DNA of 64,000 nt from Pseudomonadota bacterium (GTDB lineage Bacteria; Pseudomonadota; Gammaproteobacteria; Steroidobacterales; Steroidobacteraceae). Below the pieces are notes generated by a model, which was given only the letters and a program-made list of their open reading frames with translations, was not told the origin of the DNA and searched no databases. A program made the position numbers and the translations under genes. How positions within the stretch are numbered: position 1 is the first letter of the stretch; each line of letters starts with the position of its first letter. The DNA is taken from assembly GCA_021822385.1 (NCBI GenBank), contig JAKARC010000008.1, positions 1 to 64,000 on the forward strand, given 5' to 3'. This document shows positions 1 to 64,000 of the stretch, one piece after another.

Positions 1-304
1 CGTGACCACACGCTTCGGTGCCGTGGTGCGCGACATGCACGCACTGCGCCACTGGCGCCGAACGGTGATTGATTTCGCCGGCGGCGACCTCTCGAGTCTG
101 CGTGCCGATCAGCCCGTGCACGCGGTGGTGACGGCCACTGGGGCGAGGGTTACTGCCGTGCACGTACAGCGTCTGCCGGAAAATGGCCACTGGCGTGCGC
201 AATTCACGGTGCACCCGACCGGCGGCCCGGTCAATCTGCGCTGTTACCTCGAACTCTACGGAGCCCCGCTCACGGAGACATGGACCTACCAATGGACACC
301 CTGA
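1..304 (+). CDS. opgG: Glucan biosynthesis protein OpgG (C-terminal end, 5' truncated by window)
   Basis: Only the last ~100 residues are inside the window; the reading frame is open from the first bases. The segment matches the C-terminal immunoglobulin-like part of OpgG/OpgD periplasmic proteins. It has the VDFAGGDL-type strand and ends LTETWTYQWTP. The same positions in the complete paralogue downstream read VDFVGGDL and LTETWMYQYTP. OpgG-family proteins act in the periplasm on the backbone and branching of osmoregulated periplasmic glucans. The gene overlaps the start of opgH, so the two are probably translated together. OpgG rather than OpgD is inferred from the order opgG-opgH and from the downstream copy carrying the Tat signal typical of OpgD. 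Confidence 0.85.
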   Translation, partial: VTTRFGAVVRDMHALRHWRRTVIDFAGGDLSSLRADQPVHAVVTATGARVTAVHVQRLPENGHWRAQFTVHPTGGPVNLRCYLELYGAPLTETWTYQWTP

Positions 305-2235
305 ACGTCGACGCCGATGCACCGCAACTGCGCACGGTCGCGCGCCGACGACGCTCGGCGTTCTTCGGCTTGACGGTGCTCACCGCGGCGAGTGCAACGT
401 GGATGATGTGGAGCATTCTCGCGGCCAATGGCCTGAACGATCTTGACCGCGCCGGACTTGTACTCTTCTTCGTTCTGTTCCTGTGGATCTCCACTTCGTT
501 TTGGACGGCCATCGCCGGCTTTGCCGTGCGCTTGCGCGGGCGCGACCCGGCCCAGCTGCGCCTCCCGGCGGGCGCCGTCGGCGCGCTGCGCGCTCGCACC
601 GCGGTCATCATGCCCATATACAACGAGGACACGGCCCGGGTCGCCGCGGGTCTCGAGAGCATCTGGGCATCGATCGCGCGCCTGCCGGAGCGCGCGGCGT
701 TTGATCTGTTCATCCTCTCGGACACGCGCGACAGCCGGATCGGCGCCGCGGAAGAGCAGACCTGGGCCGAGCTCGTGGCGCGACACGAGGCCGCCGGCCG
801 CATCTTCTACCGCCGCCGCCCCGAGAACCGCGGCCGCAAGGCCGGCAACATCGCCGACTTCATCACCACCTGGGGCGCCGCTTACGACTACGCGGTCATA
901 CTCGACGCCGACAGCATCATGTCCGGGGAGGCGCTGCGCGAGCTCGTGCGCCTGATGGAGGCGCATCCGCGGGTCGGCATCATCCAGGCGTTACCGCTGC
1001 CGGCGGGCCGCGACACTTTGTTTGCGCGCCTGCTGCAGTTCGCGACGCGCCTCTCAAGCCCCATGCTCGCGAGCGGCCTCGCCTATTGGCAGCTCGGCGA
1101 AAGCAATTATTGGGGACACAACGCAATCGTGCGCGTGCGCGCCTTCGCCGCTTGCTGCGGGTTGCCGCGTCTGCCCGGTGCCGCACCGTTTGGCGGGGAC
1201 ATCCTGAGCCACGATTTCGCCGAGGCGGCATTCATGCGCCGCGCGGGCTGGCAAGTGTGGCTGCTGCCGATCGAGCACGGCAGCTGGGAGGAAATCCCCT
1301 CCAATGTCATCGACTACGCGGCGCGCGATCAGCGCTGGGCACAAGGCAACATACAGCACCTCGGACTGCTGCCCGCGCGCGGCTTGCACTGGCTGAGCCG
1401 GGTGAACTTGGTGAGCGGGGTGCTGTCCTACCTCGCCTCGCCGCTGTGGCTGCTCGAGCTGCTGTTGAGTTCAACCGTCATCATCCTGCAGGCCGTGCAC
1501 GGCCACCGCTACTTCCTGCCGGGCAGCTACGGGTTGTTTCCCCGCTGGCCGCACTATCGCGACGGGGAAATCGCGGCACTGCTCACCCTGACCGCAGTGG
1601 TGCTGTTCCTGCCGAAGATACTTGCCGCCGTTCTGGCGCTGCGCGATCCGGCGCTGCGGCGCGGCTTCGGCGGGGCCGCGCGCCTTGGCGCCAGCGTCGT
1701 GCTCGAGCAGCTCTTCAGCGTGCTGCTCGCCCCGGCAATGATGTTGTTCCACACCGCGTTCGTCATGGCAACGCTCGCCGGCCGTTCGGTCGGCTGGCAC
1801 GCGCAGGAACGGGGCGATCGGCGTGTCGGCCTTGGCGAGGCATTGCACCGCCATGTCTGGCATCTGTTGATCGGAGTTGTCTGGGGCGCGTTGATACTCA
1901 AACTCGCGCCGCGCTACACCGGCTGGCTGACACCGGTGCTCCTCGGCATGATATTATCCGTTCCGCTCACGATGCTCACGAGCAGCGTCCGGCTCGGTCG
2001 CTGGCTGCGCCGGCATCGATTGCTGTTGACGCCGGAGGAAACCCAGCCGCCGGCGGAACTCGCCGCATTGCGGCGACGCATGGAGCATCCCGGCGCCCCG
2101 GTGCGCGCGCCGGTTGATCAGTCGCAGGTGCGCATACCGGCGCGCGCGCCGTTGGAAATGCCGACGCAACCGCTGCGCTACTGGAGTGTACGTGCGGCCT
2201 TAAATGGCATCGGCCAGCGAACGGAGACCTTATGA
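280..2235 (+). CDS. opgH: Glucans biosynthesis glucosyltransferase OpgH (MdoH)
   Basis: Inner-membrane family 2 glycosyltransferase that polymerises beta-glucan from UDP-glucose and extrudes it to the periplasm. The 651-residue product has two N-terminal membrane segments (about residues 25-85), then a cytosolic GT domain with LDADSIM (DxD region), HDFAEAAFMRR and the QRWAQGN signature (Q-x-x-R-W type). Hydrophobic segments follow in the C-terminal half. It lacks the long N-terminal extension of the E. coli protein (about 850 residues) and is the size of Xanthomonas HrpM. It overlaps the opgG end by 25 bases. A second in-frame ATG lies at 292; neither start has an ideally spaced Shine-Dalgarno (GGAG at 274-277). 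Confidence 0.93.
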   Translation: MDLPMDTLNVDADAPQLRTVARRRRSAFFGLTVLTAASATWMMWSILAANGLNDLDRAGLVLFFVLFLWISTSFWTAIAGFAVRLRGRDPAQLRLPAGAVGALRARTAVIMPIYNEDTARVAAGLESIWASIARLPERAAFDLFILSDTRDSRIGAAEEQTWAELVARHEAAGRIFYRRRPENRGRKAGNIADFITTWGAAYDYAVILDADSIMSGEALRELVRLMEAHPRVGIIQALPLPAGRDTLFARLLQFATRLSSPMLASGLAYWQLGESNYWGHNAIVRVRAFAACCGLPRLPGAAPFGGDILSHDFAEAAFMRRAGWQVWLLPIEHGSWEEIPSNVIDYAARDQRWAQGNIQHLGLLPARGLHWLSRVNLVSGVLSYLASPLWLLELLLSSTVIILQAVHGHRYFLPGSYGLFPRWPHYRDGEIAALLTLTAVVLFLPKILAAVLALRDPALRRGFGGAARLGASVVLEQLFSVLLAPAMMLFHTAFVMATLAGRSVGWHAQERGDRRVGLGEALHRHVWHLLIGVVWGALILKLAPRYTGWLTPVLLGMILSVPLTMLTSSVRLGRWLRRHRLLLTPEETQPPAELAALRRRMEHPGAPVRAPVDQSQVRIPARAPLEMPTQPLRYWSVRAALNGIGQRTETL

Positions 2236-2278
2236 TGAGCCACAACCTGACACCCAGCACAGCGCCCGGAGTCGGCGG

Positions 2279-3898
2279 ATGAAGCGGCGCGGCTTTCTGC
2301 AAGCGGGGGCCGCGAGCCTCACCTCCCTGGCGGCGCCCTGGCCGATGGCGGTCAAGCCCCCCAGCAAAAAACGCGAACGAGCCGCCGCCCGTGGCATCAC
2401 GCACTACGGCCCGGAGCAACCGTTCTCGTTCGCGCGACTGAAGGCGCGCGCACGCGCCATGTCGCTTACGGTCTACGACGAGCACTATCCGCCGGTTCCG
2501 GCCGTCATCCGCGATCTCAGCTGGGACAAATGGGAAGCGATCAGCTATCGGCCAGACCGCACGCTGTGGTACGAGGACGATTTGTTCTTCCGTATCCGCT
2601 TTGACCACCTCGGCTACATCATGACCCGGCCGGTGTACATTCACGTCCTCGAGAACGGCGTTGCGCGCCAGATCCTGTTCCGGCCGGACCTGTTCGATTA
2701 CAGTGGATCGGGCCTCAAGCTTGCGCAGATTCCGCCCAATCTCGGCTTCTCCGGCTTCAACGTCCTCTTTCACACCAACTGGGTCGACGACCGGGTGGTG
2801 TTTCAGGGCGCCTCGTATTTCCGCGCCGTTGACGGCACCGGCCAATACGGCATGTCGCAACGCGGGCTCGCCATCGATACAGGCATGCCGCAGCCGGAGG
2901 AATTCCCCAAATTCACCGAGTTCTATCTGGAGAAGCCGCAGCCAAAGTCCACCGTGCTCATCCTGTATGCGCTGCTCGACTCACCGAGCGTTGCCGGCGC
3001 CTACCGCTTCGTCATCGATGTGGCGAGCACGCTGATCATGGACGTGGATCTGACGCTCTATCCGCGCAAGCAGATCACCCGGCTCGGCATTGCGCCGGGC
3101 ACAAGCATGTATCTGGTCGGCGAGAACGATCATCGGGTCGCTGACGACTGGCGGCCGCAAATACATGATTCCCAGGGCCTGCAGATGCACACCGGTGCGG
3201 GCGAGTGGATCTGGCGGCCGCTCACCAACCCGAGCGTGGTACGCGTCAACTCGTATCTCGATGATAATCCACGCGGCTTCGGACTGATGCAGCGCGATCA
3301 CCGCTTCGCGAACTACCAGGACGATGGCGCGTGGTACAACCGCCGGCCGAGCTGCTGGGTGGCCCCGAAGGGCGCCTGGCGCCGCGGGGCGGTGATGCTG
3401 GTCGAGATCCCGACCGAGACCGAGACCATGGACAACATCGTGGCATTCTGGAATCCGGCCGAGGAGATCGTGCCCGGCAGGCCCTACGATTACGGCTACA
3501 AGCTGTACTGGTGCGCGGAAAACCCGTTCAATCCCGACCGTGCCCTGACGCGAGCCACGCGCGACGGGATCGGCGGTGTGGTCGGCCGCAAGCGCACGAA
3601 ATTCTCCTGGCGGTTCGTGGTCGATTTCGTCGGCGGGGATCTGCCGATGCTCCTGCGCGACGACCCGGTGAAGGCGATCGTCAGCACCTCGCACGGTTAC
3701 GTCGAACTCGTCTCGGCGCGCCCGCTGTTGCCGATCAAAGGTTGGCGCGCGATGTTCGATCTGGTGCCCGAGGGGGCACCGGGACCGATCGACCTGCGGC
3801 TGTTTCTGTCCCTCGGCGGACAGGCACTCACGGAAACGTGGATGTACCAGTACACGCCGCCACCGCTTGCCGAGCAGCGCACCTATCTTACAAGTTAG
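2279..3898 (+). CDS. opgD: Glucan biosynthesis protein OpgD, Tat-exported
   Basis: Periplasmic protein that shapes osmoregulated periplasmic glucans. The start at 2279 is preferred over the upstream in-frame ATG at 2204 because it places a twin-arginine signal (KRRGFLQAG) at the very N-terminus; from there the protein is 539 residues. The body shows the conserved beta-rich OpgG/OpgD fold features, such as YRPDRTLWYEDD, SYLDDNPRGFGLMQRDH and a C-terminal LTETWMYQYTP. The C-terminus is closely similar to the truncated paralogue at the window start, so OpgH is flanked by two OpgG-family proteins. E. coli keeps opgD away from opgGH, so this grouping is a local feature. Confidence 0.9.
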   Translation: MKRRGFLQAGAASLTSLAAPWPMAVKPPSKKRERAAARGITHYGPEQPFSFARLKARARAMSLTVYDEHYPPVPAVIRDLSWDKWEAISYRPDRTLWYEDDLFFRIRFDHLGYIMTRPVYIHVLENGVARQILFRPDLFDYSGSGLKLAQIPPNLGFSGFNVLFHTNWVDDRVVFQGASYFRAVDGTGQYGMSQRGLAIDTGMPQPEEFPKFTEFYLEKPQPKSTVLILYALLDSPSVAGAYRFVIDVASTLIMDVDLTLYPRKQITRLGIAPGTSMYLVGENDHRVADDWRPQIHDSQGLQMHTGAGEWIWRPLTNPSVVRVNSYLDDNPRGFGLMQRDHRFANYQDDGAWYNRRPSCWVAPKGAWRRGAVMLVEIPTETETMDNIVAFWNPAEEIVPGRPYDYGYKLYWCAENPFNPDRALTRATRDGIGGVVGRKRTKFSWRFVVDFVGGDLPMLLRDDPVKAIVSTSHGYVELVSARPLLPIKGWRAMFDLVPEGAPGPIDLRLFLSLGGQALTETWMYQYTPPPLAEQRTYLTS

Positions 3899-4038
3899 TC
3901 TTGCGCGGGCCGGCGCGAGACCGACCCTAGGGTGGCAATTCCGCGCCGTCTGCACCATAATGACAGGCCGTCGCGGTCACATGGGGATTCGCGGTCGGCC
4001 GCGCAGGGCTCCTCTGCGGCGGCGCGATCGGCACGGAC

Positions 4039-5313
4039 ATGCCCTTGCGCTCACATCCGGAGGCCGAAACCCCGGCCGATCTCAGCGCCCGGTTCACTGC
4101 GGTGCGCCATCGCACCGAGCAGCTGTGCGCGCCGCTTGCGCCAGAGGACACTGTGGTGCAGTCGATGCCGCAGGCCAGTCCGACAAAATGGCATCTGGCA
4201 CATACCACCTGGTTCTTCGAGCGCTTCGTGCTCGAACGCGGCGGCACGGGCGGCGGGCCGGAACATCCGCACTGGCATTTCCTGTTCAATTCGTACTATC
4301 AAAGCGCCGGTCCAATGCACGCGCGGGATGCACGCGGTCTGATCACCCGGCCGACATTGGCCGAGGTCCTGGACTACCGCCGGCGCATCGACGCCGCCGT
4401 GCACGAGCGGCTGCAGCGCGGGCTCGATGGGGAACTGACTGCGGTGCTCGTGCTCGGCTTGAACCACGAGCAGCAGCACCAGGAATTGATGCTCACCGAC
4501 ATCAAACATCTGTTCGCCTGCAATCCGCTGCAGCCGGCCTATGTCGCAGCGGCGGCACCGCGCCCCGGGCGCGCGCGCGCACTGGGCTTCCTGCCGGGGC
4601 AAACGGGCGTTGTCAGCACGGGCTTCTCGGGCACGGGCTTCGCCTACGACAACGAACGGCCCCGGCACGATGAACTGCTGCACCCGCACGCCATCGCCGC
4701 GCGCCCGGTGAGCAACGCCGAGTACACCGAGTTCATCCGCGACGGCGGCTACCGCACGCCACTGCTGTGGATGGCCGAGGGCTGGGCCACGCTCGAGCGC
4801 GAAGGCTGGTCACGCCCGCTCTATTGGGCGCAGGACCTGACCCATGCGTTCACGCTGAGCGGCCCGCGGCCGCTCGATCCGCATGCTCCGGTCTGCCACG
4901 TGAGCTTCTTCGAGGCCGATGCGTTTGCCCGCTGGGCCGGCGCGCGACTGCCACTCGAGGCCGAATGGGAGACCCTTGCGGCCACGCTCGATCCGGCGCA
5001 GGGACATTTTGCCGACGCCGGACTGTTCGAGCCGCGCGCCGCCGCAGAGGATACGGCCGAGCAGCTCCCGAGCCAGCTGTTCGGCGATGTGTGGGAGTGG
5101 ACCGCGAGTCCCTACGTCGGCTACCCGGGCTTCAAGCCGCTCGCCGGGGCGCTCGGCGAATACAACGGCAAGTTCATGTGTGGACAGTGGGTGCTGCGCG
5201 GCGGCTCGTGCGCGACCCCGCGCGGCCACGTACGCGCGAGCTACCGCAATTTCTTCTACCCGGGCGATCGCTGGCAGTTCAGCGGCATCCGCCTGGCACG
5301 CGATCTGCCATGA
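4039..5313 (+). CDS. egtB: Ergothioneine biosynthesis protein EgtB (iron-dependent sulfoxide synthase)
   Basis: Joins a thiol donor to C2 of trimethylhistidine (hercynine) using O2 and a mononuclear non-haem iron. The 424-residue protein has an N-terminal DinB-like domain (WHLAHTTWFFE near residue 52) and the iron-binding H-x3-H-x-E motif (HEQQHQE near residue 149). A C-terminal FGE-sulfatase domain contains GDVWEWTASPY and the terminal FSGIRLARDL. Its stop overlaps the start of egtD by 4 bases (ATGA), so the pair is an operon. No egtA, egtC or egtE is adjacent, so the sulfur donor (cysteine or gamma-glutamylcysteine) and the lyase cannot be read from the locus. Confidence 0.93.
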   Translation: MPLRSHPEAETPADLSARFTAVRHRTEQLCAPLAPEDTVVQSMPQASPTKWHLAHTTWFFERFVLERGGTGGGPEHPHWHFLFNSYYQSAGPMHARDARGLITRPTLAEVLDYRRRIDAAVHERLQRGLDGELTAVLVLGLNHEQQHQELMLTDIKHLFACNPLQPAYVAAAAPRPGRARALGFLPGQTGVVSTGFSGTGFAYDNERPRHDELLHPHAIAARPVSNAEYTEFIRDGGYRTPLLWMAEGWATLEREGWSRPLYWAQDLTHAFTLSGPRPLDPHAPVCHVSFFEADAFARWAGARLPLEAEWETLAATLDPAQGHFADAGLFEPRAAAEDTAEQLPSQLFGDVWEWTASPYVGYPGFKPLAGALGEYNGKFMCGQWVLRGGSCATPRGHVRASYRNFFYPGDRWQFSGIRLARDLP

Positions 5314-6293
5314 GCACGCTGCCGAGCGAGATCTTTCTGCACGATCTGCGCCCGAGCGCCGCGGACATGCGCGCCGCGGTGCTCGCCGGCCTGACCCGAC
5401 GACCGAAGCGGTTGCCGTCGAAATACTTCTACGACACGCGCGGCTCGCAGCTGTTCGAGCAGATCTGCGCGCTGCCCGAATACTACCTGACACGCGCCGA
5501 GCTTGAACTGATGCGCATGCACGCTGCGGCGATCGGCACCGCCCTCGGGGAACGTGCGCTGGTGATCGAATACGGCAGCGGCAGTGCCACGAAGACACGC
5601 CTGCTGCTTGAGCATCTCGCGGACGCCGTCGCTTATGTGCCGGTGGAAATCTCCCGCAGCGCCCTCACTGCGAGCGTCGCGCGGCTGAGGACGACATTTC
5701 CGCACCTCGAGATGCTGCCGGTGTGTGCCGATTTCACGCAGCCGCTCACCCTGCCCGAGCCGGCGCGCGCGCCGCGGCGCACCGTGATCTATTTCCCCGG
5801 CTCCACGCTCGGTAACTTCGACACCGAAGCGGCGGTGCAGCTCCTCGCGCAGATGCGCCAGACGATGGGTGCGCACGGTGCGGCGCTGATCGGCGTCGAT
5901 CGGGTCAAATCGAGCGAGCAGATCGAAGCGGCCTACAACGATGCGGCCGGCGTCACGGCCGAGTTCACACTGAACCTGCTGCAGCGCATCAACCGCGAGC
6001 TGCAGGCCGACTTCGACCTACGCGCCTTCCGTCACCGCGCGCGCTATCACCCGCAGCGCGAGCGGATCGAGACGGACATCATCAGCCGGACCGATCAGGA
6101 GGTGCGCGTCGCCGGACGGCACGTTCACTTCGCCGCGGGCGAGGCCATGCGGGTCGAGATCAGCTGCAAGTACTCCCCGGAATCCTTCGCGCGCCTCGCC
6201 GCGCGCGCCGGCCTGCGCGTCACGCAGGCGTGGAGCGACTCCGAAGCGCTCTTCAGTGTGCACTGTCTGCGTCCGGTCGGCCGAGCGACCTGA
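5310..6293 (+). CDS. egtD: L-histidine N(alpha)-methyltransferase EgtD
   Basis: SAM-dependent enzyme that trimethylates histidine to hercynine, the first step of ergothioneine synthesis. The start at 5310 overlaps the egtB stop (ATGA). The frame is open further upstream, but that part is antisense or shadow sequence inside egtB. The 327-residue protein begins with the family-typical PKRLPSKYFYDTRGSQLFEQI, has a SAM-binding IEYGSGSATKTRLLL near residue 85, and VIYFPGSTLGNF near residue 165. Length and motifs agree with the EgtD/DUF2260 family. With EgtB it supplies the two core enzymes of ergothioneine formation. Confidence 0.94.
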   Translation: MSTLPSEIFLHDLRPSAADMRAAVLAGLTRRPKRLPSKYFYDTRGSQLFEQICALPEYYLTRAELELMRMHAAAIGTALGERALVIEYGSGSATKTRLLLEHLADAVAYVPVEISRSALTASVARLRTTFPHLEMLPVCADFTQPLTLPEPARAPRRTVIYFPGSTLGNFDTEAAVQLLAQMRQTMGAHGAALIGVDRVKSSEQIEAAYNDAAGVTAEFTLNLLQRINRELQADFDLRAFRHRARYHPQRERIETDIISRTDQEVRVAGRHVHFAAGEAMRVEISCKYSPESFARLAARAGLRVTQAWSDSEALFSVHCLRPVGRAT

Positions 6294-6484
6294 GCGCGCG
6301 CATCCTGCACTGCACTGCGTCGCTCGTGACGAGAGTGCTGTCCGAACGTGACCTCGAGCGTGTTGGTAATGCTGTGCGGCGAGTGGCAGCCGTGAGGCGG
6401 CCAGCCTGTTCCCGGCACCCCCTATCGCCAGTGCGGGCCGGCAGGCTGCCGAACCGCACATGCCGCCGAGCGATCGCGGCGGGA

Positions 6485-6874
6485 TCAGACCCAATAATCC
6501 CCGACGCAGCGCCCGTCCGATGGCAGTCGTCCGGTCTCCTCGAGCCAGTCGACGCGTTGCACCGGAATTTGTGCCACGGTCTCCGGCTCAGCCAGGCGCA
6601 AGTTGACGCCCATCCGGCGCCGCCCGTCCGGTCCTGCCGCGAGCGCCCGCCAGTACGCCAGACATCCGCAAGCGGGACAGAAGTGAAAGCCGAGCGAATC
6701 ACCGCGGATATAGACGCTGCTCGTCCCCGACACGCTGATGCATTCACCGTCGCGACCGTACGCCCAGAGCGCCGCGTACCGGCGGCACACGGTGCAGTTG
6801 CATGCCGTCGCACTCTCGGGCCGGCCGTCAAACGACCAGCCGAGGGCACCGCAATGACATGACCCCTGAAGCAT
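6485..6874 (-). CDS. GFA-family (CENP-V/GFA domain) zinc protein
   Basis: A 129-residue protein of the glutathione-dependent formaldehyde-activating (GFA) fold. Three zinc-binding cysteine clusters are visible: CHCG at residue 6, CNCTVC near residue 26 and CPACGC near residue 67. Most members have no proven enzymatic role; formaldehyde-glutathione activity was claimed only for a few. It stands alone, in opposite orientation to its neighbours, so context adds nothing. Family assignment is firm; function is unknown. Confidence 0.85.
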   Translation of the reverse strand: MLQGSCHCGALGWSFDGRPESATACNCTVCRRYAALWAYGRDGECISVSGTSSVYIRGDSLGFHFCPACGCLAYWRALAAGPDGRRRMGVNLRLAEPETVAQIPVQRVDWLEETGRLPSDGRCVGDYWV

Positions 6875-6941
6875 GGGGCGAGTATCGCACGGCGCGCACC
6901 AGGTCGACTGGCGCCCAGGCTAAGATAGCCGATAGCCGCGC

Positions 6942-7526
6942 ATGAGCGAACACCGACCACGTTCCGAGGCCTGCGCACGCAACCGCGAGCCGATCCTGGC
7001 GGTGCGGCGGCGATATTTCGCCACTCGCCGCCGCGTGCTCGAGATCGGCAGCGGCAGCGCGGAGCACGCCGAGCACTTCGCCGCGGCCCTGCCCGCCCTC
7101 ACGTGGCAGAGTTCCGACGTCGCTTCGCATCTGCCGGACCTGCGCCAGTGGATTGCCATGGCCGGCCTCGCTAATCTGCCGCCACCCCTGGCGCTCGATG
7201 TCAGTGGTCCCTGGCCCGAGGCGCGCTTCGACGCGCTGTTCACGGCCAACACCCTGCACATCATGGACTGGGAGCACGTCCGCGCCCTGTTCGCGGCGCT
7301 GCTCGCCGTGTACGGTCCCTTCAACTACGACGGCCGGTTCACCAGCCCGAGCAATGCGGCCTTCGACACTTGGCTCAAACGGCGCTCGCCCGCAAGCGGC
7401 ATCCGCGACTTCGCCGCCATCGACAATTTGGCGCGCGCGAGCGGATTGACGCTCGTGGAGGATGGCCTCATGCCGGCCAACAACCGCATGCTCATCTGGC
7501 AGAGCGCCACGACCCAGGCGCGCTGA
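6942..7526 (+). CDS. DUF938-family SAM-dependent methyltransferase
   Basis: A 194-residue class I methyltransferase-like protein. The SAM-binding loop is RRVLEIGSGSAEHAEHFA (about residues 28-45), and an acidic/hydrophobic strand FDALFTANTLHIM follows. The family-typical motif GPFNYDGRFTS lies near residue 127, before a C-terminal NRMLIWQ. DUF938 proteins are widespread in proteobacteria and their substrate is not known. The gene faces the minus-strand ATP-grasp gene, with 4 bases between the two stop codons. Confidence 0.88.
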   Translation: MSEHRPRSEACARNREPILAVRRRYFATRRRVLEIGSGSAEHAEHFAAALPALTWQSSDVASHLPDLRQWIAMAGLANLPPPLALDVSGPWPEARFDALFTANTLHIMDWEHVRALFAALLAVYGPFNYDGRFTSPSNAAFDTWLKRRSPASGIRDFAAIDNLARASGLTLVEDGLMPANNRMLIWQSATTQAR

Positions 7527-7530
7527 GCGT

Positions 7531-8466
7531 TCAACCGGCGCGCAGCGCTGTCACGATCTGGTGTGCGAGCCGCTCGGCCGCCCCTGGCGCAAATCCCAGA
7601 AACAGCGACGGCTCGGTGAGTTCGAGCTCGAGCACAACGGGTGCGCCGGACGGATCGCGCAGCAGATCGACCCGCGCATAAAGCGGCGCCTGCGGCACGC
7701 GCCCCGAGGCTACCAGCGCCGCGAGCACACGCTCGCCCAGCGCCAGTTCGGCCGCATGCGGCATGCGTGCCGTGATGTGCTCCGGGGCAAACAGCGCCCG
7801 CGTCGGGTCCGCATTCAGCCGCAGCAGCGGGCCCTTGCGGATGGCGTGGCTGAACTGACCGGCAAAGTAGAGCAGCGCCGTCTCGCCGTCGCGCTCGACA
7901 TCCTCGAGATAGGGTTGCACCAGTACGCTGCGTTCGGCCTCGAGCAAACCGGTGGCGTGCCGAACGGCCTCGGTGAGTTGCGCACGGGTGAGGCGCCGTG
8001 CGCCTCGCGATCCGGCACCCACAGCCGGCTTGATGACCAGCTGCGCGCAGCGCTCAGCCGCCAGAAAACGCTCGATCGCCGGCTGCGGCCGCTCGCGCGG
8101 CTCGATGAACAGACTCGGCACGACGGGCAATCCAAGCTGCGCGAGGTCGCGCAAGTAGTGCTTGTCGGTGTTCCACTCGACGAGCGCACGTGGATTGTGC
8201 AATTGCGTGCGCGCACTCACCCGCTCGAGCCAGCCACGAAACTCCCCGAGCCGCTCGGTGTAATCCCAGGTCGAGCGCAGCACCGCGACGTCATACTCTG
8301 ACCAGGGCGCGAGCGGATCGTCCCAGTCGACGATCGCAGGAGCAAGGCCGACGTGCTGCAGCGCCGCTGCGAGCGGGAGCATATCCTCATCGAGCCCGCG
8401 CGCGGCGCGCGCACTGACCAGTGCCACACGGGACCTGCGGCCCGCGAGGCTGCCCGAAGAGTTCAT
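7531..8466 (-). CDS. ATP-grasp ligase family protein (RimK/DcsG-like)
   Basis: A 311-residue protein with the layout of an ATP-grasp ligase. The N-terminal half carries LRSTWDYTERLGEF and VEWNTDKHYLRDL; the central LVIKPAVGAGSRGARRL is the ATP-binding lysine/glycine region; LVQPYLEDVERDGETALLYF and the C-terminal DLLRDPSGAPVVLELEL carry metal-binding acidic residues. The STWDY plus WN-DK-YL combination is one I associate with DcsG-like (cycloserine biosynthesis) ATP-grasp proteins of unknown substrate; this is recall, not a search. The start is the ATG at 8466, overlapping the stop of the amidase gene by 4 bases. The open frame extends to 8883, but that part lies inside the amidase gene and is not coding. 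Confidence 0.78.
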   Translation of the reverse strand: MNSSGSLAGRRSRVALVSARAARGLDEDMLPLAAALQHVGLAPAIVDWDDPLAPWSEYDVAVLRSTWDYTERLGEFRGWLERVSARTQLHNPRALVEWNTDKHYLRDLAQLGLPVVPSLFIEPRERPQPAIERFLAAERCAQLVIKPAVGAGSRGARRLTRAQLTEAVRHATGLLEAERSVLVQPYLEDVERDGETALLYFAGQFSHAIRKGPLLRLNADPTRALFAPEHITARMPHAAELALGERVLAALVASGRVPQAPLYARVDLLRDPSGAPVVLELELTEPSLFLGFAPGAAERLAHQIVTALRAG

Positions 8467-9383
8467 CGCGCCTGCCCGTCGAAACTGAGCAGCGCCCCGT
8501 ACAGCTCCGGCCGACGGTCGCGGAACACGAACCAATTCGCACGCAGCCGTGCGATCTGATCCAGATCGAACTCGGCGCCGAGCACCGCATCGCCCGCCGC
8601 ATCCGCCTCGGCGATCTTGGCGCCGAGCGCATCGGTAATGAACGAGGCGCCGTAGAAGTGAATATAAAGCCGCTGCGGATCCTGCAGCGAGCGCTCGAGC
8701 CCGTAGCGGTTCGCCGCGATGAGTGGGGTGAGATTCGCCGCCGCGTGCCCCTGTTGCGTCCGCTGCCAGTGGGCGCGCGAGTCGATCGGCGGCGCTGGCG
8801 GCGGCTCCGAGCCGATGGCCGTCGGATACAGCAGCAGCTCGGCGCCGCCGAGCACCATGGCGCGGGCCGCCTCGGGAAACCACTGATCCCAGCAGATGCC
8901 GACGCCAATGCGTGCATAGCGGGTCTGCCAGACCTTAAAGCCCGTATCCCCCGGACTGAAGTAGGTCTTCTCCTGGTATCCAGGCCCATTCGGAATATGC
9001 GCCTTGCGATACACGCCGAGCAGGGCGCCATCCGCATCGAGCACCGCCACGGAATTGAAATAGGCCTGCCCGGCACGCTCGAAGAAGCTGACGGGCAGCA
9101 CCACGGCAAGCTCACGCGCCAGCGCACTGAAATGCCGCACCACCCGGCTTTCGCCCACGGGACTCGCGAGACGCAGGTGCCGTGCGTCCTGCTCGATGCA
9201 AAAATAGGGTGTCTCGAACAGCTCCGGCAACTGGATGATCTGAGCACCCGCGGCCGCAGCCTGGCGCACCAGTGCCTCGGCGACGGCGATGTTCGCCTGC
9301 GCGTCCCAACCGCACGCCATCTGGATGGCCGCCACACGGACCGGGCGCGGGCAGGGGCGCAAGTGCTCCGGTGCGTCAGTCAC
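8463..9383 (-). CDS. aguB: N-carbamoylputrescine amidase
   Basis: Nitrilase-superfamily hydrolase, 306 residues, which removes the carbamoyl group of N-carbamoylputrescine to give putrescine, CO2 and ammonia. The Glu-Lys-Cys triad is visible: QLPELFETPYF (Glu), VYRKAHIPNGPG (Lys) and GVGICWDQWFPE (Cys). FSPGDTGF and DSRAHWQRTQQGHA are typical of AguB and its plant homologues. The usual partner, agmatine deiminase aguA, is not adjacent. Instead the gene is overlapped at its 5' end by an oxidoreductase gene (8 bases) and at its 3' end by an ATP-grasp gene (4 bases), so the three are almost certainly one operon. Another carbamoyl or amide substrate remains possible. Confidence 0.87.
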   Translation of the reverse strand: MTDAPEHLRPCPRPVRVAAIQMACGWDAQANIAVAEALVRQAAAAGAQIIQLPELFETPYFCIEQDARHLRLASPVGESRVVRHFSALARELAVVLPVSFFERAGQAYFNSVAVLDADGALLGVYRKAHIPNGPGYQEKTYFSPGDTGFKVWQTRYARIGVGICWDQWFPEAARAMVLGGAELLLYPTAIGSEPPPAPPIDSRAHWQRTQQGHAAANLTPLIAANRYGLERSLQDPQRLYIHFYGASFITDALGAKIAEADAAGDAVLGAEFDLDQIARLRANWFVFRDRRPELYGALLSFDGQAR

Positions 9384-10353
9384 GTCCCCCCCGTCCCATC
9401 AACTGGCGGGCCACCAGCGACTCATTGACCTGTTCGGTGATGCGCATGGCCGTCTCGAGCGCCATCAGACCGTCCTCACCGCTCACGACCGGGGGCTTAC
9501 CCGTGCGGATACACTCGAGAAACGATTCGATCTCCGCCTTCAGCGCGTCGCCCTGCTCCAGGCTTTGCTCCTCGATGGTCACCGGCAGTTGTCCGTCCTC
9601 GGGCGCACCGTCGCGGCGGCGGATCAATGTCATGACCTTCTGCTGCAGGTCGAGCGAGAGATAAGCATCATCCTCGAACAGGCGCATCCTGCGCTCGGTC
9701 TTCAGGCTGACTCGACTCGCCGTGGCGTTCACCACGCAGCCGTTGGCGAAGCGGATGCGCGCATTGGCAATATCGATACCATCGGAGAACACCGGGGTGC
9801 CGACCGCATCGATCGTCAGGACCGGCGCCCCGACGATCGTCTGCACCAGATCGATGTCGTGGATCATCAAGTCGAGCACTACGTTCACGTCCGTACCGCG
9901 CGCGCGATACGGGGCCAGCCGGTGACACTCGACGAAACGGGGCGCGCGCAGATAGGGCTCGGCGGCGAGAATCGCCGAATTGAACCGCTCCAGATGCCCC
10001 ACCTGCAGGATCCGCCCCTGGCGCGCAGCCAAATCGATCAGCGTACGCGCCTCGCGCACCGTCTCGGTGATGGGCTTCTCCACCAGTACGTGGGCGCCGG
10101 CCTGCAGAAAGTCCCGCGCGATCGCAAAATGCAGCGGCGTCGGCGTCACGACGCTGACGGCGTCCACGCTGCCGAGCAATGCGTGATAATCGGTGAGCGC
10201 GCGGACCCCGAGTTCGGCGGCGACACGCTCACCCGGCTGCGTACCGGTGTCGACCACCGCCTCGAGCCGGCAATGTGGGGATTCGGCGTACTTTTGGGCG
10301 TGGAAGCGCCCAAGATAGCCGACGCCGACGACGGCTGCCTTGATGGGTGCCAT
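9376..10353 (-). CDS. Gfo/Idh/MocA-family NAD(P)-dependent oxidoreductase
   Basis: A 325-residue sugar-type dehydrogenase. The N-terminal Rossmann motif is VVGVGYLGRFHA, followed by the conserved VEKPITE (EKP motif) near residue 92 and the GFO_IDH_MocA_C region with LDLMIHDIDLVQ. Proteins of this subgroup include GnnA, which with GnnB makes the 3-amino sugar for lipid A in some bacteria, often beside lpx genes; no lpx gene is in view, so that role is only a possibility. It is the first gene of the minus-strand operon with aguB and the ATP-grasp gene. Confidence 0.85.
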   Translation of the reverse strand: MAPIKAAVVGVGYLGRFHAQKYAESPHCRLEAVVDTGTQPGERVAAELGVRALTDYHALLGSVDAVSVVTPTPLHFAIARDFLQAGAHVLVEKPITETVREARTLIDLAARQGRILQVGHLERFNSAILAAEPYLRAPRFVECHRLAPYRARGTDVNVVLDLMIHDIDLVQTIVGAPVLTIDAVGTPVFSDGIDIANARIRFANGCVVNATASRVSLKTERRMRLFEDDAYLSLDLQQKVMTLIRRRDGAPEDGQLPVTIEEQSLEQGDALKAEIESFLECIRTGKPPVVSGEDGLMALETAMRITEQVNESLVARQLMGRGGRD

Positions 10354-10463
10354 GAGCGCATTATGACCTGCTTACCGCACTCGCGGGGCCCCGTCGTGGC
10401 AGGCGACGCGGTATGATGCGAGAATTCGGTCGAGGAACCCCGAGGTCGGCTACACTCGCGATC

Positions 10464-10787
10464 ATGACGGAACTGCGCGCACAATCATCCGCAACCCCCT
10501 CCCCGGCGCTCAATCTCAAGCGCGAGCTTGCACTGCTTGGCGGCCTTCTCGCCTTCGGATTCCTGGTCTTGCCGTTGCTCATCTGGGTCTGCGGTCATCT
10601 CACCCTGGGTCCCTACACGCATGGCAGGAGCGGCCCGGGATACGGCCCACTGTCGCTCTACGGCAACTATTTTGCCGGGCTCGCGCATGGCGAGGTGATG
10701 TACTGGCTGGTTGCGCTCGGGCCGATCCCGTTGCTGATCCTGCTGCGCCTGTGGCTTGCGCTGCTGCGCGTGATGTCGCGCAATTGA
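10464..10787 (+). CDS. Small membrane protein, unknown
   Basis: A 107-residue protein starting at the ATG at 10464 (MTELRAQ); the frame is open from 10413, but that extension would overlap the promoter area of the divergent gene. Two hydrophobic segments are clear, about residues 25-47 and 77-100, joined by a Gly/Pro/Tyr-rich loop of roughly 30 residues, which suggests a helical hairpin in the inner membrane. I do not recognise the family. It precedes prc by 88 bases on the same strand and could be co-transcribed with it. Confidence 0.55.
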   Translation: MTELRAQSSATPSPALNLKRELALLGGLLAFGFLVLPLLIWVCGHLTLGPYTHGRSGPGYGPLSLYGNYFAGLAHGEVMYWLVALGPIPLLILLRLWLALLRVMSRN

Positions 10788-10875
10788 TGCCGACACCACG
10801 CGTGCCCGGCACCGGACAGTCGGGCGCCCCCGTATCGAGAATGACCCCCCTGGAACTGTCGCGAGCTTTCTCACG

Positions 10876-12999
10876 ATGACTCATTCCCAGCGTCGCTTTG
10901 TTGGATGGTTGATTGTCGCCGTGGCGCTCGCCGCGATCGGCGCCGCCCTGCTCGTACCGCGCGCGCCTGCGCGCGGGGCAGACCTGCCCGCCGGCGCGCT
11001 CGCCCCGAATGCCAATCAGCGCAAGGTGGCGCGCGAGGTCGGAGAGATTCTGACCCATTACCAATACAGCGATCCGGACATCAACGCGCATTTCTCCGAA
11101 CTCGTCCTCGCCCGATATCTGCATTATCTCGACCCCGAGCGCTCGTATTTCCGTGCCGCCGACGTGCGCGGCTTCAAGGCCCGCTACGGCGCGGATTTCG
11201 CCCAGCTGCTCGAGGCCGGCAAGCTGGGTCCGGCATTCCTCATCTTCCAGCGGTTCCGACAGTTGAGCCGGGAGCGGCTGCATTACGCGCTCGGACTGCT
11301 TGCGCACGAGCCCGACTTCAACACGCACGCCACCTTCGATCTCGACCGCAAGCATGCACCATGGCCTGCCAGCGCGGCACAGATGGATGCGCTGTGGCAC
11401 AAGCGGGTCATGAACGACGCCATCGCGCTGATGCTCTCCGGGAATAGCTGGCCGCAGGCCGCAGGCACGCTACGCAAGCGCTTCAGCGCGGAGCTGCGCA
11501 GTATTGACCAGATCAGCGCCGAGGACGTCTTCCAGGAGGTGATGAATGCCTATGCGCGCACCTTCGACCCGCACACCACGTATTTCTCGCCGTTGAACTC
11601 CGAGGAATACAACATCGAGATGAGTCTGAACTATCAGGGCATCGGCGCCTCGCTCGAGATGGACGGCAATTACGTCAAGGTGATCAACGTCATCCCCGGC
11701 GGACCGGCGGCGATCAGCGGCAAACTCAAGCCCGGGGATCGCATTACCGGCATCGGCGAGGGCAAGCACGGGCCCATCACCGATGTGGTCGGCTGGCGCC
11801 TGGGCAAGGTGGTGCAACTGATTCGCGGCAAAGCGGGCACGACGGTGCGGCTCGAGATCCTGCCGGCCGGAGCACAACCGGGTAGCAAGGAGACGGTATT
11901 GAGCCTGGTGCGCAACCGGGTGACGCTGAAGGCACAGGAAGCGCACGGCAAACTCGAAACGGTCAAGCAGGACGGCCACGTCTACAAGATTGGCGTGATC
12001 ACCGTGCCGAGCTTCTACGAGGACGTGCGCGCCGAAGACGACGGCGACAACCACTATCCGTCCACCACCCGAGACGTGCGCCGGCTGATCCTGAAGTTCG
12101 AGAAGCAGCACATGCAGGGCCTGCTGCTGAACCTGCGCAACGACGGCGGCGGCTACCTGCCGCAGGCGACGGCACTCACCGGGCTGTTCATCCCGCATGG
12201 ACCCGTGGTGCAACTGCGCGGCCGCTCCGGGCATATCGAGGTTCTGAACGATCCGGAGCGTGCGCCGATCTACACCGGCCCGCTCGCCGTGCTGGTCAAC
12301 CGCTACAGTGCATCGGCATCCGAGATCTTCGCCGGCGCGATCCAGGACTATCACCGCGGTGTGATCATCGGGCAGAACACCTGGGGCAAAGGCACGGTGC
12401 AGAACCTGATCCCGCTCGAGTGGCATCACGGCCGAGCGACGGGCGGAGAAATTGCGGTCACCATCGGCAAGTTCTACCGCATCACCGGCCAGAGCACCCA
12501 GCTGCGCGGGGTGATCCCGAACATAAAGCTGCCCTCCCCCATTAATCCGCACACCGTTGGGGAGAGCAGCTTGCCGCGCGCGCTACCTTACAACACCATC
12601 GGACCCGTTCCGTTCAAGCTCTGCACCGGAACGGCGGCAATTCCATCGATCGCCACGCTCAAGGCCGAAGAGCGCGCACGCGAGCGGCACGATCCCAATT
12701 TCCGCTGGCTCGTCGCCGAAATCCATGCCATTCGGTCGATGCGGGCACAGAAGGTTGTCTCGCTCAACCTCGCCGTGCGCCGCCGTGAGCAGCATGAGCA
12801 GGACCAGGAACTGCTCGCGCTCGACAATCTGCGCCGGCATGCCCTGGGGCTTGCCCCGCTGAAGAAGTTCAAGCAGATCGGCGGCAAGACCGACAAGATT
12901 CCCGACGTGATCCTTGATCAGGCCAAGGACATCGTGGCCGACATGGTCCGGCTGGTCGAGCCGGCTCGGCAGCGCCAGGGGCTCGCCCGCCGCAGCTGA
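10876..12999 (+). CDS. prc: Carboxy-terminal processing (tail-specific) protease Prc/Tsp
   Basis: Periplasmic serine protease of family S41, 707 residues, which trims or degrades proteins with nonpolar C-termini. A signal/anchor segment is at residues 10-30. The N-terminal helical domain follows (NAYARTFDPHTTYFSP near residue 225), then the PDZ domain (GIGASLEMDGNYVKVINVIPGGPA near 255). The protease domain has the catalytic serine in RYSASASEIFAGA and the lysine in TWGKGTVQ about 25 residues later. The C-terminal DUF3340-like helical tail is rich in charged residues. Length matches the gammaproteobacterial Tsp type (about 680-700) rather than short CtpA forms. Confidence 0.93.
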   Translation: MTHSQRRFVGWLIVAVALAAIGAALLVPRAPARGADLPAGALAPNANQRKVAREVGEILTHYQYSDPDINAHFSELVLARYLHYLDPERSYFRAADVRGFKARYGADFAQLLEAGKLGPAFLIFQRFRQLSRERLHYALGLLAHEPDFNTHATFDLDRKHAPWPASAAQMDALWHKRVMNDAIALMLSGNSWPQAAGTLRKRFSAELRSIDQISAEDVFQEVMNAYARTFDPHTTYFSPLNSEEYNIEMSLNYQGIGASLEMDGNYVKVINVIPGGPAAISGKLKPGDRITGIGEGKHGPITDVVGWRLGKVVQLIRGKAGTTVRLEILPAGAQPGSKETVLSLVRNRVTLKAQEAHGKLETVKQDGHVYKIGVITVPSFYEDVRAEDDGDNHYPSTTRDVRRLILKFEKQHMQGLLLNLRNDGGGYLPQATALTGLFIPHGPVVQLRGRSGHIEVLNDPERAPIYTGPLAVLVNRYSASASEIFAGAIQDYHRGVIIGQNTWGKGTVQNLIPLEWHHGRATGGEIAVTIGKFYRITGQSTQLRGVIPNIKLPSPINPHTVGESSLPRALPYNTIGPVPFKLCTGTAAIPSIATLKAEERARERHDPNFRWLVAEIHAIRSMRAQKVVSLNLAVRRREQHEQDQELLALDNLRRHALGLAPLKKFKQIGGKTDKIPDVILDQAKDIVADMVRLVEPARQRQGLARRS

Positions 13000-13012
13000 G
13001 CCGATCGCTCAC

Positions 13013-14059
13013 TCAGCGCAGCAGGATGCCGTGAATGTGCCAGGTGTCCTCGGCAAGCACGTTGGGCGTACCGGCCGGTGAACCGCCCGTGTCGGCCGTG
13101 GCTCCGCCCAGCGAATCTGCCGTAGGCACCGCGTCGTCCTCATCGCGGTACTCGACGAGTAAGTTCAGGGATTTGACGCGTTCGCGAATGTCGCCGCTGA
13201 TGCTGCGGCGGGCACTGACCAGCGCCTCGGCCCGCTCGATCTGACCCATGAGCGCCAGACATTCGGCTTGCGTGCCGTACTCGTCGATGACATCACGGCT
13301 CTGGACCGCGTCGCGGGCGCGCATGAGCAGCGCCGGCATGACCGTCAGACGCTGGCACATGACCTGCGCATAGGCAATGACGGTCACGTTGATCAGGCGG
13401 CGCGCCTGCAGAGACAGCCCCGGAAATGACGGCACGGGTGTCGCGGCAATTTCCTCCGCGGCCCGCTGCGCCGCGGCAAGTGCCGCATCCGCCTCGACCG
13501 ATTCGGCGCGCGCACGTGCGATTTCGTGCTCGAGTGCACGGCGCTTGAAGAAGTGCCACAGGTGCCGCAGGCGGCTGCGCTCACGCTCCAGGCTCTCGCG
13601 CCGCTCGGCCGCCTGCGCGGCCAGCTGACGCATCACATGCAGGTGCTGTTCGGCGCTCTGGCGCCTGGCGAACTGCTGGCGGTTATGCTCGGCCAGATGC
13701 GCGCGGCGCTCGCGCGACTCCTGTTGCGCGGCGAGCTCGCCGGCAAAGCGCGTGAGCTGCTCGTGGCCGAGCTGCCACAGATGCCGCAACTGATAAAACA
13801 CCAGCGCCGGATAGGCGGTCTCATTGACTCCCAACCGCGTCTCGAGGGCAAGCAGCGTTTCGCGCACCCGTCGCGTCAAACCTTCCTGCTGCTTGATCCG
13901 GTCCTTCAGCCGCTCCAGATCATCCTTGAGGTCGCCGAACGCCTTCTTCAGCTCGGCACGATTGCGGAACAAGGCGAGCACGCGGTGATCCTCCGGCGAG
14001 GCTTGCGCGCGCCGGAACGGCAGCTTCAGAAAGCCCAGTTGTCGAAATGCCTTCATCAC
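13013..14059 (-). CDS. Unknown coiled-coil protein
   Basis: A 348-residue protein I do not recognise. Residues ~35-60 and ~105-205 are rich in Glu, Arg, Lys, Gln and Ala with heptad-like spacing, so long coiled coils are likely. Between residues 215 and 265 there is a more hydrophobic stretch (SLQARRLINVTVIAYAQ). The C-terminal 35 residues are Gly/Ala/Asp-rich and ends HIHGILLR. No signal peptide is evident. Sequence character and length argue for a real gene: minus strand, GC-skewed third positions, and a tight 24-base gap to the DUF1249 gene upstream of it. Confidence 0.6.
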   Translation of the reverse strand: MMKAFRQLGFLKLPFRRAQASPEDHRVLALFRNRAELKKAFGDLKDDLERLKDRIKQQEGLTRRVRETLLALETRLGVNETAYPALVFYQLRHLWQLGHEQLTRFAGELAAQQESRERRAHLAEHNRQQFARRQSAEQHLHVMRQLAAQAAERRESLERERSRLRHLWHFFKRRALEHEIARARAESVEADAALAAAQRAAEEIAATPVPSFPGLSLQARRLINVTVIAYAQVMCQRLTVMPALLMRARDAVQSRDVIDEYGTQAECLALMGQIERAEALVSARRSISGDIRERVKSLNLLVEYRDEDDAVPTADSLGGATADTGGSPAGTPNVLAEDTWHIHGILLR

Positions 14060-14083
14060 CCGTGCGGCACGCGCCGCGGGCCA

Positions 14084-14542
14084 TCATCTGGCAGGCGGCA
14101 CGAAGCGATGGCCGCGCTCCGCGCAATACTCCAACCATTTATTTAACATCATATTGCGCACCCAGCGCTGACGCAGTTCACGCTCCGTGCACCGCTGCGG
14201 CGCCCGCCCGGCGCTCGCCGCGGTTGCGGCACAACGCTCAGCTTCGACCACACGGGCGTCGTGGTATACACGCAGTTGCAACTGCGGATAGCGCATTGGT
14301 TCGCGGTCGTCGAGCAGCTCGTAAGTCAATTCCAGAATGCTGGTATAGACGGATCGCTCGACCACCCGCAGCAGCAGATCCGGATCGCCGGCCACACGCG
14401 AGCGAGACGTGCCGCACAGCGCTCCCGGCGGCCCTGTAAGCCAACCGAGACGGATGTAATTGCTCTCATACAGGCTCATCAACGCCACGAAGCTGCCCGG
14501 ACGGGCACGCCAGGAAACCGGGGTCAGAGTGTCGTTGCGCAT
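14084..14542 (-). CDS. DUF1249 family protein (YqiB-like)
   Basis: A 152-residue soluble protein. The start is placed at 14542 (MRNDTLTPVSW); the frame extends to 14590 but without family similarity. The conserved pattern of the E. coli YqiB family is recognisable: an N-terminal SLYESNYIRLGWL; a middle VVERSVYTSILELTYEL; then LQLRVYHDARVVEAERC; and a C-terminal NKWLEYCAERGH. Function is unknown. In E. coli the homologue is linked to cpdA and nudF; here it lies near orn and an unknown coiled-coil gene. Confidence 0.75.
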   Translation of the reverse strand: MRNDTLTPVSWRARPGSFVALMSLYESNYIRLGWLTGPPGALCGTSRSRVAGDPDLLLRVVERSVYTSILELTYELLDDREPMRYPQLQLRVYHDARVVEAERCAATAASAGRAPQRCTERELRQRWVRNMMLNKWLEYCAERGHRFVPPAR

Positions 14543-14663
14543 CGTTCCGACTATAGCGGAGGAGCACGACAGCGCAAGCCATCGCGACACAAGTTCTTGC
14601 GCGGGTCGGCGTGTGCAATTTCCATGCTAGCAGCGGCTGTCAGGCACGGCGCGCGCGTGCGTC

Positions 14664-15227
14664 TCAGTCAGGCTCGCCGCCGAATGCGGGCCGGAACAGC
14701 TTGGTGCGATAATGCTTCAGCTCGCGGATCGACTCCTCGATGTCAGCGAGCGCCAGATGCGCCTCCTGCTTCACGAGGCCGTCGAGTACTGTGGGCGCCC
14801 AGCGGCGCGCCAGCTCCTTCAGCGTGCTCACATCGAGATTACGGTAGTGAAAGTAGCGCTCGAGCTGCGGCATCAGGCGGGCGAGAAAGCGCCGGTCCTG
14901 GCAGATGCTGTTGCCGCACATCGGCGAGACTCCCGCCGGTACCAGCGGCATCAGGAACGAAAGCGTGCGCGATTCCGCGTCGGCCGTATCGACCCGGCTC
15001 GCGCGCACGCGTTCGAGCAGCCCCGAGCCGCCATGCTGCTTCTGGTTCCACTCGTCCATGCGCGCGAGCACCGACTCGTCCTGGTGAATGGCCATCACCG
15101 GCCCCTCGGCGAGCACATTCAGTTCCTTGTCGGTGACAAGCGTGGCAATCTCGAGAATGACGTCGGTTGCGGGCATCAGGCCCGTCATTTCCAGGTCGAT
15201 CCAGATGAGATTGTCGGTGCTGCGCAT
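14664..15227 (-). CDS. orn: Oligoribonuclease
   Basis: 3'-5' exoribonuclease that degrades 2-5 nt RNA fragments and pGpG. The 187-residue protein has the DEDDh exonuclease residues: [11 protein letters not shown] (Asp and Glu near residue 11), [11 protein letters not shown] (third Asp), and [18 protein letters not shown] (catalytic His and final Asp). Length and motifs are standard. It is divergent from rsgA, with 33 bases between the two starts, the same neighbourhood as in E. coli and pseudomonads. Confidence 0.96.
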
Positions 15228-15260
15228 GTTCGGTCGGTCCTGGGTAATAATGGGCGGTCA

Positions 15261-16181
15261 ATGAGTGTAGCAACGTTCGACGCGCAGGTGATCGGCGCAT
15301 TCGGCCGCCAGGTGCGTCTGCGGCTGGCCGACGGGCGCGAACTGCCGGGGCGACCGCTCGGGCGCGCACTGTCCATCGTCTGCGGCGACACGGTGCGCTG
15401 CCGGCTCGATGCCCGCCATACCGAGCTGCACGTGCTGGCCGTACTGCCACGGCGCACGGCGCTCTACCGCAGCAATACCCGCGGCGGCATCGAACCGGTG
15501 CTGGCCAATATCGAGCGGCTGCTGGTGGTCATCGCGCCATTGCCGGCGCCCGATCTGTTCGTGGCGGATCGTTATCTCGCCGCGGCGGAGTCGGCGGGTA
15601 TCCAGGCGCTCCTCGTCCTGAACAAGGCCGACCTCGGGATCGACGCACAGCTCGCGGCCGAGCTCGATGGATATGTGCTCGCCGGCTATCGACCGATCAG
15701 CGTCTCGGCAGCGGCCGCCCTGGGCCTCGAGACGTTGCAGGAAGCCTGCGGAGCACACCTGGCGGCTTTGGTCGGTCAGTCCGGGGTGGGCAAATCCTCG
15801 CTCGCCGCCCGACTCATCCCGCAGGCGGATATTGCCATCGGCGCACTGGCCCGCGCGTCCGAGGGACGCCACACGACCACAGCCTCGCGGCTGTATGCGC
15901 TCGCCGGCGGGGGCCAGCTGGCCGACTCCCCGGGGGTACGCGATTTCGCTCCTGCACTGACCCATCTGGATCCGCGCTCGCTCGGATTCACAGAGGTGGC
16001 GCGCTTGGCGAGCGGTTGCCGGTTCCTCGACTGCCAGCACCTGCGCGAGCCGGACTGTGCCGTACGCGCGGCCGTGGCGTGCGGCGCAATGCATGCGCGC
16101 CGATACGAGAGCTACCGCCGCCTGCACCGCCTGCGTCACACGCTCGTGCCGCCGCAAGCCCGCAGCCCGCGCCGCCGCTAG
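15261..16181 (+). CDS. rsgA: Ribosome small-subunit-dependent GTPase A (RsgA/YjeQ)
   Basis: Circularly permuted GTPase acting in late 30S subunit maturation. The start at 15261 (MSVATFDAQV) begins the N-terminal OB-fold; the open frame upstream lies antisense to orn and is not coding. GTPase motifs appear in permuted order: G4 LVLNKADLG near residue 117, G1 GQSGVGKSSL near 172, G3 DSPGVRDF near 223. The C-terminal zinc-binding segment GCRFLDCQHLREPDC follows. At 306 residues it is a little shorter than the E. coli protein (350), mainly for lack of the N-terminal basic tail. Confidence 0.94.
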   Translation: MSVATFDAQVIGAFGRQVRLRLADGRELPGRPLGRALSIVCGDTVRCRLDARHTELHVLAVLPRRTALYRSNTRGGIEPVLANIERLLVVIAPLPAPDLFVADRYLAAAESAGIQALLVLNKADLGIDAQLAAELDGYVLAGYRPISVSAAAALGLETLQEACGAHLAALVGQSGVGKSSLAARLIPQADIAIGALARASEGRHTTTASRLYALAGGGQLADSPGVRDFAPALTHLDPRSLGFTEVARLASGCRFLDCQHLREPDCAVRAAVACGAMHARRYESYRRLHRLRHTLVPPQARSPRRR

Positions 16182-16193
16182 CGCGCGAGCGAG

Positions 16194-16790
16194 TCAGATA
16201 TCCTGGCGGCCGCTCAGCGCCCGCGCCAGCGTGCCGCCATCGACGTACTCGATCTCCCCGCCGATCGGTACGCCATGGGCAATTCGGCTGGCTCGAACCG
16301 CACGACGTGCGGCAAGCTCGGCCAGGAAATGCGCCGTCGCCTCGCCCTCGACCGTCGGATTGGTGGCGAGAATCATCTCCCGCAAGCCGCCCTCATCGAG
16401 AATGGCCTCAAGTTGGCGCACGCCGAGTTCCTCCGGTCCAACGCCATCAAGAGGCGACAGATGCCCCATGAGCACGAAATACCGTCCCCGATAGCTGCCC
16501 GACAACTCCACCGCGACGACATCGGCGGGCGACTCAACCACGCACAGCAGGCCCAAGTCACGCTGCGGCGAGGCACAGATCGCGCACAGATCCGACTCGG
16601 CGAGCATGCGGCAGCGCTGGCAAGGCTGCACCGCCGCCAGCGCCGCCTCGAGTGACCGCGCCAGAGTGCGGGCCGCCGACTGTCCCTCCTGCAGCAGATG
16701 AAACGCCATGCGCTGGGCACTCTTCGGGCCCACGCCAGGCAGCGCGCGCAGCGCCTCGATCAGCTCGGCGAGTCGGGGCGGGTAATTCAC
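16194..16790 (-). CDS. recR: Recombination protein RecR
   Basis: Acts with RecF and RecO in loading RecA on gapped DNA. The 198-residue protein has the N-terminal helix-hairpin-helix [13 protein letters not shown], the C4 zinc finger (CQRCRML...DLCAIC at about residues 57-72), a Toprim domain ([14 protein letters not shown] and later [13 protein letters not shown]) and a C-terminal Walker-like end. It lies directly downstream of ybaB (8-base gap) and dnaX, the classical dnaX-ybaB-recR operon. Confidence 0.96.
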
Positions 16791-16797
16791 CGGCCGC

Positions 16798-17121
16798 TCA
16801 GAAGGGCAGTTTCATTCCCGGGGGCAATTGCAGCCCGGCGGTCACCGAGGACATCTTCTCCTGCGCGCGCACCTCAACCTTGTGCACCGCGTCGTTGACT
16901 GCCGCCGCCACGAGGTCCTCGAGCATCTCGCGGTCCTCGCCGACGACCGCCGGTTCAATCTGCACGCGTCGCACTTCATGCCGGCCCGTCATGGTGACTT
17001 TGACCATGCCGCCGCCGGACTCCCCGAGCACCTCCATGCTGGCGATCTCCGCCTGCACTTTCTGCATGGACTCCTGCATGGCCTGAGCCTGTTTCATCAG
17101 CTGGCTGATATTGCCTCGCAT
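16798..17121 (-). CDS. YbaB/EbfC nucleoid-associated protein
   Basis: Small DNA-binding protein of 107 residues. Its N-terminal helix ([19 protein letters not shown]) is followed by the conserved [18 protein letters not shown] and the second long helix with [14 protein letters not shown]. The ATG at 17121 is chosen over the GTG two codons upstream because a GAGGAG ribosome-binding site lies 7 bases before it. It sits between dnaX (44 bases) and recR (8 bases). Confidence 0.94.
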
Positions 17122-17164
17122 GAGCACACTCCTCGATATTCAATGAATGGACGGCAGCGCGGAA

Positions 17165-18751
17165 TCATTTCACGGGACGGACGGTCTCGGGAATCACCTG
17201 CGCGCCGAAACGCTCGCGCAGGCCTTGAACGCCCGGATCAGTCTCGAAGGCGCGCCGGGCCGCATCGAGGTGTTCCTGCGCGGCACGCTCGCGCGCCTGG
17301 GCCGGTGTCGCCTCCGACTCACCCGTGGCAACGAACTCGAGCCGGACCGGTTCGCCGAAGTGGCGCGAGAGCGCCTGTGCGAGCTTCTCCTCCACCGCCG
17401 CTGTCCGCAGCGAGCCACTGCGCGGGTCGAGGGCAAGCTTCAGCCGCGCCCCCTCGCGGGCAACGAGGACGCAGTGACTGGCCAGTTGACGCGCCGCACC
17501 CTGCAAACCCAGCCGATCGAGCACTGCGCTCCACTCGGTCTGTTCCGTCTGTTCCGACTGCGGCGCGGACGCGTCCGCCGGCGCCAGCGCACTCTCGGCT
17601 GCCCGTGACACGCCGCGCAGCGGTGCACTCACCGCATTGCCCTGCCCGCCGCCATCGCTCTCACCCGGACGGAACGCGATCATCCTGAGCAGAGTCATCT
17701 CGAACCCCGTGCGGGGATCGGGCGCCAGCGGCAGATCGCGCCGCCCAATGATCGCGGTCTGATAATAAAGCTGCACGTCCTCGGGCGCGAACGCTGCGGC
17801 GAGCCGGGCAAGCAATTCCGGCGCGTAGAGCTCATCCCCGTCATACTCGCCGAGCACCTGCTTCAGCGCAATGCGGGTGAGCAGCGCCGCGAGCTCATCG
17901 AGGAGCTGCGCGTAATCCGGGCCCCACTGCTCAAGGGTGCGGGCAAAGCGCAGGAGTTCCGCACTCTGGCGCGCCGCGAGCCGATCGGCCAGCTGGACCA
18001 CGTGATCGCGCGCGACGGTGCCGAGCATGGCGCGGGCCTCGGCCTCCATGACGCTCCCGCCGCCAAAGGCAATCAGCTGATCGAGCAGCGAGAGCGCATC
18101 GCGCATGCTGCCGTCGGCGGCCTGAGCCACCAGAGCGACCGCCGCCGGCTCGAACTCGATCTGCTCCTGCGTCAACACGGTGCGCAGCGTCGCGCCGATC
18201 TCGGCGGCGGGAATGCGCTTGAGATTGAACTGCAGGCAGCGGGAAAGTACGGTGACCGGCAGCTTCTGCGGATCGGTGGTCGCGAGCAGGAACTTCACGT
18301 GCGGCGGCGGTTCCTCAAGCGTCTTCAATAGCGCGTTGAAGGAATGCGTGGACAGCATGTGCACCTCGTCGATGAGGTAGACCTTGTAGCGGCCCCGCGT
18401 CGGCGCGAATTGCACGTTGTCGAGGATTTCGCGCGTATCGTCGACCTTGGTGCGCGATGCGGCATCGACCTCGATCAGATCCACGAACCGTCCGGCCTCG
18501 ATTTCGCGGCAACTGGCGCACTGACCACAGGGCACATCAGTGACGCCGGTCTCACAGTTGAGGCACTTGGCGAGAATGCGCGCGATGGAGGTCTTGCCGA
18601 CCCCGCGCGTACCCGTGAACAGGAATGCGTGATGCACGCGGCCGGCGCGCAACGCGTTGATCAGCGCCTGACTCACATGATCCTGGCCCACCAGTTCATT
18701 GAATGCCTTGGGGCGCCACTTACGCGCCAGCGCAATGTAGGTCTCGGTCAT
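17165..18751 (-). CDS. dnaX: DNA polymerase III subunits gamma and tau
   Basis: AAA+ subunit of the clamp loader. The 528-residue protein has Walker A GTRGVGKTSIAR near residue 47, the four-cysteine zinc module (CETGVTDVPCGQCASC near 65), Walker B LIDEVHML near 130 and an arginine-finger region. A helical domain III ends near residue 370. The tail includes a variable Gly/Ser/Gln/Thr-rich linker (residues ~375-420) and a C-terminal domain that binds DnaE/DnaB in tau. I did not see an obvious slippery frameshift sequence for making gamma. First protein gene of the dnaX-ybaB-recR operon. Confidence 0.96.
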   Translation of the reverse strand: MTETYIALARKWRPKAFNELVGQDHVSQALINALRAGRVHHAFLFTGTRGVGKTSIARILAKCLNCETGVTDVPCGQCASCREIEAGRFVDLIEVDAASRTKVDDTREILDNVQFAPTRGRYKVYLIDEVHMLSTHSFNALLKTLEEPPPHVKFLLATTDPQKLPVTVLSRCLQFNLKRIPAAEIGATLRTVLTQEQIEFEPAAVALVAQAADGSMRDALSLLDQLIAFGGGSVMEAEARAMLGTVARDHVVQLADRLAARQSAELLRFARTLEQWGPDYAQLLDELAALLTRIALKQVLGEYDGDELYAPELLARLAAAFAPEDVQLYYQTAIIGRRDLPLAPDPRTGFEMTLLRMIAFRPGESDGGGQGNAVSAPLRGVSRAAESALAPADASAPQSEQTEQTEWSAVLDRLGLQGAARQLASHCVLVAREGARLKLALDPRSGSLRTAAVEEKLAQALSRHFGEPVRLEFVATGESEATPAQARERAAQEHLDAARRAFETDPGVQGLRERFGAQVIPETVRPVK

Positions 18752-18777
18752 GCGAGCGGACTCAAAGGGATCGGGAG

Positions 18778-18888
18778 GCGGCCCGCATCAGCGGGTGCTC
18801 CGGCACCCGACATCGCCGCTGCCGCTGCTGCCTTCCGGCCCTGACGGGATTCACGACTGGTCGTCGCGGAGTAGCCGATGCGGGCCAC
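18778..18888 (-). ncRNA. ffs: Signal recognition particle RNA (4.5S, small bacterial type)
   Basis: Read on the minus strand, the segment contains the invariant SRP domain IV core GTCAGGGCCGGAAGGCAGCAG (written here as a recognisable variant of the GTCAGG..GGAAGG..AGCAG loop; complement of about 18824-18844). The ends form a perfect 10-bp closing stem: GGCCCGCATC (complement of 18877-18886) pairs with GATGCGGGCC (complement of 18780-18789). Total length near 107 nt is right for 4.5S RNA. Its place just upstream of dnaX is conserved in many gammaproteobacteria. Exact mature ends are inferred from the stem. Confidence 0.9.
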
Positions 18889-19033
18889 CACAGCCAAAAA
18901 AACATCCCCGCGAATGCACCCCCCGGGTCGGACTTGCATCCCGCGGGGGCCGGACACGCAAACTGGGTCGCCGCCAAGCATAGCAAAGGTCGACGCCGCC
19001 CGCTGATCGAGCCGCACGCAGCCGGCACCGCCT

Positions 19034-19063
19034 TTGACCCCGGCTGTGGCCCTGGACTACAGT
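19034..19063 (+). promoter_or_regulatory. MerR-type promoter/operator of the merR-family gene
   Basis: TTGACC (19034-19039) and TACAGT (19058-19063) form a -35/-10 pair separated by an 18-base spacer, longer than the 17-base optimum as in MerR-controlled promoters. The spacer region holds an imperfect dyad: GACCCCGGC at 19036-19044 against GCCCTGGAC at 19049-19057 (6 of 9 positions symmetrical). The expected transcription start falls at about the ATG at 19072, so the message would be leaderless or nearly so. Autoregulation is an inference. Confidence 0.55.
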
Positions 19064-19071
19064 CACACGCC

Positions 19072-19542
19072 ATGGCCGTCACGACGGAATCGCCCGCGGA
19101 CCGGCGCGCTGGATGCCTCGGCATTGGTGCGCTCGCCAAGCAGGCGGGTGTACGCATTGATACGGTGCGCTATTACGAGCGCCGCGGGTTGCTGGCACCG
19201 AAGTCGCGTCTCCCCTCCGGATATCGCCGCTACGGTGCCACGGAAATCGCGCGCCTGCGATTCATTCGGCGTGCCCAGGCCCTGGGTTTCTCGCTGCAGG
19301 AGATCCGTGAATTGCTGGCGCTTTCGCAGGGACGTGACGTCGCCCGCGTCAAGCGCGTCGCCCAAGCGAAGCTCGCCGACGTCGAAGCGCGCATCAGGGC
19401 TCTGCAGCGGGTACACGGGGGACTCGCGAGTCTGATCGATGCCTGCCCGGGTCATGGCGAAGCGGCCGACTGTCCCATTTTGCGCGCGCTGGGCGCAGAT
19501 GAACCGGAGAGTCCTAGGCCTCCGCAGCCGCCGACTCTTTAA
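19072..19542 (+). CDS. MerR-family (metal-responsive type) transcriptional regulator
   Basis: A 156-residue regulator. The N-terminal winged helix reads IGALAKQAGVRIDTVRYYERRGLL followed by the GYRRYG wing, then a coiled-coil dimerisation helix (KRVAQAKLADVEARIRALQ) and a cysteine-containing effector loop, DACPGHGEAADCPILRAL. Two cysteines 9 residues apart at the C-terminus resemble metal-sensing MerR members of the zinc/mercury/copper branch; the actual metal is not predictable. The start at 19072 is 8 bases after a MerR-type -10 box; no ribosome-binding site precedes it. The open frame upstream overlaps the SRP RNA and is not coding. No obvious target gene follows. Confidence 0.87.
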   Translation: MAVTTESPADRRAGCLGIGALAKQAGVRIDTVRYYERRGLLAPKSRLPSGYRRYGATEIARLRFIRRAQALGFSLQEIRELLALSQGRDVARVKRVAQAKLADVEARIRALQRVHGGLASLIDACPGHGEAADCPILRALGADEPESPRPPQPPTL

Positions 19543-19556
19543 AAGAAGCCGCTTAT

Positions 19557-20129
19557 TCAAGCAAACACCTCCGCGGCGCGGACCAGGAACAGTACGCCCA
19601 GTCCGAAGAACAGCAGGCTCGAGGTGATCCGAATCGCCCGCAGCGGTAGGCGGGCCGAGAGCGCATGGCCGACGAGCACCGCCGGCGCACAGGCCAGCAC
19701 GATCCCGAGCGTCGATCCGATCACCACAGCGATGCTATTGTGGTACGCGGCCGCGAGCACCGCAGTGGCAATCTGAGTCTTGTCGCCGAGTTCAGCGATG
19801 CAGAAGCTCACCAAGGTACTGATGAAAACGCCACCCCGACGCGCAGTGGCATCGGACGCGCGCGGCGTCTCTGCCTTCAATGCCCACAGCGCCATGACGA
19901 GCAGGCTCACGCCCACCAGCCAATCCACAACGCGCGGATGCAGCAGCGCGCTCAGCCGCTCACCGATCCATGCCGCCAGCACGGTGCTGAGCACGGTGCC
20001 GAGCAGCATTGCGGCCAGGATCGGCACAGGACGGCGATGGCGGGCCGAAATCATCAGCAAGAGCAACTGCGTGCGATCGCCGATCTCGGCGACCGCCACT
20101 GTGCCGAAGCTCGCAAGAAAGGCTTCCAT
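19557..20129 (-). CDS. UPF0016/GDT1 (TMEM165-like) cation exporter
   Basis: A 190-residue membrane protein with six predicted helices and the two family signature motifs E-x-G-D-K/R-T: EIGDRTQ near residue 16 and ELGDKTQ near residue 114, both in the membrane. Family members transport Mn2+/Ca2+ (bacterial MneA exports manganese). The start at 20129 (MEAFLASFGT) is preferred because it gives the standard length and begins just before helix 1; the frame is open to 20276. Convergent with the MerR gene (14 bases between stops), so not obviously its target. Confidence 0.88.
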   Translation of the reverse strand: MEAFLASFGTVAVAEIGDRTQLLLLMISARHRRPVPILAAMLLGTVLSTVLAAWIGERLSALLHPRVVDWLVGVSLLVMALWALKAETPRASDATARRGGVFISTLVSFCIAELGDKTQIATAVLAAAYHNSIAVVIGSTLGIVLACAPAVLVGHALSARLPLRAIRITSSLLFFGLGVLFLVRAAEVFA

Positions 20130-20332
20130 TGCACCCGATCGTAGCAGTTGCGCGCCGCAGCCACAGCTCAGGACCGATCGCAGACAGTGCCCCGGGGCAC
20201 CGGCACGGTGGATCTGCGTCAAAGCTGTGCGCGCCGACTCGTTCCCCATCCGCAGACTGATTAGACTATGCATCATGGCTCTCGCCCGACCGGCCGCACG
20301 GCGGGATTCGGGAGCTCGGGGAGTGAACCGCC

Positions 20333-23300
20333 ATGAGGTCGCGAATTGCGCACCTTCTGCCGCGGCGGCGATGGCTCATCGTCGCAGGCGCCGTGCTGCT
20401 GCTGAGTGTCTCGTATCTGTGGGCGGGCTACGTGCTCGCCCCTCGCCTGATCCGTTCCGCCGCATCGCGCTGGGCCGCCGCGCATCCGGGCCTGACGCTG
20501 ACTCTCGGCGCGATCAAGGTCGACCCGATTCACTTCACGGCCTCGATTCATGACATCGAGCTCACTCAGCGGGGTCGTCCGCTCGCTGCAATCGCCGCGC
20601 TCCGCGTCGGGTTTGCGCCGTTGTCGGTATTCGCACACGCCTATCGCATTACAGCGCTCGATCTCGATCGACCCATCGTGCATGCGCGCATTCGTCGCCG
20701 CGGCACAATCAATATCGCAGCCCTGTGGGCGCGGTCCTCATCGACCGGCACCCACACGGCGACGCCCGCAGTGCGTATCGATCGGCTCGATCTCACCGGG
20801 GGCGTGATCGATCTGACCGACCGGCGCCGAGCGCCGGCGGTGCGCACCCGACTCGCGCCTGTCTCGCTGCAGCTGACCAATTTGCGCACTTGGGGCGGCG
20901 CCGCCGGACAGTTCACGCTGCGGGCCAAGGCGCAAGATAGCGGCGAGCTTCTGTGGCGGGGTCAGGTGGCTCTCGCCCCGTTCGCCTCGAGCGGCTCGAT
21001 CGTCCTGCGGGGCCTTGCGGTCGGGTTGCTCGCGGACTTCCTGCCGCAGAAGCTCATCCTGCGGCCAGTCGCAGGCCACCTCAGCCTGAGCAGCCGGTAC
21101 CGTGTCGGTGCCGGAGCCAAAGGGCTGAATGTCAGCCTCTCAAATCTGCAGGTGTCCGCGCAGGGACTTGCAGTTGGAACACCGGCGCTGCCCGGAGTGC
21201 TGCGTGTTGCGGTCATGACTGCGCGCGGCGGCGGCGTGCAGCTCGCAGCGGGGGGGCCGCTGCGCACGGCGCTCGCCAGCCTTACCCTGCGCCACGCCAG
21301 CCTGACGGGCAGCGGACCGGCGCGGGGCCAGATGATCCAACTCGCAAGCCTGCAGCTCGCCAATACCCATCTCGATGCCGCCCGCCGGCACTTCGCCGCC
21401 GGCGCACTGGTCTTGACGGGATTGCGACTGCCGGTGACGCGCGAGAAAAACGGCCGGTTGAGCCTCCTGCGCTGGCTGCCGGCCACCCCGGCACAGGGCG
21501 CGACCACGACCTTGAAATGGCATGCTACGCTCGGCCGCCTCAGCGTGAATGATGCGAGCGTACCGGTCGATGACCTTGCGGTAGCGCCGGCCGTGCGGCT
21601 GCTCATTGCGCCGCTGTCCTTCACCGTGCGCTCCCTCAGCGAACATCTGTCGCGACCGGTGCCGGTGAGCCTGAGCGCGCGCATCGATCGACACGGCTCA
21701 ATCACGCTCGCCGGCCGCATTGTGCCGGCGAGCCGGTCCGGGACACTCAAGCTGGCGATGGCCTATGTGCCGCTGGCACCCCTCAGCCCGTACCTGCCGC
21801 ACACCCTGGCGCTTGCGATCCACTCCGGCGCACTTCGAGCCTCCGGCCGCGCCACGCTCTCGGCGGGTACGCTCACCGGCTTTGCCGGTAACGTGGACGT
21901 CTACAACCTGCAACTGCGTGAACACCATAGCACCAGCCCTCTGCTCGGCTGGCAAGCCCTCGAGCTGCACACCGTGCGCTATCGCCCCCACCGGCTGCGC
22001 ATCCGCTTCGTGCGCCTGGTCGCCCCGACCGGGCTCATTGAAATCCTGCCGAATCGCACGCTGAACCTGGCGGCGCTGCTGCCGGCACACGCCACTGTAG
22101 CGCCCCGGCGCACACCGCAGCCACCCGGTCCCGCGTTCTCCGCTCGCGTCCGGCGCCTCCTCGTCGTCGACGGCGCAATCACCTTCGCCGACGAGTCGGT
22201 CGAGCCTCACTTCCGCGCGCCCGTGCGGCGGCTGTACGGGATGATCGCCAACCTGTCGACCGCGCGCACTGCGCTCGCGAGCATCGTCCTCTCCGGTGAG
22301 GTGATCGACAGGCTCTCGCCGGTCAAGGTCAGCGGCAAGTTCAATCTCTATGGACTTGGCCGCGACACCGACATCCGCGCCGCCTTCAAGGACATCGAGC
22401 TGCCCATCTTCGATCCCTACTCCGACCGCTACGCCGGATATGCCATCGCCAAGGGTGTACTCACCACCCGCTTCCACTACCGCATCGTCAACCGTGAGTT
22501 GTATGCCGATCACCACATCACCATCCGGCAACTCGAGTGGGGCGGTCCGAGCGCGAGCAAGCAGCGCGTAGGCTGGCCGATCGAGCTCGCCACCGCGCTG
22601 TTGAAAAACAGCGCCGGGGTGATCCACATCAATCTGCCGGTGACCGGCTCGCTGAATGATCCGAACTTCCACATCACCTCGATCGTGTGGACCATGCTCG
22701 AGCACCTGCTCGAGAGGGTCGCACTCGCGCCCTTTACGCTTGTCGGCCAGCTGTTCGCCGGAGCTCAACACGCCCAGTTCATCGATTTCGTTCCGGGCTC
22801 GGCGACACTCACACCCGGGGCGGTGGCGGATCTGTCGGCGCTGGCGCATGCGCTCGCCGCGCGCCCGGCCCTGCAGGTCGACATTCCGGCCGGTCCGGCC
22901 GGCGCTGCCGATGCCGTTGCGCTCGAGAATGCCCGCATCGACGCGCTCATCATGGCCACCGACCGGCATCCGCACCCGGCGGGGATCTTCACGCTGCCCA
23001 TCGCGGTGCGGCTGCGGCGCTTCGCGGCACTCTACCGTCAGCGCCTCGGCAAGCCCCCCGTGTTCCCGCAGCATCTGCCGCTGCCGCAGGACTTTTTCGG
23101 CGCGCCCCGGCCGGGCGCGAAGGCCAATCCGCGCGCCGAGAAACTGCTGCACGAACTCGCGGAAATCCGCTGGCTGCGCGGGCGGCTGCAGCCCACGGTA
23201 CGCCCCACGCGCAAGACGCTCGCCGCGCTGGGATTGGCCCGCGCCGAGAACATCGAACGCGCGCTGCTCGCGCGCCACCCGGCCGAGGCGAAACGCGTCT

Positions 23301-23368
23301 TTCTCACCACCCTGGCGGCGGGCAAGGCCTGGAAGGGACGCATCCGCCTGCAGCTGCAGCTGAAATAA
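20333..23368 (+). CDS. DUF748 domain protein (AsmA/YhdP-like envelope protein)
   Basis: A 1011-residue protein anchored by one N-terminal membrane helix (residues ~14-33) with the rest periplasmic. The mid-region has the DUF748 hallmark ELPIFDPYSDRYAGYAIAKG near residue 688 and ITIRQLEWGGPS near residue 728. DUF748 proteins belong to the AsmA-like repeating beta-groove group, several of which carry phospholipids to the outer membrane; a specific role here is not shown. Near residue 822 the segment IDFVPGSATLTPGA resembles the start of an OmpA-like domain. The gene precedes the GH115 gene by 108 bases on the same strand. Confidence 0.8.
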   Translation: MRSRIAHLLPRRRWLIVAGAVLLLSVSYLWAGYVLAPRLIRSAASRWAAAHPGLTLTLGAIKVDPIHFTASIHDIELTQRGRPLAAIAALRVGFAPLSVFAHAYRITALDLDRPIVHARIRRRGTINIAALWARSSSTGTHTATPAVRIDRLDLTGGVIDLTDRRRAPAVRTRLAPVSLQLTNLRTWGGAAGQFTLRAKAQDSGELLWRGQVALAPFASSGSIVLRGLAVGLLADFLPQKLILRPVAGHLSLSSRYRVGAGAKGLNVSLSNLQVSAQGLAVGTPALPGVLRVAVMTARGGGVQLAAGGPLRTALASLTLRHASLTGSGPARGQMIQLASLQLANTHLDAARRHFAAGALVLTGLRLPVTREKNGRLSLLRWLPATPAQGATTTLKWHATLGRLSVNDASVPVDDLAVAPAVRLLIAPLSFTVRSLSEHLSRPVPVSLSARIDRHGSITLAGRIVPASRSGTLKLAMAYVPLAPLSPYLPHTLALAIHSGALRASGRATLSAGTLTGFAGNVDVYNLQLREHHSTSPLLGWQALELHTVRYRPHRLRIRFVRLVAPTGLIEILPNRTLNLAALLPAHATVAPRRTPQPPGPAFSARVRRLLVVDGAITFADESVEPHFRAPVRRLYGMIANLSTARTALASIVLSGEVIDRLSPVKVSGKFNLYGLGRDTDIRAAFKDIELPIFDPYSDRYAGYAIAKGVLTTRFHYRIVNRELYADHHITIRQLEWGGPSASKQRVGWPIELATALLKNSAGVIHINLPVTGSLNDPNFHITSIVWTMLEHLLERVALAPFTLVGQLFAGAQHAQFIDFVPGSATLTPGAVADLSALAHALAARPALQVDIPAGPAGAADAVALENARIDALIMATDRHPHPAGIFTLPIAVRLRRFAALYRQRLGKPPVFPQHLPLPQDFFGAPRPGAKANPRAEKLLHELAEIRWLRGRLQPTVRPTRKTLAALGLARAENIERALLARHPAEAKRVFLTTLAAGKAWKGRIRLQLQLK

Positions 23369-23476
23369 CCGCCGCACCAGCGCCGGGCGGCGCGCCGATA
23401 TGGCAACGCCGCTAGGGTAGCGCTATCTTTACCTACCCGTCCGCAGGCAGGACGACAGCCCTTCGCTCGGCGCGCC

Positions 23477-25669
23477 ATGAGAGCACGAATCCTGAAAGTG
23501 AGTCCCATCGCCACCGCGCTCGCGAGCGCAACGCTGCTTGCCGTCAGTCTCGCGAATGTCTGCAGCGCGCGGCCACCCGCCCCGCCGCTCACGCTCACCG
23601 CACAGGTGACCCTGCTCGAGCGCCCGGGGGAAGCCCTACCGATACGCCTCGCGGCGCGCAACCTGCAGAACGACTTCGCGCAAGTCTTCGGCGTCAGACC
23701 CCGCATCGTCACCCGCATGAGCGCGGCGGGCCCGCTCACCGTGATGATCGGAACCGAAAGTCAGATACCGCCGGCGATGCGTCCGACGCGGCTGACCGCC
23801 CCGGAGAGCTTCGCCATCGCCGTCGAGCCCGCCGCCTGGAACCCGGCGGCACGGGTGGTGGTGTTGAGCGGACCGGATGTGCTCGGCACGATCTACGCGA
23901 TCTACCAGTTTTCGCAGGATTATCTCGGCGTCGATCCCATGGCGTATTGGACCGGCAAGCGCCCGCCGCGCCGCCGCCGCATCGTGTTGCCGCCCGGACT
24001 GCGGCGGATATTTCCACCGCCGGTGTTCAAGTACCGCGGCTTCTTCATCAACGACGAAGACCTGCTCACGGGCTGGGCGCCGGCGCCCAAAAGCGAGCAC
24101 ACCGGCATCTCGCTGCGGGTGATGAACAAGATCTACGAGACCATCCTGCGCCTGAAGGGCAACATGGTGATTCCGGGCACCTGGATCTTTCCGAACGATC
24201 CACGCCTGCAGCTCGCCGCCGAACGCGGCCTGATCGTCACGCAGCATCATGCCATTCCGCTCGGGGTAAACGTGGCGCGCTGGCCGCCGAACGTGCCGTA
24301 CAACTTCAGCAAGCATCCGCGCATTCTCGAGCACGCGTGGCGCAACGCGGTGCACGAGTACGCCGCGCACGAGCACATCCTCTGGGAAGTCGGGCTGCGC
24401 GGACTATCCGACGAGTCCTATGCGGCTGTCGATCCCAGCGTACGCGGCAACAATGCGCGGCTCGGCATGCTCATCAGCCGGGCGATCGCGGTGCAAATGC
24501 GCATCGTGCGCGCCGTACACCCGCACGCCCAGTTCGTAACCGATTTCTGGCAGGAAGGCGCACATCTCGAGCGCGCCGGCGATCTGCACATCCCGCCGGG
24601 AGTCATTCGCGTGTGGGCCGACGACGGCTACGGCATTCCCGAGGATAAAGGCGACCTTGCTCCCGGGGAAGGCGTCTACTATCACGTCGCCATGCTGAAC
24701 GGCAGCGCCAACCATCTGAGCGAGATGATTCCGGTGCGCCGCATCTACACTCAGCTCAGCCGCTACATCCGCGCGCGCGCGACGGCATATTTCCTGCTGA
24801 ACGTGAGCAACATCCGTCCGGTGGCGATGACGACCGAGGCGGCCATGGACGTCGCCTGGAAGGGCGTCCCGACAGGCGGCGCGGCCGGTTACTACCAACG
24901 CTGGGCCCGGCGGGAATTCGGCGCGCGGGCGGCGCCAACGCTCGCCAGAGTGTACGCGCAGTACTTCCGCGCGTTCGATCCGGTACACACGGGCCCGCGC
25001 GCCGGGCAGTCCTATGGCGATGAGTTCTTCTTCCATCAGGCCCAGCATTTGCTGATCAGCACGATGGTACAGCCGCCTTATTACTTCTTCGACGGCCAGG
25101 CGCCGAAGTGGACCCCGATCCGCATCCTCGATGCCGGGCTGCACAAGCCGTTTTTCATTCATATGGGACCGAAGTGGCTGCCGTACGCCCTGCGACGCGA
25201 TCTCGGCTTCTGCGCACCGGCACGCCAGCGCTGGCGCGCCGTGTGGAAGGCCGCGCTCGCCGCCGAGCCGCTCGTGACCCCGACGCGCCGCCAGTACTAC
25301 GAGGCCGAGATGCTGACCATGATCGCGATCAACCGCGACGGCGTGCGCATTCTGTATCGGGTTGGGCGGGCGATACGCGAGTATCGCCACGGCGCGACCG
25401 CAGCGGCGCTCACCGAGGTGCGCGGCACGCTGCCGCTATTCGCGCAGATCCGCGCCATGGAACGGCGGGCCGAATACGGCAAATGGAAGCACTGGTATCG
25501 GGGTGAGTGGTTGGTCGGAATACGTCACACGCGCGCGCTCGTGCTCGACTTCATCCATTATCTACACGACCCGACCATGACCGTGCCACCACCGTTTCTC
25601 GACAACGGCTGGCAGGGGTACTACCACATCATGCAATTCGAGGGGAACCGCACCGTCGATGTGCGTTGA
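23477..25669 (+). CDS. Glycoside hydrolase family 115-like protein (xylan alpha-glucuronidase)
   Basis: A 730-residue secreted protein; an N-terminal signal peptide spans residues 1-31 (cleavage near CSARPP). Family-like features are GPDVLGTIYAIYQFSQDYLGVDP (residues ~135-157), YWTGKRPP, KYRGFFINDEDLLTGW near residue 190, and HILWEVGLRGLSDESYA near residue 297. GH115 enzymes remove (4-O-methyl)glucuronic acid from internal or terminal xylose of glucuronoxylan. The protein is shorter than many family members (800-1000 residues) and seems to lack the C-terminal GH115_C domain. The substrate assignment is by family only. Confidence 0.8.
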   Translation: MRARILKVSPIATALASATLLAVSLANVCSARPPAPPLTLTAQVTLLERPGEALPIRLAARNLQNDFAQVFGVRPRIVTRMSAAGPLTVMIGTESQIPPAMRPTRLTAPESFAIAVEPAAWNPAARVVVLSGPDVLGTIYAIYQFSQDYLGVDPMAYWTGKRPPRRRRIVLPPGLRRIFPPPVFKYRGFFINDEDLLTGWAPAPKSEHTGISLRVMNKIYETILRLKGNMVIPGTWIFPNDPRLQLAAERGLIVTQHHAIPLGVNVARWPPNVPYNFSKHPRILEHAWRNAVHEYAAHEHILWEVGLRGLSDESYAAVDPSVRGNNARLGMLISRAIAVQMRIVRAVHPHAQFVTDFWQEGAHLERAGDLHIPPGVIRVWADDGYGIPEDKGDLAPGEGVYYHVAMLNGSANHLSEMIPVRRIYTQLSRYIRARATAYFLLNVSNIRPVAMTTEAAMDVAWKGVPTGGAAGYYQRWARREFGARAAPTLARVYAQYFRAFDPVHTGPRAGQSYGDEFFFHQAQHLLISTMVQPPYYFFDGQAPKWTPIRILDAGLHKPFFIHMGPKWLPYALRRDLGFCAPARQRWRAVWKAALAAEPLVTPTRRQYYEAEMLTMIAINRDGVRILYRVGRAIREYRHGATAAALTEVRGTLPLFAQIRAMERRAEYGKWKHWYRGEWLVGIRHTRALVLDFIHYLHDPTMTVPPPFLDNGWQGYYHIMQFEGNRTVDVR

Positions 25670-25701
25670 GCGGCATGCGCCCCAGCCCGCTCGGGCGGCG
25701 T

Positions 25702-26664
25702 TCAGCCGTTGATGCGGTCGATGGCTGCAACCAGATGATAGGTGGCCTCGATGAGCGGGACCGGGACACCGTGTGCGCTCGCCCGGCGCACCATATCGCC
25801 AAACGTTTCCTCGACTTCGAGCCTGCGGCCCGCCTCGAGATCCTGCAGCGCGGACATGCGGTGCTGGGGCGCTGCGGCGGCGAACTCCCGGCCCGCAGCG
25901 CGCACCGCCTCGACGGCTTGCGATTGTGATCCGGACAGGATGACCCGCAGCGGCACGATGGCGCCCTCGTCGGTCAATTCGATGCCCGCGGCGCGAGCCA
26001 CCGCTGCCGCCTCCCGCACCATCCGCACCAGAACCCAGGCGCCGTCCGGATCACCGAGGTAACGCCAGGTGGGTGCGCGCGTCGTCACAGCCAGACCGAT
26101 CAGCCCCAGCCACGCGACAAATTTGCTCCACTCCCAGGAGAGGATATTGTCCACCGCGCTCGCGCGCACCCCCGCGCCATCGAGCGTCGCGGCAAGCTGC
26201 CGAACGCGAGCACTGACACTGCCATCGAGTTCCCCGAGCATCAGGTTCACGTTACGCGTGAACAACACATCACCCGAGGCCAGCAGCTCGCCGCTGGTGT
26301 TGGCCAGGGCCCCGAGCACCCGGGCCGTACCGAAGACATCCGCGAGCAGCTCGTCTTTCAGCAGGCCATTCTGCACTGAAAATGCTATATCAATCCGCAC
26401 GTGCCTCAAACTCGCAAGCGCCGCGCGGGTGCCTGGCGTCTTGGTGGCGACGATCAGGCAATCGGCGCTATCGAGCGTGGCCGGGTCGGTCACGACCGGC
26501 ACTGGCAGCGTGATCTCGGCAAGCCCCTTGATCCGCACGCCATGCTGCGTAACGTTGCGGGCGCGCTCACCGCGCGCCAAGAGGGTCACGGCGTGGCCCG
26601 CACGCTGCAGATGAGCCGCCAGGATGGAGCCGAGCGCCCCCGGCCCGAGAATGAGGAAACGCAT
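25702..26664 (-). CDS. panE: 2-dehydropantoate 2-reductase family protein
   Basis: NADPH-dependent ketopantoate reductase of the ApbA/PanE family, 320 residues. The N-terminal nucleotide motif is MRFLILGPGALGSILAAHL, followed by ADCLIVATKT, SVQNGLLKDE (family N-G motif) and a C-terminal helical domain with SWEWSKFVAW (conserved lysine) and SALQDLEAGRRLEVE. The start at 26664 is at the Rossmann strand; the frame is open to 26937 but that part is antisense to the helicase gene. It may serve pantothenate synthesis, but PanE-like proteins with other 2-keto acid substrates exist and no pan gene is nearby. Confidence 0.85.
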   Translation of the reverse strand: MRFLILGPGALGSILAAHLQRAGHAVTLLARGERARNVTQHGVRIKGLAEITLPVPVVTDPATLDSADCLIVATKTPGTRAALASLRHVRIDIAFSVQNGLLKDELLADVFGTARVLGALANTSGELLASGDVLFTRNVNLMLGELDGSVSARVRQLAATLDGAGVRASAVDNILSWEWSKFVAWLGLIGLAVTTRAPTWRYLGDPDGAWVLVRMVREAAAVARAAGIELTDEGAIVPLRVILSGSQSQAVEAVRAAGREFAAAAPQHRMSALQDLEAGRRLEVEETFGDMVRRASAHGVPVPLIEATYHLVAAIDRING

Positions 26665-26767
26665 GCGCCGGCCTCGAGGAAGAGGCGCCGATTCTCGCAG
26701 CCGTATCCCCTCGCGGCAAGTCGCGCGATCCGGCACGCTTCCACTATGATGCGCTCCCGGCAGCCGC

Positions 26768-29700
26768 ATGCGAATGGGCGCCGACGTCCACGCAACTCGC
26801 CGCATCATGGCCGACCTCGACACTGCCCGCACTGCAGACATCGCCTGTGCAGAGCCGCTGCGCCGTGCCGCCGCGCGGTTGATCGAAACCGGTGCGGTGA
26901 GCGCGGTACGCGTCCACCAGGACGGCGCGGTGATCACCGGTATCGTCGCCTCCGCGGCGCCCGCCGCCCCACACCGAGTCTACATCCGCCGCCGCACGGG
27001 CCAGCCGGCGCACGCCGAGTGCAACTGCGGCGAACGCGACATCTGCGTCCATGTCGTTGCGGTCTCGATGCTCGCGCAGGAGCCTGGGCGTGCACGACGG
27101 GCACTCGCGGCAGCGCACGTCGAAAGTGACTCCGGTACCGGCATCCCGGCGTCCCTCGCCGATCCAACGACACAGCAGATCTGCTATCTGTTCGGCTCGC
27201 CGGGTGATTCGACGCCGGCGCACCCAGAGACCGCAACATACATCTCGGTCTGGGTCTGTCAGCGCTTTGGCCGCGAATTGAGCGCCGCCACCGCCGTGGC
27301 GTATGCACCAGGCGCCGCACAGGCGCGCGGTCAGTACCCGCGTTACGTCGATCCGCAGGATCAGGAGATTCTCACAACGCTGAGCCACGACGGACATGAT
27401 GCACCGTGGCAACTGCGAGGGTTGGTCGGCGCGAATGTATTCGCGCAGGCAGTACGCAGCGGCCGGGCGTTCTGGGGCACTCTCGAGTCGCGGCCGCTGC
27501 GACCCGGACCGCCGCGCCGCGCAACCCTGGCCTGGCACGCGGATGCCGCCGGCAACCAGCGGCTCGGATGTCACGCCGGCGAGCATGTGCTCACGCTGCT
27601 CAGCTTGGAGCCGGCTCACTACGTCGATGTCCTCGAACGCGAGGCGGGAACTGTGGAGCTGCCCTGCGCGCGTGCGCTCATCGCGCGTTATGGACAGCGG
27701 CAAGTTGCGCCGGAGGATGCCGCGGCGGTGAATCTGGAACTCGCCCGTGACCGTGACGCCACCGGTCTGGCACGGCTTGCCGAGCCGCGTCTGCAGCGCC
27801 TGCCACGGGCGCGACTCGGCGCCCGCGTGATTCTCGGCGCCGGGGCGTCCGCACAATTGCTCTTCCTGTATAACGGCCTGCCGGTCGCAAGTGAGCCGCT
27901 CGCTGAGTGCAGCGACGGATGGATACGGCGGAGTTCCGGAAACGCGGTTTACGAGATGCAGCGCGACCGCGACGGCGAACGCGCGTTCGCCGCACAATTC
28001 CGCCGCATGGTGCCGCGCCCGGAGGCAGGGGAGGAAGCCTGGCTCCGCTTCATGCTCGAGCACGTTCCGAGCCTCACCGCAGCCGGCTGGGACATCGTCA
28101 TCGAGCCGCAATTCCCCTATCGGATCGTCCGCCCGGAAGGCTGGGTCGGGGCGTTCGATGACGGCGCGGCCGACAATTGGTTCCATGTACGGCTTGGAGT
28201 ATTGGTAAACGGCGCGACCGTGAACCTACTGCCGCACCTCGCCGCCTACCTGCACCACGCCCTGGGGGATGCAAAGACCGCAGATGCACACATCCCGGTA
28301 CCGGCGGGCCCGCCGCTGGCGGTGGCCGGACACTGGCTGGTCGATCTTCAGGACGGGCGGTACCTCGCGATAGCCCTCGAGCGCTTCAGGCGCATCGGCT
28401 CGATGCTGATCGAACTGATCGAGCGCGATGCGCTCGCGGGCGAGCGGCTGCGGCTGCCGCGCAGCCGCAGATTCTCATTGGGCGCACTGCAGGGAGAGCC
28501 CGATATCGCCTGGCGGTGGCAAGATCCGACGCTGGCGGCGACGCTCGCCGACTGCACGCGTATCGAAGCGCTGGCCGCACCCGCCGGCTTTGCCGCCGTG
28601 CTACGCCCCTATCAGCGCGAGGGCCTCGGCTGGCTGCAGTTCCTGCGCCGCCATCGCTTGGGCGGCGTCCTGGCCGACGACATGGGACTCGGCAAGACGG
28701 TCCAGGCACTCGCGCACCTCGCGCTCGAGAAACTCTCCGGCCGACTGCAGCAGCCTGCGCTCATCGTCGCGCCCGTGAGCGCCCTCGCCCACTGGCAGCA
28801 GGAGATCCGGCGCCTCGCGCCGGGTCTGAGCACCCTCACCCTGCACGGACCGCGACGCCATGCCCTCTTCAGCGCGCTCGGCGGCGTCGATGTGCTCATC
28901 ACCGGCTACCCGCAGTTGCAGCTCGACGCGCAGCGCCTGCGCGCGCAGGACTTTTCCGTGGTCATTCTCGATGAGGCGCAGATGATCAAGAACCCCCGTG
29001 CCAAGGTTGCGCAGGCGGCCCGGGCACTGCGTGCCGAACAACGCCTGTGCCTGAGCGGCACGCCGCTCGAGAATCATCTCGGGGAGCTCTGGTCGTTGTT
29101 CGCGTTCGCGCAGCCGGACCTGCTCGGCGGCGAACGCGAATTCCAACGCCATTTCCGCGTTCCCATAGAGAAGTACGGCAATCAGATCAGAGCGGACGCC
29201 CTGGCCGCGCGGCTGAAGCCCTTTCTCTTGCGACGGACCAAGGACGCGGTGGCCCCAGAGCTGCCCCCCAAGACCGAGATGCTCGAGTACATCGCGCTCG
29301 ATGAGAAGCAGCGCGATTTCTACGATGCCATTCGCCTCGCCGCGCACCGCCAGATCCACGCACTGCTCGCCGAGGTCGGCCTTGCGCGCGGCCAAATCAG
29401 CATCCTCGAGACCCTGCTGAAACTGCGCCAGGCCTGTTGCGATCCGCGCCTGGTCGAGTCCGGTGCCGCCATTCCTTCGGCCAAGATCGAGTGGCTGTGC
29501 ACGGCGCTGCCGGCCCTGATCGAGCAGGGACGCCGGATCCTGCTGTTCTCACAGTTCACCTCAATGCTGCGTCTGATCGAAATCAAGTTGCGCGAACTTG
29601 GGCTACCGTACTGTCTGCTCACCGGCAGTACCGCCAATCGCCCCGCCCAGGTCGAGCGTTTCCAGTCGCGCCGCGCACCGCTCTTTCTCATCAGCCTCAA

Positions 29701-29983
29701 GGCCGGCGGAACCGCCCTCAATCTCACCGCCGCCGACACGGTCATCCACTACGATCCCTGGTGGAACCCGGCCGCCGAGGCGCAGGCGACCGATCGCGCG
29801 CATCGCATCGGCCAAAGCAAGCCCGTGTTCGTCTACAAGCTGATCGCGCAGGGCACCGTCGAGGAACGTATGCTCGAGCTGCATGCGCGAAAGCAGACGC
29901 TCGCCGCGGGGTTGTATGCCGGAGCGACAGCCGGCGTCGGCGCGCTCACGGACGCGGATCTCGAGCGGCTGCTCGCCCCATGA
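26768..29983 (+). CDS. SNF2-family helicase with N-terminal SWIM zinc finger
   Basis: A 1071-residue DNA-dependent ATPase. Near residue 78 a SWIM-type finger is seen (CNCGERDICVHVVAVS; C-x-C...C-x-H). The helicase core starts around residue 615: motif I VLADDMGLGKTVQAL, motif II LDEAQMIKNP, motif III LSGTPLENHLGELWS, and motif V-VI SLKAGGTALNL, HYDPWWNPAAEAQATDR and RAHRIGQ. Such proteins remodel protein-DNA or RNA polymerase complexes (RapA-like) or serve in repair and defence; the exact role is unknown. The start is uncertain; MADLDTAR at 26807 is an alternative. Its stop overlaps the next gene by 4 bases. Confidence 0.9.
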   Translation: MRMGADVHATRRIMADLDTARTADIACAEPLRRAAARLIETGAVSAVRVHQDGAVITGIVASAAPAAPHRVYIRRRTGQPAHAECNCGERDICVHVVAVSMLAQEPGRARRALAAAHVESDSGTGIPASLADPTTQQICYLFGSPGDSTPAHPETATYISVWVCQRFGRELSAATAVAYAPGAAQARGQYPRYVDPQDQEILTTLSHDGHDAPWQLRGLVGANVFAQAVRSGRAFWGTLESRPLRPGPPRRATLAWHADAAGNQRLGCHAGEHVLTLLSLEPAHYVDVLEREAGTVELPCARALIARYGQRQVAPEDAAAVNLELARDRDATGLARLAEPRLQRLPRARLGARVILGAGASAQLLFLYNGLPVASEPLAECSDGWIRRSSGNAVYEMQRDRDGERAFAAQFRRMVPRPEAGEEAWLRFMLEHVPSLTAAGWDIVIEPQFPYRIVRPEGWVGAFDDGAADNWFHVRLGVLVNGATVNLLPHLAAYLHHALGDAKTADAHIPVPAGPPLAVAGHWLVDLQDGRYLAIALERFRRIGSMLIELIERDALAGERLRLPRSRRFSLGALQGEPDIAWRWQDPTLAATLADCTRIEALAAPAGFAAVLRPYQREGLGWLQFLRRHRLGGVLADDMGLGKTVQALAHLALEKLSGRLQQPALIVAPVSALAHWQQEIRRLAPGLSTLTLHGPRRHALFSALGGVDVLITGYPQLQLDAQRLRAQDFSVVILDEAQMIKNPRAKVAQAARALRAEQRLCLSGTPLENHLGELWSLFAFAQPDLLGGEREFQRHFRVPIEKYGNQIRADALAARLKPFLLRRTKDAVAPELPPKTEMLEYIALDEKQRDFYDAIRLAAHRQIHALLAEVGLARGQISILETLLKLRQACCDPRLVESGAAIPSAKIEWLCTALPALIEQGRRILLFSQFTSMLRLIEIKLRELGLPYCLLTGSTANRPAQVERFQSRRAPLFLISLKAGGTALNLTAADTVIHYDPWWNPAAEAQATDRAHRIGQSKPVFVYKLIAQGTVEERMLELHARKQTLAAGLYAGATAGVGALTDADLERLLAP

Positions 29984-31179
29984 GTACACGTTCCGCGGAT
30001 GTGCAGGCGCAAGTGGATGCCCTACTGCTCGAACACGGCGCGTTCGCCCCGCTCGAGTATCTGTTTGCGACCGGGCGCCTGCTGTACGCCGACTTTGCCG
30101 CTTGGCGCCGCGGCGAATTCGCCTCGCTCGATCCGGTATTGATGGGTCGGCTCGACTCAATACGCGCAGAGCTCGAACAGGCGGGCGCGTATGCCCGGGC
30201 CCTCGGACTGACCGAGGAAAGTCTGGACCTGCGCGTGGCAACGGCGAGCGAGCGCGCCCTGCGCGCCAGCGCGGACCGGCAGCTTGCCGCCCTGCTCGCG
30301 CGCCGCTACCTGCCGGCGCGCTCGGCGGTGCAGATGGACCTGTTCTTCGACAACCCGATTGCCGCGCTCATCGCGGGTATCGCCGCTGCACTCGCCGCCG
30401 CCAACGCACCGGAGGCCACGCGCCTGCTCGATACGCTTTATGCAACAGCGCCGAATCACCCAGACCTGTCCGATTTCGACCGTCTGCTCGCAGCGGTGCA
30501 TCGGCTGAGCGCTCCGGTGACGGATACGCGCGACCTGTTGCAGTGCATCACGAGCATCACCGCAAGCGCACACCGCCTGCTCGGCAGCCGCGCGCGCGAG
30601 CTGCTCGGGCGGCTGTGGCGGCACCTCGCTGCGGCACTGCCGGCCGGAGGGTACTCGCCACGGGAGCCGCTGCTGCATGCGAGCCACGCCTGGAGTCAAG
30701 CGCATGCCTGGGAGGAAACCGCCGCGAGTGTGCTCGCCGAGCCGTGCTGGTGGCACCACGGGCCGCTCGCGCTCAGGCTTACGGCGAGCCAGCTGCGGCG
30801 ACGACACTGGCACGAGGGATTGTCCGCATGGTTCCAGTTGTGTTGGAACGCCGCCGACGAGGCTGCGGCCGCCGCCGAGACTCTGCACTGGTCGGATCTC
30901 TACCCGCTATGGCAGGCCTTTCTCGACCTCGAGGTCGCAACGCTCGATACGCCGGAATTTCCCGCCTGGATACTGCTCAGCAGACCGGCGCTCGGGCGCG
31001 AGCTGTCCATCGCGCTGCCGTTCGGCGACTCCGCGGCCGAGACCCATTACCGGCTCGTCCACCGCTGGCTCGCGGCGCGCGCCGCGGGCAACACGGGCGA
31101 GGATCTGGCGCTGCGCCGCGAGCTGCAGGTGCGGCAACCTGGCCTGTTCGCCTGCCTACTGCGTTCAGTGACACGCTGA
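29980..31179 (+). CDS. Unknown protein translationally coupled to the SNF2 helicase
   Basis: A 399-residue protein with no family I recognise. The start at 29980 overlaps the helicase stop (ATGA), so the two are very likely co-translated. It is largely alpha-helical by appearance and rich in Ala and Leu, with aromatic-rich spots such as SVLAEPCWWHHGPLALRL and LHWSDLYPLWQAFLDLE. The N-terminal VDALLLEHGAFAPLEYLFATGRL resembles nothing I can name. No signal peptide or membrane helix is clear. Working with the SWIM-SNF2 protein is inferred only from the overlap. Confidence 0.7.
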   Translation: MSTRSADVQAQVDALLLEHGAFAPLEYLFATGRLLYADFAAWRRGEFASLDPVLMGRLDSIRAELEQAGAYARALGLTEESLDLRVATASERALRASADRQLAALLARRYLPARSAVQMDLFFDNPIAALIAGIAAALAAANAPEATRLLDTLYATAPNHPDLSDFDRLLAAVHRLSAPVTDTRDLLQCITSITASAHRLLGSRARELLGRLWRHLAAALPAGGYSPREPLLHASHAWSQAHAWEETAASVLAEPCWWHHGPLALRLTASQLRRRHWHEGLSAWFQLCWNAADEAAAAAETLHWSDLYPLWQAFLDLEVATLDTPEFPAWILLSRPALGRELSIALPFGDSAAETHYRLVHRWLAARAAGNTGEDLALRRELQVRQPGLFACLLRSVTR

Positions 31180-31272
31180 GGCGGCGCGGCGCCAAGGGCC
31201 CCCGCCGGTGCATGATCCGTGCTCAGACCGGCCCGCTTGACGCTGGCTGCGGTTGCAGCGACACTCGCGGCG

Positions 31273-31449
31273 CGTGCTGGTTCTCCAGTCAAGGCTGGGG
31301 AGGCAAGAGGGAACGCGGTGAGACGTCAGTCGATGCCGCGGCTACCCCCGTAACTGTAAGCGGCGAGTCCGCGTCCACGATGGCCACTGGAAAACCGGGA
31401 AGGCCGGACGCATGACACTGACCCGCGAGCCAGGAGACCTGCCAGTACG
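31273..31449 (+). promoter_or_regulatory. Cobalamin (B12) riboswitch
   Basis: Typical cobalamin aptamer elements occur in order on the plus strand: GAGGGAACGCGGTGAGA, then CCCCGTAACTGTAAGCGG (31346-31365), GGCCACTGG...CCGGGAAGGC, and the B12 box AGCCAGGAGACCTGCC at 31428-31443. The ends CGTGCTGG (31273-31280) and CCAGTACG (31442-31449) pair to close stem P1 with one G-U pair. The BtuB-type receptor begins about 200 bases downstream, so cobalamin probably represses the receptor. The expression platform in 31450-31655 was not resolved. The rest of 31180-31655 holds no gene that I can see. Confidence 0.93.
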
Positions 31450-31655
31450 GTCACCCAACCGGTGGGCGGGGCGTACCACACGGAGCGGTCATTCGCAGCG
31501 GTGACAGTGGATCCGATGCGAAGACCGTAGAGTTCGATTGCCTGCATGTGCGTGAGCGCCGCAGCTGCCGTTCCGGCAAGGTTTGCGTTCGACCGGAACA
31601 TTCGCATCGGTTGTCGTTACCCGCCCCGGATGGGGCCGCTGAACGGAGCCTGACG

Positions 31656-33617
31656 ATGCGATTGAACTCGAGCTTTCCGATCCGCACACCCCGGCCGCGC
31701 AGGCGCGCACCGCGATTCGCCGACCCCGCCTACGGCCGCAGCCGCGCAGGAGCCGTTCTTGCGCTGACCGTGCCGGTGTGCCTGCTTGTATCCGCTGCGC
31801 GCGCCGCGGCGGCCACGCTACCCGAACGCGTGGCCCCTGTGGTCATCTCGGCGGCCGCCTTCCCCCAGCCTTTGAACCAGACGCTGCCGACCGTCAGCGT
31901 CATCACCCGCAAGCAAATCAGGCGCAGCGGGGTGAAAAACCTCACGACGTTGCTGCAGCGGATAGCCGGCGTGCAGGTGACCGCAAGCGGCGGCCCCGGA
32001 CAACCCGCCACCACGTATCTCGAGGGGTTCGGCGGGATCGATGCCGGCGTGCTCGTGTTGCTCAACGGAGTGCCGATCACGGCCGAAGACGCCTCCGGCG
32101 GCGGCGATTACCTCGAAAATCTCACCACGGACCAAATTCAGCGCATCGAAGTCGTCCATGGCAACGTATCGGCCATCTACGGCTCCGGGGCGATCGGCGG
32201 GGTGATCCTGATCACAACCCGCACGGGTAGCCGCACGCCGCACGCGCAGGTATCCGTGAGCGGTGGCAGCCGCGCCACCGTGACGACTTCGGCCAACATC
32301 AGCGGCCAGATCCACTCCACACGGCTGCAGCTCGGGGTCAGCCGCTACACCACCGCCGGCATTCCATCAATCAACCCGGCGCAAAGCCCATTCGTGACTT
32401 CGAACCGTTCCGACGGTTATCACAATTTGACGCTGAACGGCTCGATCGTGCAGGCGCTCGCTCCGCACCAGCAGCTTGGCGTGCGCGGATTCATGAGCGA
32501 CGGGCATTACAGTTACGACAACGATACCACCGGCGGCCGGACGCGCCAGAGCCTCATCCAGCTGTTCAGCAACAACCGCGTCACCCGTCGCTGGAGGTCG
32601 CATCTGAGTCTGTCGCGCCAGACCACCACCGACGTCAACTTGGGCAGCTTCGCCTCCTCCTATCGCTCGACTCATCTCGATGTGTCGTGGCGCAATGTCG
32701 CCAGGCTCTCGGCGAACTGGACGCTGACCGGCGGCGCGGACTGGCAGCACCAGTCCGTGGCGAGCACCGGCGAAGGCGGAATCCCGCACGCCACACGCAA
32801 TGTCGTCGCCTTCTTCGCCGGCATCAACGGAACATTTCGCGGCAACGATCTGCAGTTGAATCTCCGGCACGATCATTTCTCCGGCTATGCCGACAGCAAG
32901 AACACCTTTTTCGTCGGCTATGGACGGCAACTGGGCAACGGATTGAAGCTGATCGCAAGCTACGCCAGCGCCTTCAACGCCCCGCCGCTCGGCTATCTCT
33001 ACTACAGCAGCCCTGGCTACTGGGCGGCCAATCCGCAGTTGCAACCAGAGTCCGCGCACACCGTGCAGGCCGCCCTGCAGTGGTCCGGGCATTGGACCCT
33101 AGTGCGCGCCACGGTTTTTCAAACCACCGGCAGCGACCTGTGGGGTTACGGCACTACCGCCGGCGGGTTGACCCAATTCCAGAACATTGCGCGCACCCGC
33201 ACCCGCGGTCTCGAGTTGAGCGCACGCGGCGCCTGGCGCCGACTGAGTTATGACGCGAACCTGACTTTGCAGCAGCCGCTCGCCTTGAGCGAACCCGGTA
33301 GCCCGACGCTGCAACGGCTCGCACACAGCATCGGCAACCTCAGCGTGCAGTACAATTTCGGTCGCTTCTGGACCGGTGTGCTCCTGCACTACACCGGACC
33401 GCGGCCGGATGTGGCGTACACGCCGACCTTCGCCACCGAGCCGGTCACGCTCGGCAGCTACACCACCGTCACCCTGACGGCAGGGGGCCCGATCAGCGCC
33501 ACGCTGCGCTGGAATGCGCGCGCGCAGAATCTGTTCGACAAGCGCTATGAGACCGCTTACGGATACAATTCACTGCCGTTTGGCTTTTTCGTCGGCCTGA
33601 CCTGGCGACCCTTTTAA
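31656..33617 (+). CDS. btuB: TonB-dependent receptor, BtuB-like (vitamin B12 uptake)
   Basis: A 653-residue outer-membrane beta-barrel receptor. The start at 31656 follows CGGAGCCTGACG with a Shine-Dalgarno GGAG; the frame is open upstream to 31548 without a better start. The long positively charged N-region and hydrophobic core (~residues 33-47) make a signal peptide. Next come a TonB-box-like VAPVVISA and the plug domain (TVSVITRKQIRRSG, VLLNGVPITAED, IEVVHGNVSAIYGSGAIGG). The barrel ends in LTWRPF with a terminal Phe. The cobalamin riboswitch in its leader supports B12 as the ligand. No BtuCDF genes are in the window. Confidence 0.9.
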   Translation: MRLNSSFPIRTPRPRRRAPRFADPAYGRSRAGAVLALTVPVCLLVSAARAAAATLPERVAPVVISAAAFPQPLNQTLPTVSVITRKQIRRSGVKNLTTLLQRIAGVQVTASGGPGQPATTYLEGFGGIDAGVLVLLNGVPITAEDASGGGDYLENLTTDQIQRIEVVHGNVSAIYGSGAIGGVILITTRTGSRTPHAQVSVSGGSRATVTTSANISGQIHSTRLQLGVSRYTTAGIPSINPAQSPFVTSNRSDGYHNLTLNGSIVQALAPHQQLGVRGFMSDGHYSYDNDTTGGRTRQSLIQLFSNNRVTRRWRSHLSLSRQTTTDVNLGSFASSYRSTHLDVSWRNVARLSANWTLTGGADWQHQSVASTGEGGIPHATRNVVAFFAGINGTFRGNDLQLNLRHDHFSGYADSKNTFFVGYGRQLGNGLKLIASYASAFNAPPLGYLYYSSPGYWAANPQLQPESAHTVQAALQWSGHWTLVRATVFQTTGSDLWGYGTTAGGLTQFQNIARTRTRGLELSARGAWRRLSYDANLTLQQPLALSEPGSPTLQRLAHSIGNLSVQYNFGRFWTGVLLHYTGPRPDVAYTPTFATEPVTLGSYTTVTLTAGGPISATLRWNARAQNLFDKRYETAYGYNSLPFGFFVGLTWRPF

Positions 33618-33660
33618 GGGGACGTTCGCACCCAGCGCGCAACGCTTGCGCGAGACACAC

Positions 33661-33688
33661 GTGGGCGCCGCTGCGACGCAGCGCCCAC
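33661..33688. terminator. Hairpin between convergent btuB and hip
   Basis: GTGGGCGCCGCTGC and GCAGCGCCCAC pair as an 11-bp stem with a 3-base bulge and a 3-base loop. It lies in the 85-base gap between the convergent btuB and hip genes and could end transcription in both directions. There is no T-tract on either side, so an intrinsic terminator is not certain. Confidence 0.4.
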
Positions 33689-33702
33689 GGATCGCGCCGG
33701 AC

Positions 33703-34062
33703 TCAGGACCTTGCGCTGAAGGACTCGCACCACCCTTCGGCATCGACGGAGTAGCCGGGATAGATCTGGCACGCCGCATAGCCCGATTTCTCTCCGGGTG
33801 TTCCCTTGAAGAAACGGCATATCGAACAGTGATCGCCGGGCTTGTACATCGGGTACTTCGCCGTACTGATCGTGTTGTGATTCGGCGTGTACGCGAGGGC
33901 CTTCGCCATCGCATCGCTATCGGACAGGTGCGGCAGATTCTCCCCTGCGGCGCGCGCCGCTCGGGGCTTCAGGCCACCGACAATCGTGGCCGCAACCGCC
34001 ACGGTGGCGCCCGCTAGGAAAGCACGCCGCGAAGGATCCGTCTTGCTCTTTGCTTCAGTCAT
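33703..34062 (-). CDS. hip: High-potential iron-sulfur protein (HiPIP)
   Basis: Small periplasmic [4Fe-4S] electron carrier, 119 residues. The N-terminus has a twin-arginine signal (SRRAFLAGATV). The mature part has the four cluster cysteines in the HiPIP spacing C-x2-C-x15-C-x13-C (HCSIC, AACQIYPG, EGWCESF). HiPIPs shuttle electrons from the bc1 complex or cytochromes to terminal oxidases or reaction centres. In A. ferrooxidans a hip gene belongs to the petII operon; here hip lies on the minus strand 112 bases downstream of an SDR gene and about 1.3 kb from petA. Its upstream is AT-rich compared with the surroundings (34063-34125) and may hold its own promoter. Confidence 0.93.
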   Translation of the reverse strand: MTEAKSKTDPSRRAFLAGATVAVAATIVGGLKPRAARAAGENLPHLSDSDAMAKALAYTPNHNTISTAKYPMYKPGDHCSICRFFKGTPGEKSGYAACQIYPGYSVDAEGWCESFSARS

Positions 34063-34174
34063 AAATCACCGCTTTTGCTCCGGTACCACAGAAGAAATAT
34101 GAACACAATAAATTCGTGCCGGCAACCTGCGCCGCTGCGCAATGCCCGGGCGGCTTCGGCTTCGTCGTGCGCGC

Positions 34175-34975
34175 TCACCGCGGAACCTCCCGGCACTCGC
34201 GCGTGCGGCTCAACAGCAACGGGCTGAACCCACGCGCCTCCGGGCCGATCGCGTACAGGTAAGGACCGGTGACGCGCTGCGGCTCGGGGTGGGCATCCGG
34301 CGCCTCACCCGGATAGTGCTGACGCCGGCCCGGCGTGAGCACCGCGCCGGTGTCGATACCGAAGATGCGGACCGGATGGGCGCTGCCGGCACCGTATTCG
34401 TCCGCGAGCACGCCGACCAGCGCCCGCTGCCCGGCCTTCGCCAGGGCAAAGGCACCCCAGAACGCGCGATCCGATTCCTGCAGCGAAAACCCTACCACAG
34501 GGTCAGCCGCCTTGCGCAGCAACGGCATGCACCACTGCGTGAGGAAGAACGGCGCGGCGAGGTTGATATTCATCACCTTGGTCCAGGTGGCCGGTGGATA
34601 ATGCTCGAACGGCGCGAGCGCGCCGATCCAGCCGGCGTTGTTGAGCAGCCCGTCGAGTCGCCCGTAGCGCTCACCGATACGATCGGCAATCTCGCGCACC
34701 CCGCCAATGGTGATGCCCGCGAGATCGGCAGGACATAACACCGGCTCGGCATGGCCCTGCGCGACGATTTCCTCGGCGAGACTCTCGAGCCCGGCCCGAT
34801 CCCAGTCGAGCAGCACGAGCTCGGCGCCGTGACACGCATAGCGTACGGCCACCGCGTGACCGATGCCGTGGGCAGCGCCGGTAATCAAGATGACACGGTC
34901 CTTGAGCAGATCCGGGGATCCCTCGTAATCGAGCAAGCAATCGTAGGCCGGCGGCATATGTTCAGTTTGTTGCAT
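34175..34975 (-). CDS. Short-chain dehydrogenase family protein with Phe at the catalytic Tyr position
   Basis: A 266-residue Rossmann-fold SDR resembling YciK. It has ITGAAHGIGHAVAVRYA (TGxxxGIG) near residue 35, an acidic VLLDWD at the end of strand 2 (suggesting NAD preference), LLNNAGWIG near residue 119, and NINLAAPFFLTQ. The active site normally reads Y-x3-K; here it is GAFALAK, with Phe at residue 176 and Lys at 180 (codon TTT, complement of 34448-34450). The conserved Ser is present (VVGFS). Start chosen at 34975; MPPAYDC at 34957 is an alternative. Near bc1 genes, an SDR is reminiscent of sdrA in A. ferrooxidans pet operons. Confidence 0.83.
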   Translation of the reverse strand: MQQTEHMPPAYDCLLDYEGSPDLLKDRVILITGAAHGIGHAVAVRYACHGAELVLLDWDRAGLESLAEEIVAQGHAEPVLCPADLAGITIGGVREIADRIGERYGRLDGLLNNAGWIGALAPFEHYPPATWTKVMNINLAAPFFLTQWCMPLLRKAADPVVGFSLQESDRAFWGAFALAKAGQRALVGVLADEYGAGSAHPVRIFGIDTGAVLTPGRRQHYPGEAPDAHPEPQRVTGPYLYAIGPEARGFSPLLLSRTRECREVPR

Positions 34976-35407
34976 GGAGAGCGAGGAACATACTGCGATA
35001 AATACGTATGGTAACGCAGCCCTGCCGACGGATACCCTCCTGTCCGCGATGCGAAGACCAGGGAACGAGCAGTGGAGATGTGTTGGCACTTTGCGTATCA
35101 TCGCAGTCCGGAGCAGGCATCCGGCCGCAGCACGGCACCACGGGGCCCGTGCGAGCCGACCATCGGCAAGCATAAGCACACTGCATAAAGCGCGACGTTT
35201 CAGGTTTTCTCGGAACTTTGCGGCACTTCGCCGAGCCGCCTGCGGCGTCTGCGTGCCATTGCGCCGAACCGGAATGTACGTTCGCCGTGCGCCGCCGGCC
35301 GCTCACAAGCGCGGCACTCCGCCGGGCGGAGCGGGACGTGCAGGCCATTTTTTTACCTGGATGCCGATGAACCGCGGCAGACGGGTGGCAGTTTAAGAGC
35401 ACAAGCC
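34976..35407. other. Divergent intergenic region between SDR and petA
   Basis: 432 bases between two divergent operons; no protein or RNA gene seen. It should hold promoters for both directions. AT-rich patches occur at about 34987-35012 (ATACTGCGATAAATACGTAT region) and 35173-35220 (CATAAAGCG then TTTCAGGTTTTCTC). I could not assign confident -35/-10 boxes or an operator. Confidence 0.5.
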
Positions 35408-36088
35408 ATGAACAATGAAACGAGACACGCAGAGCAAGCCGTGGTCATGGATTCAGTCCGGCCAGAGCAGAATGCCGATAAGGGTCGTCGCAATTTCCTC
35501 ATCTCCGCCGCCGGGGTGCTCGGTGCCGGCGCCGTGGGCTTGTTCGCGGATGCTCTGATCGACAACATGAATCCCGGCAAGGCCGTTGAGGCGCTCGGCG
35601 CACCCATCGAGGTGGACGTGAGCCGGATGGAACCGGGACAACTGATTCTCACCGAATGGAAAAAAAAGCCGATCTGGATCCTCAAGCGCGAACCGTGGAT
35701 GTTGCAGGCACTCGCCGATCCGACGCTGCTCAGACGCCTGAAGGATCCCGACAGCCGGCAGGATCAGCAACCGGCCCCGCAGTTCATCAACGGCAATTAC
35801 CGCGCGTTGCGCCCCGAATACTTCATCGCGGTCGCACTGTGCACGCACATGCAGTGCATTCCGGCTTACCGACCGGCGCCGCACACCGTCACGCCGTGGT
35901 GGCCCGGCGGCTTTCACTGCCCGTGCCACGGCTCGCTCTATGACTTCTCCGCGCGGGTCTTCGAGGGATCGCCCGCGCCGCTCAACATACCAATACCGCC
36001 CTACTACTGGAAATCGGCCACTGTGGCGCGCATCGGCGAGATGAACGTACACGGCCTCGAGAAGGACTGGACACCGGACATCTGGTGA
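35408..36088 (+). CDS. petA: Ubiquinol-cytochrome c reductase, Rieske iron-sulfur subunit
   Basis: Membrane-anchored [2Fe-2S] subunit of the bc1 complex, 226 residues. A Tat-type signal anchor (GRRNFLISAAGVLGAG) is at residues 26-45. Cluster-binding loops are CTHMQC at residues 145-150 and CPCHGSLYD about 30 residues later. The usual first loop is CTHLGC, so Leu-Gly is replaced by Met-Gln. Ser and Tyr of the second loop, which raise the midpoint potential, are kept. The C-terminal GSPAPLNIPIPPYYW is typical. First gene of the pet operon; a frame upstream of 36145 overlaps its end but the cytochrome c start is placed later. Confidence 0.94.
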   Translation: MNNETRHAEQAVVMDSVRPEQNADKGRRNFLISAAGVLGAGAVGLFADALIDNMNPGKAVEALGAPIEVDVSRMEPGQLILTEWKKKPIWILKREPWMLQALADPTLLRRLKDPDSRQDQQPAPQFINGNYRALRPEYFIAVALCTHMQCIPAYRPAPHTVTPWWPGGFHCPCHGSLYDFSARVFEGSPAPLNIPIPPYYWKSATVARIGEMNVHGLEKDWTPDIW

Positions 36089-36144
36089 GCATCGAGCCTG
36101 CACTCCAGAGCACACCCCGGGGAACTACAGAGGACACAGCCGCA

Positions 36145-36909
36145 ATGAAATCCGCCTTGGCCGCACTCCTCACCGCCATTCTGACCATGCCGCTGGCGCT
36201 GGCGCATAGCGATTATCACGGTCTGCCACCGGCCGGCGCCGCCGCCAAAGGCGCGCCGCTCACCGCCGTCTGCTCCGCCTGTCATGGCAGCAACGGCATG
36301 GGCATGACCACACAATATCCCAATCTCGCCGGGCAGAAGTTCAACTACATCCTGAAGGAGCTCGAGAACTTCCGCAGCGGCGCCCGCACGAACAGCATCA
36401 TGAGTGCGATGGCGATGACGATCCCCCCATCGCCCCATAACGCGAACCTCAAAGATATCGCCGCCTATTTCGCCGCTCTTGCACCCATGTGGACGCAGGC
36501 GGCACAGCAGATCAGCACACCGGCCGATCCCGAGCAACTTGCCCTGGGCCAGCGCATCTACACGATCGGGATAGCCGGCAAACACATCCCCGCCTGCGCG
36601 GCCTGTCATGAATTGGGCGGCGAGGGCAATGGGCCGATGGCCATACCGGTGCTCGCCGGACAGCAGGCCGCCTACATGATCAAGCAACTCGAGCAATTCG
36701 CAAGCGGGGCCCGGCACAACGCACCTGGACACGTCATGCACATGATCGCCCGCTCCATGAACGCAAAGGACGAGGCGGCAGTCGCCGCCTATCTGCAGCA
36801 GCTGAACCCGGCGACCACACTCGGCATCGGCCCGAAGGATTTCGCATCCTATGCGCGTGCGCTGGCCGCACCGAGTGCCGGTGCCGGCGCAGCCACAGGC
36901 GCACACTGA
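36145..36909 (+). CDS. Dihaem cytochrome c (c4/CycA-like) inside the bc1 operon
   Basis: A 254-residue periplasmic protein with a signal peptide (MKSALAALLTAILTMPLALA). It has two haem c sites, CSACHGSNGMGM and CAACHELGGEGNGPMA, each followed about 60 residues on by a Met that can be axial ligand (for example SAMAM and HVMHM). Two similar halves of ~100 residues suit cytochrome c4. The ATG at 36145 is chosen over the GTG at 36085, which would add an unlikely 20-residue tail before the signal peptide. Position between petA and petB is unusual; c4 could take electrons directly from cytochrome c1. A. ferrooxidans cycA, a c4, is encoded with its pet genes. Confidence 0.88.
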   Translation: MKSALAALLTAILTMPLALAHSDYHGLPPAGAAAKGAPLTAVCSACHGSNGMGMTTQYPNLAGQKFNYILKELENFRSGARTNSIMSAMAMTIPPSPHNANLKDIAAYFAALAPMWTQAAQQISTPADPEQLALGQRIYTIGIAGKHIPACAACHELGGEGNGPMAIPVLAGQQAAYMIKQLEQFASGARHNAPGHVMHMIARSMNAKDEAAVAAYLQQLNPATTLGIGPKDFASYARALAAPSAGAGAATGAH

Positions 36910-36995
36910 GTCTGCCGCGATGCGACACGACACATGGTTCCACCCGCGACGCGCGGTCACAACCGCCGTCCCTGCACCGGAAGGTCCGATACTCC

Positions 36996-38429
36996 ATGAA
37001 TAGCAATACTCGATCATGGGCGCGCAGCGTTTTCGGCTGGTTCGACTCGCGGCTGCCGATATCCGCCATGTGGCGCAGCCAGGTAAGCGAATATCCGGCA
37101 CCGAAGAACTTCAACATCTGGTACATCTTCGGCTCACTGGCGCTGCTCGTGCTGGTCATGCAGCTCGCCACCGGGCTGTTTCTTGCCATTCACTATCAAC
37201 CCAATCCGCATCTGGCGTACTGGTCGGTCCTGCGCGGCATCCAGCAGGACTCGCGTTGGGGCTGGCTGATTCGCGACATGCACATCGTCGGCGCATCCGC
37301 CTTCTTTGTGCTGGTCTACCTGCACATGTACCGGGGCATCATGTACGGCTCGTACAAGAACCCCCGTGAACTGCTCTGGCTGGTCGGCATTTTCATCTAC
37401 CTCGCCCTCTCCGCCGAGGCATTTCTCGGCTATCTGCTGCCCTGGGGACAGATGTCCTACTGGGGATCCGCCGTGGTGACCAATTTCGTCACTGCGGTTC
37501 CCGTCATCGGCAAGCCGATCGCCACCTGGCTGCGCGGATCGTTCGTGGTTGGGCTGCCGACCCTCAATCGTTTCTTCGTCTTTCACGTGTTCCTGATGCC
37601 CCTGCTGCTGCTCGCTCTCGTCCTGGTACATCTGATCGCATTGCATCACGTCGGCTCCAACAACCCCGATGGCCTCGAGATCCACGACAACGTCAATGAA
37701 AGCGCCTGGCCGCGCGACGCGGTGCCGTTCCACCCGTACTACACGGTGAAGGACCTGTTCGCCGTGAGCGTGTTCTTCGTGATCTTCTTCTGGTTCGTGT
37801 TCTACAACCCGAGCGGCTGGGGATTTCTGCTCGACAAGCTGAACTATACCCCCGCGAACATCCTGCACACCCCGGCCGACATCCATCCGCTGTGGTTTTT
37901 CCTGCCCTTTTACGCCATGTTGCGTGGCGTTCCCAATAAGCTATACGGCATCATGGCGTTCGCCGGCTCGTTTGTCCTGCTCGCCTGCTTGCCGCTGCTC
38001 GACCGCAACCCGATCCGCTCGATCCGTTATCGCTCGGTCCTCTACAAGCTCAACATCCTGTGCATGGCGTTCTCGTTCATCTGGCTTGGACTGATTGCGC
38101 ACGGGCTCGCGACCGAGCACAACATGGTGTACGGCCTGCACGTCACCGAGGTCTTTTACCTGACCTTCCTCGCGCTGCCGTTCTTCAACCGCACCCGCTC
38201 GCTGCGCGCGAAGTACATCTGGTTGATCGCAGCGGAAGGTGTGGTCTGGCTGATCGACGTGTGGATGTATTCCATTCACGCGCACAGCTGGCATCTGATG
38301 TTGCTCACCGACTGGATTCCGGCGCTGTATGTGCTGCTGCTATTCGGACTTGCGATCATCTTCCCGGCCCTGACGCGGGATGCCCCCAAGCTCCCGGCGC
38401 GCCTCACCGCCGGCGGCATCTTTCACTGA
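36996..38429 (+). CDS. petB: Cytochrome b subunit of the bc1 complex
   Basis: A 477-residue integral membrane protein with about eight to nine helices. Haem ligand pairs are visible: MHIVGASAFFVLVYLHMYRG (His spaced by 14) and FHVFLMPLLLLALVLVH (His spaced by 15). The Qo site motif normally PEWY reads PLWF (residues 298-301, bases 37887-37898) within ADIHPLWFFLPFYAMLRG, so the catalytically important Glu and Tyr are both replaced. The first helix region (YIFGSLALLVLVMQLATG) and the C-terminal helices are standard. Length is somewhat above the usual 400-440. It follows the cytochrome c gene by 86 bases. Confidence 0.94.
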   Translation: MNSNTRSWARSVFGWFDSRLPISAMWRSQVSEYPAPKNFNIWYIFGSLALLVLVMQLATGLFLAIHYQPNPHLAYWSVLRGIQQDSRWGWLIRDMHIVGASAFFVLVYLHMYRGIMYGSYKNPRELLWLVGIFIYLALSAEAFLGYLLPWGQMSYWGSAVVTNFVTAVPVIGKPIATWLRGSFVVGLPTLNRFFVFHVFLMPLLLLALVLVHLIALHHVGSNNPDGLEIHDNVNESAWPRDAVPFHPYYTVKDLFAVSVFFVIFFWFVFYNPSGWGFLLDKLNYTPANILHTPADIHPLWFFLPFYAMLRGVPNKLYGIMAFAGSFVLLACLPLLDRNPIRSIRYRSVLYKLNILCMAFSFIWLGLIAHGLATEHNMVYGLHVTEVFYLTFLALPFFNRTRSLRAKYIWLIAAEGVVWLIDVWMYSIHAHSWHLMLLTDWIPALYVLLLFGLAIIFPALTRDAPKLPARLTAGGIFH

Positions 38430-38513
38430 GAACGGACCGGGAGTGCCCCCATGCGCATCGCGGCGTGTAACACGGATCGAAACTCACCCAGCCCACTCGT
38501 GCAGGACCAAGCG

Positions 38514-39329
38514 ATGAGGAAAAAACCTTCTCGGCCTCACAGCCGCTCACTGGCGTCGGTATTGACTGCCGGAGTGCTGCTGCTCGCCAGCAGCTGCGCC
38601 TGGGCTTCGGTTGCGACGACGCAACCGCCGTTGCAGCCAATCACGATCAATCTGCAGAACAAAGCTGCGCTGCGCAATGGCGCTCTGTATACGCTGCACA
38701 TGTGTACGGCCTGCCATTCCCTGCAAGGCATGCGCTACAGTTCGCTGCCGCCGATTCTCGGTCTGAGCAAGCATAGATTCAAGACGATCATCGGCACCAA
38801 CGATCGGCATTATCACGACATCATCACCTCGAACATGCCGCCGTCGGTGATCTATGCGTTTACGAAGATTCTACCGCCGGATCTAACCTATATCGCGCGA
38901 CGCCATTCTCCGGCGTGGCTTTACACCTATTTGACCTCATTTTATGTGGATCCGACGCAACCCACCGGTACAAACAATGTCGTGTTCCATAACGTTGCCA
39001 TGCCCGATGTCTTCGCGCCGCTGCAGGGGCTGCAGAAGCCGATCCTGATCGAGGGTCTGCGCTATGGCAGTCCCGCCAAGATTGCCATTGGTGTCAGGCC
39101 ACTCACTCGCGGCAGCATGACGCCGGCGCAGTTCGACCGGACCGCGCGCGACATCGTGACGTTTTTATACGCCGTCGCGCATTCCCACCAGCAGGAACGC
39201 TTCCGCTTAGGACCCTGGATCATCGCGCTATTCCTTACGCTATCTGTCCTGACTTATCTGTTGTACAAGCTCTACTGGCGGCGGGTCATGACCAGCGAGG
39301 AACGATGGTGGAAAATCAACAAACAATGA
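38514..39329 (+). CDS. petC: Cytochrome c1 of the bc1 complex
   Basis: A 271-residue protein with an N-terminal signal peptide (residues ~11-32), a single haem c site MCTACHSL near residue 64, ILPPDLTYIARR and DPTQPTGTNNVVF typical of cytochrome c1. A C-terminal membrane anchor (IIALFLTLSVLTYLLYKLYW) ends in a positive tail. The ATG at 38514 is used because AGGA lies 8 bases before it and the signal peptide starts there; the frame is open from 38451. A candidate axial Met occurs in RGSMTPAQFD. Its 3' end overlaps the next gene by 25 bases. Confidence 0.93.
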   Translation: MRKKPSRPHSRSLASVLTAGVLLLASSCAWASVATTQPPLQPITINLQNKAALRNGALYTLHMCTACHSLQGMRYSSLPPILGLSKHRFKTIIGTNDRHYHDIITSNMPPSVIYAFTKILPPDLTYIARRHSPAWLYTYLTSFYVDPTQPTGTNNVVFHNVAMPDVFAPLQGLQKPILIEGLRYGSPAKIAIGVRPLTRGSMTPAQFDRTARDIVTFLYAVAHSHQQERFRLGPWIIALFLTLSVLTYLLYKLYWRRVMTSEERWWKINKQ

Positions 39330-39691
39330 CACTCCGCGAGGCGGCGGTAGCGCACGACGCAGCGCCCGCCCGGCAAGCCGATGCGGACCTACGGCGCACA
39401 TGGAAAGCCTATATCGCGCTCGGTCTCGGCGCGGTGCTCTTCATCTTCACGATCTGGTACGAGGTCTATGGCGATACGCGCAAGGACGCGGCGGCGTGGC
39501 GCGATCCGCTCCTGCAAAGTCATCGTCAATGGCGCCTGCGCACGGCGTTCGTGTTTCTCGTGTGGTCGATTCTCGCCGGATTCTGCGTGCCGTTCGGGTT
39601 CGGCATGCTCGTGTTCGTTCCGGTCTGGATCTGGTTCGTCTATCGGGTGGCCCGCGGCATGATTCTCCTCGGGATGCGCCGGGTGGCGTAA
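39305..39691 (+). CDS. Small membrane protein at the end of the bc1 operon, unknown
   Basis: A 128-residue protein with a hydrophilic N-terminus (~38 residues) and three hydrophobic segments: KAYIALGLGAVLFIFTIWYE, TAFVFLVWSILAGF, and GFGMLVFVPVWIWFVYRVARG. I do not recognise it as a known bc1 accessory subunit. Its start overlaps petC by 25 bases in another frame, so it is probably translated with petC. The position suggests a small subunit or assembly factor; a mere downstream passenger gene is equally possible. The C-terminus resembles small DUF4870-like two-helix proteins loosely. Confidence 0.65.
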   Translation: MVENQQTMTLREAAVAHDAAPARQADADLRRTWKAYIALGLGAVLFIFTIWYEVYGDTRKDAAAWRDPLLQSHRQWRLRTAFVFLVWSILAGFCVPFGFGMLVFVPVWIWFVYRVARGMILLGMRRVA

Positions 39692-39718
39692 AGATTTGCC
39701 GGCCGTAATGGCAGCAGA

Positions 39719-39735
39719 CGCGCGTCGCACGCGCG
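39719..39735. terminator. Hairpin after the bc1 operon
   Basis: CGCGCGT and ACGCGCG form a perfect 7-bp stem with a CGC loop, 28 bases after the last bc1-operon gene and before the convergent permease gene. No T-tract follows, so it may be a weak or bidirectional terminator. Confidence 0.35.
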
Positions 39736-39801
39736 ATCACAACGACCGGCAATGAGGGTGACATGCACCCAAGAGCCGCCGCCTACGGCCCGCTGCAGCG
39801 G

Positions 39802-41226
39802 TCAGTCGTGAATTAGCGGGACACCGACGCTGCGCACGCACTCGAGCGCCTCGGGCTCGAAGACGTAGGTCGTTTGCCCCTTGCTGCGCCGCTTCAGCCA
39901 GATCGTGTAGCTCGCGCCGAGCAACAGCAGCACCGCAACTGTCTGATCGATCTCCGGCGCCACATACTTGGGCGCATAGACTAGAAAGAGCACTTCGACG
40001 AGCGCGAGACTCGCGACGACGGCGACCGCCGCGAGCAGCAGCCCGGTATGATGATGGGGTGCCACTTTTCGGTGTACCGCATCATGCGTGCGCAGCAGGA
40101 ACACCAGCATATTGATGCCGTCGAGGAGGAACTCGGCGACCAGAAAAAATCCGGCCGACGCCAGCACGAGATCAAACAGTTCGCGCATGCCGGGGAAAAA
40201 CGTGCGCAGCAGCACAACTGTCATGGCCAGCCCCATCGGCAGGAGAACCGACCAGTGTGGGGCGTTGAACCGATTCAGGCGTGCCATCCATCTGGGCATG
40301 ACCTCATCGCGCCCCATGGCGTACAGCGCGCGCGAGAGAATGAACGCGGTAAGCCACAGACTGCCGGCGGTCGAGCAGATGATCGCGATGCGCAAATACG
40401 CCAACAGGCCCGGCGCCACGCTGCCCGCCCAGAGGGTGAGGATGTCGTCGGCCTGCACGAGCTTTGCGAGCGCGAGCTGGTGCAGCAGCAGCGGCCAGAT
40501 GAGCAGGTAATAGCCCACCACCGCCATGGCGCCGATCACCCCGCCCCATCCCGGCGTGACTCGCGGTCTATGCGCCTCTTCGGACGCATAGGAATCGATT
40601 TCCCAGCCGTCGACGATGGTTGCCGCGACCACCATGCAGACGATGACGCCACCCCAGTTCAGTCGTTCGAAGGAAAAGACTGCCGCACCCCGGGCAGGCC
40701 CGCCCCAATGGGAGTAGCCGACCACTGCCATGAATACAACGGAGACGAGCTCGATCAGCAGAAAGATCTGCGTAATGCGCGCGGTCATTCTCGCCCCGAA
40801 GAGCAGGACGCCCACCGCGAACAGTGCCCAGAACATCGCGCCGAGGACCACGAGCACATTGCCGGGGTGGCTGATGCCGAGCGCCGCGTAGGTAAACTCG
40901 GCCGCCGGCAACAGAATCGGCGGAATCGACCAGAAATACGCGAGCAGCAGCACCCATGCTTGATAATTGGAGAAATCCATGCCGAGAATGCGGCGCGACC
41001 AGTGATACGAGGCGCCGGCATTGGGAAAGTGCTGATTGAGAGAGAGAAATATCCACGAACAGAGCAGAAACGGTATCGCGATCAGGACTATCGCGAGCGG
41101 TACGGCAGCGCCGGCCGCCTGTGCCATGACCGATCCGGCGGCGGCGACACTGAAAATCGGCGCAACGCTCGACACCGATAGCGTGCCCAGGTCAAAGAGC
41201 TGGAATACCCGATGCAATCGATTCAT
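39802..41226 (-). CDS. APC-family amino acid permease
   Basis: A 474-residue inner-membrane transporter with about 12 hydrophobic segments. The first helix carries the APC-type unwound segment SVSSVAPIFSVAAAG, followed by FPNAGASYHWSRRILG (family G-A-x-Y motif) and AWVLLLAYFWSIPP. Substrate cannot be read from sequence. The ATG at 41226 (MNRLHRVF) is used; a GTG at 41235 would add three residues. Monocistronic in appearance, it borders the decayed mobile region. Confidence 0.86.
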   Translation of the reverse strand: MNRLHRVFQLFDLGTLSVSSVAPIFSVAAAGSVMAQAAGAAVPLAIVLIAIPFLLCSWIFLSLNQHFPNAGASYHWSRRILGMDFSNYQAWVLLLAYFWSIPPILLPAAEFTYAALGISHPGNVLVVLGAMFWALFAVGVLLFGARMTARITQIFLLIELVSVVFMAVVGYSHWGGPARGAAVFSFERLNWGGVIVCMVVAATIVDGWEIDSYASEEAHRPRVTPGWGGVIGAMAVVGYYLLIWPLLLHQLALAKLVQADDILTLWAGSVAPGLLAYLRIAIICSTAGSLWLTAFILSRALYAMGRDEVMPRWMARLNRFNAPHWSVLLPMGLAMTVVLLRTFFPGMRELFDLVLASAGFFLVAEFLLDGINMLVFLLRTHDAVHRKVAPHHHTGLLLAAVAVVASLALVEVLFLVYAPKYVAPEIDQTVAVLLLLGASYTIWLKRRSKGQTTYVFEPEALECVRSVGVPLIHD

Positions 41227-41235
41227 GGCGGTCAC

Positions 41236-41727
41236 GGCGGAACCCGTTCGATCACGTTACCGTTCGCGGCAAAATATGTCCGTTTATGGCGTCCTCGTGC
41301 GTGCATTCATGCCCTGTGCCATCGCTCATGCCGCGTGAGGCACTCAATACACGCGCCCCCGCTCGCGCGGACTGTTCGAGTGCATCCTACCCGGCTGCGC
41401 ATGGCATGAGATACTCGCCCCGATTTCGTCGCGCCATCAATAGGTAGTGTCCATATCGTCACCGGATGGTCACCGCACATCGCTCCCGAGCCTGCCAGCA
41501 GCGACCGTAGTGCCTCGCCCCCAGGGTCGGCATCCTCGAGCGCGCTGCGTCTCGATCCTATAGCCAACACGCGCGCCAACGAAGCGGATACCGAATCCGC
41601 CGATCCCTTAATCCGGTCGTTTCGCGAAAGTGGTGGGAATTCGAAGACGGCGTAGTGTGCGAGACTGAGAGTCAAGACCATCACGGCGTTACGAGTGCCG
41701 GGCAGAGTACGCCGTGCAAACGCCGCC
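41236..41727. other. Non-coding boundary between permease and transposase remnant
   Basis: About 490 bases with no gene I can support. Base composition is less GC-rich than the neighbours. It probably contains the permease promoter near 41245-41290 (CAAAATATGTCC patch) and the left boundary of an insertion-derived segment. I looked for inverted terminal repeats of an IS256 element and did not find a convincing pair. Confidence 0.4.
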
Positions 41728-42020
41728 ATGGGAGCGACGGATTTGCTCGCTGCCGAGGACTGGCTCGATCCGCTCGAGCAGCACGTGCTCGGCGGGGTGC
41801 GCCAGATTCTGCAAGAGCTGATCGAGCAGGACATCACCGGGGCGCTCGGGCGGCTGGGCCACGGACGCACCGACGGTGCCAAGGGCTACCGGCACCGACA
41901 GCGGCCACGGACCGTGATGGGCACGTTCGGCCGGACGGAGCTGACGGCGCCACGAGCCCGGCTCCGGGACGAGGACGGTCGCGGCTCCCGGCCGCTGATA
42001 CCGTCGAGGCACTACCGCCC
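41728..42020 (+). pseudogene. IS256-family transposase remnant (N-terminal part only)
   Basis: Translating from the ATG at 41728 gives about 95 residues like the start of an IS256/mutator transposase: RQILQELIEQDITGALGR, then KGYRHRQRPRTVMGTFGR and ELTAPRARLRDEDG. After about residue 92 the similarity ends (near 42005). The remaining open frame to 42315 does not continue the transposase and lacks the DDE domain. So this is a truncated fragment. Nearby 42020-42420 shows no recognisable gene. Confidence 0.65.
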
Positions 42021-42420
42021 TGGAACGTCCACAACGTCCTTCGCACTGCCCGCCGCGCCGCCTGCCACCCGCCGATCTCGACTGCACCATTGGCGATCTT
42101 GGCGGCATTGCCGCCACCACGATCCCACACGACTGAAACACCCGATTCCCTATGCCATCACACCACTCACTGCAAGAGCGCGGATACCGGGTGGCTGCGT
42201 TCCAAGTATTCAGCGCCGCGTATGCTCTGCTCAAGGCGCTCGAGCAGTTCAGCCTCCACTCTCGCAACCCCCTCTACCGCAAGATGGGTTGGCCGATCAT
42301 GCACACAGGCAATAGCCCAACCCATTCATTGACAAGCTTATGCCATACCCGACAGACAGGACGGAACCGAACTGGCGCAGAGCGTGACCGCCACAAACAC
42401 CAGCAAGCAAAGCTATTCGG
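42021..42420. other. Unassigned sequence in decayed mobile region
   Basis: Roughly 400 bases between the IS256 fragment and the next remnants. Several overlapping short open frames exist, but none resembles a protein family I know. Likely degraded insertion or island DNA. Confidence 0.4.
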
Positions 42421-42594
42421 ATTCAGAAGTGCGTAATTGATGCGTATTTGGTCTGGTTACCGAAGGCCGAATATCGCTGCATCCGAGACCTCTCCTGCGC
42501 GCAGGTTCGATGCCGTAAGAACGTTGACGTCCGTTCCTCCTCAGCAGATGCTTCGGCATATGCCATCGAATTCACCGAACAACCCAAAGCGTGA
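42421..42594 (+). pseudogene. Possible IS200/IS605 TnpA remnant
   Basis: A 58-codon open stretch without a clear start. It encodes CVIDAYLVWLPKAEYRCIRD and ends SAYAIEFTEQPKA before TGA at 42592. The YLVWLPK...YR part resembles the start of IS200-type Y1 transposases (YHLVWxPKYR), and ADASAYAIEF could be a decayed DHVHxFxE (HUH region). The similarity is short and the HUH histidines are absent, so this is a tentative call. Confidence 0.3.
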
Positions 42595-42597
42595 CCT

Positions 42598-42824
42598 GAG
42601 CGCCATGTTCGGCTGTTTCGCAACGGCCGGAACCAAGCGTTACGCATTCCCCCCGAATTCGAACTGGAAGGGGACGAGGCCATCCTGCGCAAGGAGGAGG
42701 ATCGATTGGTGATCGAGCCGGTACGCCGGGGCCGCTCAGGCTGCTGGCCGCTCTGGGTACCATCGAGGAGCCTTTTCCGGACGTGGACGAGGATCTGGCC
42801 GGGTTGGACGATGTGGAGCTGTGA
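42598..42824 (+). pseudogene. vapB-type antitoxin pseudogene (no start, frameshifted)
   Basis: The sequence encodes a VapB/MazE-type AbrB-fold antitoxin in two frames. The first part reads VRLFRNGRNQALRIPPEFEL and continues to VIEPVRRGR. A one-base loss (or two-base gain) near 42736 then moves the rest, RLLAALGTIEEPFPDVDEDL, to another frame ending GLDDVEL at the TGA at 42822. No start codon exists in frame after the TGA at 42592; the codon before ERHVRLF is CCT. Both lesions should prevent a functional protein. It overlaps vapC by 4 bases. Confidence 0.75.
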
Positions 42825-43234
42825 AGGTGCCGCGTCGTTATCTGTTGGACACCAACATCCTTGCGAACCTGATACGACATCCGTAAGGTCGGGTGGCACA
42901 GCAAATCGCCTCGCGGGGCGAGGCCTCCGTGTGCAGCAGCATGATCGTCGCCTGTGAGCTTCGCTACGGTGCGGGAAAAGCAGCATCGAAGAGACTCTCC
43001 GAGCGGATCGATCTCGTTGTCTCCGCGCTGGACGTACTACCGATGGAACCTCCCGCCGATCGGCATTATGGAGATATCCGCCAGCGACTCGCCAGACAGG
43101 GGAGCCCTATCGGTCCAAATGATCTGCTCATTGCTGCACACGCTCGATCTCTCGATCTCACCGTCGTCACTGACAACGTGCGTGAATTCTCCCGTGTTCC
43201 GGATCTGCGTATTGAGAACTGGCTGACGGAGTAA
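42821..43234 (+). pseudogene. vapC-type PIN toxin pseudogene (nonsense codon 22)
   Basis: PIN-domain ribonuclease toxin, start GTG at 42821 overlapping the antitoxin stop. The frame reads MKVPRRYLLDTNILANLIRHP, then TAA at 42884-42886, then continues in the same frame from GRVAQQIASRGE to RIENWLTE at 43234. Catalytic acidic residues are otherwise present (LDTNIL; SMIVACELRYG; IGPNDLLIAAHA; VVTDN). A single C-to-T change of CAA would explain the stop. A GTG at 42893 could restart translation but would lack the first Asp. Total without the stop is 137 codons, normal for VapC. Confidence 0.8.
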
Positions 43235-43255
43235 AGCGACAGGGAAGTCGCAAGC

Positions 43256-43347
43256 TGGCGGAGAGGGTGGGATTCGAACCCACGAACACCCGTGAAGATG
43301 TTACTGGAATTCCAGTCCAGCGCCTTCGACCGCTCGGCCACCTCTCC
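43256..43347 (-). tRNA. tRNA-Ser (anticodon GGA)
   Basis: On the minus strand the gene begins GGAGAGGTGGCCGAGCGG and ends CCTCTCCGCCA with CCA encoded. The 7-bp acceptor stem GGAGAGG/CCTCTCC is perfect; the T-arm is GTGGG-TTCGAAT-CCCAC; the anticodon stem CTGGA/TCCAG encloses CTGGAAT, giving anticodon GGA. A long variable arm (CATCTTCACGGGTG region) confirms a class II serine tRNA. It lies 21 bases after the broken vapC gene, a common insertion site for islands. Confidence 0.97.
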
Positions 43348-43517
43348 GCGTTCCAACCTCATCGTCCTTCCCTGGAGGCGTTCCCATCCCCAGGGCATAT
43401 CTGCGTGCGCACCCCTCCTCCTCGGGCTCAGGCTCGGCCACGCGCCCTCGGGCCCTGCTGCGCACGTGCCTGCACAGTTCAGCTCACCGCCCCGCCTCAC
43501 CTAACACCGCGAATAAT

Positions 43518-43811
43518 TCAGTCGCGCGGGCTCGGCTTGGCACGCGCCACAAAATACGCTGGCGGCTCATCCAAGCAGGGCTGACCGGCCTTCGGTGGCG
43601 GCGGTGTCGGCCCCTTCAGCGCCGGTATTACGAGTGAGTCATGGGTATTCGGTGCATCCAGACCCGGCGGAATCTGCAGCGGCGGGATGCTGCGGGCGAG
43701 CATGTAGTGCCGCGGCCTGGTGCAGGATCCGACGGTCAGAACATGCAGCGTATGGCAGGCCGACAATATCGGCACGACAGCAACGAGAACCCACGCGGTC
43801 CTTAACTTCAC
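43518..43811 (-). CDS. Short lipoprotein resembling the BamC N-terminus
   Basis: A 97-residue protein with a lipoprotein signal ending LSAC (Cys at residue 19). The mature part contains YMLARSIPPLQIPPGLDAP and LVIPALKGPTPPPP, like the unstructured N-terminal segment of BamC (Y-x-x-A-x-x-x-x-L-x-x-P-x-G-x ... Y-x-I-P), which binds BamD. The two helix-grip domains of BamC are missing. In E. coli bamC directly follows dapA with gcvR-bcp on the other side; the same order holds here, with a 412-base gap after dapA. Minimal BamC is my inference; otherwise it is an unknown lipoprotein. Confidence 0.6.
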   Translation of the reverse strand: MKLRTAWVLVAVVPILSACHTLHVLTVGSCTRPRHYMLARSIPPLQIPPGLDAPNTHDSLVIPALKGPTPPPPKAGQPCLDEPPAYFVARAKPSPRD

Positions 43812-44223
43812 GAGCGAATGCCTCGCTGAATATCACACCCATACCGTTCCTGAAATCCTAAAGCAGGGCCTCGGCTCACCCGAAACACCTTCTCTACGAC
43901 GCCACCTGGACAGTATCGATGGCGATTCGCGCACAGGCCGCGCCTCATTTCAGACCTGCCCCCCCAACAATGCGACGGCACCTACCCGCTCAAGCACTCG
44001 CTACTGCGCGCTCGGGCAGTGCGCGCCGACCTCATCAGGGACTGCTTTGGATCGCGCAGGTTCCCGGAGAAATCCATGGAAGTACTGTGACCGGCCCGTA
44101 GGGCGCGGGTGCGGTCGAAATTTCCCTGCGCGTTCGAGCAACCTAAAGAGCCGCCGCATCGACTCAAGCCTCTAACGATACACAAAATTCACCGGCTGAC
44201 GCAACCGACCGGGACGGCAAGAA
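43812..44223. other. Intergenic region between the lipoprotein gene and dapA
   Basis: 412 bases with no convincing gene on either strand; an open frame on the plus strand (43720-44175) shows no family resemblance and runs antisense to the lipoprotein gene. The area presumably holds the lipoprotein promoter and the dapA terminator; neither could be pinned down. Confidence 0.4.
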
Positions 44224-45144
44224 TCATAGGGCCATGCCCGTCGCCTGCAGCGCGGCCAGCACCTGCGGCCGCTGCGCCTCGGCAAGCTCGGTCAGCGGCA
44301 AGCGAATCCCCGTGCCGATGCGACCGAGCTGGGCCAGCGCCCATTTGACCGGGATGGGATTCGCCTCGACAAACAGCGCACGATGCAATCGCTGCAGCGG
44401 CTCGTCCAGCTGCAGGGCACGGACTTCGTCTCCGGCCAGCGCCGCTGCGACCATCGCCGCCATCGCCGCAGGCGCGACATTGGCCGTCACCGAAATCACC
44501 CCTCTTGCTCCGGCCAGAATCGCCTCCCGTGCGGTTGCATCGTCGCCGCTGAGTACCACGAATCCCCTGCGGCTGCGCGTCAGAATCTGCCGCACCCGCT
44601 CGGCTCCGGGCACCGCCTCCTTGATCGCGACCACACCCGGCAGCTGCGCAATGCGCGCCGTCGTCTCGGGCAGCATGTCGACCGCGGTGCGGGACGGGAC
44701 GTTGTAGAGAATCAATGGCTTATCCGCTGCTTCGACAATTGCGGCGAAGTGCCGGTACAAGCCTTCCTGCGTCGGCCGATTGTATGCCGGCGTGACCACC
44801 AGCAGCCCATCGATCGGCAGACTCGACAGCCAGCGCACCCGGGCGACCGTCACCGCCGTACTGCTCGAGCCGGCGCCGACGATGACCGCCATGCGGCCGG
44901 CCGCGGTCGCACAGGCCCGCTCGGTCAGCTCGCGCAGCTCGGCCTCCGACAGGGTCGATGATTCGCCGGTGGTCCCGCCGACGATGAGCGCTCGGGTACC
45001 ACTGGCAATGTGCCATTCGATGAGTCGTGTCCACGCGCCAAAATCCACCGCTCCATCGGCCTGCATCGGCGTCACGATGGCGACGAGGCTGCCGGTGATC
45101 ACCAGCGGGCCGGAATCGGCCGCAGGGGGTGCGAGCGTGCTCAA
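44224..45144 (-). CDS. dapA: 4-hydroxy-tetrahydrodipicolinate synthase
   Basis: Condenses pyruvate with aspartate semialdehyde in lysine and diaminopimelate synthesis. The 306-residue TIM-barrel protein has GGTTGESSTLSEAE (substrate-loop threonines) near residue 57, LILYNVPSRT (active-site Tyr) near 145 and VAIKEAVPG with the Schiff-base lysine near 175. The N-terminus is about a dozen residues longer than in E. coli; the start at 45144 is the ATG of MSTLAPP, with MQADGAV too far in. Divergent from gcvR (169 bases). Confidence 0.94.
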   Translation of the reverse strand: MSTLAPPAADSGPLVITGSLVAIVTPMQADGAVDFGAWTRLIEWHIASGTRALIVGGTTGESSTLSEAELRELTERACATAAGRMAVIVGAGSSSTAVTVARVRWLSSLPIDGLLVVTPAYNRPTQEGLYRHFAAIVEAADKPLILYNVPSRTAVDMLPETTARIAQLPGVVAIKEAVPGAERVRQILTRSRRGFVVLSGDDATAREAILAGARGVISVTANVAPAAMAAMVAAALAGDEVRALQLDEPLQRLHRALFVEANPIPVKWALAQLGRIGTGIRLPLTELAEAQRPQVLAALQATGMAL

Positions 45145-45313
45145 GGCATTCTTCTACCGTAGGACTGCTGCAAAGGACAGGAGCGATCTCAAATTATATC
45201 CGCTCTCACGCCGATTGGCAGTTGCCCGGATACCTCGCGGCGGTCGCCAGCGCGCCATTGTCCCGGTACACTCTGCGGCTTCCGAGCACAGCGATGCCCG
45301 CGCGACACCTACG

Positions 45314-45844
45314 ATGAAGCAGCACCTGGCCGTTTCGGCAATCGGTAGCGACAGGACCGGAATGGTCCACGAGCTGACCCGGGTCATCAGCGAGTGCGGC
45401 GGCAACATCACCGAGAGCCGCATGGCAGTGCTCGGCACCGAATTTGCCATGTTGCTGCTCGTCTGCGGCAATTGGCACTCCCTCGCCAAACTCGAGGCGG
45501 AATTGGCGCGGCTGGCGGCGAGCGGCACGTTCAACGTGCAGCTGAAGCGCACCGAGCCCCGCCCAGCGCGCGCCGATATGCTGCCGTACTCGATCGACGT
45601 GGTCAGCCTCGATCAGAGCGGCATCGTCTCGGGCTTGTCGGGCTTTTTCGCCAGCCGCGGCATCGATATCGCCGAGGTCTCCACGCGCAGCTATCCGGCG
45701 GCTCACACCGGCGCGCCGATGTTCTCCGTGCAGATGATCGTGAACGTTCCGAGTCGCATCCCGGTGGCGCACCTGCGCGAGGAGTTCATGGATTATTGTG
45801 ATTCGCTCAATCTCGACGCCATCATCGAACCGGTGAAAAGCTAG
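45314..45844 (+). CDS. gcvR: Glycine cleavage system transcriptional repressor-like ACT protein (GcvR)
   Basis: A 176-residue protein made of two ACT domains. The first starts HLAVSAIGSDRTGMVHELTR; the second starts SIDVVSLDQSGIVSGLSGFF. GcvR of E. coli binds GcvA in the presence of glycine; ACT pairs of this kind may have other roles. The start at 45314 begins directly with the first ACT strand; the open frame further upstream runs through dapA antisense. Next to bcp with a one-base gap, as in E. coli. Confidence 0.85.
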   Translation: MKQHLAVSAIGSDRTGMVHELTRVISECGGNITESRMAVLGTEFAMLLLVCGNWHSLAKLEAELARLAASGTFNVQLKRTEPRPARADMLPYSIDVVSLDQSGIVSGLSGFFASRGIDIAEVSTRSYPAAHTGAPMFSVQMIVNVPSRIPVAHLREEFMDYCDSLNLDAIIEPVKS

Positions 45845-45845
45845 C

Positions 45846-46319
45846 ATGGCAAAAGTTGCACTCGGCGCCCAGGTCCCGGATTTCTCCCTGCCCGGCACCG
45901 GCGGGGAAACTTTCAGCGTGCGCGCCGCGGCGGGCAAGGCACTCGTGGTGTATTTCTATCCCAAGGACATGACCTCCGGGTGCACGCGCGAGTCGCAGGA
46001 CTTCCGCGACCAATATGCCGCGTTTCTCGCAGCTGGCGCGCTCGTCGTCGGTGTCTCACGCGACAGCCTCGCCTCGCACGAGAAATTCAAAAGCAAGGAA
46101 AAGCTGCCTTTCGAGCTGCTGAGCGATGCGGATGAGCGGATCTGCAAGCTCTTCGACGTCATTCGGGAAAAGAGCCTGTATGGACGCAAGTACCTCGGCA
46201 TCGAGCGCAGCACTTTCCTGATCGACCGGCGCGGGGTGCTGCGGCACGAGTGGCGCAAGGTGAAAGTCCCGGGACACGTGCAAGAAGTGCTGGCCGCGGT
46301 GCGCGCCCTCGGCCGATGA
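45846..46319 (+). CDS. bcp: Thioredoxin-dependent peroxiredoxin Bcp/PrxQ
   Basis: A 157-residue PrxQ-type thiol peroxidase that reduces hydroperoxides. The peroxidatic cysteine is Cys46 in PKDMTSGCTRESQDF, and STFLIDRRGVLRH is conserved near the end. E. coli Bcp has a resolving cysteine five residues later; here that position is Gln51, so either a 1-Cys mechanism or resolution by the Cys in ERICKLF is expected. It follows gcvR with one base between. Confidence 0.93.
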   Translation: MAKVALGAQVPDFSLPGTGGETFSVRAAAGKALVVYFYPKDMTSGCTRESQDFRDQYAAFLAAGALVVGVSRDSLASHEKFKSKEKLPFELLSDADERICKLFDVIREKSLYGRKYLGIERSTFLIDRRGVLRHEWRKVKVPGHVQEVLAAVRALGR

Positions 46320-46360
46320 GCGCGCAGACGAACGCTGGCACGAACTGACTCGGCCGCCCA

Positions 46361-47776
46361 GTGAGCAGAAAGCCCAAAGCGCGGGAGGGCCGGCGCATCT
46401 TCGTCCTCGACACCAATGTGTTGATGCACGATCCGACCTGCATCTTCCGCTTCGAGGAGCACGACGTCTATCTGCCCATGGTCGTGCTCGAGGAACTGGA
46501 TGCGCACAAAAAGGGGCTGTCGGAAGCGGCGCGCAATGTGCGCCAGGTGAGCCGATTCCTGGACGACATCATACGCGGGGCGAGCAAGGAACAGATCGAC
46601 CGGGGACTGCCGCTGCCGGCCGGTTTCAGCGGCAATCATGGCAAGCGCACCTGTTCCGGGCGGCTTTATTTCCAGACGCGGCTCGCGGCCGCGGCGCCGA
46701 CGTTGCCGACCGGCGGCAACGACCAGGAGATTCTTGCGGAGACACTGCGGCTGCAGGAGACACTGGCGGACACGCGGGTGATTCTGGTGTCCAAGGACAT
46801 CAACCTGCGTATCAAGGCCGCCGTGCTCGGCGTGCACGTCGAGGATTATTACAGCGACAAGACCCTCGAGGACTCGGACGTGCTCTTTGGCGGCATGGCG
46901 GAGCTGCCGACGGACTTTTGGGAGCGCCATGGCCAGGACGTGCGCTCCTGGAAGGAAGGCGACCGCACGTTTTACGAGATCACGGGCCCACAGGTGGCGC
47001 AGTGGCAGCTCAACCAGGGCATCTACGAGAGCACAGCGCCGGGCATCGAGGGCATCGTGCGGCGCATCGAAAACGAGCGCGCCGTGATCGAGTTGCTGCG
47101 CGATCATCGCAGCGATCGCCACGGCGTCTGGGGCATCACTGCACGCAATCGCGAGCAGAATTTTGCGCTCAATCTGCTGATGGATCCGCAGATCGACTTC
47201 GTCACGGTGCTCGGCCCGGCCGGCACCGGCAAGACGCTGCTCACGCTTGCCGCCGGCCTGGTGCAGACTCTCGATAACAACCGCTTCAGCGAGATCATCA
47301 TGACGCGCGTCACGATCCCGCTCGCCGAGGACATCGGCTTCCTGCCCGGGACCGAGGAGGAGAAAATGGAGCCCTGGATGGGCGCGCTGATGGACAACCT
47401 CGAGGTGCTCACCGGAGCGCAGGAAGGCGGCAATTGGGGACGTGCCGCCACGCAGGACCTGCTGCGCAACCGCATCAAGATCCGCTCGCTCAACTTCATG
47501 CGCGGGCGGACCTTTCTCAACCGCTTCGTGATCCTCGACGAGGCGCAGAATCTCACGCCCAAGCAGATGAAGGCGCTCGTCACGCGCGCTGGCCCGGGAA
47601 CCAAGCTCGCCTGTCTCGGCAACGTGGCGCAAATCGACACGCCTTATCTCACCGAAACAACTTCCGGGCTCACCTATGTGGTGAACCGCATGCGCGGCTG
47701 GCCGCATGCGGGCCATGTGACCCTCGTACGCGGTGAGCGCTCGCGGCTGGCGGACTTCGCTTCCGACGTCCTTTGA
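46361..47776 (+). CDS. PIN-PhoH fusion ATPase (PhoH2-like)
   Basis: A 471-residue protein starting at GTG 46361. An N-terminal PIN nuclease domain (RIFVLDTNVLMHDP, VVLEELDAHKKG, and VILVSKDINLRIKA) occupies residues ~5-165. The PhoH P-loop ATPase follows, with Walker A LGPAGTGKTLLTLAAG near residue 285 and Walker B VILDEAQNLTPKQMK near 387. PhoH2-type proteins are RNA-unwinding ATPases coupled to a PIN ribonuclease; the cellular role in gammaproteobacteria is unclear. It follows bcp by 41 bases on the same strand. Confidence 0.92.
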   Translation: MSRKPKAREGRRIFVLDTNVLMHDPTCIFRFEEHDVYLPMVVLEELDAHKKGLSEAARNVRQVSRFLDDIIRGASKEQIDRGLPLPAGFSGNHGKRTCSGRLYFQTRLAAAAPTLPTGGNDQEILAETLRLQETLADTRVILVSKDINLRIKAAVLGVHVEDYYSDKTLEDSDVLFGGMAELPTDFWERHGQDVRSWKEGDRTFYEITGPQVAQWQLNQGIYESTAPGIEGIVRRIENERAVIELLRDHRSDRHGVWGITARNREQNFALNLLMDPQIDFVTVLGPAGTGKTLLTLAAGLVQTLDNNRFSEIIMTRVTIPLAEDIGFLPGTEEEKMEPWMGALMDNLEVLTGAQEGGNWGRAATQDLLRNRIKIRSLNFMRGRTFLNRFVILDEAQNLTPKQMKALVTRAGPGTKLACLGNVAQIDTPYLTETTSGLTYVVNRMRGWPHAGHVTLVRGERSRLADFASDVL

Positions 47777-47906
47777 ACAACCGCAGGCGGCGAGCCGAAT
47801 GCAGTGACGCATCGAGGCGACGCCCCGCTCAGGCGCTCATCCCGGAACCGGACAGGCCCCCGTCACTGCTGGTACACTCGGGCTCTGTCGTGCATATGGA
47901 CAGGTC

Positions 47907-48653
47907 ATGACCACAACGTTCAAAGCGCTCCGACTCCTCGCCCTGGCGGCGCTGCCGCTCATCCTGTTCGGCTGCGCCACCGTGCCGCGCGCCGAGCGCG
48001 ACCCGCGCGATCCCTGGCAGCGCGTGAATCGGGCGACCTTCGCATTCGACATGGGCTTCGAGAAGCACTTCGCCGGCCCGGTGGCCACCGGCTACAAGCA
48101 CACTGTGCCGCACCTGGTCCGGACCGGCATTGCAAACTTCTTTGCGAATCTCGACTATCCCACCGTCATCGTGAACGATCTGCTGCAGGGCCAGTTCCTG
48201 TGGTTTTTGAAGGACACCGGGCGCCTGGTCGTCAACACGACCCTCGGCCTCGGCGGCCTGCTCGACCCGGCCGCACAACTCGGTCTACCGTACGATGAGC
48301 GCACCTTCGGCCAGACGTTCGGCAAATGGGGCATCCCGGCCGGACCCTATCTGGTTCTGCCCATCCTCGGACCTTCGGATGTGCGCGCCGCGGTGGGCCG
48401 CGTGGCCGGCATGTTCACCGACCCGACCTATTACACGCCCAATACGTTGATCTGGCACACCCCGGATGCCGTCAATGCCGTCAACGAGGATGAGAAACTG
48501 CAGCCGACGCTGCACCTGGTCATGCACGCATACAACCCCTATGCGTTCATGCGCCACGCCTATCTGGCGCGGCAGCATTACATGGTGCACGGTCCAAGCC
48601 GCGGGAACCCGGCCGCCGCGGAACTGAAGGCGCTGCAAGGCGCGGGCCAGTAG
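47907..48653 (+). CDS. mlaA: Outer-membrane lipoprotein MlaA (VacJ)
   Basis: Removes mislocalised phospholipids from the outer leaflet of the outer membrane and passes them to MlaC. The 248-residue protein has a lipobox (LILFGC, Cys at residue 23), then DPWQRVNRATFAFDMGF, GIANFFANLDYPTVIVNDLLQG, and GRLVVNTTLGLGGLLDPA; the family hallmark FGQTFGKWGIPAGPYLVLP follows. It converges on the mlaFEDCB operon, with 14 bases between stops, so all Mla components are here but in two transcription units. Confidence 0.94.
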   Translation: MTTTFKALRLLALAALPLILFGCATVPRAERDPRDPWQRVNRATFAFDMGFEKHFAGPVATGYKHTVPHLVRTGIANFFANLDYPTVIVNDLLQGQFLWFLKDTGRLVVNTTLGLGGLLDPAAQLGLPYDERTFGQTFGKWGIPAGPYLVLPILGPSDVRAAVGRVAGMFTDPTYYTPNTLIWHTPDAVNAVNEDEKLQPTLHLVMHAYNPYAFMRHAYLARQHYMVHGPSRGNPAAAELKALQGAGQ

Positions 48654-48667
48654 CGCCAGCGCGCCGC

Positions 48668-49009
48668 CTACACCCCTTGCCGCAGCAGCTCGTCGACGGC
48701 GCTGATGCGCGCCAGGCGCAGCAGGTCCTCGGGCAGACCCTCGAAGCGCAGATGGCGAGCCGCCTTGCGCGCCTCGGCCAGCCAGTCGAGCAGCACGGCG
48801 AGCCCGGCGCTGTCGGTAGGGCCGAGCCCGGAGCAGTCAAGGACGAGCGCACCCTGCGCGCCGCGCAGCGCGGCGAGCCCCGCGGTGCGCGCACGGCGCG
48901 CCGTCGCAAACACGAGCGGACCGGACACTTCGCCCCGCTCCGGGGAACGTACGATGAGCCGGAACTCGCCCCCGGCCGGCGAGCCGGTTGGATTCGCGCC
49001 GCGCGCCAC
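48668..49009 (-). CDS. mlaB: STAS-domain protein MlaB
   Basis: A 113-residue single STAS domain. It shows ALVLDCSGLGPTDSAGLAVLLDWLAEAR, with the conserved D/T-S-A-G loop near residue 66, and a C-terminal helix LARISAVDELLRQG. MlaB binds MlaF in the inner-membrane MlaFEDB complex. Last gene of the mla operon; 2 bases separate it from the mlaC stop. Confidence 0.87.
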   Translation of the reverse strand: MARGANPTGSPAGGEFRLIVRSPERGEVSGPLVFATARRARTAGLAALRGAQGALVLDCSGLGPTDSAGLAVLLDWLAEARKAARHLRFEGLPEDLLRLARISAVDELLRQGV

Positions 49010-49011
49010 GC

Positions 49012-49662
49012 TCAGTGACGTCCGGGATGCGGCTTCGGCGCATTGAGCTTCTCGCCGCCGGCGAGACGCCGAATCACGCTCTCGAGGCCGTCCTGCTGCA
49101 GCTGCGGAGCGAGCTCGGCACGATAGCTCATGTCGTAGCTGACACCCTCGACGACCAGGTCGAACACCTTCCAGCCGCTCGGCGTCATGAGGACGTAGAA
49201 ATCGACCGGCAGGCGCGTTCCGTCCGTTTCCGTCAGGATCGTGCGCACCGTTGCCGATCGGGTCCCCGGACGCACGTGAGTCGGATAAACCGTCAGCATG
49301 TGCGAGTGGAACGCGAGCAGCGCGCTGCCGTAGCTCCTGACCAGCGCATCGCGCATCGCCGTGACGAAGCGCTGCTTCTGCTGCGCCGTGGCCTCACGCC
49401 CGAAGCGGCCGAGCACCAGATCGGCGGCAAGCTGCGAGTCGAGGTGCGGCAGCAGGTCGTGCTTGATGACGGCGGTGAGTCTGCCCGGATGGGCACGATA
49501 CTCCGCCCGGTGTCCATCGATGGCCTGCAGCAGCTTGCTCGCCACGGACTGAATCATCTGCGAGGGCTGCTCGAAGGACGACGGCGCGGCGCGCGCCGGT
49601 GCCGGCTGCAGCAGCAGGACTGCGGCGCACGCCGCCGCGGCAATCATGCCTGAGAATTTCAT
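49012..49662 (-). CDS. mlaC: Periplasmic phospholipid-binding protein MlaC
   Basis: A 216-residue periplasmic shuttle carrying phospholipid between MlaA and MlaFEDB. A signal peptide is at residues 1-26 (cleavage after ARA). The body shows the Tol_Tol_Ttg2 pattern LGRFGREATAQQKQRFVTAM and a C-terminal SGWKVFDLVVEGVSYDMSYR. The start overlaps the mlaD stop by 4 bases. Confidence 0.92.
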   Translation of the reverse strand: MKFSGMIAAAACAAVLLLQPAPARAAPSSFEQPSQMIQSVASKLLQAIDGHRAEYRAHPGRLTAVIKHDLLPHLDSQLAADLVLGRFGREATAQQKQRFVTAMRDALVRSYGSALLAFHSHMLTVYPTHVRPGTRSATVRTILTETDGTRLPVDFYVLMTPSGWKVFDLVVEGVSYDMSYRAELAPQLQQDGLESVIRRLAGGEKLNAPKPHPGRH

Positions 49663-50171
49663 TGCTTGGACTCCTTCTCGGCGCCACCCTTGGAACCCGG
49701 GCTATGGTTCGCTTCCGTGGCGAAGAACTTGTTGATCAGATTTTCCAGCACCAGCGCCGACTGCGTCTCCAGGATCTGACTGCCATTGGTGAGATAGGTC
49801 GGCATTGCCCCGGGGCTGATGGCGATATATTGACCCCCGAGCAGCCCTTCGGTATCGATGCTGGCGGAGCTGTCCATGGGTATCTTGTCGAAGCGCGGGT
49901 TGATGCGCAGCCACACCTTGGCCCGCTCGGTGTTGGTATCGAAGTCGATCCGGGTCACCTGGCCAATGCGTACCCCGGCCATGCGCACCGGAGCCCCTAC
50001 CTTCAGATCGCCAATGTTGTCGAATTGAGCCGTGACCTCGTACCCGACCGGCTTGCTGAGAAAGAACTTCAGGCCGTTCGCCGGCAGCTGCATGCTGAGA
50101 AACAGCAACGCGGCGAATCCCAGCAGCACGAACAGGCCCGTGCCGATTTCAAGAGAGCGATTAGCGCGCAT
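49659..50171 (-). CDS. mlaD: MCE-domain phospholipid transport protein MlaD
   Basis: A 170-residue inner-membrane-anchored MCE protein that forms the hexameric ring on MlaE. One N-terminal helix (GTGLFVLLGFAALLFLSM), then the MCE domain with VTAQFDNIGDLKVGAPVRMAG and SASIDTEGLLGGQYIAI. It lies 16 bases after mlaE and overlaps mlaC by 4 bases. Confidence 0.94.
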   Translation of the reverse strand: MRANRSLEIGTGLFVLLGFAALLFLSMQLPANGLKFFLSKPVGYEVTAQFDNIGDLKVGAPVRMAGVRIGQVTRIDFDTNTERAKVWLRINPRFDKIPMDSSASIDTEGLLGGQYIAISPGAMPTYLTNGSQILETQSALVLENLINKFFATEANHSPGSKGGAEKESKQ

Positions 50172-50187
50172 GGCGGATTGGATCCTT

Positions 50188-50949
50188 TTACAAAAATACG
50201 GCGGTCAGCACGTAATCGAGCAGCAGTGTCATGACCGAGGAGGCCACCACCGTACGCGTGGTGGCCCTGCCGATACCCTCGGCGGTCGGTTCGGAGTGAT
50301 ACCCCTCGTTGACCGCAATCAGGCTGAGAACAGCGCCGAACACGACGCTTTTGACGACGCCCTCGGTCACGTCTTTCAGCGCAACCGCGCTTTGCGCCTG
50401 CGACCAGAAGATACCGTGATCGACGCCGAGGAACTGCACGCCGATCAGCTGTGCACCGAACAGTCCGATGACAGTGAACACCGCCGTGAGCAGCGGCACG
50501 GCGATCAATCCGCCCAGGAACCGGGGCGCAACTACATGACGCATCGGGTCGACCGCCATCACGTCCATGGCGGTCAGCTGGTCGGTCGCGCGCATCAAGC
50601 CGATTTCCGAGGTGAGCGCCGTGCCGGCGCGGCCGGCAAACAGCAGCGCGGTCAGCACCGGCCCGAGTTCCTTCAGCAGCGCAAGCGCCACAGCCGTGCC
50701 GAGCGCCTCGGTGGCCCCGAAGCGGTTGAGCACATCGTAGAACTGCAGTCCGAGCACCATGCCCGTGAACAGACCCGAGAGCATGATGATGATGAGCGAA
50801 CGGGCGCCGGCGTTGTAGATCTGCTCGATGATCAACCGCGGCCGGCTGAGCGCTGGAATGCACGCCGCGAGCACGCGCACGAAAAACACCCCGGTCTCGC
50901 CGGTCTTGCGCACGACCTCGAGGACGCCAGCCCTGGCCGCAGCACTCAT
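50188..50949 (-). CDS. mlaE: Phospholipid ABC transporter permease MlaE
   Basis: A 253-residue permease of the DUF140 type with about five to six hydrophobic segments. Family motifs are SLIIIMLSGLFTGMVLGLQ, ELGPVLTALLFAGRAGTALTSE near residue 91 and AMDVMAVDPMRHVVAPR near 128. The start overlaps the mlaF stop by 4 bases. Confidence 0.95.
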   Translation of the reverse strand: MSAAARAGVLEVVRKTGETGVFFVRVLAACIPALSRPRLIIEQIYNAGARSLIIIMLSGLFTGMVLGLQFYDVLNRFGATEALGTAVALALLKELGPVLTALLFAGRAGTALTSEIGLMRATDQLTAMDVMAVDPMRHVVAPRFLGGLIAVPLLTAVFTVIGLFGAQLIGVQFLGVDHGIFWSQAQSAVALKDVTEGVVKSVVFGAVLSLIAVNEGYHSEPTAEGIGRATTRTVVASSVMTLLLDYVLTAVFL

Positions 50950-51812
50950 CGCTCCACCCCCAGCAACTCGGTGGCGTAGTCCGCCGCCGGATAATGAAAT
51001 CGCACCGGTCCCTCCGCCCCGCCGGTCATGAACTGACGCACGGTGGGCGACTCGCTGCGCGCGAGCTCCGCCGGCGTACCGGCACCGACCACCTTGCCCC
51101 CCGAGAGCAGGTAGCTGTAATCGGCGATGGTCGCGATCTCGTGCACGTCGTGCGAGACGACGACACTGGTGATCTTCAATGCGTCATTCATCTGTTTGAC
51201 CAGACGCAGGATGACGCCGAGGGAGATCGGATCGAGTCCGACGAACGGCTCGTCGTAGATCAGGATCTCCGGGTCCGTGACGATGGCGCGGGCCAGCGCC
51301 ACCCGCCGCGCCATGCCGCCGGACAGTTCCGCCGGCATCAGCTCGGCGGCGCCACGCAGGCCCACCGCCTCGAGCTTGGTCAGCACCAGCTTGCGGATCA
51401 GCGGTTCGGGCAAATCGGTGTGCTCGCGGACCGGGAAAGCGACATTCTCGTAGACGGTGAGGTCCGTCAGCAACGCTCCGTTCTGAAACAGCACACCCAT
51501 CCGCCGACGCGTCGCGTACAGCTCACGCGTGCGCAACGTGGCCATGTCGCGGCCGAACACCGCCACCCGGCCCTGATCGGCGCAGATCTCGCCGGTGATC
51601 AGGCGCAGCAGCGTCGTCTTGCCCGTGCCGCTCGGTCCCATGACGGCGGTGATCAGACCCCGCCGCACCGTAAGATCGAGCCCGGCGAAGATCGGCCGAC
51701 CGTCGATGGCATAGCGCACGTCGCGGGCTTCGATCACCGTATCGGCGGGCACCCCACCGACACTGTCCGCTGGCAGATTCACGCCGCCGCTCTCGTGCCC
51801 GTCCTGACTCAA
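50946..51812 (-). CDS. mlaF: Phospholipid ABC transporter ATP-binding protein MlaF
   Basis: ATPase of the Mla system, about 288 residues. Walker A VMGPSGTGKTTLLRL, Q-loop VLFQNGALLTDL, signature ELSGGMARRVALARA, Walker B ILIYDEPFVGLDP and switch His VVSHDVHEI are all present. The C-terminus GPVRFHYPAADYATELLG is typical. The start is uncertain: TTG at 51812 overlaps the aldolase stop (TTGA), GTG at 51782 is an alternative; the longer open frame to 51983 runs through the aldolase gene and is unlikely. Confidence 0.92.
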   Translation of the reverse strand: MSQDGHESGGVNLPADSVGGVPADTVIEARDVRYAIDGRPIFAGLDLTVRRGLITAVMGPSGTGKTTLLRLITGEICADQGRVAVFGRDMATLRTRELYATRRRMGVLFQNGALLTDLTVYENVAFPVREHTDLPEPLIRKLVLTKLEAVGLRGAAELMPAELSGGMARRVALARAIVTDPEILIYDEPFVGLDPISLGVILRLVKQMNDALKITSVVVSHDVHEIATIADYSYLLSGGKVVGAGTPAELARSESPTVRQFMTGGAEGPVRFHYPAADYATELLGVER

Positions 51813-52831
51813 GCCGCCCGCTCTTCCATGCCCGGCTCGTAACGACCGGTGGCCGCAAGCCCGTTGAGACGCGCCCGATGCGCAAATTCCTCCTGTCCGG
51901 CCTTGAAACTCGCCGCGCGTCCGCCCCACACCTGGATTGCCGTTTCCTGCAATGCGCGGCCATAACTGAAGGTCAATGCCCATGGCAGCGGGCCGAGGCG
52001 ATTGATCAGCGACAGATGCAAGGTGGCTTCCTCGGGCGACTGACCCCCGGAGAGAAAGGCAATGCCCGGAACCGCCGGCGGCACGTGCCGCTTCAGGCAG
52101 CGCACCGTCGCTTCCGCCACGGCCTGCGGCGAGGCGCGGTGCGCGGCCTTCTTGCCGGAGATCACCATGTTGGGTTTGAGCACCATGCCCTCGAGCATCA
52201 CGCGCTGATCCTGCAGCCGCTTGAACACGCAGCTCAGCGTTGCATCCGTCACTTCCTCGCAGCGCTCGAGCGAGTGATCGCCGTCCATCAGCACCTCCGG
52301 CTCGACGATCGGCACGATTTCATTCTCCTGACAGAGCGCGGCGTAGCGCGCCAGAGCATGTGCATTCGCCTCGATACCGACGGCGGTCGGAATGCCTACT
52401 CCGATGTCGATGACCGCGCGCCATTTGGCGAAACGCGCCCCCAGCTTGCGGTACTCGATCAACCGCTCGCGCAGCCCATCGAGCCCCTCGGTTACGGTCT
52501 CCCCGGGAAAGCCCGCAAGCGGCTTCGCGCCGAGGTCGACCTTGATGCCCGGAATGATGCCCTGCTGCGTCAGATATTGCGGAAAAGGCCTGCCATCGGC
52601 GGTCTTCTGCCGGATGGTCTCATCGTACAGAATGACGCCGCTGATCCATTCGGAGGCCCCGGGTGCGGTGAACAGCAGCTCACGATAGGCTCGCCGATGC
52701 TCCTCCGTGGATTCGAGCTTGATGGCCTCGAACCGCTTGCGGATCGTGCCGGTGCTTTCATCGGCCGCCAGAAGACCCTTGCCTTTGACCACCATTGCCT
52801 GAGCGATTCGAGCGAGCTCACTGCGATTCAT
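51809..52831 (-). CDS. fba: Class I fructose-bisphosphate aldolase
   Basis: Schiff-base aldolase of glycolysis and gluconeogenesis, 340 residues, of the animal/plant-like class I type. GLLAADESTGTIRKRF is at the N-terminus; the catalytic lysine lies in MVLKPNMVISGKK near residue 223; FLSGGQSPEEATLHL and LTFSYGRALQ follow. The ATG at 52831 has GGAG 7 bases before it, preferred over the TTG at 52849. It is the first gene before mlaF and overlaps it by 4 bases if mlaF starts at TTG, so lipid transport genes may be co-transcribed with it. Confidence 0.93.
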   Translation of the reverse strand: MNRSELARIAQAMVVKGKGLLAADESTGTIRKRFEAIKLESTEEHRRAYRELLFTAPGASEWISGVILYDETIRQKTADGRPFPQYLTQQGIIPGIKVDLGAKPLAGFPGETVTEGLDGLRERLIEYRKLGARFAKWRAVIDIGVGIPTAVGIEANAHALARYAALCQENEIVPIVEPEVLMDGDHSLERCEEVTDATLSCVFKRLQDQRVMLEGMVLKPNMVISGKKAAHRASPQAVAEATVRCLKRHVPPAVPGIAFLSGGQSPEEATLHLSLINRLGPLPWALTFSYGRALQETAIQVWGGRAASFKAGQEEFAHRARLNGLAATGRYEPGMEERAA

Positions 52832-52953
52832 GACGATTCTCCGCGACAAAGTGATTCGGCCGCGCGCGCCAGTGCATCGATCTTGAATAGGAAGCGCACC
52901 ACGGGGACGGCAAGAATACCAAATGACCGGGCCCGCATCCCCTTGGTTCCCGG

Positions 52954-52982
52954 TTCAATTAGTACTAAACTAGTCCTATCTT
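52954..52982 (+). promoter_or_regulatory. Promoter of the suf operon with IscR-like operator
   Basis: TTCAAT (52954-52959) and TATCTT (52977-52982) are spaced by 17 bases. Between them lies ACTAAACTAGTC (52964-52975). Its complement, GACTAGTTTAGT, matches 11 of 12 positions of the core GACTRWWWYAGT of the type I IscR site, as I remember it. A regulator with an Rrf2 fold encoded 30 bases downstream would thus repress its own operon by covering the promoter spacer. Confidence 0.6.
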
Positions 52983-53013
52983 AACGGTCGCGCGTCGCGT
53001 GAGGATGCCTGCA

Positions 53014-53502
53014 ATGGTGCGGATCAGCCGCCTGACGGACTATGCCACGGTGCTGCTCGCCGTGCTCGCCGTCCAGCCCGAGCGATTGCAGACCGCCGCA
53101 GCGCTCGCCGAACAGACGCATGTGGCGGCGCCGACCGTGAGCAAGCTTCTGAAGCAACTGCAACGGGCGGGGCTGGTCGCCTCGACCCGCGGCCTGCATG
53201 GCGGGTATCAACTGGCGCGCCCCGCGGCCCAAATCAGCGCGGCGGCCATTCTGGATGCGCTCGAGGATCCGGTGGCGCTCACGGACTGCGCGGCGGCGCA
53301 TGGACATTGCGAGATCGAGCCCACCTGTCGCGTCGGGCGCACCTGGCAGCGGCTCAATCTGGCCATCCGGCGCTCCCTGGGCGATGTCAATCTCGCGCAG
53401 CTCGCCGGCATCGATCCCATCCAGTCCCATCTACCGGCACTTGAGCGCGAGGTAAAGGCGGCGATGAGCTCGCCGGGGCTGCTGCGCATCACCGGTGCCT
53501 GA
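53014..53502 (+). CDS. Rrf2-family SUF system regulator (IscR-like, Fe-S sensing)
   Basis: A 162-residue Rrf2 protein. The winged-helix DNA-binding part is VRISRLTDYATVLLAVLA to RGLHGGYQLARPA. Three cysteines (DCAAAHGHCEIEPTC) match the IscR/SufR-like cluster ligands near residues 93-107. The ATG at 53014 has GAGGA 8 bases upstream; a GTG at 52999 is less likely. It leads the suf operon, as in Xanthomonas-type suf_reg proteins, and the upstream site suggests autorepression when Fe-S supply is sufficient. Confidence 0.9.
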   Translation: MVRISRLTDYATVLLAVLAVQPERLQTAAALAEQTHVAAPTVSKLLKQLQRAGLVASTRGLHGGYQLARPAAQISAAAILDALEDPVALTDCAAAHGHCEIEPTCRVGRTWQRLNLAIRRSLGDVNLAQLAGIDPIQSHLPALEREVKAAMSSPGLLRITGA

Positions 53503-53526
53503 CCCCTCACTTCAGACTTGGCGAAC

Positions 53527-54972
<1,446 letters not shown>

Positions 54973-54991
54973 TAAAGTCAGGTCACAACGT

Positions 54992-55741
54992 ATGCTCAAG
55001 ATCCACAACCTTCACGCCACGGTCGATGGCAAGGAAATCCTCAAGGGCCTCGACCTCGAGGTGCCCACCGGCGAGGTGCACGCCGTCATGGGCCCGAACG
55101 GCTCCGGCAAAAGCACCCTCGCCTACGTGCTCGCCGGACGGCCCGGTTATCTCGTCACCGCCGGGACGATCACTTACGAGGGCCGCGACCTGCTCGCGCT
55201 CAGTCCGGAGGATCGCGCCCGCGCGGGCGTCTTCCTCGGCTTCCAGTACCCGGTCGAGATCCCGGGCGTCAACAACGTCTACCTGCTCAAAGCGGCGGTC
55301 AACGCCGTGCGCAAGCAGCGCGGGGAACCGGAAGTCGATGCCTTCGAATTCCTCAGCCTGGTGCGCGAGAAGATGCGGCTGATGCGCATGGACGAGAGCA
55401 TGCTCGCGCGCGGAGTGAACGAGGGCTTCTCCGGCGGCGAGAAGAAGCGCAATGAGATTCTGCAGATGCTCGTGCTCGAGCCGCATCTGGCCGTGCTCGA
55501 TGAGACCGACTCGGGCCTGGACATCGATGCGTTGAAGATCGTCGCCCAGGGCGTCAACACCCTGCGTGCCCCGGAGCGCTCGCTGGTGTTAGTGACGCAT
55601 TATCAACGTCTGCTCGAGCACATCGTGCCTGACCGGGTCCATGTGCTGGTCAACGGCCGCATCGTGCGCAGCGGCGACCGCTCGCTTGCCGTGCAGCTCG
55701 AGCAGCGCGGCTACGACTGGCTGATCAGCGAGGCTGCATGA
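54992..55741 (+). CDS. sufC: Fe-S cluster assembly ATPase SufC
   Basis: ABC-type ATPase of 249 residues. Walker A MGPNGSGKSTLAYVLAG near residue 33, Q-loop region GFQYPVEIPG, signature EGFSGGEKKRNEILQM near residue 143, and Walker B LAVLDETDSGLDIDALK are all standard for SufC. Its stop overlaps the start of sufD by 4 bases. Confidence 0.97.
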   Translation: MLKIHNLHATVDGKEILKGLDLEVPTGEVHAVMGPNGSGKSTLAYVLAGRPGYLVTAGTITYEGRDLLALSPEDRARAGVFLGFQYPVEIPGVNNVYLLKAAVNAVRKQRGEPEVDAFEFLSLVREKMRLMRMDESMLARGVNEGFSGGEKKRNEILQMLVLEPHLAVLDETDSGLDIDALKIVAQGVNTLRAPERSLVLVTHYQRLLEHIVPDRVHVLVNGRIVRSGDRSLAVQLEQRGYDWLISEAA

Positions 55742-57026
55742 GCGCGGCGGTCGAGCAGCTGCGGTCGGAATTCGACACCGTGCGGGCGCAACTGCCGGGC
55801 AGCGTCATCGCGCCCGAGCGACGCAGTCGGGCGATTGCTGCGCTCTGTGCACAGGGACTGCCGAGCGCACGCGAGGAGAACTGGCGTTACACGAACCTGC
55901 GCATCCTCGAGCGCGCCCGTTTCGCGCCCGTCGATGCGCATGCGGAGGCAGCGCTCGCGCAGCTGCCCGAAACGCCCGCCGGCTTCGCGCGCTGGGTGTT
56001 CGTCGACGGGCTGCTGCGCTCGGGGACTGCCGCCGAGGACCCGGGCTTCAGCGTGCGCAGCCGGCGTTCGCTACCGGCGGCGCTCGCCCCCGCGTGGCCG
56101 CTCGGTTCGGATCTGCCGGAGGCGCGCCTGGCGTTGCTCAACGAGGCCTTCGCCCTCGATGCGCTCGCCATCGACGTGCACGGGCCGGCTGCGCCGGCCG
56201 GCATCGAACTTGTGTTCGTCACGGCGAGCACTGCACAGGCCGGCACCTCCTATCCGCGCGTCCACCTGCGGCTTGCAGCCGGCGTCGAACTGACCGTGAT
56301 CGAACGTCATCTCGGCGCACCGCAGACCGGGAGTCTGGTCAACGGTGCAATGCACGTCGAACTCGGCGAGCACGCGCGCTTACAACACTATCGACTGCAG
56401 CAGAGCGCAGCGCAGACCACCTGGTTCGATACGCTCGCGGCAGAGTTATCCGCGCACGCCCATTATCGCTTGCTCAGCATCGGCACCGGCGCGCAGAGCG
56501 CGCGCTCCACGGTGCACGTACGCCTGGCCGGTGCCGCAGCACACCTGGAACTGTCGGCTGCAGCGCTCGCCGATCGGCAGCAGAGCCAGGACATGTACGT
56601 GCTGAGCGAGCATCTGGCCCCCGATACACGCACGACCGAGACCTTCCGCGGTATCGCCTCGGGGCGCGGGCGCGTGGCGTTCAACGGCAAGATCGTCGTG
56701 CACCCGCAGGCCCGCGGCAGCGACTCGCGCCAATCACTGCGTGGCCTGCTCGATGGGCCAGAAGCCGAGATTGATGTGCGTCCGCAGCTGGAGATCTACA
56801 CCGACGAGGTGCGTTGCAGTCATGGCGCAACCGCCGGCAAGCTCGATGAGAACATGCTGTTCTACCTGCTCGCGCGCGGCATCGGCGCCCCACTCGCCCA
56901 GCAGCTGCTCAAATGGGCTTTCCTCGAAGACGTGGTGGCACAGATCGCGCGCACGGAGCTGCGCGGCGAGGTCGAGCGGGCTTTGTCCGCGCAAATGAAC
57001 GCCGCTGCGATGCAGGAGTTGTGCTG

Positions 57027-57027
<1 letters not shown>
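55738..57027 (+). CDS. sufD: Fe-S cluster assembly protein SufD
   Basis: A 429-residue partner of SufB. It has ENWRYTNLRILERARF near the N-terminus. The C-terminal core contains YVLSEHLAPDTRTTETFRG, GKIVVHPQARGSDSRQSL and EVRCSHGATAGKLDENMLFYL. The conserved His in RCSHGA, which with a SufB cysteine takes part in cluster formation, is present. The stop TGA shares bases with the ATG of sufS. Confidence 0.95.
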
Positions 57028-58276
<1,249 letters not shown>

Positions 58277-58280
<4 letters not shown>

Positions 58281-58723
58281 ACCTGCAAGATCTCTACCGC
58301 GACGTCATCCTGGATCACAATCGTCAGCCCCGCAATTTCGGCCCGTTGCAGCCCGCGGACGCGCATGCGGAGGGCCACAATCCCCTCTGCGGCGACCGCC
58401 TCACCGTCTGGCTGCGCCTCGACGGGGACCGCATCGCGGACATCCGCTTCGAAGGCCAGGGTTGCGCGATCTCGACCGCCTCGGCCTCGCTGATGACCGA
58501 GGCGGTCAAGGGCAAGGACAAGGCGGCGGTGCAGGCACTCTACGAGCGTATCCACGCGCTGCTCACCGATCCGCACGCTCAGGCCGATGCCGCCACACTC
58601 GGCAAGCTTGCCGCGCTCGGCGGCGTCAGCGAGTTTCCGGCCCGGGTCAAGTGCGCAACGCTCTGCTGGCATACGCTCAACGCGGCGCTCGAGCACAGCG
58701 CGGACGCCGTCTCCACCGAGTGA
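58277..58723 (+). CDS. sufU: SufU-type sulfur acceptor/scaffold
   Basis: A 148-residue IscU-fold protein of the SufU type. Three cysteines are conserved: PLCGDRLTV (followed by the Asp), GQGCAISTASAS and RVKCATLCW. An insertion of about 20 residues separates the second and third cysteine as in zinc-binding SufU. SufU takes persulfide sulfur from SufS. The start overlaps the sufS stop by 4 bases. Confidence 0.94.
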
Positions 58724-58733
58724 GCCCGCAGCC

Positions 58734-59285
58734 ATGCCTGGTTATGACAGCGAACCGTTCGTCGTGCAGCGCGAAGTGCGCGCGGTCATCGTGCCCGCCG
58801 GCACCGAGGTGCTCTTGCAACCGGGCCAGTCCGGCTACATCACGCAGGCGCTCGGCGGCAGCTTCACGGTATATATCGACGGCAACCTGTATCGGCTCAG
58901 CGGCGAGGATGCCGCGGCCATCGGCCGCGAGCCGGTCAAGCCGCCGGAGCTGCCGCCCAATGCCACCGAGGAGGACGTGCGTCAGCTCGCCTGGGATCAG
59001 ATGCGCACATGCTACGACCCCGAGATTCCAATCAATATCGTCGATCTCGGCCTGGTGTACGCGTGTGACGTCATGGCGAACGAGGATGGTAGCCGCAGCG
59101 TCGAAATCAAACTGACGCTCACGGCACCGGGCTGCGGCATGGGGGACATCCTGGTCGATGACGTGCGCGACAAGATCGAGCGCATACCCACCGTACGCGA
59201 GGCGCGCGTCGAACTCACGTTCGATCCGCCCTGGAACCAGAGCATGATGTCCGAGGCGGCCCGCTTGCAAACGGGGATGTACTGA
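58734..59285 (+). CDS. sufT: Fe-S assembly protein SufT (MIP18 family)
   Basis: A 183-residue protein. The N-terminal beta part (VPAGTEVLLQPGQSGYITQA) precedes a DUF59 domain (EEDVRQLAWDQMRTCYDPEI; NIVDLGLVYAC; TAPGCGMGDILVDDV). This long SufT form is linked to maturation of Fe-S proteins when demand is high. It starts 10 bases after sufU and its stop overlaps the Rieske gene start. Confidence 0.92.
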   Translation: MPGYDSEPFVVQREVRAVIVPAGTEVLLQPGQSGYITQALGGSFTVYIDGNLYRLSGEDAAAIGREPVKPPELPPNATEEDVRQLAWDQMRTCYDPEIPINIVDLGLVYACDVMANEDGSRSVEIKLTLTAPGCGMGDILVDDVRDKIERIPTVREARVELTFDPPWNQSMMSEAARLQTGMY

Positions 59286-59596
59286 TGAGCTGGATCGATG
59301 CCGGGGCGGTCGCGGCACTGGAGGAGCAGACGTCCATCGGCGCCGATCTCGACGGTGAGCCGGTGCGGGTCGTGCGCTGCGATGGCGAGATCCTTGCGGT
59401 GGCGGACGTCTGCACGCACGACGGTGCGCCGCTGGACGATGCCGAAGTCGAAGCCTGCCAGATCATCTGTCCGCGCCACGGTGCGCGCTTCTGTCTGCGC
59501 ACCGGCGAGGCTCTCACGCCGCCGGCCTACGAGCCGCTACGCACTTACGCGGTGCGGATCGATGCGGGCCGCATCTTGATCGAGCGACCCGACTGA
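59285..59596 (+). CDS. Rieske-type [2Fe-2S] ferredoxin in the suf operon
   Basis: A 103-residue Rieske domain. Ligands are C-x-H (VCTHDGAPL) and C-x2-H (ICPRHGARF) with 16 residues between. It looks like a small ferredoxin of dioxygenase type (BphA3/NirD-like). The ATG overlaps the sufT stop (TGATG), so it is the last gene of the suf operon. An electron-supply role in cluster assembly is plausible but unproven. Confidence 0.9.
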   Translation: MSWIDAGAVAALEEQTSIGADLDGEPVRVVRCDGEILAVADVCTHDGAPLDDAEVEACQIICPRHGARFCLRTGEALTPPAYEPLRTYAVRIDAGRILIERPD

Positions 59597-59690
59597 TCGG
59601 GTACGTTCATGCACGGCGCTGCGCCGCGTGTGTACGCGATCGGGGCCGCGTACGAAACACTTGCCGCCCGCCCTCGATGAGGAGACGTAC

Positions 59691-61247
59691 ATGCGCAGCA
59701 GACGGGCACTCGGTGTAGATGCGGTCCGGGCCATCGATCTCGGCACGGCCACCGTCCCACAGCTCGCGGCAGCGCTTGCCGGGCGGCGGCTGAGCGCACG
59801 AGCGCTGGTGCGCGGGTATGCGGCGCGAATCGGCCGGATCAACCCGAAGATCTGCGCGGTCATTGCTCTGAACCCGCACGCCATGGCGGAAGCGGACGCC
59901 GCGGATGCCCGACGCGCGGCCGGCACAACGCTCGGGCCGCTTGATGGCATGCCCGTCCTGGTGAAGGACAACATCGACATCGCCGGGCTGCCCACCACGG
60001 CCGGCTCGCTCGCACTCGCCAGGAACGTGCGCACGATGAGCGCTACGCTGATCCGCAACCTGCGCAGCGCCGGCGTTGTGATCCTCGGACGGGCGAACCT
60101 GTCGGAATGGGCCAACATCCGCTCGGCCCATTCGGTGAGCGGCTGGAGCGCCGTCGGCGGACTGACACGCAATCCCTACATGCTCGATCGCACCGCCTGC
60201 GGCTCGAGTTCTGGCTCGGCGGCCGCAGTCGCCGCCGGTCTGGCGCCGGCGGCCATCGGCACCGAGACCGATGGGTCCATCGGCTGTCCGGCCGCGATGA
60301 ACGGTGTCGTCGGTGTCAAGCCGACCGTGGGGCTGATCTCGCGCGCCGGCATCATCCCGATCAGTCGCACACAGGACACTCCCGGCCCGATTGCGCATAG
60401 CGTGCGCGGCGCGGCGCTGCTGCTCGCCGCCATGGCCGGCTCCGATGCGGCAGACCCGGCCACGGCACCGGCCGACAGCCAGCGCACCGACTACCTCGCC
60501 GCGCTCACGCCGGGGGCGCTCGCCGGCATCCGCCTCGGGATTGCAACCTTCCTGCTGGAGAGTTTCTCGCCCAAAACGCTGGCGGTGTTCGAGCGGGCGT
60601 TGACGCGGATTCGCGCCGCGGGCGCGACGCTGGTCGACGTCGCGGACTATCGGTGCGAGCCGCTCGAGAAGAACGAGTTGCACGTGTTGCTCACCGAGCT
60701 GAAAGCGGGCATGAACGAGTATCTGGCCGCAGCCCCGCCAGCCGTGAAAACACGCACGCTGGCCGATGTGATCGCCTTCAATGACAGCCATCCGCGTGAG
60801 CTGCGTTGGTTCGGCCAGAGCCTGTTTCTGCGTGCCGAGCGCACCAGCGGCTTGACGGATCGGGCGTACCTACGCGCCCGCGCGACGAATTTGCGGCGCG
60901 CGGGACCGGAGGGCATCGACCGGTTGCTGGCCGAGCATCGCATCGCGGCGCTGATCTGCCCGACCCAGGATCCTGCCGCGGTGCTCGATCTGGTCAATGG
61001 CGACCGCGGTATCGGCGCCGGTAGCAGCACACTGCCTGCGGTTGCAGGCTATCCCTACATCACGGTCCCGATGGGACAGGTCGAGGGCCTGCCGGTAGGG
61101 TTGTCGTTCATCGGACCGCAGTGGTCCGAGGCGCGGCTGCTCGCTCTGGCCTATGCATTCGAGCAGATCGGGCCGGGCTTTCGGCCGCCCACATTTGCGC
61201 CCAACGTACTGAGCCTACGTTCCCCGCCGCCCCGCCGCAAACGCTGA
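59691..61247 (+). CDS. Amidase signature family hydrolase
   Basis: A 518-residue amidase. The catalytic triad is visible: Lys in MPVLVKDNIDIAG near residue 89, cis-Ser in ACGSSSGSAAAVAAG near 170, and the nucleophile Ser in TETDGSIGCPAAMNG near 195. The start at 59691 is preceded by AGGAG with good spacing, so the 21 extra codons upstream are not used. It could hydrolyse small amides or peptides; it is not GatA, as no gatB/gatC lies near and the substrate region differs. There is a 94-base gap after the suf operon. Confidence 0.88.
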   Translation: MRSRRALGVDAVRAIDLGTATVPQLAAALAGRRLSARALVRGYAARIGRINPKICAVIALNPHAMAEADAADARRAAGTTLGPLDGMPVLVKDNIDIAGLPTTAGSLALARNVRTMSATLIRNLRSAGVVILGRANLSEWANIRSAHSVSGWSAVGGLTRNPYMLDRTACGSSSGSAAAVAAGLAPAAIGTETDGSIGCPAAMNGVVGVKPTVGLISRAGIIPISRTQDTPGPIAHSVRGAALLLAAMAGSDAADPATAPADSQRTDYLAALTPGALAGIRLGIATFLLESFSPKTLAVFERALTRIRAAGATLVDVADYRCEPLEKNELHVLLTELKAGMNEYLAAAPPAVKTRTLADVIAFNDSHPRELRWFGQSLFLRAERTSGLTDRAYLRARATNLRRAGPEGIDRLLAEHRIAALICPTQDPAAVLDLVNGDRGIGAGSSTLPAVAGYPYITVPMGQVEGLPVGLSFIGPQWSEARLLALAYAFEQIGPGFRPPTFAPNVLSLRSPPPRRKR

Positions 61248-61259
61248 GTCAGCTCAAGC

Positions 61260-61277
61260 GCGCCGCACGGTCGGCGC
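61260..61277. terminator. Hairpin after the amidase gene
   Basis: GCGCCG and CGGCGC pair as a perfect 6-bp stem with loop CACGGT, 12 bases beyond the amidase stop. A T-tract is lacking, so the function as terminator is tentative. Confidence 0.3.
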
Positions 61278-61369
61278 GGTTGCGTCACGACGATATCCAC
61301 GTTCGCAGCGATGGACCTTATGCCGGGCGTGCGTACCGTATCGACGCCTGCGCAATGCCCAGGGGTCGC

Positions 61370-61792
61370 TCACGGCCGTAGCCGTCCGGGCCCACAGCCG
61401 CTGGCGCTGCGCTCGTGCGATGCCGCGGCGCCCTCCGCGAGCAGTCCACGCAGCAGATTCAGCCGCTCCGCGGCACTCAGGGCCGACGCGGCGGAGAGCC
61501 GCTCGAGCAGAGCATCGACGACCGTCACGTCCTGCATATCCCGCAGATACGCGCAGCACTGCTCGGAGCAGCGGCGCAGCCATTGGCGATCCCGCGGTCC
61601 GATATCACCGGCACGCAGCGCGGACTCGAGCTGCTCGCCCATGCGAATCACCACCGCTGCGAGGCTCGCGAGCCCGAGCGCCCGCGCCATACTCGCCACG
61701 CGGTGCACCTCGTCGCGCAGGGCACTCGCACGCTCGCGCGCGCGAGACTGCGCCCGCCCGCCCGTCAGCCGCTGCGCGTCCCGCCGGCTCAT
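61370..61792 (-). CDS. Small protein with possible degenerate Hpt-like domain
   Basis: A 140-residue, Arg/Ala-rich, probably helical protein. The part LRDEVHRVASMARALGLASL followed by GEQLESAL recalls the histidine phosphotransfer helix (H-x2-K-G...L-G-x3-L...LE), but the Lys and Gly after the His are Ala and Ser. Two adjacent Cys occur in SEQCCAYL. The ATG overlaps the stop of the upstream gene by 4 bases. The C-terminal 20 residues are low complexity. Function unknown. Confidence 0.5.
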   Translation of the reverse strand: MSRRDAQRLTGGRAQSRARERASALRDEVHRVASMARALGLASLAAVVIRMGEQLESALRAGDIGPRDRQWLRRCSEQCCAYLRDMQDVTVVDALLERLSAASALSAAERLNLLRGLLAEGAAASHERSASGCGPGRLRP

Positions 61793-62139
61793 GTGTTGCG
61801 CTGCCAGCCGTACGCGAAGGTCGCGACAAAGGTCAGAACGCGCACGACGTTACCCGCCTCATCGTATTCGATGAGTTCGATGGACGGCTGGCCGTGGTGG
61901 CGCGCATGTCCGAGCAGGGCCTCGAAGAACCACACCCGGATACCATCGGTCCACGCCCGCCAGATCGACTCGCGCCGCTCGATGGCGCAGCTGAGCAGGC
62001 AGAGCGGCTCGGGCAACGCACGCGCCGAAGCGAGCGCCGTCAGCCCTGGCGGCAGTATGCAGCGCGAGGCGAGGAGCGACTCGAGCAGCTCGCTGATACG
62101 CTCCGGTGGATCGAGGTCGCGTAGACTTTCAGTTGCCAT
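61789..62139 (-). CDS. Unknown conserved-looking small protein
   Basis: A 116-residue protein starting at the ATG at 62139 (MATESLRDL); the frame is open to 62268 but without any sign of coding. It contains ERISELLESLLASRCILPPG, then IWRAWTDGIRVWFFEALLGH and a C-terminal VRVLTFVATFAYGW. No family recognised. It overlaps the next minus-strand gene by 4 bases (ATGA), so both form an operon. Confidence 0.55.
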   Translation of the reverse strand: MATESLRDLDPPERISELLESLLASRCILPPGLTALASARALPEPLCLLSCAIERRESIWRAWTDGIRVWFFEALLGHARHHGQPSIELIEYDEAGNVVRVLTFVATFAYGWQRNT

Positions 62140-62608
62140 GGCCACACAGTCCCACTTCGGCACAACAGATGGCGTCGGCTCGTGCGCCAAGGATTGTCGG
62201 GCGGCAGCACCATGACACGGCATGCGCCGGTGTCCGGCGCCCGTGGCTTCGGGATGACCCGAGCGCACGTGTCAGCGGCGCTTGCAACCCGCACGCCGCG
62301 CCGATGCCCATTGCCTCGATCGCCAGGATCATCACCGCAGGCAACCGGGTGGCGGTCAATCCTCACCGGTCGCAGCGTAGCGCGGTCGCGCTGAATTCCA
62401 GCTGAATACGCTCACGCTCGGCGAACCACCGCGTGCGCCCGGAGGGCGGGACCGGCGCAGGCGGCAGCACGTCTTGCGCTCGTCGGCCGTCCGGTGAAGC
62501 GCGACGATCAACCGCAAAGCACTGCGGCGACAAACACCGTGCCGTTTCCATCCCAGTTGGTATATTATATGATTAGTGCGCAAGGCAGTAAGGTCTCAGG
62601 AGATGTCC
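62140..62608. other. Intergenic region with AT-rich control region before the dehydratase
   Basis: About 470 bases with no gene I can support. At 62557-62575 the sequence TTGGTATATTATATGATTA is strongly AT-rich against the GC-rich background and probably contains the -10 region and an operator for the dehydratase gene. AGGAG at 62598-62602 is the ribosome-binding site of that gene. Confidence 0.5.
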
Positions 62609-64000
62609 ATGGATGCCACCGACCGCAAACGGGCCGCCGGGCCCAAGCTGCGTTCGCGCGCGTGGTTCGACGATCCGCGCGATCCGGGCATGACAGCGCT
62701 GCATCTGGAGCGTTATCTCAACTACGGTCTGACGCTGGCAGAACTGCAGGGCGGCAAGCCGATCATCGGCATCGCCCAGACCGGATCGGACCTCTCGCCC
62801 TGCAACCGCCATCATGTCGTGCTCGCCGAGCGGGTGGCCGCCGGAATCCGTGCCGCCGGCGGCGTGCCGATCGAGTTCCCGGTTCACCCCATTCAGGAGA
62901 CCAGCCGCCGCCCGACCGCCGCGCTCGATCGCAACCTTGCCTATCTCGGTCTGGTGGAAGTGCTGCACGGCTATCCGCTCGATGGCGTAGTTCTCACCAT
63001 CGGCTGCGACAAGACGACCCCGGCCTGTCTCATGGCCGCCGCGACGGTCGACATTCCGGCGATCGCCCTGTCGGTCGGCCCGATGTTGAACGGCTGGTTC
63101 AACGGCGAGCGGGTCGGCTCGGGCACCGTCGTGTGGCGGGCACGGCAGCTGCTCGCGGCCGGGCAGATCGATTATGCAGGTTTCATGGAGCGTGTGGCCG
63201 CGTCCACCCCCTCGAGCGGTTATTGCAACACCATGGGCACCGCCAGCACCATGAACTCGCTCGCCGAAGCGCTCGGCATGCAATTGCCCGGCGCCGGCAA
63301 CATTCCCGCGCCCTATCGTGAACGCGGCCAGATGGCTTACGAGACGGGGGTGCGTATCGTCGAGATGGTGCGCGAGGACCTGCGCCCCTCGGCGATCATG
63401 ACCCGCGATGCGTTCCTGAACGCGATCGTGGTCAGTTCGGCCATCGGCGGCTCGACCAATGCGCCGATCCACATCGAGGCCATTGCCCGCCACATGGGCG
63501 TTGAGCTCACGCTCGATGACTGGCAGACCCACGGCTATGCGGTACCGCTGCTGGTGAACCTGCAGCCCGCCGGGGAATATCTCGCCGAGGACTTTCATCG
63601 CGCCGGCGGGGTACCCGCCGTCGTCAACCAGCTCATGCGCGCCGGCCTGATCCGCGAGCAGGCGCTGACCGCGAATGGACGCAGCCTCGGGGAAAATTGT
63701 CGCGACCGGCCGATCCACGACGAGCGGGTCATTCATCCGATCGAGCGTCCGCTCAAGACTCACGCGGGGTTCCTGGTCCTGCGTGGCAACCTGTTCGATT
63801 CGGCGATCATGAAGACCAGCGTGATCTCCGCGGAATTCCGCAGCCGCCACCTCAGCAATCCGCAGGATCCGGAGGCATTCGAGGGGCCGGTCGCCGTGTT
63901 CGACGGCCCGGAGGATTATCATGCGCGCATCGACGATCCGGCCCTCGGCATCGATGCGCACACGTTGCTGGTGATGCGCGGCGCGGGACCCATTGGATAT
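62609..64000 (+). CDS. Sugar-acid dehydratase of the IlvD/Edd family, xylonate dehydratase-like (3' end outside window)
   Basis: 464 codons are visible, starting at the ATG at 62609, 6 bases after AGGAG (an ATG at 62603 directly abuts the Shine-Dalgarno and is less likely). The frame is open to the last base. Fe-S ligand motifs are [29 protein letters not shown] and [20 protein letters not shown]. The N-terminal [20 protein letters not shown] and [20 protein letters not shown] resemble D-xylonate and L-arabonate dehydratases (Caulobacter XylD type) more than IlvD. It would give 2-keto-3-deoxy acids in a non-phosphorylative pentose pathway. Long antisense open frames across it are shadows. Confidence 0.86.

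Follow-up and report, generated by a model that had tools for sequence, protein, structure and literature searches.

The analyzed window, a 64,000-nucleotide stretch of a contig from a member of the Steroidobacteraceae, contains an intact pet operon in which the cytochrome b gene (petB) is accompanied by genes encoding a Rieske iron-sulfur protein (petA) and cytochrome c1 (petC). Both scored above the cut-offs of their models (TIGR01416 and PF02167, respectively), which identifies the product as a cytochrome bc1 complex (Table 1). Homologs (33–82% identity) of the 128-aa protein encoded behind petC occur at the same place in many relatives, and the protein is possibly an extra bc1 subunit or an assembly factor. 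The short-chain dehydrogenase gene, whose true start probably lies inside the ORF given in Table 1, and hip are oriented divergently from petA. In gene content the locus matches the pet complement of Acidithiobacillus ferrooxidans, whose petI and petII operons, according to PMC2754497, comprise sdrA and the genes for a c4-type cytochrome, the Rieske protein, cytochrome b, cytochrome c1 and (petII) hip. The petI order (cycA-sdrA-petA-petB-petC) is, however, not matched, as the sdr and hip genes of the window are divergent and the cyc gene is placed between petA and petB. A further sdr-petABC cluster, with the Qo motif PPWY, was found in genome G352 (locus L142, G352:C71), on another contig than its rusticyanin gene; among the 369 sampled genomes of the class, no other had rusticyanin above the cut-off.

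Table 1. Genes of the pet locus and Qo-site residues of its cytochrome b (positions within the window).
Feature	Position	Strand	Evidence or remark
hip	33703..34062	-	PF01355 above cut-off
Short-chain dehydrogenase, sdrA place, divergent from petA	34175..35179	-	PF00106 above cut-off; next to pet genes in numerous related loci
petA, Rieske iron-sulfur protein with intact CTHxxC and CPCHGSxYD boxes	35408..36088	+	TIGR01416 above cut-off; 8smr_C match; PF00355 not among Pfam matches
Diheme c-type cytochrome, cytochrome c4-like, cycA place	36085..36909	+	PF00034 above cut-off in two stretches; no NCBIfam model at cut-off
petB, cytochrome b of bc1 complex, 477 aa, C-terminal extension	36996..38429	+	PF00033 and PF00032 above cut-off; best solved relative chain 8smr_I
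Y146 (Rhodobacter Y147), proton relay retained	37431..37433	+	Tyr in 61/61 non-Rhodobacter rows
D280, ef-loop acid at Rhodobacter H276 place; candidate proton acceptor	37833..37835	+	D or E in 61/61 non-Rhodobacter rows
L282 at Rhodobacter D278 place, acid lost	37839..37841	+	0/17 PLWF rows acidic
PLWF replacing PEWY (P298 L299 W300 F301)	37887..37898	+	CCG CTG TGG TTT; aligned to Rhodobacter
Y306 (Rhodobacter Y302), kept	37911..37913	+	Tyr in 17/17 PLWF rows
petC, cytochrome c1	38451..39329	+	PF02167 above cut-off; 8smr_J match
128-aa ORF, no Pfam or NCBIfam match	39305..39691	+	conserved behind petC in this operon type

The cytochrome b, whose ORF includes the segment TPADIHPLWFFLPFYAMLRG, scored 210.5 bits with PF00033 and 97.1 bits with PF00032. 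It has the four haem-ligand histidines (H96, H110, H197 and H212) and the Qi-site pair H217/D252 (H217 and D253 of the window protein). The sequence around its Qo motif, DIHPLWFFLPFY, bears out the reading of the earlier note that PLWF stands in place of PEWY: in the alignment with Rhodobacter cytochrome b (chain 2qjk_A), P294 and W296 are matched, Leu replaces E295 and Phe replaces Y297. The Tyr of PEWY is Y297 (yeast Y274) and not Y302, which is retained. PVWY-type Qo sites are typical of beta- and gammaproteobacteria. The window protein is of neither the PEWY type (Glu at 295 and Tyr at 297) nor the PVWY type (an aliphatic residue at 295 and Tyr at 297), since it has the aliphatic residue and lacks the Tyr. 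Kao and Hunte are said to have described, in 2014, PPWF cytochromes b in Archaea and special patterns in acidophiles; in archaeal PPWF the motif Glu and Tyr are both replaced and Phe stands fourth, as in PLWF, but Pro is found where the window protein has Leu.

The best solved match to the cytochrome b, the Rieske protein and cytochrome c1 alike was entry 8smr, the bc1 complex of Pseudomonas aeruginosa. It resembles the window complex in lacking the motif Glu (PVWY), in having an ef-loop acid (Glu) at 276 and in the absence of Asp at 278 (Rhodobacter numbering, here and below for the pocket). It differs in keeping Y297, which is Phe in the window protein; the latter also has Leu where 8smr has Val, Asp as its 276 acid and an extended C terminus. 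With the PEWY enzyme of Rhodobacter the window protein shares the haem ligands, R94, Y147, M154, N279, Y302 and K251/D252, and it differs at E295, Y297, H276 and D278, which are replaced by L, F, D and L, respectively. An AlphaFold model of the protein (mean pLDDT 63) was too poor around the Qo site, with values below 50 at residues 270–301. The C-terminal extension (38199-38375; residues ~402–460) was predicted to form extra helices and, unlike the N-terminal two thirds, as a block with pLDDT of 84–95. Matches about as long were obtained in several other families, and the proteins of family f47, like 8smr, are without the extension.

The PLWF motif is not peculiar to one assembly. The stretch HPLWFFLPFY is carried by 15 genomes among the 148 searched (that of the window plus relatives), all within the window's genus (58 genomes), and the synonymous codons differ between them. 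The same 15 genomes encode cytochromes b at least 85% identical to that of the window, and all 15 loci read PLWF. Purifying selection acts on petB, for which dN/dS against nine relatives was 0.06–0.22. Because of these 15 genomes with differing synonymous codons and the low dN/dS, PLWF is regarded as a conserved, selected feature. A sequencing error or a decaying pseudogene, for which no observation speaks, is refuted for practical purposes by the 15 genomes, the intact reading frame and operon, and the dN/dS values.

The frequency of the motif was determined in the 369 sampled genomes of the class with patterns that fix the surrounding context, so that cytochromes b in other contexts, such as that of G502, are missed by both. 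PxWY in the same context was present in 239 of the 369 genomes, and the 150 PxWY matches listed comprise 86 PVWY, 49 PLWY, 12 PEWY, 2 PSWY and 1 PPWY. The PxWF pattern gave eight matches, seven of them genuine PLWF cytochromes b; the eighth, in a 78-aa ORF (G377:C5), was dismissed as a chance match once its reading was inspected. The seven PLWF genomes span five families: (i) f1 (the window), (ii) f47 (G178 and G322), (iii) f133 (G264 and G475), (iv) f142 (G386) and (v) f166 (G408). All seven have Leu, and PVWF, which the pattern permits, was not among its matches. In the named collection, a stricter pattern (PxDIHPLW[FY][FL]) gave 43 stretches, of which 40 were cytochrome b or part of one (26 PLWF, 14 PLWY) and three gave no cytochrome b reading. 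The absence of Glu is the usual state in this class. PEWY is therefore the wrong yardstick, and the rare step is that from Tyr to Phe. The earlier note had called the loss of both Glu and Tyr unusual, which holds for the double loss (seven of the 369 genomes); the loss of Glu on its own is ordinary, as the small share of PEWY among the PxWY matches listed shows. Nor did PLWF prove common across ordinary gammaproteobacteria, which the same note had named as the outcome that would speak against its view.

On a careful tree of 62 cytochromes b (58 chosen rows and four added; L142 and L143 filtered out), the distribution of PLWF requires four changes, the number forced by the starred branches (bootstrap range 4–4). 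Most simply, these are three gains (one in the window's clade, which includes G386 and G408, and one each in families f133 and f47) and one return to PLWY, shared by the Ideonella-named L101 and the Burkholderiaceae-named L065; the four changes can also be divided otherwise into gains and losses. A quick tree without f47, for which 88 of 119 rows were used after fragments had been dropped and near-copies merged, gave three changes. In f133 the sisters of the PLWF rows are PLWY. In f47 either of the two changes may have come first, since the one other member read (G428) is PVWY. The closest sister pairs differ at the motif on a common background, namely PLWF and PLWY within f133, and PLWF against L101/L065 within one operon type. 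L101 and L065 have the operon type of the window and 66% cytochrome b identity, and they are nested, with PLWY, among PLWF rows, for which a return to Tyr is likely.

Further cytochromes b were sought genome by genome. A second PF00032 match was found in eight of the 15 PLWF genomes of the genus (G003, G022, G023, G025, G028, G029, G041 and G048), and in all eight it reads PVWY, so the main forward enzyme there could be the other copy. G037 has just an N-terminal piece of a second cytochrome b, and none was found in G000, G004, G007, G008, G017 (90% complete) and G056 (96% complete). Outside the genus, the PLWF protein was the only cytochrome b found in G264 (96%) and G475 (94%) of f133 by PF00032 search and in G178 (100% complete) and G322 (99%) of f47 by protein search; G386 and G408 have further copies. 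In any of the genomes with a single copy, within or outside the genus, incomplete assembly may hide a second one. PMC12199298 cites Hunte and colleagues for the rule that extra cytochrome b sequences are always present where position 297 is Phe. The sole PLWF cytochrome b of several near-complete genomes goes against this rule.

The residues of the Qo pocket were compared in an alignment of 17 PLWF, 20 PLWY and 24 PVWY rows (61 non-Rhodobacter rows) with Rhodobacter. All 17 PLWF rows have L at 295 and F at 297, and all keep the haem ligands, R94, Y147, M154, N279, Y302, K251 and D252. At position 276, 15 of them have D and two have E. The search for a replacement proton acceptor peculiar to PLWF ended in rejection of this candidate: position 276 is acidic in all 44 PLWY and PVWY rows as well (E in 24/24 PVWY rows), so the acid is a wider feature and not a compensation in PLWF. 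Asp at 278, replaced in the PLWF rows, is present in 9/20 PLWY rows and 1/24 PVWY rows. In the window's clade as well as in f133, ten alignment columns change along with Y297F; besides 297, those near the pocket by number are 149 and 273, neither of which gains an acid or a Tyr.

The exit of the second proton from the Qo site is still debated, and models name E295, Y297, H276/D278, Y147 and the haem bL propionate. PMC11898062 describes proton wires that lead to the haem bL propionate, wire B by way of Y147 and E295, wire C through Y147 and Y297, and wire D through Y147 and three waters, as well as wire E (Y147, E295, H276), which leads to D278; wires B, C and D are given there as energetically similar and Y147 as necessary, and mutants changed at E295 or Y297 alone are reported to function. 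According to PMC10583091, E295V and H276F are each functional and the double mutant H276F/E295V is nonfunctional. An analysis from 2025 of 9993 sequences, chosen by similarity to R. sphaeroides, is reported in PMC12199298 to contain no double substitution among Y147, E295 and Y297, and simulations in PMC12199298 showed no contact between H276 and the quinol, whether direct or bridged by water. The E295L/Y297F change of PLWF is such a double substitution. Because the 9993 sequences were picked by likeness to R. sphaeroides, and because archaeal PPWF is said to have been listed by Kao and Hunte, double substitutions in general may already have been known. In the CC-licensed papers searched, none mentions PLWF and 'cytochrome b' together.

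The window protein looks like part of a working bc1 complex, because petB is under purifying selection and the haem ligands, Y147 and Y302 are intact. The PLWF cytochrome b represents a rare, repeatedly evolved, proton-poor Qo site in an apparently intact bc1 complex. Judged from the residues, their conservation and repeated origin, the purifying selection and the intact operon, the best explanation, which we consider probable, is a functional bc1 complex with a Qo site minus E295, D278 and Y297, which most likely runs a normal Q cycle and passes the second proton by Y147 and water. These three are among the side chains to which proton release is assigned in Rhodobacter; Leu has replaced E295, a change common to many gammaproteobacteria, and D278, whereas the Phe in place of Y297 is unusual. 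One quinol proton would go to the Rieske histidine and the other would reach the haem bL propionate by way of Y147 and of ordered water molecules, with the ef-loop acid at 276 (D280) perhaps assisting proton exit. By inference, PLWF enzymes would be without wires B, C and E, and wire D, perhaps with the 276 acid, would be left; Y297F may be tolerated owing to redundancy of the proton route. A large part for the 276 acid is disfavored by the simulations of PMC12199298, which show no contact of H276 with the quinol.

We lean, with some reserve, towards the broader proposal that a natural bc1 family of several origins may run the Q cycle without the motif Glu, the motif Tyr and D278, in some genomes as the sole bc1 complex found. 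If true, this would contradict both the absence of doubles among Y147, E295 and Y297 and the rule linking Phe-297 to extra cytochromes b, both as reported in PMC12199298, and the redundancy of the Qo proton wires would become testable on natural enzymes. The enzyme is stripped to Y147 and one ef-loop acid; with normal turnover, E295 and Y297 would be jointly dispensable, and water and Y147 may suffice. As related bacteria acquired this double change on several occasions, the enzyme may need fewer proton relays than current models draw.

Why Tyr gave way to Phe can be explained in several ways. One possibility, which we hold only tentatively, is near-neutral drift: once E295 had been replaced, Y297F would matter little on account of the redundant wires and would occasionally be fixed without benefit. 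The several origins of PLWF with one likely return to Tyr, the Leu at 295 in every PLWF row, the PLWY sisters in f133 and the reported function of single E295 or Y297 mutants (PMC11898062) are consistent with this, but PLWF is rare overall and within the window's clade persists in 26 of 28 rows (88-row tree) while nearby synonymous codons change, and the PVWY of G428 leaves room for either order of the two changes in f47.

Adaptation to an acidic periplasm, in which fewer ionisable pocket groups would be needed or wanted and Glu and Tyr would give way to Leu and Phe, appears rather unlikely. The archaeal PPWF and the special patterns in acidophiles, both attributed to Kao and Hunte, point in its direction. 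So do names of the site.bin style on 21 of the 26 PLWF loci of the named census, in which DBS, TL and MAS stand for sites in a survey of acid-mine sediments (PMC12153355) and the remaining codes are assigned to the acid-mine style by inference from the name format. Such names are, however, also borne by six of the 14 PLWY loci of the same census, the eight genomes with second copies have PVWY there, PLWF arose also in another family, f47 (loci of 39–41% GC), and G352, with rusticyanin over the cut-off, has PPWY. The association of PLWF with acid sites is thus plausible but loose, and the acid tuning suggested by the earlier note keeps the names of most named carriers in its favor and is weakened by the PLWY loci, the PVWY copies and f47. 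The causes which that note proposed, acid tuning and reversed operation, are neither needed nor excluded by the data.

Specialization for reversed (uphill) flow from cytochrome c to quinone, as in the petI bc1 complex of A. ferrooxidans, would, on the sequence data, be an improbable cause. The shared gene complement of the pet operons (PMC2754497) agrees with it, but in several near-complete genomes no cytochrome b other than the PLWF protein was found, and forward quinol oxidation would be expected there. Matches to the RuBisCO family model, which also matches genomes with RuBisCO-like proteins, were found in 11 of the 15 PLWF genomes of the genus but also in 25 of its 43 other genomes; being only somewhat commoner, they show no clear link, and autotrophy was rejected as the context of PLWF. 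Iron oxidation by rusticyanin was likewise set aside, as rusticyanin was found in 0/15 PLWF genomes of the genus and its weak matches were confined to two of the 58 genomes, neither of them PLWF. The window's genome, which is 85% complete, yielded neither a RuBisCO nor a rusticyanin match. G408, a PLWF genome of another family, does have genes resembling rusticyanin (best E 1e-39, short of the cut-off), which would fit reversed flow. At locus L147 of the same genome (G408:C3:222000-241000), a further cytochrome b, split into two pieces and accompanied by Rieske and c1 matches, lies ~4–6 kb from a rusticyanin-like gene.
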